DNA of 64,000 bases, taken from Deroplatys truncata (lineage: Eukaryota; Arthropoda; Insecta; Mantodea; Mantidae). The notes beneath the pieces were generated by a model. That model had not been told where the DNA came from. It saw only the letters and a program-made list of their open reading frames with translations, and did no database searches. Made by a program: the position numbers and the translations under genes. Shown here one piece after another: positions 1 through 64,000 of this stretch; the stretch's first letter is position 1; every line of letters begins with the position of its first letter. The DNA is taken from assembly GCA_030765065.1 (NCBI GenBank), contig CM060988.1:194802565-194866564 (forward strand). The letters run 5' to 3'.

Positions 1-233
1 TTTATGGACGCTCTTTAACTACTATGGTTCTTAGCGTCCCATTCTATATTGGGCGTGAAACACCGGTAATTTTGCTCAGAGGCCTCTTTATCAGGCTTGA
101 GGTTCTTTTACGTGCCGTAAATCTACGACACGGGACCACCGGCTTTACTTCCCTTCCGAAGGAAGCCGTGCTAACGATTTTTACGCCCGAAAAAATCCAT
201 CGCCCTCCGCCGGGTTTGAACCCGAATCCTTGA
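1..233 (-). mobile_element. SINE-A copy, head truncated
   Basis: This matches the complete SINE at 18789-19084 over about 230 bp, including the shared pieces at its left (tail) side and the GGTTCAAACCC B-box in reverse complement near 214-225. The match stops just beyond the B-box, so most of the tRNA-like head is missing. The element reads right to left. An open frame exists through it on the plus strand, but similar frames occur in the other SINE copies, so it is not a gene. The left edge may continue outside the window. Confidence 0.8.
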
Positions 234-690
234 AGACCTGGTAGTACTGCTTCCTTGTGTTACATGCTAAAATTACTTCTGCTTCTACAATAAGCATGTA
301 TTAAAGCAAAGAATACCACTTCTAAGCTATGCCCAGATTTCTAGTCCACATTTTATGCTTCATAACATGAACTACAAACAAAAACTGTCACAAAAATGGG
401 GAACTTATATATCGCAGTCCAAAAAATGTGAATAAGATAAACAATTAACATGAAGGAGTTGACTTTACAGTTCACGTTGTCCATTACCGAATGTTTGTGC
501 CCATTTACTGCTGTTACTAGAGGTCACTAGTAGTGCAATCAAAACTTAAATCCACTAGCAATATAATTTGTTGCAGCCCACTGAAGGGGAACCATGATCA
601 TGATGGACAGACACATAGATAAGATCTGTATATCAATTAGCGCTGTACGAGCAAACCGTAAAGTTGGCAAGTATACGCATATAAGCATTT
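234..690. repeat. Diverged duplication, copy 1 (partner 10062-10710)
   Basis: From 'tgaagacctgg' onward this stretch is collinear with 10062-10710 for over 400 bp, with many substitutions. Shared landmarks include AAACTGTCACAAAAATGGG, TGTTGCAGCCCA and AAAGTTGGCAAGTAT. No coding frame is conserved between the copies. It is either an old segmental duplication or a low-copy dispersed repeat. It lies directly against the truncated SINE. Confidence 0.7.
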
Positions 691-1767
691 TTGTACAATA
701 AGGAATACAGAACAAAAGTATGAGGAGTAAGAAATACTACTATACAAATATATGACTGCAATAAAATATATCGCTATAGTTAACTGGAGAGAATAACACA
801 CTGTTACTCTTGTTTAAACTTAAAAATTAGCTGAATGCATGCACTGGATGTCATGTTCACAGACACAAACTATATTGTAACCTAAGCCTACAAAGACATT
901 AAAAAAAAAACACATGCAGAACAAGTTGCTCTGGCTTATTTGAAGTGATCAACACCAAAAAGTTATGCTTCAATACACCTCAGCAGGGAGGCATTACCAC
1001 AGTAAAACAAAAGCTATATCTGAATTATGGTTTGCATCCCTGATTGCCAGAAATAGCCAACTTCCATTTGGTACTTTTGCTCACTGCTATAAGACCACAG
1101 TGATGTAATTATCCCTTCCCTTGATTTTCAGAGCCATTACCACATGGCTGGTAACTGTCAAACACCAATATGATGATGATGATTATTATTATTTCTATTT
1201 TCACGAAAATGTAATTTTATCTTGTTTTGAATGAGAGACCTAAGACTGAGGGCACTCAAGGGAGTGAGAATGAAAGGTGAGATATTCCATTTACAAATGC
1301 AAGGTCTTAGCACAATTTGCTATTCCTACTAAAAACATAAGTGTTAATGTCATTTGTGCTGGAATATCATGAAAATGGGTTTCTTGAAAAATTTCATGGC
1401 CCCTTATTTCTGTAATAATTATCACCCATTTCACAACTAAGTGCAGTCTTGGTCATCCATCACTAATCCATCCTGGTCGGCAGAAAAAAAAAATCCTTAA
1501 AAAAATCACAAATTGTTGAGCATAAGCAGCATTTGTGCTTCTGGGATTACACAGTCTGCACCAACTTGGCTGAGCCATTATTAGATGCAAATGACCACCA
1601 ATCGATTGTTACAAAAATGAAACACATAACATTGTGAAGCTTACAATACACGAGTATATACATACTAGTACATATGTAATTTTTGAAATTATAAATGATC
1701 TTGACAGTTTTAAATGTCATATTTGTTACTTTCTGCATCATTCCATATCTTAAAAACGGCTACAGCA
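691..1767. other. No gene or repeat recognised
   Basis: This is AT-rich sequence with short A-runs and a small TGA/TTA triplet run near 1173-1195. I see no coding frame, RNA gene or element end. Confidence 0.5.
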
Positions 1768-1798
1768 CATTTAAGTTGGATAATCGGGAGTCTACTGT
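1768..1798 (-). mobile_element. Pogo/Tigger-type terminal repeat (solo end)
   Basis: Read on the minus strand this begins TACAGTAGACTCCCGATTAT and continues CC. That is the CAGTAGAC...GATTATCC pattern of pogo/Tigger (jerky-type) inverted ends, flanked by TA. It resembles the end at 11766-11797. No partner end or transposase was found beside it, so it is a fragment. Confidence 0.45.
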
Positions 1799-2102
1799 AT
1801 GTCCTTTCACTGCAGCGCCGTTCTGAAATTGCGAGTGTCTTTTTTATACGGTAATATACTTCACAGTGAAAGCGTTGTACAAGTTGTATGATACAAATAA
1901 CTGTATGCCATGTGCAGCAGACAGAAATCCTTTAATTATAATGCTCAAAATGAGCTATTACGTTTTTAATTATAAATAATCTCATTTGAAATGACCATCA
2001 CTTTTTATTTGTTAATGATCTACTGTCAGTTCCTAACAAATTATCGTTCATTTAATTAGAAAGTAATGTGAGGTCAGTGGTATTTTTATTATATGACCTT
2101 AA

Positions 2103-2934
2103 AAATCTGTGTTACATTCACATGACTTTCTCTAACTACTATCATTTATCTTTATATAGCTTCTATAAACTATTCCCACAGAACTTTATTTTTGTAATAG
2201 TTGCATTACACATTTCTTTGTAGATACAAGGAGGATAGAAGATAATCAGATGTTTAAAAGCTAATCACTATATGCTGACCTTGAAATTCCGCACTTTCAT
2301 GACATGGAAAAAAACCAAAAAAAAAAAAACCAAACAACCAAACAAAAAAGCAAAGAAAAAAAGTGAATATCAATACCACTTTAAAAAATAGATGTATTAA
2401 AAATTTAAAAAAATAATAATGGATATTTCAGGCCACAAAAAAAGCTTATTTGAAATAAGTGTGTGTTTTAAAGAAATCTAAATTTTTTATCTCTTAATGT
2501 TTGCCAGTTATACAAAATTCCTTCAGAATGAAGGCTTCACAGGCTATTTCTAGAAATTTCAGAATATGGTTTATTTGTCATGCAAATAACTTAAATACAC
2601 AGCATTTTAATCAAAATTGTTAAGAGCCATTTTTTGAAAGAATAAAAGATCTTGAAAAAATTTCCATGTAAGGGTAGTTTAGGATGTAGAGATTTTCTTT
2701 AAAATTTTTGTGTCGCATCTTTGGTAGGTACTCAACTTCTATACCAAGTTTGGCAGTTATCAAACACTTCATTTGTGTTATGTTGTTCACAGACACACAG
2801 AGACCTTTTTTATTGTTTTTTTTGGGGGGGGGCCCTCAGAGAGCCACAATTCTGGTGAAATCTCAATATCAAATTTTTGGGTGCAATGCCATATCTTTTC
2901 TACCTACTAGGCACATGGTAGAGAAAGTAAAAAG
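2103..2934 (+). repeat. Family C dispersed repeat, near full length, old copy
   Basis: It begins with the family start (ctgtgttacattcacatgac then tttctctaac) and ends with GGTAGAGAAAGTAAAAA. Landmarks run in order: the ATTTTAATCAAAATTGTTA block, the TCCATGTAAGGGTAGT block, TACCAAGTTTGG, and the GTTCACAGACACACAGAGAC block. It is more diverged than the copies at 30-53 kb. No coding content is conserved across copies. Confidence 0.75.
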
Positions 2935-4083
2935 CAATATATCTGAAAATATTTGGCCCTCCGTTACATTTTCAGCCAACTCCCCATTTGCGTTACATGC
3001 ATTGATCATTTTGTGTTTTTAAGGACAGTTTTGTTCACTGCTCCAATAGCCTAAGGACAACCACATAAATCCGTAACCTGACATCAATCCAGAAACTGAT
3101 TTTCACAACATTCCAGCTCTAACTTAAGAATTCTCCTGCAGTTATAAACAGGGCATTCAAGTTATTTAATTTAGATGTATACTGCACTTTCAACCATGGA
3201 TTTAGTTGGACAATTTGAGCCACCCATATTCATATAAAATTCCCAAACTTACAGTGAACTTAGGGGATGAGACTAATCCCCCCTCCCTATGTCTAATGGG
3301 GAGTTGAATCATTTGCTTAGTATCCACTATAAAAAAGCCAAACCCTCGTATGTTCTACTACCCAAGATGTTTGAACCTTATCTCAATGAAATCCAAAAAT
3401 ACAAGGGTGTCATTAATGATGCAAAACTTCTGATTATGTAATTTCTTAAATTTTGTTTTGTTATTAAATATTAACAAAATTCTTAGTGATGCAAGTTATA
3501 GGAACATTAGTGGAAGAAAATGAGGGAGAAATAAAAATCTCAATTACTCAATGTATTAGAAGCCTACTGATTGAAATTTTGGTAAAATTTACTTTCTCAC
3601 TACAGATGTGGTCAACTAAACCTGCTAAATTACATATATGCTATTAGTTAGTACATGTTCAAATCAAACATGCTCACTGTTGCCAAGTTTAGATATTTAA
3701 ACATTTAGTCTTTAACCACTATGCATAATATGAATACAGTAGTAACAATAAAATAACTTTCTATGGGAGGCCATTTCTAGAGGGACGATTTTCCTAATTT
3801 TTGCACCATTCTTTCATCAGAACCTTAATTGCCAGGTAACAATTATTACACTAATGTAACTAGACTATTGTAACAAATTCCTAAAAATCTACATTTCTGC
3901 AAACATTGCCATCATATAAACACTAGTAAATGCTTGGCAAAGAAACAGTGCAGCTTACTAATTTTGTAAAACATCCAAAATATAAAACAATTCTGATCTT
4001 GCTAAAAGCTGTGTACCAAGCACTAAGAGTCACTTAACCGTGTCTTAACTATAATCATTAATAATTTGTGTTACATAAACATA
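2935..4083. other. No gene or repeat recognised
   Basis: This is AT-rich single-copy-looking sequence between family C and the fold-back mariner. I see no coding frame or structural signal. Confidence 0.5.
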
Positions 4084-5058
4084 CAGGGTCGTTCTTTCAC
4101 ACTGCAGTCTCTGCATGGCAACTCGTGTGCTGGCCAGTTAAAATATCCTCACATTCTCATATTTACAGTTACAACTGCACATACCTTATTATAACAGATA
4201 TTAGATCTATTCACATATTTCTGACATCTTCTCAGGAAACTTTCATTCACACTGGAGAGCTCAATATCCAGAGTGGAGTGAATTTCCTCGCTTGAGGTTT
4301 TCTCTCAGTTTTTCCAATCTATGGGGTTTGTTGCACACACCCTATTTTTCAAGTTCCCCCACATATAGAAATCACATACAATTAAACCAGGGGATCATGA
4401 TGGCCAAATTGTTTACTAATTACCCCATGTTCTTTAAAATTTCTGAATTAAGTTTAAACAACTCCTCAGCTGTATGCATAGTTGCAAAGTCTTGATGAAA
4501 AAAATCCAGACTGACATTCGTCAGTCAGTCAGTTGTTCAAAAAATGGTATGACATTCCTGTGTCTGCATTTATTGTTTGTTCAAAAAATATAGGTCCTAT
4601 TATTCTGTATGCTTTTACGGCACACCAATTTTCATATCATGCAAGGGAATCTTGTGTGAAAAATCCGGTTTCTTTGTACTCCAATGTCTGTTATTTTGTG
4701 ATGAAACATAGCCATATAAATAGAAACATGCATGGAGTTTGTAAAATCCAATTACTGAAGTTTACCCAATCTGATAACAAAAAATAAGGTATGAACAAAC
4801 CCCCATACATTCTAAGAACTAAAACATCACGCGAGAAATTCACTCCATTTCGGATTTTGAATTCTCCAGCATGAATGAAAAATTCTTAAGATACCACAAA
4901 TATGTGGATACAGGTAAGTAGTTATTATGATTGTAATTGTAAATCTGAGAATGTGACATGGTTGTGGGGATATTGTAACTGTTTTGGCAGGATTTTGAGC
5001 TGCAGCAGTTGGCACATGAGCAGCCGTGCAGTGGCCACAGTGTGAAAGGAAAGCACTG
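4084..5058 (-). mobile_element. Fold-back mariner derivative with TA duplication
   Basis: The element is flanked by TA (4082-4083 and 5059-5060). Its inverted ends are CAGGGTCGTTCTTTCACACTG on the left and CAGTGCTTTCCTTTCACACTG read inward from the right. The inverted similarity continues for about 200 bp: 4085-4290 in reverse complement matches 4830-5058. The minus strand from about 4740 down to 4290 carries a decayed mariner-type transposase. It contains an FHQDFATMH motif with the second catalytic Asp at about 4489-4491, then a RENLKRGNSLHS-like C-terminal piece. The same C-terminal segment occurs again on the plus strand at 4827-4920 (motif SSMNEKFLR). One element thus carries two oppositely oriented copies of the transposase 3' end. 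Multiple stops and frameshifts make it inactive. Confidence 0.8.
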
Positions 5059-5060
5059 TA

Positions 5061-7014
5061 TTTTCAAGAATTAGACAAATGAAAATGTTTAGCCTAATAC
5101 TTTGAACATGTCTGTATTTTTGCTGTCTTCACCTCCCTTCCTCCCACAGCTAAATTTTGTTAGAACAGTATTTCAAATAAGAATTTGAACACTGATTTAT
5201 GGTCGATTATTGTTTTTTTTTTTTTTTTTAGCTGCTAAACTTTGCATCATCTATCTTATTGCCAATCTTGAGGAATATGAGCAACCACTGTTGTTTTGAG
5301 AATAAAGAAACTATAATTTTCAGTTCCAAATGAAGTACAGATGCTTACTATAACATTTTGTATATCCAGAAATATCCATTATGCTTTTACAAAACTTTTA
5401 GCATCATGTAATTATGAGATTGGATCAGCTAGTCCCCTGCTTTAAATGAAAATGGAGCCAAAATATAATTTCATTCATTGATAACTTAAAACCCAGAATT
5501 TAAATTAAACAAACTGGCATCTGTTCAGTTAACACAGTATAATGACTGCATTTTCAGGTAATTCAGTATTACCTTGCATGTTTATAATTACAGCTCAGCA
5601 TGTGCTGCCTTATTGCCTAGTTTGTTCCTTTGCTTACAATCACAGACTTTGTATATATAAATATGTTTCATACTTGCTGGAGTAAAATATACAAATTTTA
5701 TTGTGCCTATAATTACCTATTTTAATAGTATGCACTTTTTCATAGCTCTAGGGCCTATTATGGCTTGTTTTTATAATGAGAACTTTTATCAAGATTTTAG
5801 GCTAACATAATTTCATTATTTTTGTTATTGGCAGCTATTTAACAATATTATTTGTCAATGCGATGTTGACTTTGGTATTGCAACTAATATTTCACCCTCT
5901 GAGGCAATGAGCCGTTATCGACAATGTACCTGAGGAAGTTTGTAATACCGGCATTCCTTTCCTAACGTCAGCAGTTGCATTGTTTTGTGTAATAATAAAA
6001 TAGTGGCTACTTAACGCAATTAAAACATATGGTAACTGGTCAACTACAAAAAACTTATTGTTTTAAGACAGAGAATCAATCATTTTAGTGTTAACTCATA
6101 ATTTGTTCATTACGATGGCTTTATTGCTTTCTACTTTCCACATGAACAAAAACACAGTACTGACCTAATAAGACAAGATTTATTTCATTGCAAAGGCAAC
6201 AATAGACTACTTAACAATAGTACCTAACAGGCTCAATTATAATTACAAACCAGCATGGGAGTGTAAAGCATGTTCAAGAGTAAAATTGCTTAAAAACTGA
6301 TAATATGAACTGCCTTAAAAGATACATCATAGCCGAAAACTTCAAAATTAAAGAAATAATGTTTTCAGTTAACACTTCATTAAGAGCATAGTGGAATTTA
6401 GTAAATTTAATGTATGGTATTTGGGATTTGACTTCTTGGTATTTCTATATTGTTCTGTCATGTCAAAATGTATTTTTAAATGGTAAACGTATAAATGATT
6501 GTGCCTACTTCAATGCCTATCATTACTGATAGTGTCTATATTAGTGCCTATTTGCTTGGCTATTTTAAGTTTTTAGAACCTATTGTGCCGAACTCTACTT
6601 TTAGTGCAGTACGTGAAGCAATAGCAAGAGAAAATTTTGCATTGCTCTTTCTTTCATACATTTAGCTTAATTTTTTCTATCCACCTATATTTGCTTGCTC
6701 TCAATAAAGTCAGCCTTTATTATGGATGCCTGTTCTTTACTGTACCAAATGTTTCATATTTCTTTAAGAGTAACCTGCACCAACTTAACTCTAATTCCAT
6801 ACTAAATTAGTATTTAAGTTAACACTCGGCAACTTCCATATGGATAAACTACTTCCAAAGTATTTTACTCCTTTCAGATACTCCCAGAGTAAATTACTAT
6901 AGAAGTAAATGTCAAAGAACATTGTCATACAGTATGTTACTATGGAAGTAAGTTGAGAAGAATTTGCTCTCATGGCCTAATGAAGTAACTCATCTGTAGA
7001 CTGAACTACTCTTG
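5061..7014. other. No gene recognised; short homopolymer runs
   Basis: This is AT-rich DNA with a T-run near 5211-5230. I see no protein-coding frame above background and no complete transposon ends. Confidence 0.5.
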
Positions 7015-7402
7015 GACCACCAGAAGAAGGTGAGAGGGGCTTGAACTGCTTATCTGCTCACATACACGATTTGTTTACTACAAAATATATGTATGTGTGT
7101 GTGTGCAAATCACTCGTGCTGCCAGATCTAATACTTGAATGGTATTACGCATTATTTGGCTATCGCTATTAACACGCGCTATGGGATATAGTACAATTTA
7201 TGTAATAATTTGTTAATTTTATCAATTTTTATTCTTTACGTATGGCTGCAGTTTGAAAGAAGGGACAAACTATACACAGCCATGGATGAATTATCTGATA
7301 ACACTACGTATTTCATTTGATACCTAGTGCACGTAAGCATGATGGGAACACTAGAAAATGCTTATGTAGCACAGTCCTCTCGCTCACCATCTTCTGGTGG
7401 TC
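7015..7402. repeat. Short inverted repeat pair, possible MITE
   Basis: GGACCACCAGAAGAAGGTGAG near 7015 is matched in inverted orientation by CTCACCATCTTCTGGTGGTCC near 7380-7402. That is about 21 bp with one mismatch, enclosing about 340 bp. The centre has no coding frame. I could not find a clean target duplication, so it may be a small non-autonomous DNA element or the core of a larger one. Confidence 0.45.
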
Positions 7403-7461
7403 CATCTGTACAATACCATATCATATACGGGAGGATGTTTTGACATGTTCATGATTACTTA

Positions 7462-8112
7462 GGGTGGCACATTCCAAAGCATTACAAGTTTTTGGGTTTT
7501 GTGGTAAAATTTGCATAGTATAGTGTGTTTATTATCTGGGTATTCCATTATTTCTAACACAATTAGCTAATGTTACATTATAGTCCAAATTGAATCTATT
7601 CCTTCCTTTGAGCATTATATCAATTACTATTTTTTAATCATCATTCATGTATGTTGTCTGTGAACTACTCCAGTTTTAAATCTTTCTCATGTCTGTGTGG
7701 CTTTCTGCTTTTTTAGCCTTTGCTTTCAGGTCTTTCCAAAGAATTTTAAGTTGCTCTTTGGTACATTTCTGTCATTTAAGCATTAAATTTGTCCATGACT
7801 TTCCAGGCATTTTTTTTACATCCATTCTAATATATTTTTAACATGAATTTTCATTTACTCCATTAACAAATATTTATCTGACTTTCTTCCACCTTTTGCT
7901 ATCGCACATAGTCCAGCCCATGATACTTCAAGTAAACTGTGCAAACAATGAACTCACTTTCAAAGTAGTAACTAAAAGAGTAAATTGTAATAAAGTTCTC
8001 CGACAATACTTCCAGATTAAGTTACTCACATAGTAATCTACTTTCACAGTACAAACTTCTTTAGTAAACATAACCTCCAAAGTAATTTACTGTAACATGA
8101 TGCACGCCACCC
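7462..8112. mobile_element. Possible TA-flanked MITE
   Basis: GGGTGGCACATTCC at the left is mirrored by a right end reading GGGTGGCGTGCATC inward, with TA on each side (7460-7461 and 8113-8114). About 650 bp lie between, with no coding content. The inverted match is only about 8-14 bp, so chance is not excluded. Confidence 0.35.
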
Positions 8113-8950
8113 TAAAAGTTCATATCAAAGAAAGATAGCCATTTCAGGTAGTCCAAGTATTTTCAACTAAAAACACTGATGTATAAGAATGATTCAGAAA
8201 AATGCACACAAGAATTCTCCTTGCAGACACACAGTTGGTACTCATTATGTTATGAGTTTGAATAAAAAATTCTTTGTCTACATGCTATTGAGCCGGACAA
8301 TGAAAATCAGTTGTGTCACATTCAAGTCTCACATGAACAGATACTGCATCAGTAATTGTATGGTAACTGTCCAGTAGAACATAGCATCATTTTGTGATGG
8401 ATTAAATATTTTTATAAGGGTATGTTGCTAAAGAAGAAACTCAACGGTCCTAAAGACTGACCCTGTCTAGGTAACTGTGTAAGCTAATGTCACAGTCTTA
8501 AAAGAGGAAAGATGAATGAGTAAAGTGAAAACTTCTGTAGTACAACACATAATACATTCGAAACATAAAGCTCATGCCAGAGGGATGTATATGGACTCAT
8601 TACAGTATATGGGAACACATCCACAATATGAATCCATTTGATTATGTACTTTCTTTAACAAATTGAAAAACCCAATTTGGAGTCACTGTTTTACAACATT
8701 AAGTTTCAATTGTTTAAAGAATGCTGAACAGAGATCAGTTTTGATCTTAATTAACTTTTTGGCTTTAGATCAGTTGTAAGTCCTAGTATTTCAAGTTTAT
8801 TCCTGATCAAAAGACAAATTGAATGAGATACAAAAAGTTGACACACATTGTATGAACAGCTTAAGATCACCCATTTGAAAGCAGCATTTTAGTTAATATG
8901 CTCTGTACTGAGTACTTGTACAAAACACAAGCAGCAATAGCTGTAAATAC
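8113..8950. other. No gene or repeat recognised
   Basis: This is AT-rich sequence. Small open frames exist, but none has recognisable motifs. Confidence 0.45.
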
Positions 8951-9084
8951 AGAGTCTTTGTTTCGAAACATGGCCAAATTAAGGGGAATTGCTTGCCCTG
9001 CGCTGTGCTGCTTCTGTTATCTCTCCAATGCCAGGTAACCAGTTGATGCAAATATGCTACACAGAGATTGATATGTTGTGAGAC

Positions 9085-9435
9085 CACATGTTTCAATGTT
9101 ATAAAGTTAGTGCTGTTATAATGCCAGCACACAGAATCTTCATGCATGATTCCTATGTGACAACAAACTCTTATAGAGAAGTGAAACAGCAATTTATAGG
9201 CAAATTTCTTGCTGTTCATATGTCTCGCAGAGAGAGGTTTGTAATGTCGTGGATAGATTTAAGGAAACAGGATCTATTCTTGAGGGGGGTGGCAAACTAT
9301 TGTAAACTGCCATGCTTTTACAGAGGAAAATCACAATCACACCTGAGAAAACTTGGAACCAAGTCCAAAGAAATCTCTGACAAGGCTTGTGCAAGAATCA
9401 GGAATTTCACAAACCTCTCAACCTTTTTTTAAAAC
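9085..9435 (+). pseudogene. Mariner-type transposase N-terminal fragment
   Basis: The frame starting near 9118 reads an HTH segment: HRIFMHDSYV, then REVKQQFIGKF, then a basic stretch. This is the DUF4817-like DNA-binding domain that opens many insect mariner-family transposases. It is close in type to the domain at 47431-47658. After about 9300 the expected linker continues in another frame (TEENHNH, then LEPSPK), so at least one frameshift is present. No DDE catalytic motifs follow. It is a decayed fragment about 350 bp long, and its ends were not found. Confidence 0.65.
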
Positions 9436-9639
9436 TCTATAACAGAAGTGTAATTCATGTTCTGCAACCACGTGATAAGAGTTAATTTCTACAACTGGGT
9501 GATGGATAATGTTAATGGCTCTCTATTGACCTGTATTTAGTTTTTTTTTTCTTTTTTTGCATACAAAGCATGGTTTTATTTACATGGCCAGAAAGAATTA
9601 ATTAATGTTATATAAATTTTCTTAAAAGTTGTGAGAGAT

Positions 9640-9885
9640 TTATGGTGGCACAAGGATATCCTTTCTAACATCTTCTATAACTAAGTTATCTGGTAATTTG
9701 CATGAGATTAGGGGATATGAATATCTGACTACACCGGCAAACAGCGTGCCTCCAAGTGGCAAGAAAATTCCCATTAGGTCGGACACACATCCAAACAAAA
9801 GCTCTGTTTCATCACTCATTTCACAAGTAAAGGGAGCATTCTCTCCTCTATAATGCTGCTCGTTACATTGTCTTGCCAAAAACAA
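9640..9885 (-). CDS. Unidentified open segment, possible terminal exon
   Basis: The minus strand is open for about 81 codons ending at a TAA at 9640-9642. An in-frame stop lies just upstream at 9886-9888, so any gene would need a splice acceptor near TTGTTTTTGGCAAG (exon start about 9871). The peptide has an acidic N-terminal part (CEMSDETELLFGC), a hydrophobic middle (MGIFLPLGGTLFAGVV) and ends DVRKDILVPP. Its composition looks more protein-like than neighbouring frames. I do not recognise a family. It could equally be a decayed transposon piece or chance. Confidence 0.25.
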   Translation of the reverse strand: MFLARQCNEQHYRGENAPFTCEMSDETELLFGCVSDLMGIFLPLGGTLFAGVVRYSYPLISCKLPDNLVIEDVRKDILVPP

Positions 9886-10061
9886 TTACATTATGTGAAG
9901 CCTACAAGCAAGCATAAGAGTCGAGGAGAACATTATCAAAATTCACTGTGAGAAAGCTTCCATTCTTTAATAGAGCAACTTTAGTAGCGAGGAATTACAA
10001 TACAGTTGATTGTAAATGTGGCAGCAATGGTAGTATCTATTACAGACGTTTTGAGGGAAAC

Positions 10062-10710
10062 TTGAAGACCTGGTTGAACACTTCTGTCACACATGCTGAA
10101 ATTCTTCCTGGTACCACAATAAACACGTATTAAACAAAGAGCACCACTTCTTAGGTTATACAAATATTTCTAGTATATATTTTACACTTCATAGTATAAG
10201 CCATAAACAAAAACTGTCACAAAAATCCATAAACAAAAACTGTCACAAAAATGGGAAATTTGTATATCATAACCAAAGAATGTAAGTAAGATAAACAATT
10301 TACTTGAGAGAGTTGACTTTGTAAGCTCATATCATCCATTACCGAATATTTGTGCCTATTTACTGCTGGTACTAGAGGTCACTAGTATGCAATCAAAATT
10401 TAAATCCACACACTATGCAATTTGTTGCAGCCCAGTGAAGGGGAAGCATGACTGATGAAGGATAGATGCACAGATAAGCTCTGGCCTATCACAGCACTGT
10501 ATACCAATTAGTGTGGCACATTCAGTCTGTAATCTTAAGTTACAACATAATGCAACAGAACTTAATACTTCGTCATATCCATGGTGAAACTCCGTAACAC
10601 TTTGAATCTGCCCATGAAACCATAAAAGCGCCCCCTTTGTCGTAATGTCTTAAAAAGGACTCTGCTCCTGTATATTTTATTGATAAACTGTAAAAGTTGG
10701 CAAGTATGCT
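10062..10710. repeat. Diverged duplication, copy 2 (partner 234-690)
   Basis: Collinear with 234-690. It differs by an insertion of about 160 bp at roughly 10522-10682 before the shared AAAGTTGGCAAGTAT block, and by a 26-bp tandem duplication (10201-10226 repeated at 10227-10252). No conserved coding frame is present. Confidence 0.7.
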
Positions 10711-11269
10711 TTATATTATTTCCTATTGACAAATTGCATGAACTTTGGTTTGCTTCATGCAATTCAAACCTAAGCTTCTGAGTGTGTAAAATAAAATTCT
10801 GCAGATAAAAATAATGCATTATTTAAATAGGAATGAGTTCAGGGCTCTGGTAGTTGTGAATACAACAAAAATGAAAAATCTGGAATAATTTGAATTAAAA
10901 ATTGCCAAAAAATTAGGTATCGGCATTTCACCTTGCATGAAGTATAACAAGGCCTTATCTCCACATTCTTATGTAAGCATGTTACGACATCACACAATCC
11001 TAAAGAATAGATGTGTCTGTGAATGTAGAAAGGGGGAATACAGCCCAGGAAAGTTAAATTAGCAGTGGGCAAAATTCCTTTAAAACAATTCAGCCACCTG
11101 GTTTTTATACAACCCTTAATGCAATAACAGTAAAGTTATGTTACAGTGTTCTTAAAACTGTATTTGATGTGCAGTACACTCATGATTAATAGTCCCCATT
11201 AACCAAGGGAGTTGGAAAATAAACAGGCATACCTTTTGTATCAAAACATTGCTAGCATCATGTGTCAAC
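10711..11269. other. No gene or repeat recognised
   Basis: This is AT-rich sequence with no supported feature. Confidence 0.45.
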
Positions 11270-11797
11270 AAAGTTGAATGGTACCCTAGCTATCTAGCGA
11301 GCTACCTGTGGAAACACCAATAAAAAATGAAGATGTCCTGAGTTGGTGTAACCATGATCAACAAATGGAGCTCACAGACAACATTGTTGATATAATCCTA
11401 AATAGGAACACGACATTGATGAGAACACCCCAAAAGTTATGCATGCTGAGTGAGTGAAGATGTTCAAAGCTGCTATAGCCCACATTGAACAGCTTGATCT
11501 GCTGTTTCTACAGCACTGGCATTACATTACAGCTTCCAGGAGAGGAAAGTTAGCCAAAGAAATAAATCTTCTGATTTAATATTGTAATGTATTTATTTTT
11601 TAATTCAAATGCATTAAGTATTCAACATAAATTTTAAGGAATTATGTTGTAAGAGACAATTACTATAGGGTTTATTAAGCTTTTTTTTATAATTTATTTA
11701 TGGCCTATTAGCACATTATCTCCGCATTATCCGAGTTTTTCCACATCCGAGGTAGTCTCGGTCCCAATTAGCTCAGATAATCACAAGTCTACTGTAT
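11270..11797 (+). mobile_element. Pogo/Tigger (jerky-type) transposon 3' remnant
   Basis: The plus strand at about 11300-11580 encodes a stop-broken transposase C-terminus (EDVLSWCNHDQQMEL, then FKAAIAHIEQLDLLFLQHW). It has the layout of Tigger/jerky DDE proteins, whose tail follows the catalytic domain. About 170 bp downstream comes an inverted end. Read inward from 11797 it is TACAGTAGACTTGTGATTAT, followed by a partly palindromic run around 11715-11760. The left half of the element, including all catalytic motifs, is missing. Confidence 0.65.
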
Positions 11798-12184
11798 TTT
11801 CAGTGATTTCTATAATCAAATACTCCCTCTGTTCCAAAATATCGCATAGAAATGACTTCAAAGTGTGGGATTATGGCGCATGCGCTGTTGTACAAGGGTT
11901 TGATGGTCCAATATTTTCATTAGTGAATCTGGTTCTCTCGTACATGGATGTGATGGTTGTTCAGGCACTGTGAAAACAAAAATATTGAAATAGCTAATAA
12001 TGAACAGGAATCAAGCTGGCAGCAGCAGTGGCATTCCAGTGAAAGTCAAGAACAGCAACAGAGCCAAGTGTAAGTAGAATGTCCCAATCACAACAGTTGA
12101 CAACTGAATGCCATAATTCTGCAATTTCTATTACAGATGAAGAGAGGTAGCAACTTACAGAAGGATGCCATCAAGCCACTGCAA

Positions 12185-14000
12185 TTAAGGTTCAGGTAAC
12201 AGCTTTATCTATTTTGTGAATTTGGCACCATGCTAAAGTACAGTATGATCGGGGAAAGTTGGATGCTGATATCAGTTTTCAGAAAAAAGGAAAGTGTGGC
12301 CGTAAGTGCAAAGACTATTCAGTTCAATTGAACAAAATCAGAGACACCCCTCTGCACAAATGGATCTTTGGCATGTGCTATTGAGATGCCACTAACAACT
12401 TTGTTTTGGTATTTGAAAGAGGGAAACACAATCAAGAGAGTAACCTCCAGATTAAAGCCCCTGCTAATGGAAACTTCAAGACCATGTACAATTACATACA
12501 TAGATGAGAAGTGGTTCTATTTTCATCACCAAAATTATGTTCATGGCGGTGGTTGCAAGACCTATACTGCATTCACTCTTAGGTTGATCCGCACCAAAAC
12601 AAACGCACAAGACCAGTGCACTGTGACACAACACTGTAGCAATGCGTGCAGGAAAGTAGTCCCATGCTAAAAATCTAAATTTTAGAATGAATTTACCCTT
12701 AAATGGTACACAAATACTACACAAATACTCAAAAGTTTAATTAACACTAATTTATATCATTAAACAGAGCTACAAGTTCCAATATGCAATTCATATGAGT
12801 ACCTAACATCCGGGTATGCACAGAATATTATTTGTAGCCAGAAACCAGCAGCTTCTGTATAGTATCATGGCGGATGGTGATTTGCTCTTGTGTTTTCGTC
12901 GACTTATGTAAAGCATAAGCAGGCAAACCATTGACTAGTGTTGAAAAAACAAGTGTTGGAAGTTTATTGTAAGTTATATGAGAAATATCTAACACTTCTC
13001 GTGAAAGAAGTGATGAAATTAACTTCCGAGTTCACCGGTGTTTTGAGTAGAAATATACACAGTGCTGGTAAAGAAAAATCTGAAACAAGAAAGTGGTTAC
13101 AACCGGGGAAAACAGAAAGTGTGTGAAATACGTGATGCAAGAATGTGATAAGAATGCAATTCACGTAACAATATACAATTTCTTTTTTAAAAATGAGCCG
13201 CCAGCAGTTGATAAAGTGTCACTTCCAGAAAGCGAATAAAGGTAAGATATCGCATACCTGTTACTTTTCTTTTCGCTTGTTTCTTTTAGAATTAACTATC
13301 ATTACATGCAAAAACGTTTATTTTCTTGCCACTATCAATCTTATCACCTTCAACCCTAACAGAATATACTAGTCACAGTTTAAGCTGTCGGACCCTGTTC
13401 TTTTTGCATTACATGCCACTGTACTCGTCACATGGTTCGTGAAAATATGACAATATTTCTGGCGTGAATGGCAGAAGGATACGTCATAACGGTGCACTGG
13501 TCACCTGTGTTTTGTTTTGACACGGATCAACCTAAGAGTGAATGCAGTTTAGGTGGGATCCACATAAAAACCAGTGGTTTAATGATCGAATTGGCATTTG
13601 GCCATTCACTGACGTGACAGATGCCAAGAGAAACAGTAAGAACCGCCCACATGGCACTCCTGTTCTAACTGCCAAACCCTCTGTAACACAAAGTGACTGT
13701 CAAGCAATGCTGATCATCAATGTAATTCCAGCAATTAAAGAAAAGTTTCTGAAGAGTTAGAAAAAGAAAGCAATCACAATTCAACAGGATAAAGCTAAGT
13801 GTCATTGTCCTGATAATGACCCTCAGATCATCTTTGCAACCAAGACAGATGGTTGGAATATCGTGTTCAAAGGGCGGTGACCCAATAGCCCTAATTGAAT
13901 GTTCTGGATCTTGGATTTTTCAATACAATACAGTCCTTACAACATAAGAAGAGTCCACGAACACCTGCAGAATTGGTTGGCTCTTGTTATACAGGCATTC
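12185..14000 (+). pseudogene. DD39D mariner transposase, split and frameshifted
   Basis: Block 1 holds the paired HTH region (CGRKCKDYSVQLNKIRDTPL, then GNTIKRVTSRLKPLL) and the first catalytic motif IDEKWFYF near 12498-12522. Block 2 resumes with NDRIGIWPF and AKRNSKNRPHGT, then the second motif TIQQDKAKCH (Asp at 13788-13790), then NSP and LDLGFF (third Asp at 13907-13909). The second and third Asp codons are 119 nt apart. That equals 39 intervening residues less one deleted base, which matches the DD39D spacing known for plant-type mariners. An in-frame TAG follows the lysine-rich stretch at about 13758. The enzyme would cut and join DNA at TA targets in the nucleus; this copy cannot. Confidence 0.8.
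12566..13548. mobile_element. DNA transposon with perfect 26-bp inverted ends, nested
   Basis: The two ends are perfect reverse complements over 26 bp (12566-12591 and 13523-13548; core CACTCTTAGGTTGATCCG). They sit inside the coding region of the DD39D mariner, so this insertion is younger than its host. Looser similarity continues inward (AAAACAAA, CCAGTGCAC). The interior has a plus-strand segment at about 12938-13230 with LTSEFTGVLSRNIHSAGKEK, a QPGK motif and, in a shifted frame, YNFFFKNEPP. This resembles, by inference only, the HTH N-terminus of insect DDE transposases. It ends near AAAGGTAAGA, a possible splice donor. No catalytic motif is present. Confidence 0.6.
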
Positions 14001-14635
14001 AATGAACTCAGCAGGGAAAAATGGACAATGTTTTCCTCCCCTTGCATGCCACCTGTATGATGCACATGGGGAATGTTCATTGTCCAAGACTCTTCCATGC
14101 AAACCTGAAGTTATACAAGCAGTACAACAAACTCTAGCCTAGTATTGACTTAGTGTGGAATATAAACAAATGTTTATACCTTACTTTCAGTTGTATCCTG
14201 TATGTTATGTTTTGACAAATGCCAGATGTATGTGCCTTAGTTTTGTATATGTACTCGTAGCAGGCATATAATGTGTTTGTGTACTGTATACCACTCGTGT
14301 TTTCAAACAATATACATTATATACATGTGACTTATTTCTGTCTATGTGGTAAATGTAGACTATAGTAATTGTTAATAAAATAAATAATACATTCATATTC
14401 CTTATTCTGAAATATTTTACATATCTATACCATATATTGGAATGGAGGGAGTATAAAAATTTCAGTTCATTTAAAAAAAATTCAGCCGTTCAGATTTCCA
14501 GGAATTTTGAATTTCTCAAATTTTAAGATTTTTCAAAATTGAATTTTTGTACTCTGGGCTCCAGTTATTGATTTTATATTCCTTAACTATTCCCAAAAGT
14601 TGATTATATTACCAAATATTTATTTCATATAACTA

Positions 14636-15197
14636 CAGAGAGAGAGCCAAAACCTACGAACCGGCTGCGCAGTGTTTTTCCTGTCCACATTCTCGGCACT
14701 CGTTGCCGTCTGCCACTATCATAGAAAGGTGCGGATGAAACCATACAACATTTTTAAAACTACTTTTAAAGGCTTTACTTCCCTACTTTATGAAAGGAAA
14801 TGCTGAAACTGGCCACCGTCATTGTCCATACATTTTTGGCACCTCCTTAGGAAACTATCCATCACTCGCCGTAGTTCATGTTGAGAAATGCTGGCCATTT
14901 CCTGGCAGATATTTTGTTTTAATTCTTCCAGGGTGTGTGGATACACTTTGTTTTACTCCAGAGATAGAATCGCAGGGGGTTAGGTCGGGGAACTGAGGGG
15001 GCACAAATCTCTACTAATAATTCTGTCCTCAAACACACTTTCATTAAGTTGTTAAATAAAGCCTTTAAAAGTAGTTTTAAAAATGTTGTTGGTTTCATCC
15101 GCGCCTTTCTATGATAGCGGCAGATGGCAATGAGTGCCAAGGATGCGGGGCAGGAAAAACACTGCACAGCTGGTTCATAGTCTTTTGGCTCTCCCTG
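14636..15197 (-). mobile_element. Family B mariner derivative, 562 bp, TA duplication
   Basis: TA is present at 14634-14635 and 15198-15199. Inverted arms of at least 150 bp run from CAGAGAGAGAGCCAAAA on the left and CAGGGAGAGCCAAAAGA read inward from the right. The left arm continues into a minus-strand transposase C-terminus: a SPDLTPCD third-catalytic motif at about 14950-14975 followed by a frameshift, then HTLEELKQNI, then RRCQKCMDNDGGQFQHFL, stopping near 14790. The right arm holds only the short terminal part. The N-terminal and central transposase is deleted. It is the same family as 46877-47899 and 62863-63913. Confidence 0.85.
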
Positions 15198-15199
15198 TA

Positions 15200-16053
15200 T
15201 TATGTGCATGTGTAACTAAACTGTATAGGTATTTAGCCAGTGGACAAATCAACCCACATTATTTGTTACAAAAGTGAATATCAAAGAAAATTTTACTGCA
15301 GTAAACAAAAGCAAACTTTGAGGGACAAAGTCTCCAATTTTTATGTATGGTCTAGGTCAGGGACACATGTGCCAGCTATACAGCGCACAATTTTAGAAGG
15401 TATATGGGACCTATCATAAGCATGCAGCATTGTGCAGTTAGGACGCAAATGGCATGAATAATAAGAGTTAAGTACCCATTTTTCTTCAAAATTTGTCATT
15501 GTAATCTGCACAGCAACATATTTTGAGGTAGACTGCCTTAACATTATGTTTCCATGCTGTATATATATCTCAAATTATAGTTTCAAAAATAAACAAATGG
15601 AATTATTCTCTATTATCTTTATATATCCAATAATTTCCTGAGCTTGCAGATAAGTGTATGAATGTGTCATTTTAGACTGTATGCATTGTTCATTCAGTTC
15701 AGTTTAGCTCAGTCCAGAAGAGTGTTGTGCAATGTTGGTTCAGCACAAGACTATTTGCACAGTGCACATAAATGTTTCCAAAAGAGCATGTGTTCTATGT
15801 TAGTAGTTATTTGCATAGTGCAGGTAAATATCACAGCAATTGGTTATATATCGTGTTTATTCTAATATGCCCATCAGGGATGCCAACCTATGTGATAATT
15901 ATGGTGACATATGATAATTTTAATACCATTAAGACGGTTGATACTGGAAAAATACACAGTATGTTTAAAGCTTTTAATATGACTATAAACAGTTCTAATA
16001 TTACGTTGATATTGTAATGAAAAGAAGCTAGAAACAGTGATGTGTATTGAATT
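15200..16053. other. No gene or repeat recognised
   Basis: This is AT-rich sequence. A loose 20-bp similarity (TTTGCACAGTGCACATAAAT at about 15750 and TTTGCATAGTGCAGGTAAAT at about 15810) is the only structure noticed. Confidence 0.4.
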
Positions 16054-16160
16054 TATTTAAAGGTGAGTCGGAATTGTTACACTAACATCACTTAAGTTTA
16101 CTCACAGTGAGTAAACTTAAGTGATGTTACTGTAACAATTCCGACTCACCTTTAAATAAG
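16054..16160. repeat. 107-bp near-perfect palindrome
   Basis: Arms 16054-16106 and 16108-16160 are reverse complements with one mismatch around a single central base. The innermost part is TTACTCAC-A-GTGAGTAA. As RNA or single-stranded DNA it would fold into a hairpin of about 53 bp with almost no loop. A direct repeat GTTCTAATATTAC occurs about 15 bp after 15990 and again immediately after the palindrome at 16161. That suggests the palindrome arose or inserted together with a duplicated flank. No coding content. Confidence 0.95.
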
Positions 16161-16894
16161 TTCTAATATTACTTATAGTGAATTACATTGTAGAATAATC
16201 TATGATTTAATACTCGTTAATATCAATCATTATTATTGTGTTGATTTAATGTTGGGAGTACATTCAAATGTTTACACATTCTGGTTATTTGTAATGGGAT
16301 TTCCCCTCCTAAGGCCAAGCCAGGTAAGGTCATTATGTCTTCGTATAAATACATACAGTGGAGAGGATGATACAAATAATTGCAGTAGTGCATTTCAGCT
16401 GAGTCAGTTTTAGTGTTGTGTTTTAAGTTTCAAAGATTTTAAACACAGTAGGCCTTTCTTGTCAAAATGCATGTGATTTACATTTAATGTTGATGAAACC
16501 CTATCTGTAATGCTGGTATTTCATAGCATAATCAGTAGTTTTATTTTTTTAATGTATGATAATTTAAGCAAAAATCCATACTTTTGTGTTGGTACAACAT
16601 TTTCAAACTTTAAGGTTAGCAAACCTGGTGCCCATTCCGTGACAAAGTTTTTATGTTTACAGTTTATATTCCAACATTACTCCTTTGTATGGCTTGTCTC
16701 TTCCCCTCTACCATGACAAATTATTGCATCCCCAGGCCAGAAGAGTTATTTTAAAGTTTTGAGGGCTTATTCCCTGAACAAGTGCACGATTTTATTCACC
16801 CCCTATCTAAGTGCAATTTCCTGGCAATAGAAGTGACATTGGAACTACGATTTCCTACATTCAGTGACAAAAAAAATTTTCACACACACTTTCT

Positions 16895-16896
<2 letters not shown>
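16161..16896. other. No gene recognised
   Basis: This is AT-rich sequence. TATAAATA at 16344-16351 has no initiator at normal spacing, and no coding frame follows. Confidence 0.4.

Positions 16897-16948
<52 letters not shown>
16897..16948. repeat. Poly(A) run, 52 bases
   Basis: An uninterrupted run of 52 A residues, preceded by a short CA run (about 16881-16890). The sequence just upstream has no recognisable retrocopy or SINE, so I cannot say whether it is a retrotransposon tail or a simple homopolymer. Its exact length may be an assembly approximation. Confidence 0.9.
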
Positions 16949-16951
<3 letters not shown>

Positions 16952-18284
16952 CCTAAATAAAAACTGCAACTTTGCAAACTTAGAAATACCCACATTGCTT
17001 TCCTAAACTTAGCACAAGTCTCAGCAGTTAACTGAATAGCGTTGCTGCCTTAAATTTTGTAGATTTTTCAATAAAATATGCCAACAATACATTTTTTTAG
17101 CTTTTAGTTCTGTCCTTTTCACACCATGCTAAGAAAATATCATGTTCTCTCTTATGTTATATCTTCCAGCAGATTTTTTAGGCAACAGTTATCTTGAGGA
17201 TTGTCTGCCACTCTGCTGGGGTGCCCATAACATCTTTGGCTCCATACTTTCTGGTCTTCATAATCCATAAAGCAGGACATCTTAAATATTAAAATGGTAA
17301 GCACACAAAATTTCAAACTAAATAGCTGCTACTAGGCAATAAACCCGATGAAGACAGAAACTGGTTTTAACGTTAATAAACATATTTTCAGTTGTTTATA
17401 TTTATAATATTTTTGTTTGAAAAAAATAGCAAGCAACACACTTGAGGAAAGAGCCATTACAAAACTCATATGATTGGAGCACTGACACACTGCTTCTGCA
17501 ATGAAGGCGTTCTGCACTAGTATTACTTCCAAAGCATGGAAATCACAACTAAAGCATGCAATATAACTCTACATACTGTATTTTGAAACCCCTATTCTGA
17601 TCTCTAGGAAATCATGTTACTAAGCACATAACTGTATCCAGTTTAGATGAATGTGAAAAAAGGTGTACTTTGCTAAATACTGTATGAAATGTATAGCAAT
17701 TGTATATGTCATGTGTTAACTTATTTATTTATATCATGAAACAAAAATTAACTATAGCAGTTACTCTGCTTCTGTTAGATCAGTATTAAAGAAGTCAAAG
17801 CTTCAAATAAGGAAATACAGTGAAACCTACACAAATTGGACACTGAATAAGCTGGAATCCAGTCTATTTTGGGAAAAAAGATATCCCAGAGGATATATGC
17901 TTTGTGTAATTTTTCCCGATTAATACAGAAACTGCTCAAAATGGAATTGAAAACATTCTGGAATTGCTTATAACAGAAATATGCAGTATTTTAACACATG
18001 TTTCGGGATATATTGTGTTTTCAAGAAAACTGCAAATGTGAAAGGGCTTAGAGTTGCCATGTGTGTTGTGAAGGAATGCCAAGAGAATACTGAGCATAAT
18101 AAAAGCTGACAAGATACATGGCGCTCCAAGAAAAATAACAAGAAAGGACAAGAGACTCAGATATGTGCATAATGTTAAGATTCCTAGTAAAGATACCAAA
18201 TGTACGGGGTAAAATTTCTTAATTAGTGTTGTGATGAATGTGATGCTGAAAGCACAGAGAGATTGATATAATGTATGTAGCATA
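16949..18284. other. Mostly featureless; possible solo pogo-type end at 17818
   Basis: There is no coding frame of note. At 17818-17850 the string TACAGTGAAACCTACACAAA followed by TTGGACACTG resembles a Tigger/pogo inverted end (CAGTGAAACC). No partner end or transposase was found, so I leave it as a weak hint. Confidence 0.35.
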
Positions 18285-19371
18285 CAGGATGTTCCGTTTG
18301 AGATGTCAGATATATATAGAGTTTAATGTTTAATGTGTACATCTCTGAGCAGTTTGTTGTAATAGAGTGTAAAGGATGGAAGTTTACAATGTTTCGGACT
18401 TCCGTGTGGCATGGCAGCACTATCATGCATAAGAGACAAAAGGGCTGTCACACCACAACAGCACATTCAGTGTGTCATATGGTATGCGAAGTGTAACACG
18501 TACCCAGCAAGCTTGCAGATGTCAGTGCAACTGTCGGTATGCCCCATCATATCGAGACATTGTTAACTAATACAACATGTTCTTGGTGAATGGTTTCAAA
18601 CTGCCTTGCACAGACAAAATGTATCAAGAGGATTGCTGAACAGTACCATCATATGTTTCCATACCATACTCACGAAAGCAAGCTTTGACATATCATAGTT
18701 ACAAAGCTCGTCTCAAGTTTGCTGTCATGATGTGTGAGGCAGGAAGAGCATGATCAATGATTAAATCGATGGATGTTCATGGATGAAATTAAATTGAGTT
18801 TTATTTATGGACACTCTTTAACTGCTATGGTCCTTAGCGTCCCATTCTATTTTGGGCGTGAAAGACCGGAAATTTTGCTCAGAGGTCTCTTTATCAGGCT
18901 TGAGGGTCTTTTACATGCCGTAAATCTACAACACGGGACCACTGGCTTTACTTCCCTTCCAAAGGAAGCCATGCTAAGGATTTTTACACCCGAAAAAATC
19001 CATCGCCCTCCGCCGGGTTTGAACCTGCGACCTCAGGAACTATAGGCTAGCATGATAACCATTACACCACAGAGGATGACAAAATTCATGGATGAAACCA
19101 CATTTCATGTGAATGGCAGAGTAATCAAGCATAACTGCATTATTTGGGGAACCAAGAACCCCGTGTCTCGCATGACACATTTGCATACCATACAGCACAC
19201 GACCACAACAGACAATTTTGTTTCCTATGCACTGCCATGCCACAAAGATGAAGATTGAAACATCGCTTGCTGTTAACTTCCATCCTTTCTCTTATATTAC
19301 AGCAAAGTGCTTAGAGATGTGTACTTATATTTAATATTTTAATTTTCTGATATCTCAAATGGATTACCCTG
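18285..19371 (+). mobile_element. Mariner element interrupted by a SINE
   Basis: TA lies on each side (18283-18284 and 19372-19373). Inverted ends are CAGGATGTTCCGTTTGAGAT on the left and CAGGGTAATCCATTTGAGAT read inward from the right. Plus-strand coding pieces include VYNVSDFRVAWQHYH near 18376, a degenerate middle, and MDETTFHVNGRVIKHNC at about 19089-19140, which holds the first catalytic Asp (DET). Everything after about 19260 up to the terminal repeat is non-coding, so the second and third catalytic motifs are deleted. A complete SINE was inserted exactly at the MDE motif, duplicating it. Confidence 0.85.
18789..19084 (-). mobile_element. SINE-A, complete tRNA-derived copy
   Basis: A 13-bp target duplication (TTCATGGATGAAA at 18776-18788 and 19085-19097) frames a 296-bp element read right to left. 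The head is tRNA-like. It has an A-box-like TGGTGTAATGGTTA (19056-19069, reverse strand) and a perfect B-box GGTTCAAACCC (19015-19025, reverse strand). A 5' TCCTCTG can pair with CGGAGGG after the T-arm, so an acceptor stem is still visible. A family-specific body of about 200 bp follows. These are the polymerase III promoter parts expected of a SINE. Other copies lie at 1, 51384, 58587/60142 and 60808. Confidence 0.92.
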
Positions 19372-19373
19372 TA

Positions 19374-20105
19374 CATAATGTATTGAATTATGCAGTGGAT
19401 ACAAAACTAGATATGTACCAAAGCGGCTGCTCTTTAATAAAATACATGATATTGAAACTATTGGCATGGTGTTTACAATTAATCTTAAAACTGTGCATCA
19501 AGGGGAAAGGAAAACAAAGAGGAAGGAATGTGTGAATTATACAGAAACCTTGCCAAAAGGAAAACAATTTATGATCATGCCGCTTCTGTCTTGAACTTGT
19601 TTCACTGTATACACATACATTTTTCCATTAGTTTACTTTCTGACAAATTATTGTGATATATGTTTAGTTCACCCTTTTCTTATCTAATCCTCCCTCCTAA
19701 ATTGTGCAACATTGCAGTCACATCTAGCAAGCATTGGCTTACCTCATATGCCTTCTAAAATCATATACCATATAGTGAACATGGTTTCAGTGGCATGCCA
19801 CAAGAACACATTATCACTATTATTTACTTATGTATACATATTTTTTCTGGTATTTGATCTTCTTTCTTAGGCATAGTATTTTGCCGCACATCCTACTTAC
19901 TGTATAGCTTCCAATGATTTGATTGCATTACACACCTGAATATTTAGTCCCCCCCCAAAAAAAACCAGATATATTCACTGTCAAACAAGAAAGAAGAGAG
20001 TTCGTTTAAAACAATGTTAGCAGCACACAAAAAGTTGTTTTCATAAATGGCATTGTTAGTAAGACCTGTTGACAAGTTTCATACTAAATTTAACATGAAG
20101 TATTA
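19374..20105. other. No gene or repeat recognised
   Basis: This is AT-rich sequence with short homopolymers (C-run and A-run near 19950). Confidence 0.45.
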
Positions 20106-20638
20106 GGCCCCATTCACAATGAAAATTAAGATGTAAGCATAATGTACACTTACAAACTAGATTATATGTAATGTAATGGAGCTGTTCACAATGAATTACA
20201 TAACATGGAATTAAACTTGCAAGGTCCCAGCTTTCAATTTTATGTTTATGTCAAACATAATAAACTAGCCTATCAGATAGCAATTCTCATCACGTGATCA
20301 TTCTGCCAATTCACATCAGATTGTGTTGACCCACTAATTGCCTTTCTGTGTAAGATCACGGGCTAGGAATCACTGAAATATCTATAAAAATCACAGGAAA
20401 ACAAACTGTGATGATAGACGGTCCTCTTTTGAGAGTTTAAACTGGGTAGCTAGCTCTCTTCATTTTGATACACATACATAACTTATTTTGTTGTGTGTAC
20501 TGTCGGTTGTTGCCTAGCAGACCGCCATACTAGCTCAATTGTTCCATGCTCTTGCAATGGCTGCTGTTTGTTGTGACAACGTATCGCTTTAATTTTACGT
20601 TGTTATGCTAATGCTTAATTCTCAATGTGAACAGCCCC
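20106..20638. mobile_element. PIF/Harbinger-like MITE, 533 bp
   Basis: A 3-bp TTA duplication (20103-20105 and 20639-20641) flanks inverted ends: GGCCCCATTCACAATGAAAA on the left and GGGGCTGTTCACATTGAGAA read inward from the right. TTA duplications and G-rich ends with TTCACA are typical of PIF/Harbinger MITEs. A further internal copy of the end motif (GGAGCTGTTCACAATGAATT) lies near 20178-20197. No transposase is present. Confidence 0.75.
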
Positions 20639-20641
20639 TTA

Positions 20642-21177
20642 GTTTGTTTATTCTTCAACTTTATGCTATTATAAACAAATTTCTGCAAAAGTGGGACAGT
20701 TATATTTTTACCACTCAGATTAAAATGTATCATTTTAAAATACAGTGCATTTTAAGTGTTAGCAGTATGTGCAAAATAAAAGAATGAAACAATCTGTATC
20801 CAAGAAAACATTACAGTTCTGAAAGTTAATTTCAAAATTGGAAGTCAAAAAAGAGCTATCTGATGTTTGTTTGACGGAAATTTCCCAAACTTATGACATG
20901 GAAGATCATTTAGTGTAGTAACAGTGAAAACTGAACAGTCACAATACCAGATGGCACACTAGGCAATTTAAATAATAAATTAAAAGGTACATTAGGTAGC
21001 AACGGTTTGCCATTAGCGGTCTAGGTGACTGAGTAATGCCTCTTGTTTATACCATGAAAACTGAATGTCCAACATAGAGTTATGCTATACAATTTATGTA
21101 CTTGTTTTTTGTATCTACTGTATTATTCTCAATAGATTTTGTCAGTAGTTTGTACGTTAAGTATAATGCCAGATGTA
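20642..21177. other. No gene or repeat recognised
   Basis: This is AT-rich sequence between the MITE and the Tc1-like element. I see no supported feature. Confidence 0.45.
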
Positions 21178-22684
21178 CACTAATGGAAAAATTTATTGCA
21201 TCATCCACTGTATTTTTCCCTTTATACTCATTTAAATATCAGTATTTTTAAATTTTCCTTTAATTGTGTCTCTAGGTATAACGAGCATTTTAAGATCTAA
21301 TGGCTTTGATGCCAATAATCTTCATATCTATTAAAAGTATATGTAAACATAAAATTTGACATTTTGTTAGTTTTACTAACTAAATAGCCAAAATGTTGTC
21401 ATTAAAATCACAGAAACTTGAAGTCTTAATTTAACAATTACAATAAGTCTTTTACATACATAAAACAAGTCCTTCTCATTGTAAAAACACTGAATCAATA
21501 CTTTGCCTCTTCAAGCTTTTATCACAGCATCACATCATCTAGGCATTGAAAGTATTAAATGCTTTACTTGGTCAGGCAAAATCTCACTAAACCACACCCC
21601 ATGGATGACTTCAACCAACTCTTTCTTATTTCTTTGCTGCAGCATTGCCAATCATCTTCCAAAGGTTCTCAATGGGGTAAAAATCTGGGCTGTTCCCTGG
21701 CCATGTGAAGGTGGTTTTCTTGATTTTCAAGAAAACGTGTAATCCGTTAGCATCAAACGTAACTTTTTTTAAAATTATGTGGATATAACATGAATGTAAC
21801 TTGTAACATGAATCTGGTAAAGAATAGTAGTGTTTAAGCAAGGTACTACTTTTTTGCCCTACGACATGGTGTTGAGTCATTCTGGAAAGTGCACTCCTCT
21901 GTTGATACAAACAGCTCCACAATTGTTGGCATTAAACTGTCTCTTAAAACCATTATGTATGCACCTGTATTTACCGTTCCCTAAACAAAATAACCCACTC
22001 CTTTGCTGGATATACAACCCCAGACCATGAAATTTTCCGGTAACTTCACTGTTGAGTCGAAACATTCTGGCAAAAATTTTTTACCGGTACAACAGCAAAC
22101 ATTTTTCCATTGTTTCCTCAGACATTAAATTTTGATTCATCTGAGAATATGCCTCTACTCCACATCTCTTCAATCCAATAGGCATGTTGGCCCATTCTAG
22201 TCTAGCTTTCTTCATCTAAACTGTTAAAAGTGACTTTTTCCGTGGCCATCTAGCAGGTAGACCCATTTCTGTATGTCTGTATCTGATAATTCTGCTGCAT
22301 ACCACCCACTTCTTCCCACTCTCTTTAAGTCATGCTCTGGCTTAGACAAATTCATTTTAAAATGCAATCATTAGCAACAGCAGAATACCTTTTTCTACCT
22401 CTTCCTTTAATTCTTTCCAAATTTCCAGTTTTCTTGTATTAAGCCAATAATCTTGACACAGTGGACTAGCTATATCCTACTCTTGATGCAATATGTCGAG
22501 TAAAAGAGACCTCGGAAGCTAATGCGACAATTTTGCAAGGTAATTCAATTCCTTTGTCCATTTTTGCAGTCGTTATTAAATACACATCACTGACTACTAC
22601 ATAAATACCAACAATAGAGGCAATTGTGTCACAACAATGGAAAATTATCAGAGTGAAAACACACAATAAATTTTTCCAATAGTG
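21178..22684 (-). mobile_element. Tc1-like transposon, 1.5 kb, inactive
   Basis: TA duplications (21176-21177 and 22685-22686) flank inverted ends of about 22 bp: CACTAATGGAAAAATTTATT and CACTATTGGAAAAATTTATT. The minus strand encodes a decayed Tc1-type transposase from about 22562 down to 21500. It has an HTH piece (RHIASRVGYS), KKARLEWA, a SDES-like first catalytic region near 22140, WPGNSPDFYPIENLWKMI with the third-motif region near 21640-21700, and the tail HGVWFSEILPDQVKHL. Many frameshifts and stops break it. The element ends about 80 bp from the splice donor of the KANSL1 exon, so it lies in that gene's intron. Confidence 0.88.
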
Positions 22685-22766
22685 TATGCTTTCATTCACA
22701 GAGAAGAGAAAACCAATTAAGTTCCTGTGGATTTAAATTGAATTTAGCTGTGACAAAATATGCTAC

Positions 22767-22893
22767 TTGCCTATGAATCTCATTGTGCTGACGGATTCTA
22801 TATTCGAGATCAGAGATCTGTGCTTGAAGCCATGTCCAACGACTTGCAACACCAGCTCTATCCTGCGCCCATTTCCACGCTGCTCTCTTCGCT
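22767..22893 (-). CDS. KANSL1: Internal exon of KANSL1 (NSL complex subunit 1)
   Basis: The minus strand encodes about 42 residues, [14 protein letters not shown], then [20 protein letters not shown], then NEIHRQ. This matches the conserved KANSL1 segment (human: WKWAADRA...SRWNWLQAH...DLEYRIRQQ). KANSL1 (fly nsl1) is the nuclear scaffold of the NSL complex, which recruits the MOF/KAT8 acetyltransferase through a C-terminal PEHE domain; that domain is not in view. The upstream acceptor is good: a pyrimidine-rich stretch then TTGCAG before 22893, exon phase one base. The donor is either GT after CAA at 22767 (CAA/GTAGCA) or a consensus GC donor at 22771 (AG/GCAAGT). I found no other KANSL1 exon, so its introns must be long. 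Base composition is clearly richer in G+C than the flanks. Confidence 0.85.
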
Positions 22894-23694
22894 CTGCAAC
22901 AATGGAGATCACATTAAATGCATGAAATATTTCAATTAATTATTGATGCTTCCAGCAGCAGCCAGTGTTGGAATACATATTTATCAAATGACAATATCTA
23001 GAACCCCCAAAAATCATTAATTGCCTTATGCAGATGTTCTAAAGAGGCATTCCAAAGGTGAAAAGCTTCAGAATAAATTATAGCTCTCTTAAATAAATAC
23101 AATTATGTAAACACAAAGCTGAACCCACAACCATAAAGCTTCAATTTGCTTGTTTAGAATTCATAAGCCTTTTTGCTTTTGTTCAAAGACAGTAAATAAT
23201 TACAAGGCCTGTTTTATAATTAAACCAATCACGAGAGAGTAAAATCTAAAGCAAAGAATAGGTATTTTTAACACTGAATGTCTAAATATCTGTTAAAAAA
23301 ACTTCTGATGTGTAACACTCACATGAATCAGAAACTCTACCCATTACAAATTAGCATTATTTCCATTACATATTACACCATTCATGATAAATTTTATTTA
23401 AATTTTAAAAAACATAAAATAAATAAATAAAAAATGCACAAAAGCTCTTGGACATATCCTCAAATGACATACTTGGTAAAACTAAACTTACAACAATGGA
23501 TATTTTAAATGCAGCTAATGCAATGAAAACAATTATCTTGCAGGAACTCTGTATTTGAATGAGCTCTATATTTTTCTCCATCACTTATATTTTCAAATTT
23601 ATATAAGTTTCAATGAGAATGAGTATTTCACACACTATCTACAAAAATTTCAAGATCTATGTATATTTTGTCATGCAAGATTTCAAACTTGAAA
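22894..23694. other. Presumed KANSL1 intron, no recognised element
   Basis: This is AT-rich sequence with no second exon or transposon signature that I could see. Confidence 0.45.
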
Positions 23695-25441
23695 CAATCC
23701 TAAGAAATATTTTTGAGGGATATGTCAAATTTTCCATATAAAGGGTAGTTTGACAATGTTGAGGTGAAGAAAGATTTCATCTTAAGAAATGAACCTGAGC
23801 CGCCAATTCACAAGGAGGATGCAGGGTTAAGATGTTCCAAGAATTTCCCCCATACCAAACAACCTTTTACAAGAAAAATCTTGTTATTTCCTTAAAGCTT
23901 GATGTGTTGCATTCACATGACTTTCTCTACTCATTCTTACACAAACTATCTTTAAAAATTATATTCTTTTATCTATTTCTTGTTAATCGAGATAAACTTT
24001 CATTACACATTTTACATTTCATTGCGGGCAAAGGAAGGCTAAAGTAATAGATATTTTAAAAAGGAGATCGCTATGTCATGGCTTTAAAATTCCATGCTCT
24101 TAGCAATGACCATGAGAGAAAACAAATGGCAACTTTTTACTTGAAAAACTAATATGTTACATTTACATGACTTTCTTTACTGATCGTTTATTTTTATATA
24201 GCTTCTACAAACTACTCCTATGAACGCTTATTTTTCTACTTCATGTTAATCGAGATAAGCCTGCCTAGAGGAAACCAAATCAACTGTCAGATGTTTAAAA
24301 ACTGGGCCACTATAGGCTGGCCTAGAAATCCCATCCTCTTTCCATGACATCGCGAGAAACAACTAAAAAGCTACAGCACCTTAAATGACAAGAGTATTAA
24401 AAATTCCAACCAATAACAGCACTTATCTCGAAAATGGCTGTCACAAAAAAAAATGTTTCAAAGAGATATATATTTTTTGTGTATAATGTTTCTTTCCACC
24501 TCTTATGGTTTACCAGTTATACAGAAATCCTTCCAATCTCACAGATTATTCCCAAAAAATTAAAAATACAAATTTTGTCATGTCTATATGATATTTTAAT
24601 CAAAATCATGGGAGCCAACTGAGAAAATTGAAAATGTCAAAAAGTCTTCCTTATAAAGCATAGTTTGAGATGAGATTTTGTTGAAAATTTTGTTGCGTCC
24701 TTGGAATATTCTGAAGTTAAATACAAAGTTTTATTTTTATTCTACTTTTCGTTGTTACTTTCTCTGCCACATACAAAGTAGCTAGAGAAGGTATTGCATT
24801 TCAACCAAAAATTTGATTTAAGATTTCACCGGAAATACATGTTTTGAGGCACCTTGAATAATATAATTTTTATAAAAAGCTCTGTATGTATGTGTGTCTA
24901 AGCGAAAAGTTGGATAAATACCGAACTTGGTAGTTAGGTTCAATACCCTCCAAAGAGCGACACGAATATTTTCACGAAAATCCCCCTACTCTAAACTACC
25001 TCTTACATGGAACATTCATCGAAATATTTTATTTTCTAAAAAATGGCTCTAACAATTTTTATTAAAGTACCATATATCAAAGATATTTACATTAAAATTA
25101 AATGTATATCTTGAATTTTCTGGGAATAGCCTGTTAAGTACTCTTATTTCGGATGGAATTTTGTAGAATCTTTTTTTGGCATATAGCGTTCTTTAACATT
25201 TGACTATCGCTGTTCTCTTTGTGTTTATAACGAAATGTGTACTGTAGTTGTTTCCGAAAAGGTTTACCTCGATTAAAATGAAGTAGATATAAAAATAAGT
25301 TTTCGTGGGTATAATTTATATACCCGCTAATAAACGATGAGCCTAAAACCATGTATTTCTGGTGAAATCTCGACTACGAATTTTTGGGTGGAATACAATA
25401 CTTCCTCCTACCTGCCATAGGTACGGTGACACAGAAAGTAA
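23695..25441. repeat. Cluster of old family C copies in both orientations
   Basis: Pieces in order: a short plus fragment near 23695-23760; a plus 5' part at 23895-24140 (GTGTTGCATTCACATGACTTTC...); a plus copy at 24153-24760 (GTTACATTTACATGACTTTC...); a minus copy at 24763-25350 starting TTTCTCTGCC and holding a short TG run at 24887-24896; and a plus 3' end at 25351-25441. All are more diverged than the 30-53 kb copies. No coding content. Confidence 0.7.
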
Positions 25442-25789
25442 AAAGATCAACATAATTTTTACTAAAATTGTGAGTTTGAGATGGTCGCACAATGAATAAA
25501 TGGACCGTACATTTTCCTCATTCTCATTGTATTTCACTGCAACTGAAAACGCGGGCAGAAAAACATTAAATGATTAAACATATTTATGTTGAATAATTTG
25601 GAGCATTAACCATTTTCAAAATATTCATTAGCAGTGAGGAGTATTTTGATACATTAATAATCCATTCTTTTGTTACGTTCTGATCGACGATAAATTATAT
25701 TAACAGGTGACGACTGTCGGTGTGTTTCCGTTGACAACATTAACAAATTTTATTACCGAAACTGCTTAAATTCGTGATGTGTTTACAGT

Positions 25790-25992
25790 TAACGTGTTCT
25801 CTCACCACGTAGCCAGCGACCAGGAAATGTTGCTATCTCCTCTCTTGTTAGCATGGCGGGCCGCGCCAATGTTGCGTCATTCACTCCGTGAACAGATGCT
25901 TCTCTCATGATACAACAGTCTTGTAGGCTGGTCTTCCCGCTCTTCATCGGCCTGCCCAGTTTTCGCGTACTTACAGTCCGATAAAACCACAC
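25790..25992 (-). other. GC-rich segment, possible 5' exon or UTR
   Basis: This block has visibly higher G+C and more CpG than its surroundings. The minus strand is open for 67 codons, with MREASVHGVNDATLARPAML, then TREEIATFPGRWLR, followed by a possible donor CGTG/GTGAGA. The frame does not join the KANSL1 exon at 22893 in phase, so if it is an exon it is untranslated or belongs to another transcript. No protein family was recognised. Confidence 0.25.
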
Positions 25993-26350
25993 TTGACATT
26001 CAGGTCAGTATCTTCCAAAGATGCGACATTAAGATTTTTCAATAAAATCCTCCACTCCATCTACGCTTTACATGCAATATGCTTCGAAATGTTGGACTGG
26101 CAAATGCTTTCTATTGAAATACAGTGTTTAAGACATTTACATGACAAACTTTGTATCTTGAATTTTCTAGGAATACTCTGAGAAGCCCTCTTCATTCTAA
26201 ATGAAATATTGTATAATTTGTATAACTGGTAAATCGTGAAAGATGCACGAAAGCTTAGATAACAGAAAACGTAGATCTCGTTAAAACATACTCTTGTAGC
26301 ATTAACTATTTCCTAGGTATTTGTTATTGGTCTGAAGTTGAAATTTTTTA
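25993..26350 (-). repeat. Family C fragment
   Basis: It contains the minus-orientation landmarks CAGTATCTTCCAAAGATGCG, TGAATTTTCTAGGAATA, GTATAACTGGTAAATCG and AACGTAGATCTCGTTAAAA. It is truncated at both sides and diverged. Confidence 0.65.
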
Positions 26351-27560
26351 AGCCCTAAGAGGCCTTTTAATAAATTGCTACAGAGTGGAATGTCAAAGCT
26401 AAGATTTGACTATCCTTTCAGCGTCCTGTATCTCTACAACGAAACGTGAACCTTATATGAAGCGGATAGAAGAGTGGGGACACTTGTATGTAAACCATAA
26501 GACTTTTTTAAGGTTGTTAATGAAACTTCTTACATATAGAATCTAAGGAGTTTGAGAACGCTTGGACTATTTTTGCATTGTTCTAGTAAATCTTAAGCCT
26601 TGTAACGTCATGCGCCATTGTAAACTTGAACCCTGCTAACGACACACATCCGTTGAAGCACTGTCTTATTTCATGGTCTTCTGCACATTAAGTTTGATTT
26701 CCCAAGGGTGGAAAACAAGTAATCAAAATGACTAAATAGACACAAATTGCTGACCAATTTAGTTAGAAAATGGCATTTCAAAAGTAAGTGGAACAGTAAA
26801 AATTGTCATCTAGCCTTTCCTATCTCCAGAATTATCCGTTAACTGCCTTTTATTGAAAAACGGTGTTCTCATGTTTATATAAAAAAAAGTCAAAGCAAAT
26901 TTTCATTTTAAAAATAATTTATTGCAGATAACAAATCATCAAAAACATTAAACATTATGTAGTTTTAGCGCTTAGAATTACTTAAGATTTCTGCACTCAT
27001 CCTTGAGTAAACGTGAGGCAGGATGCTCACATTGTAACTGCTTCATATCCCCACTTTTTTTACATTCATTTGCATATGCAACACAAAACATTTCTTCGTT
27101 TTCCTTTCCCATTAAGTCATCTATGCTTGTCTTAGATATAACTCAACCACTCACATTTATAAGAGAACTTTCTCATTTCTATCCATTCACAAATAAGTTC
27201 ATTTAAATAAAACGGCATTCTAAACTGTTAATTAAATACCTACTGTAGACTTGCCTAGAATCTGAAGCTAGAAACAGAAATAACTTAAATGGAGAATAAA
27301 ATTAGCAAGAGGTGAAAACATGGCCTTAAGACATTCAACCAGAGTTCCATTATTTCAATGTTTGTAAGGAGCCAATGACAACGAAAAACCACTATCGGCC
27401 TGTGAGTACAGTAACATGTTAGGAAAATGGAGCAAAAACCATCTCACCTTGAGTTGAAATAAAGTTTCGTGATCTTTCTGGAAATTCGTGTTTTCATGAA
27501 TTGCACCAACAAGAAAAATAGCAATTGTGGTCACAAATTATAAATAATACTCACTTTAGC
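26351..27560. other. No gene recognised
   Basis: This is AT-rich sequence. A weak family C trace (TCTCCAGAATTATCCGTTAA) occurs near 26822. I see nothing else. Confidence 0.4.
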
Positions 27561-27764
27561 TTACCAATTGTTAAAATAATTGACAAACTGCTGATCAATA
27601 CACCCTTGGGTTTCTTCCTCGCTCAGCATATCTTGTTCTCTGAATGATCTGAGTTTACAGCTTTGGATCCAGTGGATAAGCATATGATTTTCTATTTGGC
27701 AGTTTACACAATAACTGGCTGACTTAACCGACGTTGTACGTTTAGCTTTTTTAACTCCAATGAT
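27561..27764 (-). CDS. Unidentified open segment, possible internal exon
   Basis: The minus strand is open for 67 codons between a TGA (27765-27767) and a TAA (27561-27563). A good donor (AATTG/GTAAGC) overlaps that stop, at 27564-27565. The peptide includes SYCVNCQIENHMLIHWIQSC, which has zinc-ligand-like Cys and His spacing, then an acidic run (DMLSEEETQG). There is no clear pyrimidine tract at an acceptor. In AT-rich DNA such a frame is uncommon but not rare, and I do not recognise it. Confidence 0.2.
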   Translation of the reverse strand: MIGVKKAKRTTSVKSASYCVNCQIENHMLIHWIQSCKLRSFREQDMLSEEETQGCIDQQFVNYFNNW

Positions 27765-27767
27765 TCA

Positions 27768-28942
27768 TTTATTTCATTTCCTTGCCGCCATTCTTTATGA
27801 AATTACGGTACAATAATCTTAGAGCATTTTTGTGGTTAATTCTCCCATGCCCCTATAATTGTAATTTCGCACAGCCTGGCTAATAACGGATGAAAAATCA
27901 CCTGATATTCACACAAAACAATGTAAACCATCGGCGGAACGTCCTTAACCTCCCCTCGACGATCTTCCAAGTTCTAGGAATGCTAAATAACCTATGAGTA
28001 TCCTTTGGAAGTGAAACAATCATCGGTCGGAATGGTCGAGTCATTTTTTTAAAAGATAATTACAGTAGGGAAATTTTAAACCTTTGTAGCTTTGTAGAAG
28101 TGAAGCTGGTGAGTACTCCCAGGCTACCAAGCTAACCGCTTTGGAAAATACAGTCTGCGACAAACGAGAAAAATAATCTTTTCATTTCTAATGTTAGGGA
28201 TTTTCCCTCTTTATAAATTATTTAGCAGCATTACAGCATATTAAATACAGCAAATCTTTCTTATGAGGCTTATTAAAATATTTTGGCACTCGCATCGCAT
28301 GCAATTTCAAACAAAAGACAAATCTTTTCTCGCAAGCATGTCCTTTTATAACTTCAATGTGTTCGTATCCTAGGTAGCAGAGAACCAAGGGTTGGCTGGC
28401 ACACTGTTAATAAATAGGCAACCCTGTAATTTTACGAAGGACACTTATAAAATACAGGGGGTGGTCATCTAGGTTAGCCATTGTTACAAGTTTTTATTGC
28501 ATCTTCTTACAGTGTGCTGCCTTTATACTCAGAGTACCCGCCAATATATCTGTCTTCTGGAATACAAAAGCTTACAACCCCCGGTCTTAAGAAATGGTTG
28601 CTTTTCTGTGAAGTTTTGTCCTCTGTGGTAGGAACCATGTAGCGAAGTTCACACGTTCAATCTGTCATCAAAAACAACTGCTCTGAGCAGTAATTTAAGA
28701 AACCTGCTGTTTGACAATGTTGCGTCATACTTTACACGTCATAGATGTTTTTTTTTCCTCGTCAACCGTAATTAACCAGAATGTTCTGAGCTACATACGT
28801 AATGCAATATGTAATACACGAATATAGTGAACTTTGAACATGCATCCCCGCTTCTTAAATCTCTCTACCCCTAGCTTCATCACCGATATTAGGTATGTGT
28901 CTCTTACTCGCGCCGCCCCCCAAAGAAAGAAAAAAGATCTGA
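27768..28942. other. No gene or repeat recognised
   Basis: This is mixed AT-rich sequence with no supported coding frame, RNA or element end. Confidence 0.4.
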
Positions 28943-30195
28943 TGATACATTCACATAACTTTCTCTACACTCTATCGCTTATTAGATATACGAACTATTT
29001 CATCTTAATCCAGATAAACCTTTGCAGAAATAGCTACATTACACATTTCGTTATAGATACAAAGGGAACAGCGATAGTCAAATGTTTAACAACTGGACGC
29101 TATATGCCGGCCTTAAAATTACATACTGTTTCCATGACATCGCGAGAAACAATGAATGTTGACAGGACTTCAAAAGAATGGCTAAATATTGAACAGTTCG
29201 AACCATTAATAACGGATATCTCGGAAATGGCTGATGCCACAAAAAGTTATTTGAAATAAAACTTTGTGTTTTAAAGAGATCCACTTTATGCACATTTTTG
29301 TCCATCGCTTAACCTTTACTAGTTACGCCAGATTATTAAAAAAATGAAAAATAAATAAAAAAATCCTTCCGAACGAATAGGACTTCCACGGATCCAGAAA
29401 ATTCAAGATATACATTTTATTTGCCATGTAAATATCTTGAATGTGTGCTATTTTAATCAAAATTGTTAGCCATTTTGTTTTAGAAAATCAAAATATTCGA
29501 AAAATGTTCCAGTAAAGGGTACTTTGGGGTGGGAGGAATTTTCTTGAAAATCGTGTCGCATCTGTAGAAGGCACTTAACTTAAATACTAAGTTTGGTGTT
29601 GACACAACTTTTAGTTTTGGAGTTATGCTGTTCACAGACACACACATGGACATTTTCTAAAACTGCTTTTTTTGGATTCAGGGGGCCTCAAAACATGTTT
29701 CGGTGAAATCAAACTTTTGGGTGGAAGGCAATATCTTGAATTTTCTGGGAATAACTTGAAGTCCTCTTCAATAGGAAGGAAATTTATATAATCTTCTGCA
29801 ACTGGTAAACGTTAAGCGATAGACAACGTACTACACAAAATCTTTAAAATAAAGTTTATTTCAAATGTCTTTTGTGGCATCAGCAAATTTCCGAGCTATC
29901 CGTTATTAACGGTTCCAATTGTTCAAAACTTCGCCATTCTTCTGAAGTCCTGTCAATTTTAGTTGTTTCTCGCGATGTCATTGAAAGAGTATAGAATTTT
30001 AAGGCCAGTATGTAGCGTACAGTTCTACAGCATTTGACTATCGTTATTCCCTTTGTAATGGAGCTATTTCCGAAGGGTTTATCTCGGTTAAGATAAATTA
30101 AACAGGAAAATATACTTTCGTAAGAATAATTTGTATACCCACTAATAAGCCAAAGAGGATAGAAAAAGTCATGCGAATGTAATTAAACCATCATA
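28943..30195. repeat. Two family C copies head to head (large inverted repeat)
   Basis: A plus copy runs from ATACATTCACATAACTTTCT (about 28947) to about 29728. A minus copy then runs from about 29729 to 30195, ending AAAAAGTCATGCGAATGTAA. Blocks such as AATAACGGATATCTCGGAAA (plus, about 29207) and TATCCGTTATTAACGG (minus, about 29899) pair across the centre. Together they form an imperfect inverted repeat of about 1.2 kb. The 141-codon open frame at 28834-29259 lies inside this repeat and is not conserved elsewhere. Confidence 0.75.
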
Positions 30196-30327
30196 AGCGT
30201 ATTTGATGGGTTAGCGTTTTAGTTCTAATGAATTACTCTTGATGAGAGGAACCGGGATGTTTGGGCATTTATAACAATCAAAATAGCTCAAAAGCCAATT
30301 AAAACCCAAAAAACCGCACGGTAAATT

Positions 30328-31041
30328 AAAAAAATCTGATGTGTTACACTCACATAACTTTCTCTACTCTTGTACAACGTAATTTTACAAACGCCCATTC
30401 TCCATATGCTTCATGTTAATCGAGATATCGAGATGTCAATCTTATTGGTAATTTTCTTGTAGATGCAACGGGAATATGCTAGCTTTTAAGCGATAGTCAA
30501 ATATTTTAACGCTGGTTGCTATGTGGCGCATTCCATTCTCTTTGCATGTCCAGGACATAAAAAAATGAGTAACGAATTTGAGAAAAAGTATAAGTGTTGG
30601 AAAATTTAAGGGAATAACAAGCAATATCTCGAAAACGGTTCACTCAACAACAAAAATGTATATGACATAAATTGTGTATTGTAACGCGATCTACATTTTT
30701 TGTGCAGTAAAATTTTGTCTATCTCTTATGGTTTACCAGTTATGCAAAAGTCGTTCAGAATGAAGAACACTTTTGGAGACATTCCCAGAAAATTCGAGAT
30801 ATACATTTCATTTGTCATGAAAAAACCTTAAACATATGATATTTTAATCAAAATCGTTAGAGCCATTTTTGAGAAAATTAAAATTTTCGAAAAATGTTCC
30901 ATGTAAAGGGTAGTCTGGGGTGGGGGGATTTTCTTGAAAACCTTCGTGTCGCATATCTGGAAGATACTGAACCTAAATACCAAGTTTGGTGTTTATCCGA
31001 CTGTTCGTTTCTGAGCTATGCTGTTCACAGACACACACACA

Positions 31042-31100
<59 letters not shown>

Positions 31101-31239
31101 ACACACGGACATGTTTCCAAAAATGCTTTTTTTGGATTCAGGGAGTCTCAAAACATGTATTTCCGGTGAAATCTCGGTATCGAATTTTTGGGTCGAATGC
31201 AATACTTCCCCTACTTACTATACGTAGTAGAGAAAGTAA
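30328..31239 (+). repeat. Family C, full-length copy with long CA microsatellite
   Basis: A reference copy of about 910 bp. It starts after an A-run with TCTGATGTGTTACACTCACA and then TAACTTTCTCTACTC. It ends CTTACTATACGTAGTAGAGAAAGTAAAA. The inner ACTTTCTCTAC near the start and GTAGAGAAAGT at the end are inverted repeats of 11 bp placed asymmetrically. A hairpin (CTACTTACTATACGTAGTAG) lies just inside the end. The CA run (31030-31108) sits between GCTGTTCACAG and CGGACATGTTTCC. No protein is encoded; open frames through the CA run are low complexity. Confidence 0.85.
31030..31108. repeat. (CA)n microsatellite inside family C
   Basis: About 79 bp of CA repeats with two CAGACA interruptions. 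It occupies the fixed CA site of family C. Confidence 0.95.
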
Positions 31240-32639
31240 AAAAGGCATTATAAATTTTAAAACGTCATAATGTACCTAACCAATATTTAATTTTAAAAAG
31301 ATTAGAAATTACATATTTTTAATGTTGCACATTAGAAGGTATAGCTGTAAATGTACTTGTGCTAGACTCTGCCAGCATCAACTAATGATTTACACAAAAC
31401 TGTGAGTCTACTAAATGTAGCAATGGTTGTTGGAAGTAGCCGTATTGCCTTATCACCACTCTTAGAAGCGAGAACAGATTTGTGATTTGTTAACACATGT
31501 TGATTGACAAAAAGTTGCACAATAGAACTGTTCCATCAGTTGAAAACACTGAGCACCAAATTCACTAACTGTGAGGTTTACTTTTCAATGGTTGACTGGC
31601 ATCGTAACTAGATCTTTCTGACACTGGCTGAACATCACTAATCGTCAAAATGTTTTCCTACAATACTTCCTGATCCTGAGAAACCCATTTTCAAAGAGAA
31701 ATTGCTGAACCCATAGCGGGTAGCAAACATTACAATATAAAATGAACAATTTAAAGTTGAAAAAAGGTGAAAATTGGCATTTATAATTCAAATAGGCAGC
31801 CTGACCTTCAACGGACTGCCCTGCACTTAGGGCTTACACCCCCCGAGGACTTGCAAGCCAATGGGTTGTATCCATAAAATATAGTGTTTTCTTTTGTTCT
31901 ACCTACAGGAAAAGCTCGAAGGAATAACACATAATTCATTTCGTAGGCATATACAGTAAACTAATGCTAAGATGATTATACTTTCATGCATGGTTTTACC
32001 TTACAATGATAGAAAATCGGGCGCTTCCGCTTCTATTCGGTCATTCTCATTCAAAACAACGCGACAGATTATACAAGGTGGCAAATTCCAACAATTGGAA
32101 AAATCTAGCTTCAACATAACCTGCGTATGTAAACATTTAAAATGTCTGAGAAATATGAGAAATAAGGAGAATAAAAACAGTTCGTAAATTTGCTAAAGTC
32201 TGAAATAAGGAAGCTTCAACAGTGCAGAAATTAGAGACAACGATGTTGCCAATAAAATAATCACTTAACATTCCACATTCCATTTATCGAATCGATATAA
32301 TTGCTTAAAATCAGAATCTCTTGGCGGTTTTTTTTCTTCAAACGTCCTTCTAGTCCGAACTTGAAATGCAGCCGTTTTACTTATTGTGCGCATGTGCTAA
32401 ACAAACTAAGCCCGGAAAAAGGCATTTCTTAGTATTGCCTACGAAGCACATCTTTTTCCGATATTTTCCTACATTTTATGCATGACAATCATAGTATATT
32501 AACGGTAGAAGTATAACATACTAGATCGATAATGTGCAAAGAGGAAAAGCATATACTAAGCCTTTTATACGTGCTGATCGTAGTATTTTATTCCAAAACC
32601 GCAGAAAAAGAATTTACTACATTTTATACAGATGGCTGT
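31240..32639. other. No gene or repeat recognised
   Basis: This is AT-rich intergenic or intronic sequence. No supported feature. Confidence 0.4.
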
Positions 32640-33768
32640 GTCTTGGGTCAGTAGCCAGTCAAGGAGCAAGCAAACTCTGGATCATAGCTTATCCAGAATG
32701 AGTGATCAGCCCAATGCCTTGTGTAGCAAGCAACCTCTAGATCATAGCATATCCAGGATGACTGATCAGCCCAATGTCTTGTGTCAGTAGTCTGTCGTTG
32801 AGCAAGCAAACCCTAGATCATAACATATCCAGGATGAATGATCAGCCCAATGTCTTGTGTCAGTAGTCTGTCGTTGAGCAAGCAAACCCTAGATCATAAC
32901 ATATCCAGGATGAATGATCAGCCCAATGTCTTGTGTCAGTAGTCTGTCGTTGAGCAAGCAAACCCTAGATCATAACATATCCAGGATGAATGATCAGCCC
33001 AATGTCTTGGATCAGTAGTCTGTCAAGGAGCAAGCAAATTCTGAATCATAGCTTATCCAGGATGAGTGATCAGCCCAATGCCTTGTGTCAGTAGTCTGTC
33101 GAGGAGCAAGCAAAGCTTAGATCATAGTATATCCAGGATGAGTGATCAGCCCAATTTCTTGTGTCAGTAGTCTGTCGACGAGCAAGCAAAGCTTAGATCA
33201 TAGCATATCCAGGATGAGTGATCAGCCCAATGCCTTGTGTCAGTATTCTTTCAAGGAGCAAGCAAACTCTGGATCATAGCATATCCAGGATGAGTGATCA
33301 GCCCAATGCCTTGTCAGTATTCTTTCGAGGTGCAAGCAAACTTTGGATCATAGCATATCCAGCATGAGTGATCAGCCCAACGCCTTGTGTCAGTATTCTG
33401 TCGAGGAGCAAGCAAACCCTAGATCACAGGTTATCCAGGATGAGTGATCAGTCCAATGTCTTGGGTCAGTAGCCTGTCAAGGAGCAAGCAAACTCTGGAT
33501 CATAGCTTATCCAGGATGAGTGTTCAGCCCAATGCCTTGTCAATAATCTGTCGAGGAGCAAGCAAACCCTAGATCATAGCATATCCAGGATGAGTGATCA
33601 GCCCAATGTCTTGTGTCAGTAGCCTGTCGAGGAGCAAGCAAACTCTAGATCATAGCATATCCAGGATGAGTGATCAGCCCAATGTCTTGGGTCAGCAGCC
33701 TGTCGAGGAGCAAGCAAACTCTGGATCATAGCTTATCCAGGATGAATCATCAGTCCAATGTCTTGGGA
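32640..33768. repeat. Minisatellite, 76-bp unit, about 15 copies
   Basis: The unit spacing is exactly 76 bp where I counted it (starts at 32778, 32854, 32930 and 33006). Each unit contains GAGCAAGCAAA, TAGATCATAG or a variant, TATCCAGGATGA and TGATCAGCCCAATG. Three adjacent units (32778-33005) are almost identical and share private variants (GTTGAGCAAG, CATAACATATCC), which suggests a recent local expansion. Other units differ by several substitutions and small deletions. TGATCA, a palindrome, occurs in most units. The array ends abruptly at the 3' boundary of a SINE. Confidence 0.95.
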
Positions 33769-33956
33769 TGTAGTGACAAAAGCGATGATAGCAAAATTCG
33801 CGTTTCAAACTATCCAACCCAGCATTCGCCTAGCGGCCACAGAAAACCGCGAAGAAACCTTCGGTCTGATTTGTCGGCCCTGGGATTTGAACCCGGGACC
33901 TCCCGAATACGAGTGGCACGCGTTACTGCGTCGCCACCTTGCTCGGTGGCACCCTG
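33769..33956 (-). mobile_element. tRNA-derived SINE (family 2)
   Basis: On the minus strand a tRNA-like head runs from about 33956: GTGCCACCGAGCAAGGTGGC, an A-box-like GGTGGCGACGCAGT, then a perfect B-box GGTTCAAATCC (33883-33893, reverse strand) set in TCCCGGG...CCCAGGG arms. A body of about 100 bp follows and stops where the 76-bp minisatellite begins. Only one copy is present in the window. Confidence 0.75.
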
Positions 33957-34989
33957 AACTTAAAACGGCAAAATAAAAACTGGTTCTATGACTTCCAAAT
34001 ACCTCAAAATACTATATCTACATGACGCTTCATTTTTTTACCACCTAGTAAAAGCCCATTTTCCCTAATATCCGAGGGCTAAAGATGAGCGTCGCTCCCT
34101 AATCTCCTGGCGGTTACACGACACATGCCTTCCACATAAACACCAGCACTAGTTGGCAAGAAAAGGACAATGTAAAATAACAGTTTTATAAAACTTTTTG
34201 AAATTTTTGTATGGATCCAGTAACTCAAGCGATAACCACGAAATTATAGTAAGAAAAGGCAGAGATAATTTGTTATTTCCATTTTTTCTGCTGCATCATG
34301 CTTTCCGCATGATCGGCCAACCACTCCACCTTTAACAAGCACGTATCCCTAGGTCTGAGTTCTGCTTGGAGGTTACGTTATTGCTAACTCCAGTGGATAG
34401 TGTTCGATACAAGATGTTTATTGGTCACTATGTGCGATTACACTGCAAAGCTATACTAAAAGTAAAACAATATTTAAATTAAGTTTATCCACGAATTAAG
34501 TTAAATTTACCGCAGAGAAACAATCATTGTGTAACATACGATTCTTTGTATTTGTTTGTACTCGTGAAACGGTCGCTGCTGAACCCACTGCCGGAGAAAG
34601 CTTCTTGGCGGTGTTACAGACCACATGAGGTTTGTATGTTATTAAAAACCTTCACAAACTTCGGTGTTTCAAACTTGAAGTGTTGGTGCTTACTTTCCTA
34701 ATCTCAAAACTTTTACTGTTGAAATTTACTATTTAAAATCTGGGTTACGGTGAGACATGAAATTTAGAAGAGAACCAACACCCGCTTGTAACGAAAGCCA
34801 GCAAAGCAAGGACGGCCGAAGATATCAGGATATTTTTCATATTTTGCTACCAAAATAGCAACTGGCAACAATATTTCAAGTACGTACAACTGTACTGAGA
34901 CTAGGCAATGAAGGAAGACTGTGGCAGGGTTTCTCAGCACTTGGATCGTCATTAGCGTCAAAATGATCATGTTTCAATTAAACCTCACG
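33957..34989. other. No gene or repeat recognised
   Basis: No supported coding frame or structured element. Confidence 0.4.
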
Positions 34990-36640
34990 CACGCACTGTA
35001 CGTATAGTAAGTAGGGGAAGTGTGTCCCATCCAAAAATTTGATGTCGAGATTTCACTGGCAATGTTTTGAGGGCTTCTGAACCCCAAAAATGTATTTTTA
35101 GAAAAGGAACACACTCACACGCGTCTCTTACGAAAATTTGAATAAATAACAAATTTGGTATTTAGGTTCAGTATCTTTCAAAGATGCGACACTAAGATTT
35201 TCAAGAAAATCCCCCACTCCAACTACACTTTACATGGAGCATTTGTCGAAATTTTGATTTTAAAAAAAAAGGCTAACGATTTTCATTAAAATACCATATA
35301 TTAAAGATATTTCTATGACAAATAAAATGTACCTCTTGAATTTTCTGGAAATAGTCTGTAGTCTTCATTCCGAAGGAATTTTATAGAAGCTTGTACAACT
35401 TGCAAACGTTAAGCGATAGACGAAAATGTATTTATTTTAAATAAATTTTTTTGTGGCATCAAGCAATCCGTATTAATGGTTCGAATTGTTCAATGCGTAG
35501 TCATTCTTTTTAAGTCCTGCTTATTACTTTCTCTACTACGTATAGTAAGTAGGGGAAGTATTGTATTCCACCCAAAAATTCGTTACCGAGATTTCACCGG
35601 AAATATATGTTTTGAGACCCCCTTAATCCAAAAAAAGCATTTTTGGAAACATGTCCGTGTGTGTGTGTCTGTGAACAGCATAACTCAGTAACGAACAGTC
35701 GGATAAACACCAAACTTGGTATTTAGGTTCAGTATCTTCCACAGATGCGTCACGAAGGTTTTCAAGAAAATCCCCCCACCCCAGATTACAGTTTACATGG
35801 TACATTTTTCGAACATTTTAATTTTCTCAAAAACGGCTCGAACGATTTTGATTAAAATACAATATGTTTAAGATATTTTTATGACAAGTGAAATGTATAC
35901 CTCGAATTTTCTGGGAATGTCTCCAAAAGTATTCCTCATTGTGAACGACTTTTGCATAACTGGTAAACCATAAGAGATAGACAAAATTTTACTACACAAA
36001 AAATGTAGATCGCGTTAAAATACACAATTTATGCCATTTACATTTTTTTTCTTTCTTTCTTTTGAGTGAACCATTTTCGAGATATTGCTTGTTATTCCCT
36101 TAAATTTTCAAATACATATGCTTTTTTCAAATTCGTTATTCATTTTTTTGTCCCGGTAATGCAAAGAGAATGGAATACTCCACATAACAACCAGCTCTTA
36201 AAATATTTGACTATCGCTTAAAGCCTACCAATTCCCCTTGCATCTACAAGAAAATTAGCAATAAGATTAACATCTCGATTAACATGAAGCATATGGAGAA
36301 TAAGCGTTTGTAAAAATAGTTTGTACAAGAGTAGAGAAAGTCATGCGAGTATAACACATCAGATTTTTTTTTAGTTTCTCGCGATGTCGTGGAAAGAGTA
36401 GAATTTTAAGGCCAGCATATAGCGTCCAGTTCTAAAACATTGGACTATCTATCGCTGTTCTCTTTGCATCTATTACGAAATGTGTAATTTAGCTATTTCC
36501 GGAAAGGTTTATCTCGTTACAAATGAAGTAGATAGGAAAATAAACTTTTGTAATAATAATAATAATAACAACAACAACTTGTATCCCACTAATAAGCGAT
36601 AGAGGGTAGAGAAAGTCATGCGAATTGAGCACATCAGGTT
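34990..36640 (-). repeat. Family C: older copy split by a younger full-length copy
   Basis: An older minus copy occupies 34990-35523 and resumes at 36372-36640 (CTTTTTAAGTCCTGCTTAT interrupted, then AGTTTCTCGCGATGTCG). The uninterrupted join is visible in the copy near 29930-29970. Between them lies a younger minus copy, 35524-36371. It runs from TACTTTCTCTACTACGTATA to GAGAAAGTCATGCGAGTATA, followed by ACACATCAG and a T-run. The younger copy has a short TG run (35657-35670). A small ATA/ACA triplet run lies at 36552-36580 in the older copy. Confidence 0.85.
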
Positions 36641-37729
36641 TTAAGTCATAAGTATTTTGGTTTTGTCATTTTACATGTCTTTTAGGGTCTCTCTCTCGGT
36701 AAACAGAGTTTCCCTTATATAGTGTGTGTTTTATCCGTCTTTGCTTGTACTATTCTGAGCACTTCGAGATTTAACATGATATATCGCATTTTTCATTATA
36801 AAATAATTTAATTAGAACCATGTATTAAATATATCTTTTTAAGTTCAATTTATAAGAAAAAAATCCGCTTTTTTTAGGTATTCTCTCAAAACCTATTTAA
36901 GATGCCAAACAAACCTTTAAAAGCACAATAAACATCTGGCAGTAAACTAAAATATTCCATGAATATGCACAACAATTAGTTTTTATATCAATTTTATTTT
37001 CAGCATTTTGAGTTTATTAAACACAATAACTGACTGACCATTTGCTAGAAAGAAAGTATCTTGCTTAGACAAAAGGAACACCCTAATGCTGGTGTCTGTT
37101 ATGATTGCTGGTCAATGTTGATCAAATTAACATGGGCAATTTAGAAATTAACTTTGAAATAATCTGTTTCTGATTAATAAATAGTCAGCTGGTAGTTATC
37201 CTTAATTCAAGGGCACATACACACACTGATTTCTGCACCACTTCACTGAAAGAAGGGGGGCGAGAAACCCTAGCGCCTATACTCCATGCAGGAGAGATAC
37301 ATTTTAGCTTTTAGCTCTTTTAGGGATAATTTTGCTTTCCAAATTGATGCCAGTTCTACATACGGCAGATTCCCATACAAGGCATGTGGTTTGTTTCTTT
37401 GCAAATGTGTGTTTATCCCCCCTCTGCTTTTACTTTGAACAATATGTTCTGTGAATCCTGTTTTTTTTTCTCATATAAATGGCTCGTTTTCTCAGAAACT
37501 GTTGATAGCTCAAAGAAATTTTGGGATCATAAAAATTTCTCCTTAATACTGTTGTAGATTTACTTTGGGTATTAATAATAGGTGGTTATTTAAAAAACTT
37601 GCTAAATAAAAATTAATAAATAACTGTATTTTTAGGAAAATGTTCCTCTTTCATTAATGAACGACATTATTGTATAAAGGTGTGGACTTAAGACACCATT
37701 TTTCATGACATCGGCGGGATGAGGCTTTT
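36641..37729. other. No gene or repeat recognised
   Basis: AT-rich, with no supported feature. Confidence 0.4.
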
Positions 37730-37865
37730 AATCTCCCCTCAAATGAGTCCGGTGTCCAAGAGCTGAGAGTTAGTCGATATTCACTCTTTAAGAATAAGGC
37801 AAAAATCGTGAAGGAAACCTTACCCAGAAAACTGATAACCCAGATTAGATTTCGGGAGCTGCAGA
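37730..37865 (-). mobile_element. SINE family 3 remnant
   Basis: It is collinear with the body of the SINE at 45244-45465: CTCAAATGAGTCCGGTGTCC against CTCAAATGAACCCGGGGTCC, then GAATAAGG, then GATAACCCA. The tRNA-like head is badly decayed (GATTAGATTTCGGGAGCTGC). Confidence 0.55.
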
Positions 37866-40623
37866 TTACTACATTCCACGCTTCAGATTAACTTTTTGTT
37901 TTCAAACGTCTGTAAAACTGCACAAAATGCTTACAAAACATAAGTGTTTTATCGTACACTTAATGGTTAGTGGCGATTAGTAACAGGTCACGTGATTCAA
38001 TAAGGCTCGCTGATAACGTGCACTTAAGTGAATAAAGTAACGAGCTCTTTTCAAAGCACCCTACAGACGCTAACATTCCTATTCAACTCCGTATCTCGAC
38101 TCGAAATACGTTGTCGAGATAGGTATGCGCGTTAATGCTAATCTTACATAACGTATACGTGAAAGGTTAAAGCCTATAATTTTGAGTTACAAATGCCACT
38201 AACAGATGAAAGAATGAGAGTGCATATGGAGGTTTTTGTTCAGCCTCTTGTTCAAATTTCAGGAGCTGGTTACTTTTAATATACTGTAAATACTGTTCGA
38301 TGAATCTTCAAAATTTCCAAGCAAACTGTAAGATAAGGCAGATAAATTCCAAACTGGGCAGAATTTTAAACAAACGTTTTCTGTGAACCAAGAGTGTGAG
38401 GATATTATTATTCCATGCACCCAGTATTGCAAGGGGTTACGATTGTTCTTACTTTCTTCGTTGCTTACTGTGCATACTACGTAGAGAAAGAAATGTATTT
38501 CACCCCAAAGTTCAATACCGAGATTTCACTGGAACTACATTTGAGGCTCCCTGAATAAACATAAAACCATTTTTAGAAGAAAAAAAAAATCTGTGTCCCC
38601 GTGAACGCATAACTCATAAACGAAAAGTCTGTTAAATACAAAACTTGAGCGTCATCAAAGGATGCAACACGAATTCTTTTAAAAATTTCCCCACACAAAA
38701 CTGCTCTTTAATAGAAAACATCTGATGTGTTATACTCGCATGACTTTCTCTACTCTTGTAGAAACTATTTTTACAAACGCTTGTTCTCCATCTACTTCAT
38801 GTTAATCGAGATAAACATTTGCAGACTATCTTATTGCTAATTTTCTTGTAGATGTAATATATATTTACAAGGGCAATATAGAAATACAGTAGCCTTTAGG
38901 CACATAAATATCTCTTAATAGCTGGTTGCTAGATGCAGCACCATTCCCTTTGCCACAGATTAATACTCTTTGCATATCAAAGACAAAAAAATGAATAACG
39001 AATTCCCATTTAAGAAAATAAGTATTGAAAAATTTAAGAGAATAACAAGCAATATCTCGAAAATGGTTCACTCAACAAAAAAAATGTATATGACATAAAT
39101 TGTGTATTTTAACGCGATCTACATTTTTTGTGTAGTAAAATGTTGTCTATCTCTTATGGTTTACCGGTTATGCAAAAGTCGTTCACAATGAAGAACACTT
39201 TTAGACATTCCCAGAAAATTCAAGATATACATTTTATTTGTCATGAAACTATCTTAAACATACCATATTTTAATCAAAATCGTTAGCCATTTTTGAGAAA
39301 ATTAAAATTTTCGAAAAATATTCCATGTAAAGGGTATCCTGGGGTGGGGGAATTTTCTTGAAAACCTTCGTGTCGCATCCCTGGAAGATACTGAACCTAA
39401 ATACCAAGTTTGGTGTTTATCCGACTGTTCGTTTCTGAGTTATGCTGTTCACAGACAGACACAGAGACAGACACACAGACAGACAGACGGACATGTTTCC
39501 AAAAATGTTTTTTTTGGATTCAGGGGATCTCAAAACATATATTTCCAGTGAAATCTCGGTATCGAACTTTTGAGTGGAATACAATACTTCCCCTACTTAT
39601 ACGTAGTAGAGAAAGTAAAAATCTGATGTGTTACACTCAAGACTTTTTCCACTCTTGCACAAAGTATTTTTACAAACGCTTATTCTCCATATGCTTCATA
39701 TTAATCGAGATGTTAATCTTATTGCTAATTTTCTTGTAGATGCAAGGGGAATTGGTAGGCTTTAAGCGATAGTCAAATGTTTTAAGAGCTGGTTGCTATG
39801 TGGCGCATTCCATTCTCTTTGTATGTCCAGGACATAAAAAAGTGAATAACGAATTCCCATTTGAGAAAAAGTATTGGAAAATTTAAGGAAATAACAAGCA
39901 ATATCTCGAAAATGGTTCACTATACAAAAAAAATCTGATGTGTTACACTCACATAACTTTCTCTACTCTTGTACAACCTAATTTTATAAACGCCTATTCT
40001 CCATATGCTTCATGTTAATCGAGATATCGAGATGTCAATCTTATTGGTAATTTTCTTGTAGATGCAAGGAAAATATGGTAGCTTTTAAGCGATAGTCAAA
40101 TATTTTAACGCTGGTTGCTATGTGACGCATTCCATTCTCTTTGCATGTCCAGGACATAAAAAAATGAATAACGAATTTGAGAAAAAGTATAAGTATTGGA
40201 AAATTTAAGGAAATAACAAGCAATATCTCGAAAACGGTTCACTCAACAAAAGAAATGTATATGACATAAGTTGTGTATTTTAACGCGATCTAAATATTTT
40301 GTGTAGTAAAATTTTGTCTATCGCTTATGGTTTACCAGTTATGCAAAAGTCGTTCACAATGAAGAATACTTTTGGAGACATTCCCAGAAAATTCGAGATA
40401 TACATTTCATTTGTCATGACATTACCCTAAACATGATATTTTCATCAAAATCGTTAGAGCCATTTTTGAGAAAATTAAAATTTTCGAAAAATCTTCCATG
40501 TAAAGGGTAGTCTGGGGTGGGGGGATTTTCTTGAAAACCTTCGTGTCGCATCTCTGGAAGATACTGAACCTAAATACCAAGTTTGGTGCTTATCCGATTG
40601 TTCGTTTTTGAGTTATGCTGTTC

Positions 40624-40648
40624 ACACACACACACAGACAGACAGACA

Positions 40649-40680
<32 letters not shown>
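40624..40680. repeat. (CA)n microsatellite inside family C
   Basis: CA repeats with an internal (CAGA)n stretch, at the family C site between GCTGTTCA and CGGACATG. Confidence 0.95.
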
Positions 40681-40684
<4 letters not shown>

Positions 40685-41181
40685 CATGTTTCCAAAAATG
40701 CTTTTTTTGGATTCAGGAGGTCTCAAAACGTGTATTTCCGGTGAAATCTCGGTATCGAATTTTTGGGTGGAATACAATACTTCCCCTACTTACTATACGT
40801 AGTAGAGAAAGTAAAAATGTATATGACAAATTGTGTATTTCACACGATCCACGTTTTTTGTGTAGCAAAATTTTCTCTATCTTTTATGGTTTGCCAGTTA
40901 TGCAAAAGTCGATCACAATGAAGAATACTTTTGGGGACATTCCCAGAAAATTCGAGATATACATTTCATTTTTCATGAAAATATCTTAAAACATATGTTA
41001 TTTTAATCAAAATCGTTAGAGCCATTTTTGAGACAATTAAAATTTTCGAAAAATGTTCCATGTAAAGGGTAATCTGGGGTGGGGGATTTTCTTGAAAACC
41101 TTCGTGTCCCATCTCTGGAAGATACTGAACCTAAATACCAAGTTTGGTGTTTATCCGACTGTTCTTTTCTGAGTTATGCTG

Positions 41182-41182
<1 letters not shown>

Positions 41183-41215
<33 letters not shown>
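41183..41215. repeat. (CA)n microsatellite inside family C
   Basis: An uninterrupted CA run of about 33 bp at the same site of the next family C copy. Confidence 0.95.
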
Positions 41216-41217
<2 letters not shown>

Positions 41218-41345
41218 CATGTTTCCAAAAATGCTTTTTTTTTTATTCAGGGGGTCTCAAAACATATTTCCGGTGAAATTTCGGTATCGAATTTTTGGGT
41301 GGTATACAATACTTCCCCTACTTACTATACGTAGTAGAGAAAGTA

Positions 41346-41709
41346 AAAAGGTAGCTCGTTTTTATTTTCTCACAAATGGTTGTAACGATTTTGATTAAAA
41401 TGCCACCATATGTTTAAGATATCCGCATGATAAAATGCACGTCCTGAATTTTCTCGAAGGAACCTGTGAAATCCTTTCATTCTGAATTAGTTTTGTATAA
41501 CTTCTAAACTGTAAGATAAACAATCGTACTAAACAGAAAATATAGACCTTTATTATTGACTTGGCTTTTCAAATACTTTGTATTTTTACTTTCTCTACTA
41601 CATATAGTAAGTAGGGGAAGCATTGTATTCCACCCAAAAATTCGATACCAAGATTTCAACGGAAATATATATTTTGAGGCCCCCTTAATAAAAAAAAACA
41701 TTTTTGGAA

Positions 41710-41780
<71 letters not shown>

Positions 41781-42566
41781 CAGCTAACTCAGAAACGAAG
41801 TCGGATAAACACCAAAATTGCTATTTAGGTTCAGTGTCTTCCAGAGATGCGATACGGAGTTTTCAAGAAAATCTCCCCACCCCAGATTACCCTTTACATG
41901 GAACATTTTTCGAAAATTTTAATTGTCTCAAAAATGGATCTAACGATTTTGATTAAAATATCATATATTTAAGATACTTTCATGACAAGTAAAACGTATA
42001 TCTTGAATTTTCTGGGAATGTCTCCAAAAGTATTCTTCATTATGAACAACTTTTGCATAACTGGTAAACCATAAGAGATAAACAAAATTTTACTACACAA
42101 AAAATGTAGATCGCGTTAAAATACACAATTTAAGTCATATACATTTTTGTTGTTCAGTGAACCATTTTCGAGATATTACTTGTTATTCCCTTAAATTTTC
42201 CAATACTTATACTTTTTCTCAAATGGGTATTCGTTATTCATTTTTTTTTGTCCTGGACATACGAGAATAGAATGCGCCACATAGCAACCAGCTCTTAAAA
42301 CATTTGACTATCGCTTAAAGCCTACCATATTCCCCTTGCATCTACAAGAAAATTAGAAATAACATATCTCGATTAACATGAAGCATATGGAGAATAAACG
42401 TTTGTAGAAATAGTTTGTACAAGAGCAGAGAAAGTCATGTGAGTATAACACATCAGATTTTTTTTTTAAATTGCAAATAGCTATTAGTGTTTTCTTGTGT
42501 CATGGAAAGGGAACGCATTTCAAAGCCATCATATAACGATCCACTTTTAAAAGATTCGGCTATTGG
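41346..42566 (-). repeat. Family C: older copy split by a younger full-length copy
   Basis: An older minus copy (41346-41580) is interrupted at a T-run by a younger minus copy (41581-42466) and resumes at about 42467-42566 (ATAACGATCCACTTTTAAAA). The younger copy is complete, from ACTTTCTCTACTACATATAG to AGTCATGTGAGTATAACACA plus TCAG and a T-run. Its microsatellite is a long TG run at 41713-41778. Confidence 0.8.
41713..41778. repeat. (TG)n microsatellite inside family C
   Basis: An uninterrupted run of about 66 bp, the longest pure dinucleotide run in the window, at the fixed family C site. Confidence 0.95.
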
Positions 42567-42569
42567 TAT

Positions 42570-42702
42570 TCAGGCTGCTGGTCCTGGAATATATGTAGCT
42601 TTCCTGGGACCTGGCATAGAGCACTCAGGCATGTAAAACCATTCTGTACCCGCTCTTGGCATGTAGGATGCAGGGACATTGGGTCTCGGGCAGCCCTGCT
42701 TA
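42570..42702 (-). CDS. Probable terminal exon of an unidentified gene
   Basis: On the minus strand a strong 3' splice site (TTTGTTTTAGTTATACAG) precedes an open segment of 43 codons ending in TGA at 42570-42572. The peptide is KQGCPRPNVPASYMPRAGTE, then WFYMPECSMPGPRKATYIPG and PAA. It is rich in Pro, Gly, Met and Cys, with two MP-x-A/G-like stretches, and its G+C content is far above its neighbours. The other frames across the same bases contain stops. I do not recognise the family. The exon lies right against an old family C fragment, so its 3' UTR would run into that repeat. A captured exon or a transposon fragment are alternatives. No upstream exon was identified. Confidence 0.4.
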
Positions 42703-45243
42703 CTGTATAACTAAAACAAATGTGTAAATATATAACGAATATTTAACACTTAACAAAATGTAGAATTCAAGATTTTGTATGAACAGTAAATAGAGAAAGC
42801 CATGTGATTGCAACATATCGGTCTTGAAGACCTACAATTTTCCCTAAAGGTAAAGTGCCCAAGGTTGTCTAAGATTGTTCCAATGCTGCAAGTTTGTCTA
42901 TAAGGGTTTAATAAGAGTAGGTGTGTAAGGAATCCTATAATTTTCGTCAAGTCCTACAACTCGTGCGCAAATAGTTTTGTTTGTTAAGGGGCGAAAATAT
43001 AGAACACGTTTTAAAACTATAATATGATTGAAAATGGGAGTAGATATTTTTGGAAATTGTACGGTAAGCCTTAGATTCATAAAATATTTTGACCAGATGG
43101 CTTAACAGTGCAGATTTCTACATGAGTTGAAATGATAGGGGTAATTTTTCAAAGATATAAGGTAGCTTATAGTTTTCGTAAGGTACATGTATGAGTACAG
43201 GATAAAGTTTTGCCTTATGATGCCAAGAGCGTTGACTTGTATGTTACAGGTTGAAAATACGGATGCAAAAATGGGTAGAGGAAATTAATTTAAGTTGTAG
43301 GGTAATTTAAGGTTGGGTGCTCACAATTAACGGGAACCTTTGGCCAAATTTAAGCTCTTTCGCTTCCCTTCAACTTCCAACAATGGCATATTAGATCCAC
43401 ATTCTGCACATTGGATTCCTCAGTATAGAAATTATCCAACAGCCGCTAGAGCTCTCTCTAGTCGCAGCTGGGAAAATGAAACCTGAAGTTGCAGCAAATG
43501 TACGTCCCGACTCTCCCAGAATCACTGAGCGAAGCCTCATCTACGGTAGTTATATTTTGTATGCATCTCCAAACTGGCTATTGTCTCAAAAAGCTACGAA
43601 GAACAGCAAACGCCTATACAAATTAACAGAGAATAAACAACAAATAGCTAATGTACGCTACTAATAAAGGAATCAGACTTGCTACAACACCTCCCTTAGA
43701 GGGATCGGAAATAGTAATGGCTCTGCGGTTAGAAAATGTTTGCTCGGCCGAATTTTGACTTTGGCTAAGCTGCATTATGTTGGCAGAGTTCGAAGCAGGT
43801 GTAAAAATAGAACTGGTCGGTTACAAATAAATGACTCCCAATTGTCAAAATCGACTTCCCATATGGTCATCGATATGCATTCCCGTTCTCGGTTTATTGT
43901 GAACAACCCTGTATCATTTTTTTGCCCGATTCCAAACACTGTGTGTACCAAGTTTTGTCATAAATCATACCAAAAATCTCCTTGATAACAAAGTTATGCG
44001 AAATCGAGGGACTTTTGGTGATATGCATCTTCCGTCCCCCCCATTGCAATAACTCAATTTTAAACTTCTTTATTTAGGCCTTTGGGCTCGAAAAATATGT
44101 CATGTTTGCAATAAAGTGACTTAAATATCCATCGATATTTAACGAAACATGATTAAATTGGACATGAATATGAAATCCCCTAAAGCCCCCAGTTTTGGAA
44201 TATCTGGAAATATAAGCCCAATTGTTTCACATGCTCTATCTAACCTTCTGGATGCATTTCATCCTGAACGCCGAATATTTCCGAGAACACCATCTGGATG
44301 TCCACAGCAAGGGACGGGAGGAAACTTGACCCGGAACTAGCGGAAGCGGAAATCTATTATAGGCAGGCTATCGCTGTCTTCTGCTGGTTTTTGCGCGTTC
44401 ATTTGTTGAATCAGCTTCAATTACGTAACATGTAACTCTCTTGTAATACAACCTTTGAGTGATAAGACAGTTATTGGAATTTTATGCACTCCATGTTGCA
44501 GTAGCAGCAATTAACAGAAAATTCACGGGATATCTCCAAATATATGACAATGAGTTGATTTTCTATATTTTATCGTTATTTGTTAATAGTAAACGGGTTC
44601 TACACTAGTAACTAAATAAATTCAAATTTAAGAGTAGGAAAACAAGTTATAAATAATGCGAACCAGTTTAGTTACACCTGTTTGATATTTCACATTAGTC
44701 GTCATCTCGAGCATTTTCTCAAACAAAGGCTTTAGTTATGTTACATGCACCAGAAATACAAAAATCTGCATTTAACTCCAAACACTCAGCATTTTAATGT
44801 TAATATTCTTCCTACACTATTCAACTTCAATTTCACTGCTTCCTTAAGACTTCGATTTACTACAATGTTAATACTACCCCTGGCTTCCCAGGGATTAAGA
44901 TGATTTTGATAACCTTTTCACCGCAAGTTCTTCCAGACGGACATAAGCTACAAGATAGTTTCCAATGTCAATTCTTAAACGATTTAGAGTTCTGTAAATA
45001 AACAAAAGCTTGCTACAGGAAAAAGGTAGAGCTCGTTAAAATATACAATTTGTGTTTGATCTTTCCGTAGTGTTTTAGCCATTTACGAAATACTCCATGG
45101 TCCAAGTTTAGGCCTTTTCCAAATGTCATCTAACGGGCAAGCCCTAAAGTTTGCGATATTCTTTGCTTCCATCGCAAAAACTTGCCTACCGCGAATAAAC
45201 ATTTGAATGCTGTTTTGGCTTTTTTTCTCAAAATTTAACCGGC
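42703..45243. other. No gene recognised
   Basis: Several small open frames exist (for example 43476-43664, 43740-43985 and 44149-44340). None shows motifs, splice signals or repeats that I can support. Confidence 0.35.
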
Positions 45244-45465
45244 TAGGTCATATCCGAAGATGAATGAAATGATGCTCAAATGAACCCGGGGTCCACAGAA
45301 CTTACAAGTTACTAGACATTCGTCCTTTCAGAATAAGGGAAAATCCCGGAAAAAATCGTATCCGGATAACCCACACTAACCGAGATTTGAACTCGGGACC
45401 TCTTGAATGTGAGGCAGACATGCTACTCCCACACCAGAGAGACGGGCTTCGGCACTGTAAACATA
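45244..45465 (-). mobile_element. SINE family 3, tRNA-derived
   Basis: Read on the minus strand from about 45465: GCCCGTCTCTCTGGTGTGGG, AGTAGCATGTCTGCCTCACA, then TCAAGAGGTCCCGAGTTCAA with B-box AGTTCAAATCTC (45382-45393, reverse strand). The body continues TGGGTTATCCGGATACG, then ATTTTCCCTTATTCTGAAAG, to CATTTCATTCATC near 45260. The head is tRNA-like though the anticodon arm is irregular. The remnant at 37730 belongs to the same family. Confidence 0.75.
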
Positions 45466-46876
45466 TATAGTTGTAAGTAACCACGTTTTGTCTAATATGA
45501 AATATACTAATGCACAGGATGTATACAAATTTGTCATTGTTAAAGAATGGCATGTGCATAGCCCATTAGATGCTTTTCGTCTGAATGCAGATTTGCCAAC
45601 TATGGAATTCAATACATAAACATTTTTAGAAAGGGATATCAATACTATTTGTGATTCTTAACCTATATACAACATTAACAAAAAGAAAATACAAGTGCAT
45701 GCAGCTGCTTTAGTAATTTTTCTTTTTCCAAGCCTGCAACTGAAGAGAACTCTATGATCTGTCTCAAACTAGAACGATCCTGTTGTAAACTATAGGAGGT
45801 AGTGAGACGAACACTGTTAGGTTGCTGATTGGTGTAGGGAAGTTCATGGGCGTTTTCTTTTTTGTTATCGTACAATAACTGCATCATGAAGTGCAGCACT
45901 GTAAGCAGTTTTATAACCAGTGCTCAGTGCGAATTAGTTTCGGAGAGAGAGAATTATACAAATGTTTAAATTCATTCTCTGTATCCTGCTCATACACCAC
46001 AGATGTGTTTTGGGCACGTGAATTCTGAAAGTAATGTTTACGACAGACATTTATATAAGCCTAGAGATACAAATTAAACCGAAGGCAGGCGCAGCTATAT
46101 ATTAACTTATTAGTGTTAATTAATGTGCAACCTACTTTCTATTACTAATGAAACACTTGTATAAGTTTATTTCTAATACCATACGGCCTCTCAGAACAAA
46201 GTAGGTCTCGAGGTGTCTGCTGGTACAGATGTTGTTTATCGTGCAGAGTTCAAGACTGTATTACCTACATCTTATCTCATATACCTCAAAAGCCAGAACA
46301 CTTGCATGCAACTTAAAAGAAGTCAGCTTAACATCACGGAGCAGGCTTGTCAATTTGCCGAGGCAAACCTTAAGAAATGCGACAAGCAAATGATAGTGCA
46401 TTGTTTCGTGATGCATAAAGAAATAAACTCCGAAGCATAACCATTGTGCCACTACACGATATTATATGGCAATGTCTTACTAAACTCGATTTATTGTCAA
46501 GAAGTTGGTACTGCTACAGTTAGTGTTGCAAAACATATAGCGTCACATGACGGGTTCAGTCAGCTCCTCCTTGTTTACAAAAGGATCGTTCTAATCTGAG
46601 AGAGTGTAACGTTGGAATTATGGCTCACGGCCTCCTCAGCTTATCTTCTACAATATGGATATGCAAGTATGCTCGCAACAATTAGGAATAGCGCTGGTTT
46701 TGGTGGCGCTATTACTGTGTATACATTCAAGTTGCCTTTGCTATACAATATAAGGACAGTTGCTGCGTTGGGCGCAAGTAAACAACGTAAACATATGTCC
46801 TGAGTAGTACAACATGGGACAGATAGCTTACCAGCCGCTACACCACACCGAACGCAAAGTTGTGTACCGTGGAATA
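45466..46876. other. No gene firmly supported; one possible exon at about 45675-45825
   Basis: On the minus strand the frame QPNSVRLTTSYSLQQDRSSL, then RQIIEFSSVAGLEKEKLLKQ, ends at 45675 and follows an acceptor-like CTACACCAATCAG. Its composition looks protein-like, but no family was recognised and the evidence is thin. The rest shows no feature. Confidence 0.2.
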
Positions 46877-47899
46877 CAGAGTGAGCCAAAAGACTCCGAA
46901 CCGACTGCGCGGTGTTTTTCCTGTCCGCGTCCTCGGCGCTCGTTGCCGTCTGCCGCTATCATAGAAAGGCGCGGATGAAAACATATAACATTTTTAAAAC
47001 TACTTTTAAAGGCTTTACTTAACAACTTTACGAAAGGAGATGCTGAAACTAGCCACCGTCGCTGTCCATACATTTTTGGCACCTCTTTAGGAAACTATCC
47101 ATCACTCGCCGTAGTTCACGTTGAGAAATTTCCTGGCGGATATTTTGTTTTGTTCTTCCAGGGTGTGTGGGTTTGTCTTGTACACTTTATGTTTTAAGTT
47201 ACCCCGGAGGTGTATTTTATGAACAATATTACCGGCTGCGCGGTGTTTTTCCACTGGGCGTGTGGAAATATGATAAAAACATGATAAACACTGCTGTAAT
47301 AAACAAAGTCACGCTGTTGTGGTTTTGCTGTGCAGTGTGAAGTGCAGTTTTGAGTTGATGGTGATATGATGTAGTTCAGTTATTACAAGTTATTTATTAT
47401 TTTGTCCTGTGCTTCGTCACAAAGTATATTATGGCTCAGTATATGTTTTCTACTGCACAGCGTGTATTTATTTATGATTCATACGTGTTAACTCGGTCAG
47501 CTCGCCAAGTGAAAGTAAGATTTGCAGAAAGATTTCCAGGTGTAAAAGTTCCAGGCCGTACAACAATCCTGAACTTTACAGTAAATTTCAGGCCACAGGA
47601 AGTGTTCAGACTAAGAAACCTAAAAGACGGCGTTCGGTTCTTACCGAAGAAACATTAGACGACATCGGTAATGATGGATAGTTTCCTAAAGAGGTGCCAA
47701 AAATGTATAGACAACGACAGTGGCCAGTTTCAGCATCTCCTTTCATGAAGTTGGTAAGTAAAGCCTTTAAAAGTAGTTTTAAAAATGTTGTACGGTTTCA
47801 TCCGCGCCTTTCTATGATAGCGGCAGACGGCAACAAGCGCCGAGGACGCGGACAGGAAAAACACCGCGCAGGCGATTCGGGATCTTTTGGCTCACCCTG
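46877..47899 (+). mobile_element. Family B fold-back mariner derivative, 1023 bp
   Basis: TA precedes the left end (46875-46876); the right flank is TG, probably a decayed TA. Inverted arms of about 220 bp (46877-47095 and 47680-47899) start CAGAGTGAGCCAAAAGA and CAGGGTGAGCCAAAAGA. Both arms encode the same transposase tail (RCQKC, then GQFQHLL), the left arm on the minus strand and the right arm on the plus strand. Between them, on the plus strand, lies a transposase N-terminus. The DDE core is absent. A near-identical element lies at 62863-63913. Confidence 0.9.
47431..47658 (+). pseudogene. Mariner transposase N-terminal domain (family B)
   Basis: ATG at 47431 opens a frame of 75 codons: MFSTAQRVFIYDSYVLTRSA, then VKVRFAERFPGVKVPGRTTI. 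It is the DUF4817-like helix-turn-helix that opens insect mariner-type transposases and would bind the inverted ends. After about residue 45 the frame shifts; the other copy (63429-63695) shows the intact continuation HELYSKFQATGSVQ, then RRRSVL, then EETLD. The linker joins directly to the right arm, so the catalytic DDE domain was lost by deletion. Confidence 0.75.
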
Positions 47900-49154
47900 T
47901 GCCTAAAAGCAAGCATACGGGAACGGACGGTAAACATGAAACTTAATCATTCTTCTCGTTCCAACATAAACGATTGTCTATATATGCTGCGATGGGTTAC
48001 TGTTCACAGGGATACAAGCTTTTGGCAGGAAATTCATGGAAGTCTCTATACACAAGTCATGTGCATGTGCGACCATAATCTCAAAAGCATCACATCTCTT
48101 TAGATACGCATTTTCAAACTGGGAATATTTATTGGTAGTCTCGGTTGCTTAATTATATAAATCCAATTTAGAACTCTCCCAACCTGGTCCCTGATTTACT
48201 CTTCTATTAATATGATGGATAATCCAACTTTTAAGAAATCATTTTCATTACCTTCAAATTTGGCGGTCTAAAGCCCTCCATTTTATATATTATGCTGCTG
48301 ATATCGTATTCTGTGACGAGTGCATAAGCTTCATCGTGGTAAAAGGCGTATTGTATCTACGGTATTGGGTAACGTGCCGTAATAACAAAACACGCTATTG
48401 AAAAAAGCACTACTTTTACGATAACTTAAGTCATAGTTACAATAATCGGCAACATTTGGATGAAGCAATGCTGGATGCATTTAGGAGTAACAGTGATCAA
48501 TGAACGCAAATAAGAGGTATTATGGCGAATAATATAATCATATATACTTACGTCCTATAAGGTATCACTTACGTGGACGTTAGCGAACAAAACTTAACGT
48601 CATGTTTTTTGTAATATAGTATAATATTATTAAGAGAATAAGTGTGCGAGTAGCGTGATCCCGGAAAGCACTTAACCGAATTCGACCATTCCTTCACAAC
48701 TGGAAAGCACTGTTTTTCCCGACGGAAGGCTAAAGCACCTAATTGCAACGTCTAAATGACTAGAAGGCTGTAATTTGGAAAACCAACACATTGGGGGTAC
48801 AAAATAACATGCTTGCGAAGACTTGACTTTTGTTGAGAAAGCCATGGAATGGAAAATAATTACAATGGACGCAGATATTCCATTCTAAGCACCATTTAGG
48901 AACCGAAAAACAAAATTCACAGCAAGACAAAGGATTCTGCTTATAATGGTAAGATATTTGGATATAGTGAACTTTCTATATGGTCCTTATATGCGAAACC
49001 TTGTTTTATTTCCCCTGTAGGCGACCAACCCTACGCCTACAGGCCATGTAATGGCCCGTCAACACATTTTGAATGGACCACCGACAACTCCAGACCCGAT
49101 GTGAACGTATTTATCATTACAAATTCTCCCTCTTTCAGTTCTGAAAACAATAAC
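47900..49154. other. No gene or repeat recognised
   Basis: AT-rich, with no supported feature. Confidence 0.4.
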
Positions 49155-49640
49155 AGATATGACAAATGAAATGGAAGTATCTTGCGAAGTCCCCTTCCTT
49201 TTGAATGCTGTTTGATAACTTGTAGTCCTAAGATATAGGCAAAAACTTAACTACACAACAAATGTAGATCTCGTTAAATAGCAGTTTATGTGAAATAAAT
49301 TGTTATAGCATTAACCATTCCGAGATATTCTTTGTTATTGGTTTGGATTGTCATACTTTATAGTTTTCCAATTGCAAAATCCCTCCCCCCTCGTGGTCAT
49401 GCAAAGACAAACTTAATTTCTAAGCCATCACATAGCGATCCGCTCTTAACATATTTGACAATCGCTTAAGCTTACTGTATTCCATTAATCTCCTTCTACC
49501 TACAAGGAAATATGTAATAAAGCCATTTCTGAAAATCTATATCTCGATTAGCATGAAATATAGATGAACAAGATTTTGTAAGAATAGTTTGCTGAAGAAT
49601 GGGTTAAAAAAAAAAGCCGTGTGAATGTTAACACATTTTC
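49155..49640 (-). repeat. Family C, old fragment
   Basis: Landmarks in minus orientation: ACAAATGTAGATCTCGTTAA, CCATTCCGAGATATTCTTTG, CACATAGCGATCCGCTCTTA and GTGTGAATGTTAACACAT. The half containing the CA site is missing. Confidence 0.65.
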
Positions 49641-50209
49641 TTGATGGTTGCAGACTTGCATGCCTTTTCCGAAGTGCTTAAATTGTTGGCCTAGGGATGC
49701 ACAATTCTCATATTGACCAGTTTCGCCCTTATTTCGTTGAATACTGATGGCAGGTGTTTCGGTATTATATGAAAACAGGAGCCCTTGCGCTATTTAAATA
49801 ATTACGGGACCAAAGATGAAGTAAAACATTAATTACAATTTATCTACGCTTATTCCGATAATCCTTTCTTTTCGTTGTAAAGATGTTTACCTACAGGCTA
49901 TACAACATCTCCGGAGTTGGAACACTTGGGAGAAATCAATTCGAAATGCAGCATCTGCGGATATTTCCTACCCATTTGCGTGTTTAACAGGGGTCTTTTC
50001 GTCCAAAATTAGGTTATCACTGCGGTTATCGTCACATATTAAATCATTAGTAATAAGGGGTGCAACAATTTCATTAAAAATACGGGGAGGGGTTAATTAA
50101 TTTAATAGACATTGGAGTTAAATCCAAACAGCTAGCTACTACATACATATATAGGATCGGATAAGCTATGGAGTAGTGATTTGGTGACCTAAGATCCTTC
50201 AAACCGGCT
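49641..50209. other. No gene recognised
   Basis: AT-rich flank of the retrotransposon fragment. No feature supported. Confidence 0.35.
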
Positions 50210-51370
50210 CTAGAATTCAACTAAATTAAGTTCAAATAACAGCATGCATGGCTGTTACAGGAGTTATGAAAATAACTACTGCAGCAATGGCGACAAGCTT
50301 GAAACTGACTCCACTGCATTTAGTTGCAATGAAGGGGGGCAAGAATGGCACTCGCTAAGGAACTGAGAATCCTGAAATAGACTCAGGTTTGCTAAAGAAT
50401 TAGGAAACACATAGGGGATGGAACTTTAGTAATGCCGTCAGGACTATAAAACGCGAATTAAACACTTTATAAAGAACTTCAGGGTCATTATTGATCCTGA
50501 ATGTTGGAGAATCAAACTCTGGAAACCCCTGAGAAAACTTTGATGTGGTTTACAGACGGCTAAAAGGATGGCTCAGGAACAGCATCCGGAGTATATGGCA
50601 CAAGATGAATGCGCAAAAAGTTTTTTTTTCCCCTTGAGTGAATATGCTAGTTTTTGAAACAGAAATTTATGCTATTATTCAGTGCAAACATGAAAACATA
50701 AGAAGAGCTTACATTGTAAACAGATCCTATCTGCTCAGAGAGCAAGGCTGTATGTGGTCATGAGGTAACGTCAGGACTGGTTTTAAATTGCCTAAACATG
50801 CCCACAAGCCTGGCAGAACAGAATGAAGTTCAACTCATCTGGGTGCCGGGTCATAGTGGCATAAAGGAAAATTAAAAAGCTGATGAACTTGCAAGACAAC
50901 GAGCAGATTCACAATTTATTGGGCCATAAGCGACTCTTAGGAGTATCTCCAGCTTGGTAACAGAAGCTATTAGAACTGGCTTAAAACTCCAGGAAAGAAA
51001 CATGGTAAACGGTTTATTAGAAAACCATGTAAGAAGAGAGCTGGAAGCTTACTTAAAACGTAACAGACTTCATCTGGGAACAATAATTGTATTTCTCACA
51101 GGACATGCTCCTGTGAAAAAGCATCTTAACACGATGGGAGTGTTTCAGTGCAACTTGGATTGCAGATTGTGCAAGAAAGAAACTGAAACAGCCCAGCACA
51201 TTATATGCCCCTGTGAGGCTCTGGGTCACATGAGATGTACTGGTTTTGCGGAAATGTATTTAGAAATAGAAAACTTTGAAACCATATCTGCTATGAGACT
51301 GTATTCATTGATAAAGTGTGCAGGCATAATGAGGTAGCTTAACCCAACCGAAGTGCGTCCGGAGCAATGA
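50210..51370 (+). mobile_element. Non-LTR retrotransposon 3' end with RNase H domain
   Basis: The end of a reverse transcriptase ORF is visible in broken frames. The thumb region reads LQ-x-MACMAVTGVMKTTATA near 50240, then TPLHLVAMKG. An RNase H domain follows, with WFTDG (first Asp, about 50545-50560), ETEIYAIIQ (Glu, about 50660) and IWVPGHSGIKEN then KADELARQRA (His and last Asp, about 50838-50905). The last part, 50954-51337, is an intact frame of 127 codons with CNLDCRLCKKETETAQHIIC, a CCHC-like zinc motif, ending TAG. RT plus RNase H plus a terminal zinc motif fits the I/R1-like group of insect non-LTR elements. The 5' part is missing, as is usual for such copies, and upstream stops make it inactive. 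Confidence 0.8.
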
Positions 51371-51383
51371 CAAAACAAACACT

Positions 51384-51500
51384 ATGGACGCTCTTTAACT
51401 GCTGTGGTCCTTAGCATCCCATTCTATATTGGGCATGAAAGACCGGAAATCTTGCTCAGAGGCCTCTATAAGGCTTGAGGTTCTTTTACATGCGGAAATC
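51384..51500 (-). mobile_element. SINE-A fragment
   Basis: It matches the tail half of the complete SINE (TATGGACGCTCTTTAACTGC..., then ...GGCTTGAGGTTCTTTTACAT). The tRNA-like head is absent; the match stops where family C sequence begins. It lies about 14 bp after the retrotransposon fragment. Confidence 0.8.
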
Positions 51501-51504
51501 TGTA

Positions 51505-52434
51505 TCATGTAGACATGTTTGTTTCTATCTCTTACGTTTTACTAGCTGTATAAAAGTACCTCCAAATTCAGGACTTAGCAAGCTATTCCCAGAATACTCA
51601 AGATATACCTCATTTCATGTCATTCAAACCTCTTAAACAATTTTAACCAACTTTGATAGAGTCATCTTTGAGAAAATTAAGAATAACGAAAATTTTTGGT
51701 GTAAAGGGAAGTTTGGAATGAGGGGGAGGATTTTCATGTCGCAAATTTGGAAGATGCACTTCCTTTTGTTTTCCCTACTTGGTATAGTAAGTAGGGGAAG
51801 TATTGCATTCCACCCAAAAATTCGATACCGAGATTTCACCGGAAATACATGTTCTGAGGCCTCCTGAATCAAAAAAAAAGTATTTTTGGAAACATGTCCA
51901 CGTGTGTGTCTGTGAACAGCATAACTCAGAAACGAACAGTCGAATAAACACCAAACTTGGTATTTAGGTTCAGTATCTTCCAGAGATGCGACACGAAGGT
52001 TTTCAAGAAAATCCCCCCACCCCAGACTACCCTTTACATGGAACATTTATCGAAAATTTTTATTTTTTCAAAAACGGCTCTAACGATTTTTATTAAAGTA
52101 TATCTTTAAGACATTTTTATGGCAAAAAAAAAGTAAATCTTGAATTTTCTGGTAATTTCTCCAAAAGTACTCTTCATTGTGAACGACTTTTGCATAACTG
52201 GTAAACCATAAGAGATAGACAAAATTTTACTACACAAAAAATGTAGATAGCGTTAAAATACACAATTTATATCCTATACATTTTTACTTTCTCTACTACG
52301 TATAGTAAGTAGGGGAAGTATTGCATTCCACCCAAAAATTAGATACCGAGATTTCACCGGAAATACACGTTTTGAGATCTCCTGAATCCAAAAAAAGCAT
52401 TTTTAGAAACATGTCCGTGTGTGTGTCTGTGTGT

Positions 52435-52475
<41 letters not shown>

Positions 52476-53215
52476 TGTGAACAGCATAACTCAAAAACGA
52501 ACAATCGGATAAACACCAAACTTGGTATTTAGGTTCAGTATCTTCCAGAGATGCGACACGAAGGTTTTTAAGAAAATCCCCCCAACCCAGACTACCCTTT
52601 ACATGGAACATTTTTCGAAAATTTTAATTTTCTCAAAAACGGCTCTAACGATTTTGATTAAAATATCATATGTTTAAGATATTGTCATGACAAATAAAAT
52701 GTATATCTCGAATTTTCTGGGAATGTCTCCAAAAGTGTTCTTCATTATGAACGACTTTTTCATAACTGGTAAACCATAAGAGATAGACAAAATTTTACTA
52801 CACAAAAAATGTAGATCGCGTTAAAATACACAAGTTATGTCATATACATTTCTTTTGTTGAGTGAACCGTTTGCGAGATATTGCTTGTTATTCCCTTAAA
52901 TTTTCCAATACTTATACTTTTTCTCAAATTCGTTATTCATTTTTTTATGTTCTGGACATGCAAAGAGAATGGAATGCCCCACATAGCAACCAGCGATAAA
53001 ATATTTGACTATCGCTTAAAAGCTACCATATTCCCCTTGCATCTACAAGAAAATTACAAATAAGATTGACATCTCGATATCTCGATTAATATGAAGCATA
53101 TGGAGAATAGGCGTTTGTAAAAATAGATTGTACAAGAGTAGAGAAAGTCATGTGAGTGTAACACATCAGATTTTTTTGTAAAGTGGACCATTTTCGAGAT
53201 ATTGCAGTAGTGTCC
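51505..53215. repeat. Family C cluster, younger copy nested in older copy
   Basis: A plus fragment (about 51505-51765) faces a minus copy (about 51766-52285). That copy is interrupted at the T-run after ATATCCTATACA by a complete minus copy (about 52286-53171) and resumes TGGACCATTTTCGAGATATT at about 53182-53205. The nested copy is intact from ACTTTCTCTACTACGTATAG to TAACACATCAG plus a T-run. It has a TG run at 52417-52475. Confidence 0.85.
52417..52475. repeat. (TG)n microsatellite inside family C
   Basis: A TG run of about 59 bp with two TGTCTG interruptions, at the fixed family C site. Confidence 0.95.
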
Positions 53216-53689
53216 TAAAATTCCACCTGTAACTAAAACGTACAATGTTGGCTGGTGCCCCAAATGCCCGTGTTCTACTGACGTGCTGTGCGCTATGAGA
53301 TCACAGAGATAAACGTTACATCAGCCAACACGTCCGTGTTTCCTCCGCAGATTCCAAATTCACTGGAATTCAAATGCTTGATGCTGCATCCTTATGGTAA
53401 CAAACAGTTTTGAAAGGTTATATTCACGTTCGGTATTTCTGCAATATGATTCACCATTACTTAACATGATCGCGTTTTTCCTCGGTCGCTAAGGCAAATG
53501 CAGTGCTGAATCATAACTACTGCAAGAGGCCACGCGCTTTACGGATTTTCAATAGTTTTTCAATGCATTGAAGGCAACTGTACTATTACTTACACTGGCC
53601 CTAATGTCGGTTAAGAAGTGTGTCATTTTCTTTATTCTGGGAGTTTTACAGGACTTTATCGCAAACTGGACAGATTCAAAACCTATTAA
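53216..53689. other. No gene recognised
   Basis: Slightly richer in G+C than its flanks but with no supported coding frame. Confidence 0.35.
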
Positions 53690-54140
53690 ATGAATACATT
53701 CACATGACTTTCCTATTCACTCATCTACAAACTATTCTAACAAAAGCGTATTATTCCATCTAGTTGATAATCCAGATAACCTTCAATATACATTTTTCGT
53801 TGTAGAATGCAGTGGGTAGAGCGATAATCAGACGTTTAAGGAGTGTGTCGCTAGGTAATGGCTTTGACATTCAATGCTCTTTGTATGACCACGAAAAGGG
53901 GGGAAACAACGAATAGCGACTTCTCAATTTTAAAAAGTATAAAGTATTTGTAAATTAAAGAATAACACTTAATATTTCAGAAATAATTAACTCCAATAAA
54001 AAAATTACATCTGAAATTTTGTATCCTAACGAAATGTGTAACGTAGCTACTTCTGCAAAGATTATCTTCGATTAAAATGAAGTAGATACTTTCGTAAGAA
54101 TAGTTTGTATACCCGCTAATAAACGATAAAGGGTAGAGCC
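53690..54140. repeat. Family C fragments, plus then minus
   Basis: A plus fragment (ATACATTCACATGACTTTCC, about 53693, to about 54022) meets a minus fragment (ACGAAATGTGTAACGTAGCT, about 54029, to about 54140). Both are old. Confidence 0.65.
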
Positions 54141-54560
54141 AACAATACACAATGCAACACGTCCCATGCATTAACTCACCATACCCGAGCGACATGAAAT
54201 GAGGCCTGAGGTAAGGTTGGAACGATAGAATCAGGTGACTACCATGGCAACATGCCGGTATGGCAGCTGACTCGCATTTTCCTGGTAAACCACAAGGTGA
54301 TCTCAAATTATTTTGAGATGACATACCCCAATGGCGACTTACAATGCTGCAAGTACTTTAAGTCCCGGGCTTCTTGTTTCAACTATTAGGTCAATTAATG
54401 GAATTAATTGTTCTTCCACACAAACCGTGTGTAGGGTAAGGTTGGAAAGATAGAATCCAGATAGCACGTTACCATGGTAGTTCAGTTGGTTAGAGCAACC
54501 GGACGAAAACCGGAAGATCCATGGTTCAAATGACGGTTATGGTCATCTGATTCTGTTCTT
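54141..54560 (+). repeat. tRNA-like sequence with a repeated leader
   Basis: At 54471-54545 the sequence ACCATGGTAGTTCAGTTGGT, then TAGAGCAACCGG, has a good A-box (TAGTTCAGTTGG). It has an anticodon-like stem CCGG/CCGG enclosing ACGAAAA and a B-box-like GGTTCAAATGA. ACCATGG can pair with TTATGGT as an acceptor stem. The T-stem does not pair properly, so I call it a tRNA pseudogene or SINE head and not a working tRNA. A leader GGTAAGGTTGGAA(C/A)GATAGAATC occurs before it (about 54434) and also at about 54208, where a more decayed copy may follow. Confidence 0.45.
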
Positions 54561-54569
54561 ACGCAATCT

Positions 54570-55320
54570 TATTTTTCTATCTGCTTCATACTGATCGAGA
54601 TAAACAATTGCATATTTAGTTTAAATATACACTCCGTTGCAGGTCTAAGGATAAAAGAAACCGAATCGATAGTCACATGTTTAAAAGTGGGTAGCTAGCT
54701 ATGGCTTTAAAATTCCACTCTCTTCCCATGACATCGCGAGAAACAAGTGAATAGCAACATGGCTGTAAAAATTTACAAAGTATTGAACAACTGAAACTAA
54801 ATTAATGGATATTTCCGAAAAGGCCGATGACACAAAAAGTTAAATGTAGATTTTTGTGTAGTACGTTTATGTCTACATCTTAATTTACCAGTTCTACAAA
54901 ATTATACAAAATTCCTTCCGAATGAAGTGGACTTCACAAGTTATTCCCAGAAAATTCAAGATATTCATTTTGCCATGTAATTAATATTTCAAATATGACA
55001 TTTTAATCAAAATCATTAGAGCCATTTTTGAGCAAATAAATATTTAAAAAACGTTCCATGTAAAGGGTCGACTGGGAATGGGGGATTTTCTTGAAAATCT
55101 TCGTATCGCATCTTTAGACGATGCTACACCTAAATACCAACTTTGGTTTTAATCCGAGTTTTCGTTTTTGAGTTCTACTGTTCAAAAACGCGTGCGCACA
55201 CGAACTTTTTTTATTCAGTGAGCCTCAAAACACGTATTTCCGGTGAAATCCTGATATCGAATTTTTTGGTGGAATGCAGTACCTTCTTCGCCTAATATGT
55301 ACGTGGTAGGGAAAGTAAAA
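54570..55320 (+). repeat. Family C, old near-complete copy
   Basis: Landmarks in order: CTGATCGAGATAAACAATTG, TGACATCGCGAGAAACAAG, TTCCGAATGAAGTGGACTTC, TCCATGTAAAGGGTCGACTG, TACCAACTTTGG. The CA site here is only CGCGTGCGCACACG. It ends GGTAGGGAAAGTAAAAA. Confidence 0.75.
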
Positions 55321-55676
55321 ACATTGCTACAAAATCGTCTTAAGAGGCGACAGGAATTACACATGGAACCGAATCTGTTACTCATTTCTGGACTATTGTT
55401 ATTGCATTGTTTGTTAAATTGAAATATAACTTATAACAAGTACTAATGAATATTCATTCAATATAATTAACCTATATCCATTACGCAGTTAAATTCGCAA
55501 GACTCACAATCCACTTTTATAGTCCCATCGCTTTTATTGTTAGTCGTTAAAAACACTGTCTTAATTGTTATTTATGATAGAATTACTAGAAGCAAGGTTT
55601 TATTTTGAAAGTATGAATGCCTGCGAAACGAGGCCATAGGCAGAATGTAGCAACCCTAAGAGTAAAATAACATCAA
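55321..55676. other. No gene recognised
   Basis: AT-rich flank of the MULE. No feature supported. Confidence 0.35.
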
Positions 55677-57025
55677 GTTTAACGGGCGCAGAACCGAAGC
55701 CTCCCGTAACCAGGTAAGCTTAGCAGGTAACAACCCCCAAGCCTCCCGCGAAACCGCTGTAATTAGCCAGCAGGTGGGGTGGAATGGGTATGCTTAATTT
55801 TTCCTTGATTTCTTTCAGTGTACGGCAAATTAGTTCACAGTTAACATGTTTTTCGACGAGATTGAAATTACAGTGAGTAGGAAGAGAAGTGTGGACTGAT
55901 GTTAAAATCCAAGGATGTAAATTTCATCTAACACAAAGCTGGTGGCGAAAGATACAAAACTTGGGACTTGCACATGACTACTATTCCAGAAATGAAACAG
56001 GAAAATTTCTGAATTACATATTTGGTTTGCCAATGCTGGATCCTGATATGATTGGCGACTGTTTTGCTGAAGACTTCGTGGCATTGATGCCTGTCTCGGA
56101 AAAATTAAAGATGTTTTGCGACTATTTAGTGGAAACTTACATCGATGAAAATGTACTCTTTCCTCCTTGCATGTGGGCAGAACTAAGTTGCAAGATACAG
56201 AGAACTACCAACGCTTGCGAAAGTTTCCACAACAAATACAACAAACAGTTTTACTCCTGCAGCCCAGATCTGTATAGATTTCTTGAAGTACTGAAGCAAA
56301 TTCAGCTGGATACTAAAATTGCAATTAATTCATCAACAAATGAAAAATAGGAAAGGTCTTATCCACACTTGAAACTCATGATGCAGCAAGTAGAAAATTT
56401 CAAAGCTGGAAAAACTTCAAGAATGGAATACGTGAAGTCGATTTCTTATAGAACCAAACCTAGAAATACGTGGAAATAAAATCTAAAAGGAAAAATACCG
56501 CTTATTTTAAAGGCAAAAATACATATTACTGTATGATATAGGTTTAGAATGTCAAAATAACGAAGCATCTAAATGCGGATCCATTGTGAGTAAATTACAG
56601 AAAATAAAGAAATAATGACGAAGCTGATAAATGTGGAATCCTTTGGGGTGCGAGCCAGTTCGTCTCCTCGTGGTGCACCCTGGGTAACGCTAAACGAACT
56701 GGAACAACAACCACTAATTCAAATTTAAGCATTAGAGGTTCATTTTCTTTTGGCACTAGAGCCGTGTTTCTTTGTTATTAATCATAAACGCAAAAAATGC
56801 AACATCTTCCACCCGTATGTAATGGTTCATCAAATATTATAAACACCAAACTGGAACTGTTACCTGTTTCGACCGGGAGGCTTTGGGCCTATGTAATTAG
56901 GAACTGGAACTGCTACCTGCTTTGGGGAGGCTTGGGGCTATGTAATTAGGGACCTTTAAGGGTCCGGGAGGCTTCGGGGCTATTTTTCTGACCGCGGGAG
57001 GCTTCGGTCCCGCACCCAGTTTAAC
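55677..57025 (+). mobile_element. MULE (Phantom-like) DNA transposon, inactive
   Basis: Inverted ends are visible: left 55677-55706 (TTTAACGGGCGCAGAACCGA, then AGCCTCCCG) and right 56995-57025 (reading inward GTTAAACTGGGTGCGGGACC, then GAAGCCTCCCG). The motif GGGAGGCTT or its complement recurs at both termini: about 55700 and 55740 on the left, and about 56875, 56925, 56968 and 56998 on the right. The latter are spaced about 30-50 bp, like transposase-binding subterminal repeats. Between them lies a MULE-type transposase fragment. No clear 8-10 bp target duplication was found, so the outer limits are approximate. Confidence 0.75.
55889..56479 (+). pseudogene. MULE transposase C-terminal domain
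   Basis: The frame reads GCKFHLTQSWWRKIQNLGL at the start, then FLNYIFGLPMLDPDMIGDCF, then CMWAELSCKIQRTTNACESF, then HNKYNKQFYS. This is the hallmark C-H-QSWWRKIQ...WAE...RT-NA-ESFH-YN-QFYS arrangement of the MULE/FLYWCH-associated transposase domain common in insects. An in-frame TAG at 56348-56350 interrupts it; the same frame continues (ERSYPHLKLMMQQVENFKAG) to TAA at 56477-56479. The preceding DDE Asp region (about 55850-55890, FFDEIEITVS) is in a shifted frame. The N-terminal half is missing. It would have been a nuclear DNA-cutting enzyme and is now dead. Confidence 0.8.
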
Positions 57026-57102
57026 ATCTGATAGCTGCCGTTGATATTGAGTTAAAGCAGTAATTTTTTTCATGTGGTTACAGTTGTTATTGACAAATAG
57101 CC

Positions 57103-58116
57103 ATGGAAGGTTACAGCATTCAGCATCGCGTAGAAATTGTGAAAACTTATTATCGAAATGGATCATCTGTTCGCCAAACCTTCCGTGTATTGCGTGAAGT
57201 TTACGTTGTACATAATCGTCCCTGCGAGAGAACGATTCGGCGTTTGATCGATAAATTTGAAAGAAGTTGTTCTATCAATAATCAAAGAACGCTTGTACGT
57301 AATCGACGTAAACGCTCCAACGAAAACATAGGCGCCGTTCGTAAGAGTGTGCGCGAGAACGGAAACAAATCAATTGCTCGTCGAGCGCAAGAATTGGGAC
57401 TTTCGCCAACCACAACTTGGCGAATTCTGCATCTGGACCCCAAGTTTCACGCTTACGACCATAGGCTGCGCCGTGTATTCGCTGACTGGGCCAAGGAGTA
57501 ATTGGAAGCTGACCCGGATTTTTGTCGAAAAATCATCTTCAGCGACGAAGCCCACTTTTGGATGGATGGTTGTGTTAACAAACAAAATTGCCGCTATTGG
57601 AGCAATCACAATCCAATGCAGATTCAAGAACGACCACTTCATCCTCAAAAGGTTACTGTGTGGTGTGGATTTAGGTATGGTGGAATCATTGGTCCATATT
57701 TTTTCCAAGATGAAGATGGAGAAGCTCTGTCAATGGAGAAAGATACCGGGCTCTTATAAGGGACTATTTTTGGTCTCAATTGGATGGTATGGCTCTCATA
57801 AACATCTAGTGCCACATGTCATGCTGCTCTCGAAACAATTGATCTTTTGAAGAAGTTCAGAGGTTTCATCATTTCCCGTGGTGGTGATGTTAACTGGTCC
57901 CCGAGGTCATGTGATTTAACACCGTTGGATTACTTCTTGTGGGGTTATGTTAAATCTCGAGTTTATGTCAACAAGCCAGAAACAGTAAATGATCTTATGA
58001 ATAACATAACGCGTGTTATTCGTGAAGTTGGACCTAATTTACGTCCTTCTGTCATTGAAAATTGGGTAAACCGGTTATTTATGATACAAGAATTCAACGC
58101 GACATTTTTATTATGA
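57103..58116 (+). pseudogene. Mariner-type transposase, catalytically dead
   Basis: ATG at 57103 begins a DUF4817-like HTH protein: YSIQHRVEIVKTYYRNGSSV, then RTIRRLIDKFE, then a second HTH (SIARRAQELGLSPTTTWRIL). A single TAA at 57499-57501 interrupts the frame. The same frame then carries IIFSDEAHFWMDG (first catalytic Asp) to about 57759. After a frameshift the reading resumes RALIRDYFWSQLDGMALI, then jumps to TCHAALETIDLL and SPRSCDLTPLDYFLWGYVKS (third-motif region), ending TAA near 58114. The short piece that should carry the second catalytic Asp (normally ...QQDGA before TCH) is deleted. Domain order and motifs resemble the DD41D element at 58626. Terminal repeats were not found. Confidence 0.8.
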
Positions 58117-58586
58117 ATCTATATAAAATATTATTTTTAGACAGTGGTCAATATTTATAGCCAAATGATAGATTATGAATTAAGAGTTTTACCTATTTCG
58201 AATGTGATGTTAAGCGCGGCTGTGATGGTCACTTGTTTCTTTTTAGCATCAGTGCTGACAACACGAGTTAAAAGAAAATATTATACATAAAGAAGGTTAA
58301 GAGAATAATTTTATTCTCTGGTAAACCATCAGATTCAAGAAAGGAATTAGTTTATAGTGTTTACTAATGTATTTGTTGTCCTTGACATTGAGGCACATTT
58401 ACCCACAATGTTGAAGTCATCATGTTTTGGCTTTATCTTTAAAATAGGCTAAGAGCACATTTTCACTGAAATTAGCTTGTGCGTTTTTACCTTGCACCTT
58501 TGAAGACACCTGCTATATGCTACTCCGTACTGTTACCGTGAATTTTGTAGCATCTGTTACCTATCCTCTTCGCTGTTTGTAACATT
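58117..58586. other. No gene recognised
   Basis: AT-rich sequence between the dead transposase and the SINE fragment. It may hold the missing 3' end of the former, but I see no inverted end. Confidence 0.35.
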
Positions 58587-58625
58587 GCCTCTGAGCAAAA
58601 TCTCCGGTCTTCCATGCCCAATATA
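58587..58625 (+). mobile_element. SINE-A, left half split by a mariner
   Basis: CCTCTGAGCAAAATCTCCGG, then TCTTCCATGCCCAATATA, is the reverse complement of the SINE-A body. This makes it the only copy in the plus orientation. It stops at TA, where the DD41D mariner begins, and continues at 60142. The tRNA-like head is missing. Confidence 0.85.
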
Positions 58626-60141
58626 CAGGGTGGCCCACAAAGTGTTACAGGTGAATACCTTTTAAACGAATAGAAAAAAAAACAAATGCCAAGAATTTCA
58701 AATCTTATAGGAGCAAGGCGCCTTCCAAACTGTGATACGGAAAATATTTCCACGAGGTCCCAAACTCAGAATTTTAAATGAAGCCACGATAATTTTCTTT
58801 AATATTTCGGTTCCCCTCAATAAACTAAGCAACTTTTTTATTAAGGCTTGTTTATATAATATGAATTGAGCTGTTATAGGATGTTTTCATTAAACCTCAT
58901 GCACTCGGGGAGGAAAAAAAGTATAAAATAAATAAAAAAATGTGGTTTCAAAGCCACCTAAACTTCTAAAATACAACACTGTATGTAGTTATGTTGATTA
59001 TATACCGTGACTCTTCAGAATTAAAAAATGCGGCAGATTTTTATGTAGAGGTAGATATAATTTTAGTACTGCGTGAACTACATCTGCAGTGTGATACGGG
59101 ATGAAAATGTCACATATAAAATTCAAACGACTGGAAACACGACTTCGGAAATGTAAAGAACAAGAATCGCTTGAAGGTGAATTCGAGAGAGTGAATGATG
59201 AAAATACTATCAATATTGTTGCTGCTCTAGAAGTAAATCCACAGATAAGTCGGCGTCAATTGTCCAAAGACAGTGGAATTAACCGCACTTCGGTACAGTG
59301 GACACTAAAGCAGCAGAAATACCAGCCTTATCGCATAAGTTTGCATCAAGAACTCACACAAAGAGATTTTCAACTTCCAGGTTATTTTGCGAGCGATTTA
59401 CGCAATGCTGTTGCAGAGAATGGTTCATACCTGGCAAATATATTTTCTGATGAAGCAACATTCTCAATAATGGACATGTTAATATGCATTATTGGGCATC
59501 TGAAAACCCCAAATGGATGAAAACGGTACCTTTTCAGCATCGTTGGTCGCTAAGTGTTTGTGGAAATTCTGATAACCTTGTCATCGATCCTTCACTTCTT
59601 TGAAGGCACAATTACCTACTGGTGAATCATATTGCCATTTTCTCAACCAAGAACCACCTCCCTTATTGGAAAACGTGTCTTTCAATGTGAGAAGAGAATT
59701 TGATATCAGCAGGATGGTGCACCACCACATTTTGCAATATGCACACGTCAACTGCTAAACGAGAAATTTGGTGATAAGTGGCATGAACGTGCTGGACCTA
59801 TCATCTGGCCTCCTCGTTCACCAGACGTAACGCCCTTGGACTACTTATTATGGGGATACATAAAACAGAAATTCATGTTTAAAGCACCTACAACCAAAGA
59901 AAAGATGAAATTTCGAATACGTGAAGCTTGTCGCATATTAGCCCCTGTATGTTGTTAACAATTAGAGTCAAAGAATTGCCAAGTGTTTAGATGTTAATGG
60001 TGGCTACTTTGAGCATTTAAGGTAATAACCTGGGTATTTATTGACTTTTGAGGGGAGCCAGAATATAAAACAAAATTATCATGCTTTCATTTAAAATTCT
60101 GAGGATCTGTTCACTTGTAACACTGCATATGGGCCAACCTG
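58626..60141 (+). mobile_element. DD41D (rosa-type) mariner inserted in a SINE
   Basis: Inverted ends are CAGGGTGGCCCACAAAGTGT and, inward from the right, CAGGTTGGCCCATATGCAGT, with continued similarity (TACAGGTGAA against TACAAGTGAA). TA is duplicated on both sides (58624-58625 and 60142-60143). Removing the 1516-bp element and one TA restores a continuous SINE-A, which fixes both boundaries exactly. It carries one decayed transposase gene on the plus strand. Confidence 0.93.
59101..59960 (+). pseudogene. DD41D mariner transposase, frameshifted
   Basis: The opening frame gives an HTH region (NPQISRRQLSKDSGINRTSV, then QWTLKQQKYQPY) and the first catalytic motif FSDEATF (59444-59464). A frameshift near 59475 moves the frame to NMHYWASENPKWM. 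After further shifts and stops, YQQDGAPPHF carries the second Asp (59713-59715) and SPDVTPLDYLLWGYIK the third (59839-59841). The Asp codons are 126 nt apart, so 41 residues lie between them. That is the DD41D spacing described for rosa-like mariners. The start near 59101 is a guess; the true start may be a little upstream. It encoded a cut-and-paste transposase acting on TA targets; this copy is inactive. Confidence 0.85.
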
Positions 60142-60192
60142 TAGAATGGCACGCTAAGAACCATAGTAGTTAAAAGTCCACAAATAAAAATT
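60142..60192 (+). mobile_element. SINE-A, right half (tail)
   Basis: TAGAATGGCACGCTAAGAAC, then CATAGTAGTTAAAAGTCCAC and AAATAAAAA, continues the SINE-A body interrupted at 58625. It ends in an A-rich tail. Confidence 0.85.
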
Positions 60193-60198
60193 CGGTTT

Positions 60199-61290
60199 TA
60201 CTTTCTCTAGGTACACATACCTACTAGGACAGAAGCTATTGCATTCCACCCAAAAATTAAGATACCGAGATTTCAACCGAAATACATATTTTGATGCCTC
60301 TGAATACAAAAAACGGCATATTTAGAAAAAGGTCCGCGCGCGCGAGTGTGTCTGTCTGTGAACAGCATAATTCAAAATCGAAAAGTAGCGTAAGTACCAA
60401 ACTCGGTATTAAGTTCAGTATCTTCCAAGGATGCGACACGAAGATTTTCAAGAAAATTCCCCCAACCCAAACTACTCTTTACATGGAACATTTTTTTGAA
60501 AAACTTTATTTTCTAAAAAATGGCTAACGACTTTTGATTAAAATGCCATATATTAAAGATATTTACATGACAAATAAAATGCTTATCTTAAATTTTCTTG
60601 GAACAGCCTATGAAGTCCTCTTCATTCGGAAGGATTTTATACAGTCTTGAATAAGTAGTAAACATTAAGTGATAGACGAAAACGTACTACACAAGAAATG
60701 CAGGTCTCTAAACATTTTTTTTAATCAACCATTTCTGAGATATCCGTTTTTAATGGATCGAAGTGTTCATTGCTTGGTCATTCTAAGTCCTGTCAACATT
60801 CAGCTTATTATTTATGGATGCTCTTTAACTGCCATGGTTCTTAGCGTCCTTCTATATTGGGCGTGAAAGATCGGAAATTTTGCTCAGAGACCTCTTTATC
60901 AGGCTTGAGGTTCTTTTACGTGCCGTAAATCTACGGCTTTACTTCCCTTCCGAAGGAAGCCATACCGAAAAAATACATCGCCTTCCGTCGTGTTTGAGCC
61001 CGTTACCTCGGGAACTAGAGGCTAGCATGGTCACCACGGAGGACAAGAAGCTGTTTCTCGGGATTACATGGAAACACAATGGAATTTTAAGGCCAGCACT
61101 AGCGTCCATTTCTTGAACATTTGACTATCGTGGTTCTCTTTGTATCTGTAACGAATGTGCAATGCGGCTACCCGGCAAGATTTATTTGGATTAAAATGAA
61201 GTAGATAGGAAACTAAATTTAGTAAGCATAATTTGTATACTCACTAATAAGGGCTATAGGATACAGAAAGCCATGTGCATCATGCGATTT
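60199..61290 (-). repeat. Family C copy interrupted by SINE-A
   Basis: A minus copy begins TTTTACTTTCTCTAGGTACA right after the SINE tail and runs to about 60807 (CTAAGTCCTGTCAACATTCA). It resumes after the SINE at about 61051 (CTGTTTCTCGGGATTACATG) and ends near 61290 (AGAAAGCCATGTGCATCATG). The CA site holds GCGCGCGCGAGTGTGTCTGT, a rare CG-type run. An older fragment follows at 61300-61460 (GCAAGGAGCATGG, CATAACGATCTGCTTTTAAA). Confidence 0.75.
60808..61050 (-). mobile_element. SINE-A copy with deletions
   Basis: Tail TTATTTATGGATGCTCTTTA at the left and head (reverse strand TCCTCCGTGGTGACCATGCT) at the right. The A-box has lost about 8 bp and the B-box is decayed (GGCTCAAACAC). The body lacks a piece near 60945. 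It was inserted into the older family C copy. Confidence 0.85.
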
Positions 61291-61460
61291 TTTTCTAGTG
61301 GTAATGCAAGGAGCATGGGGGGATGCCATTACATAACGATCTGCTTTTAAAAATTTCAAATACCTCTTTAACCTACTGCATTCTTCTTATACCCGCAAAG
61401 AAATATATAAATGTGCAATAAAAGCTTATAGAAGTAGGCTGAGGAACAAGCCTTTCTAAG

Positions 61461-62424
61461 AATAGTTTATCGTTGGGAGAAGATAGCATACACAATTCTG
61501 TACGTGGTGCATACTATATACCAAGTATCAAAGCAATCGGCTTCAGCATTCTTGTTTGGGGAAAAAACATTAAAATGCTATTTTTGGCTTCAGGGTAAAC
61601 CATTATATACGTTGTTCATCCAAAATAGACAATTACATGAATATTATGTTCTTTAACCATAGTGCCTATGTATAGATGTGATGTTGGCGCGACGCCTATT
61701 CCTCATTATGTGAACCATGTGCTAACGAAAAAGCACTAAATGTCGTTTAAGAAAAGCTGTTTCAAGTTTAATACATGTCTAAACATACATGCAAGGAAAT
61801 TTATGCTTACTCTCGGCGTATCTTCGTTCGCTGGTGAAAACATAACATACGTCCGAGATGTGACCTTGAACATCGGCTGCGTCATTTTACAACCATGCAG
61901 GCATGAATCATTTTATCAGTAAGAGCGCTATCGCTCTCAATTCCTGCGACTACTTTTCTCTGCTATAATATCGCCACTTTTCTTTTGTAATGGTTATGCT
62001 TTTCTGGCATGTAACTTTTATGCCGATAATCTTTTTTACTGCAGTTTTAAAATTATTCAAATTTAGGCAGTCTTTTCTCTTCCAGCAAAAGGCTAACGCT
62101 CGGAAACAAGTAGCAGGGTTGCTGAAATGCTTTATGTGGTGGTGGTGGTGGCAGCGGCGGCAGCAGCTTCGGCTTAAAAATCTAAACATCATTATTAAAA
62201 CTTAATCTGAGGTGCAGTTTTACTCCGTTCCATTCTTACTATACTCCAGTTTGAGTTCTAGTACAAAGGGGCTCGTATTGTTTCGAGAGCCTGCAAGCCT
62301 TGTGGAGAGGCTGTTGACAGAGTAATCCCTAGATTTCTAGCGATAAGCAACTGCTTTTCTCAACATCTTTGAGGTAACTGCGGCATGCATTCTATTCTTT
62401 AGGCAACTGTTTTTTAAACATGAA
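61461..62424. other. No gene recognised; GTG/GGC triplet run at 62135-62166
   Basis: A short run of GTG then GGC/CAG-type triplets (62135-62166) is the only structure. Open frames through it (Trp-rich on plus, His-rich on minus) are low complexity. Confidence 0.4.
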
Positions 62425-62545
62425 AACTTCTGTGTTATATTCACACGACTTTCTCTAAATACTATCCTTTATTTGATCTTTTTCTACAAACTATTCTTAA
62501 AAAGCTTATTCTTCTATTTTCTCCGTGTTAATCGACATAAAAGTT
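62425..62545 (+). repeat. Family C, 5' fragment
   Basis: CTTCTGTGTTATATTCACAC, then GACTTTCTCTAA and CCGTGTTAATCGACATAAA, are the first 120 bp of the family. The rest is missing. Confidence 0.65.
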
Positions 62546-62862
62546 TGCACTGAAGTTACATACGTGTTTGAAGAGAATTGGTCGACTCATTCCAATTTTG
62601 AAGAGTAATTTAACCTCCACCACAAGTTTGCCATTTTAAGAGAACCGCTGCACGTGCACAATTAAACTTGTTTATGAAAATGCCCATATTGGCTCATTTT
62701 ACACTGTAAGGGTGGTTTCCATTAACAGCCTCCTAAAATATTACCATGTTTCTAAAACATCCATAAATTTTGCTGTACAACAACACTACAAATTCAACGA
62801 TATGCATAGGAAGGATTTCCAACTGGAAATTAACAAGACAAGACTCGAGTCATAAATAGCAC
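62546..62862. other. No gene recognised
   Basis: AT-rich flank of the family B element. Confidence 0.35.
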
Positions 62863-63913
62863 AAGAATGTGCCAAAAGACTCCGAACCGCCTGCGCGGTG
62901 TTTTTCCTCTCCGCGTCCTCGGCGCTCGTTGCCGTCTGCCGCTATCATAGAAAGGCGCGGATGAAAACATATAACATTTTTAAAACTACTTTTAAAGGCT
63001 TTACTTAACAACATTACGAAAGGAGATGCTGAAACTAGCCACCGTCGCTGTCCATACATTTTTGGCACCTCTTTACGAAACTATCTATCACTCGCCGTAG
63101 TTCACGTTGAGAAATTTCCTGGCGGATATTTTGTTTTAATTCTTCCAGGGTGTGTGGGTTTGTCTTGTACACTTTATGTTTAAAGTTACCCCGGAGGGGT
63201 ATTTTATGAACAATAATATCGGCTGCGCGGTGTTTTTCCACTGGGCGTGTGGAAATATGATAAAAACATGATAACACACTGCTGCTATAAACAAAGTCAC
63301 GCTGTTGTGGTTTTGCTGGGCAGTGTGAAGTGCAGTTTTGAGTTGACGGTTATGTGATGTAGTTCAGTTATTACGAGTTATTTGTTATTTTGTCCTGTAC
63401 TTAGTCACAAAGTATATTATGGCTCAGTATGTTTTCTACTGCACAGCGTGTGTTTATTTATGTTTCGTATGTGTTAACTCGGTCAGCTCGCCAAGTGAAA
63501 GTAAGATTTGCAGAAAGATGTCCAAGTGTAAAAGTTCCAGGCCGTACACCAATCCATGAACTTTACAGTAAATTTCAGGCCACAGGAAGTGTTCAGGCTA
63601 AGAAATCTAACAGACGGCGTTCGGTTCTTAAAGAAGAAACATTAGACATCGGTCATCGTTTGGAAAATTTCCCCCAAAAATTCCATGATGGATAGTTTCC
63701 TAAAGAGGTGCCAAAAATGTATGGACAACGACGGTGGCCAATTTCAGCATTTCCCTTCATAAAGTTGGTAAGTAAATCCTTTAAAAGTAGTTTTAAAAAT
63801 GTTGTATTGTTTCGTCCGCGCCTTTCTATGATAGCAGCAGACGGCAACGAGTGCCGAGGACGCGGACAGGAAAAATACCGCGCAGGCGTTTCGAAGTCTT
63901 TTGGCTCATTCTG
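62863..63913 (+). mobile_element. Family B fold-back mariner derivative, second copy
   Basis: It has the same structure as 46877-47899. The left arm begins near AAGAATGTGCCAAAAGACTC. The right arm, read inward, begins CAGAATGAGCCAAAAGACTT and is followed by TA (63914-63915); the left flank TA is not preserved. The left arm carries a longer minus-strand transposase tail (63035-63277). The centre carries an N-terminal domain (63429-63695) with HELYSKFQATGSVQ intact. The right arm carries the tail again on the plus strand. No DDE core. The two long copies are close in sequence, so the fold-back form itself seems to have moved or been duplicated. Confidence 0.9.
63035..63277 (-). pseudogene. Mariner transposase C-terminus in the left arm (family B)
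   Basis: The minus frame reads STRPVEKHRAADIIVHKIPL, then NFKHKVYKTNPHTLEELKQN, then IRQEISQRELRRVIDSFVKR and CQKCMDSDGG. VYKTNPHTLEELKQNIRQEI is the region just after the third catalytic motif in DUF4817-type mariner transposases. The run ends in the terminal QFQHLL-like tail just inside the arm. It is inverted relative to the N-terminal domain in the same element, so the two cannot be parts of one reading frame. Confidence 0.7.
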
Positions 63914-64000
63914 TATTATCTGCAATAATCTCACAACACGGCGTTCTGATCTTATTGATATATTTACGAGTGAGAAAGTTGCGAGATAACAAACATATCT

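Follow-up and report, generated by a model that had tools for sequence, protein, structure and literature searches.

How does a mariner-like element that resembles plant transposons come to lie in the genome of an arthropod? The question is raised by a decayed mariner-like element, with TA on both sides, at positions 11823-14451 of the 64-kb stretch of DNA analysed here (the window; C14:194802565-194866564 in an assembly of 4,289,915,091 bases and 818 contigs). An earlier note on this DNA had read the element as a plant-type DD39D mariner with Stowaway-like ends, and had left the choice between an unusual horizontal transfer and an overlooked animal lineage. We consider it very probable that the element is the dead remnant of an autonomous DD39D transposon and belongs to an old and diverse DD39D set that is resident in the arthropod.

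Structure of the window copy

The span that had been proposed, 11823..14451, proved exact, with TA-flanked inverted ends at its limits. From left to right, the features are as follows:

11821..11822, no strand, left TA target-site duplication, read from the sequence
11823..11854, plus strand, left terminal inverted repeat, CTCCCTCTGTTCCAAAATATCG..., 83% complementary to the right arm
11823..12115, plus strand, left block (query 1-293), retained in ~490-bp internally deleted MITE-like copies elsewhere
12097..12560, plus strand, 5′ part of the transposase, with the N-terminal DNA-binding region, the CGRK linker and the first catalytic D
12562..13553, no strand, nested high-copy repeat of ~990 bp with inverted ends of ~60 bp, which splits the transposase
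13556..14140, plus strand, 3′ part of the transposase, with IGIWPF, QQDKAKCH, LNVLDLGFF and the C-terminal tail
14245..14451, plus strand, right block (query 690-896), retained in the internally deleted copies
14420..14451, minus strand, right terminal inverted repeat, CTCCCTCCATTCCAATATATGG... on that strand, with one terminal box
14452..14453, no strand, right TA target-site duplication, read from the sequence

Since a ~990-bp repeat is nested inside the transposase, the element proper measures ~1.64 kb once this repeat is subtracted. Read inwards, the left end opens with the 13 bases CTCCCTCTGTTCC and the right end with CTCCCTCCATTCC, TA adjoins each, and the inverted arms span 11820-11854 and 14420-14454. 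The terminal pattern that the earlier note had given as CTCCCTC(T/C)(G/A)TTCC is present at both termini and nowhere else: in the 64-kb window, even when two mismatches are allowed, TACTCCCTC[CT][AG]TTCC is found at these two ends only. The right end is an exact fit to the Stowaway consensus CTCCCTCCRT (PMC1925063), and the left end shows one difference from it. Both ends of the window copy start with CTCCC, which PMC8472432 treats as a trait of the GT family. Other reports give CTCCCTCCGTCCC... and CTCCCTCCGTCCCAGTATAAC... for the ends of bamboo Ppmar2 (PMC6696609) and tactccctccgtccc... for a primer used on a rice Osmar14/Stowaway construct (PMC3660474).

In most of the family members compared, the terminal box at the right end is present as two direct copies ~37 bp apart; it is single in the window copy and in a few others. 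The doubled box recalls the double binding sites that occur at the ends of some other Tc1/mariner elements. Outside the element, the left flank (11690-11796) resembles by eye the terminus of a further element, CAGTAGACTTGTGATTATCTGAG... on the minus strand, which we take to be of the pogo/Tigger type.

The transposase reading of the window copy is broken across all three frames, with stops present. All four motifs that had been picked out previously were located (CGRK at 12295, IDEKWFYF at 12500, QQDKAKCH at 13782 and LDLGFF at 13904), in several frames interrupted by stops. The first catalytic aspartate is encoded by the GAT at 12503-12505, within IDEKWFYF; the 5′ part around it contains frameshifts and stops and lacks two stretches present in other copies, both of which, judged against the aligned relatives, flank this aspartate. 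The second and third aspartates (GAT 13788-13790 in QQDKAKCH and GAT 13907-13909 in LNVLDLGFF) lie 119 nt apart in different frames; a DD39D enzyme would require 120, and the missing nucleotide agrees with the frameshift (one indel) at this place. The 39-residue spacing that had been claimed is recovered intact in the relatives: D2 and D3 are exactly 39 residues apart in 17 of the 18 distinct related loci that could be scored, and 38 apart in the other, in a frameshift-tolerant alignment of 29 rows of which 10 were unscorable and two (L031 and L051) represent the same locus and were counted once. When the transposase pieces of the window copy were run against Pfam, no transposase domain was returned and there was one chance-level match only; DUF7769 (PF24964) went unrecognised in these decayed pieces.

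The repeat at 12562-13553, absent from the earlier description of the locus, is foreign to the mariner-like element. Among the best 40 of 4552 first-look candidates, it has 39 other copies of ~1 kb that are 83-90% identical to it. Its inverted ends read CTATACTGCATTCACTCTTAGG..., and it is preceded by YTA in all seven copies compared and followed by TAG in six of them, which suggests, as far as sequence can tell, a TA-centred target.

Family copies and MITE-like derivatives

The earlier note had proposed a genome-wide check for further copies with both ends, and this was productive: the two halves of the element, used as queries, uncovered at least 43 distinct same-family loci on 14 contigs, a lower bound because the best 40 candidates were scored per search, and correctly facing end pairs accompany 10 of 27 transposase loci (see below). 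Five more diverged places from the right-half search were excluded from this count. Long copies at C11:100.62 Mb, C12:26.39 Mb and C5:174.03 Mb share 75-84% nucleotide identity with the window copy. Many others are ~490 bp long and retain query positions 1 to ~293 and ~690 to 896. Nine derivative loci have exactly the same 293|690 joint, including its 3-base overlap; a single deletion followed by copying explains this most simply. Another type of deletion joins ~322-330 to ~754-784 at three loci. The derivatives have diverged from their consensus by a mean K2P of 0.094 (17 of the 21 extracted, four of >700 bp having been dropped). The ~490-bp copies end in CTACCTCCGTTCC, one base off the plant form, and start with CTACC; TA is visible beyond the outer end in part of the compared rows only, the target-site column having mostly been taken at the inner right boundary. 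Separately, in the relative at C12:26390379-26392120 (L011, L014) the right subterminal segment (query 660-720) is expanded to more than 20 tandem copies with 68-bp spacing; this subterminal array is a transposon end turning satellite-like.

This distribution bears on whether the locus could be plant DNA that contaminated the assembly, an outcome that would have undone the earlier reading and for which the one argument is that the family is known mainly from plants. We regard it as hardly credible. The contig that holds the window, at 194.8 Mb, is 224 Mb long, at least 43 family loci are distributed over 14 contigs (14-15 when all the searches are considered), and at least 39 further copies of the repeat that interrupts the element occur in this genome, so that contamination is in practice excluded. 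Contigs C1-C16 are large (13 listed at 155-707 Mb), and C6, C13 and C15 carry matches at 202, 209 and 129 Mb, respectively. The arthropod nature of the genome, also assumed in the earlier note, is backed by the start of contig C16, which is pure CCTAA, repeated 80 times over 400 bases; arthropod telomeres are usually of the TTAGG type. The other four contig ends sampled contain no CCTAA repeat, one of them being N at both stretch ends. At 707 Mb, C16 is more than twice as long as each of the other 12 listed contigs, a size that presumably fits a giant X chromosome such as those of some orthopterans.

DD39D clans and their ends in the host genome

Transposase searches at E up to 0.001 returned 64 DD39D matches with the catalytic region of the window copy, 127 with a clan B copy and 108 with a clan C copy. 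Merging the window and clan B searches gives at least 76 distinct DD39D loci on 15 contigs, a count in which the clan C search is unmerged, weak matches were not individually confirmed and the best candidates only were scored. In a maximum-likelihood tree, 27 aligned copies fall into three clans, A (which includes the window copy), B and C; the split of A from B+C, as well as B and C themselves, are each supported at 100/100. Amino-acid identity averages 0.30-0.37 when the A subgroups, B and C are compared with one another, and 0.62-0.71 within groups (the window subgroup, A2, B and C), with 0.52 in A3. The aligned copies have in common the signature IHIDEKWFY ... QQDNA.PH ... PPNSPDLNVLDLGFF.AIQSLQ. 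DUF7769, which we take to be a domain of plant and oomycete mariner-type proteins, scores above the cut-off 15 times across the genome, in several cases at loci of clans B and C, and is recognised in the L073 piece at E 5.5e-11. Pfam found DDE_3 in 4 of 10 relatives only, NCBIfam returned no match for two relatives, and PDB searches returned no transposase; PF24964 and PF01359 were found in none of 14 control genomes, from which we draw no inference.

Near-full-query matches from the clan B and C searches contain seven or more stops each, the longest stop-free matched stretch is 156 residues (clan B search) and, in the 28 aligned loci, no stop-to-stop frame that overlaps the transposase exceeds 235 aa; thus, no intact, working transposase was found among the scored candidates. 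Open frames of up to 441 aa are listed at a few places; at the C10 place listed with 381, the stop-to-stop frame is 196 aa.

Plant-type ends and DD39D transposases go together in this genome. There are 26 exact matches to TACTCCCTCCRTYCCA genome-wide, compared with three to the reversed control pattern, and 19 of the 26 have a DD39D match no more than 3 kb away, where 0.003 would be expected under uniform placement; the other seven have no DD39D match within 3 kb. Allowing one mismatch, 22 end-like matches, at 18 loci, occur in the 89.7 kb around 27 transposase loci, versus none in 99.0 kb of control. When as many as two mismatches are tolerated, correctly facing end pairs separated by 1-3 kb are found at 10 of these 27 loci and at none of the other 17. 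The ends differ by clan, being mostly CTCCCTCC in A2 and B and mostly CTTCCTCTGTCC in C.

Since the host is full of animal-type mariners (66,819 first-look DD34D candidates, with all of the best 150 that were scored matching), one could suppose that the element is a DD34D- or DD41D-type animal mariner that came to resemble the plant form in its ends and spacing by convergence. We judge this very unlikely, given the D2-D3 spacing of 39, the QQDNA...NSPDLNVLDLGFF block and the presence of DUF7769 in relatives. When three host DD34D mariners were added to the tree, the 21 DD39D rows used grouped together at 100/100 against this outgroup of three rows of one type only, and clan A alone was recovered at 91/95. 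Neither a 34-residue spacing nor a grouping with DD34D was found for the window element and its relatives. DD39D searches gave 157-208 first-look candidates, far fewer than those for animal-type mariners, and a single DD34D query against the 64-kb window, which bears on the earlier remark that all other mariners here are of animal types, gave nothing at E 1e-3.

The near-exact match of the ends to grass Stowaway elements, as described in PMC1925063 and PMC6696609, might alternatively point to a single, fairly recent transfer from a plant to the arthropod. Such an event is, in our estimation, very improbable: it would have to account for three deep clans, for nearest long copies with only 75-84% nucleotide identity to the window copy and for derivatives that lie ~9% from their own consensus. 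Dozens of relatives in three old branches look more like long-standing residents than like contamination or a chance recent transfer. Of the two possibilities left by the earlier note, the animal lineage is therefore favoured over an unusual horizontal transfer by the three deep clans and the 76 matching loci; its description as overlooked holds in part only, for a copy from a bee was already reported in 2021 (PMC8472432).

Relation to known elements and origin of the family

The DD39D family itself is already known. According to a 2020 phylogeny, DD39D belongs to the PlantMar family, whose hosts are confined to angiosperms and some oomycetes; after its switch to plants, a return to other hosts was, oomycetes apart, almost wholly lost (PMC7325037). 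Another account has DD39D/GT distributed in plants, with DD37D and DD41D mainly in invertebrates (PMC9777934). An insect record is an incomplete 2381-bp DD39D/GT element that starts with CTCCC, from the bee Lepidotrigona ventralis hoosana, the same bee being described as without the otherwise near-universal DD34D mariner (PMC8472432).

The elements described here resemble DD39D/PlantMar/Guest (GT) in the 39-residue spacing, CTCCC-type ends, TA target, MITE-like derivatives and, in relatives, a DUF7769-type N-terminus. They differ in host, which is an arthropod here compared with angiosperms and a few oomycetes in PMC7325037, in that no intact copy was seen here, and in length (~1.64 kb versus 2-6 kb for PlantMar). 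The earlier assignment to a plant-type DD39D family with Stowaway-like ends is thus backed by spacing, by published plant ends and by DUF7769 in relatives, and membership of the plant clade would rest on this spacing, these ends and one N-terminal domain rather than on a tree. With Stowaway MITEs and Osmar/Ppmar they share CTCCCTCCRT-like ends, TA and short deleted derivatives beside longer mariners, whereas the derivatives here have CTACCTCC ends, are ~490 bp long, number only tens among those seen and reside in an animal. The window copy has the ends of a Stowaway MITE but is not short, while the short derivatives carry CTACCTCCGT. With DD34D mariners of the Mos1/Himar type they have in common the Tc1/mariner superfamily and the TA target, but these have a 34-residue spacing and other sequence, and form a clearly separate branch.

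Compared by description with the bee copy (PMC8472432), they share an insect host, the CTCCC start and an incomplete transposase; there, a single record was reported, whereas here there are many loci, three clans, paired ends and derivatives. Chromosome context, the spread over contigs and the nesting exclude contamination here, which makes the present case firmer than the bee record.

A search for plant or oomycete relatives gave no confirmed match in the collections covered: in viral_contigs, one protein query returned six stretches and the A2 alignment 22, none confirmed, and the NVLDLGFF codon pattern gave eight matches, none of them a transposase on translation; in genome_contigs, the A2 alignment returned 20 stretches, none confirmed; and tblastn against plasmids and phages found no match. 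A literature search on the motif and on CTCCCTCC with mariner retrieved reported ends and no plant protein. Wang et al., the cited source for the GT family, reportedly treated the DD37D and DD39D families in eukaryotes in 2021 and may list animal hosts.

By analogy with characterised mariners and with rice Osmar/Stowaway, the transposase would have bound the terminal box through its N-terminal helix-turn-helix region, and its DDD catalytic triad would have excised the element for reinsertion at TA. Derivatives with internal deletions but with both ends preserved would have been moved in trans by the full-length enzyme to yield the ~490-bp MITE-like copies; we infer this trans-mobilisation because the ends and the deletion joint are shared, with the rice and bamboo relatives as an analogy. 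The copies would then have decayed, the window copy being interrupted by another host repeat. A long residence in the lineage is likewise probable.

How the set was founded is a separate matter. Several independent old transfers from plants or oomycetes, each founding one clan, are a possible though not the likelier origin, and this scenario overlaps with the old, diverse resident set that we favour. It is in keeping with clans that are on average 30-37% identical and differ in their ends, and with a published tree in which almost every DD39D element is from plants (PMC7325037); it would, however, require that transfer into one lineage succeeded three times or more, and the clans show age and decay but no trace of a recent transfer (mean intra-group amino-acid identity of 0.52-0.71 and several stops in each near-full-length match).

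Returning to the resident DD39D set, three deep arthropod clans with plant-type ends and MITE-like derivatives of their own contradict the strict plant restriction that is stated in PMC7325037. More speculatively, and in our view rather improbably, DD39D may not be a plant-restricted family at all: arthropods could be an ancient and possibly the original reservoir, within which several deep clans arose, and the plant elements together with their Stowaway MITEs could derive from transfer out of plant-associated arthropods. With these arthropod clans in hand, the direction of exchange between plants and animals becomes testable with a single broad tree.
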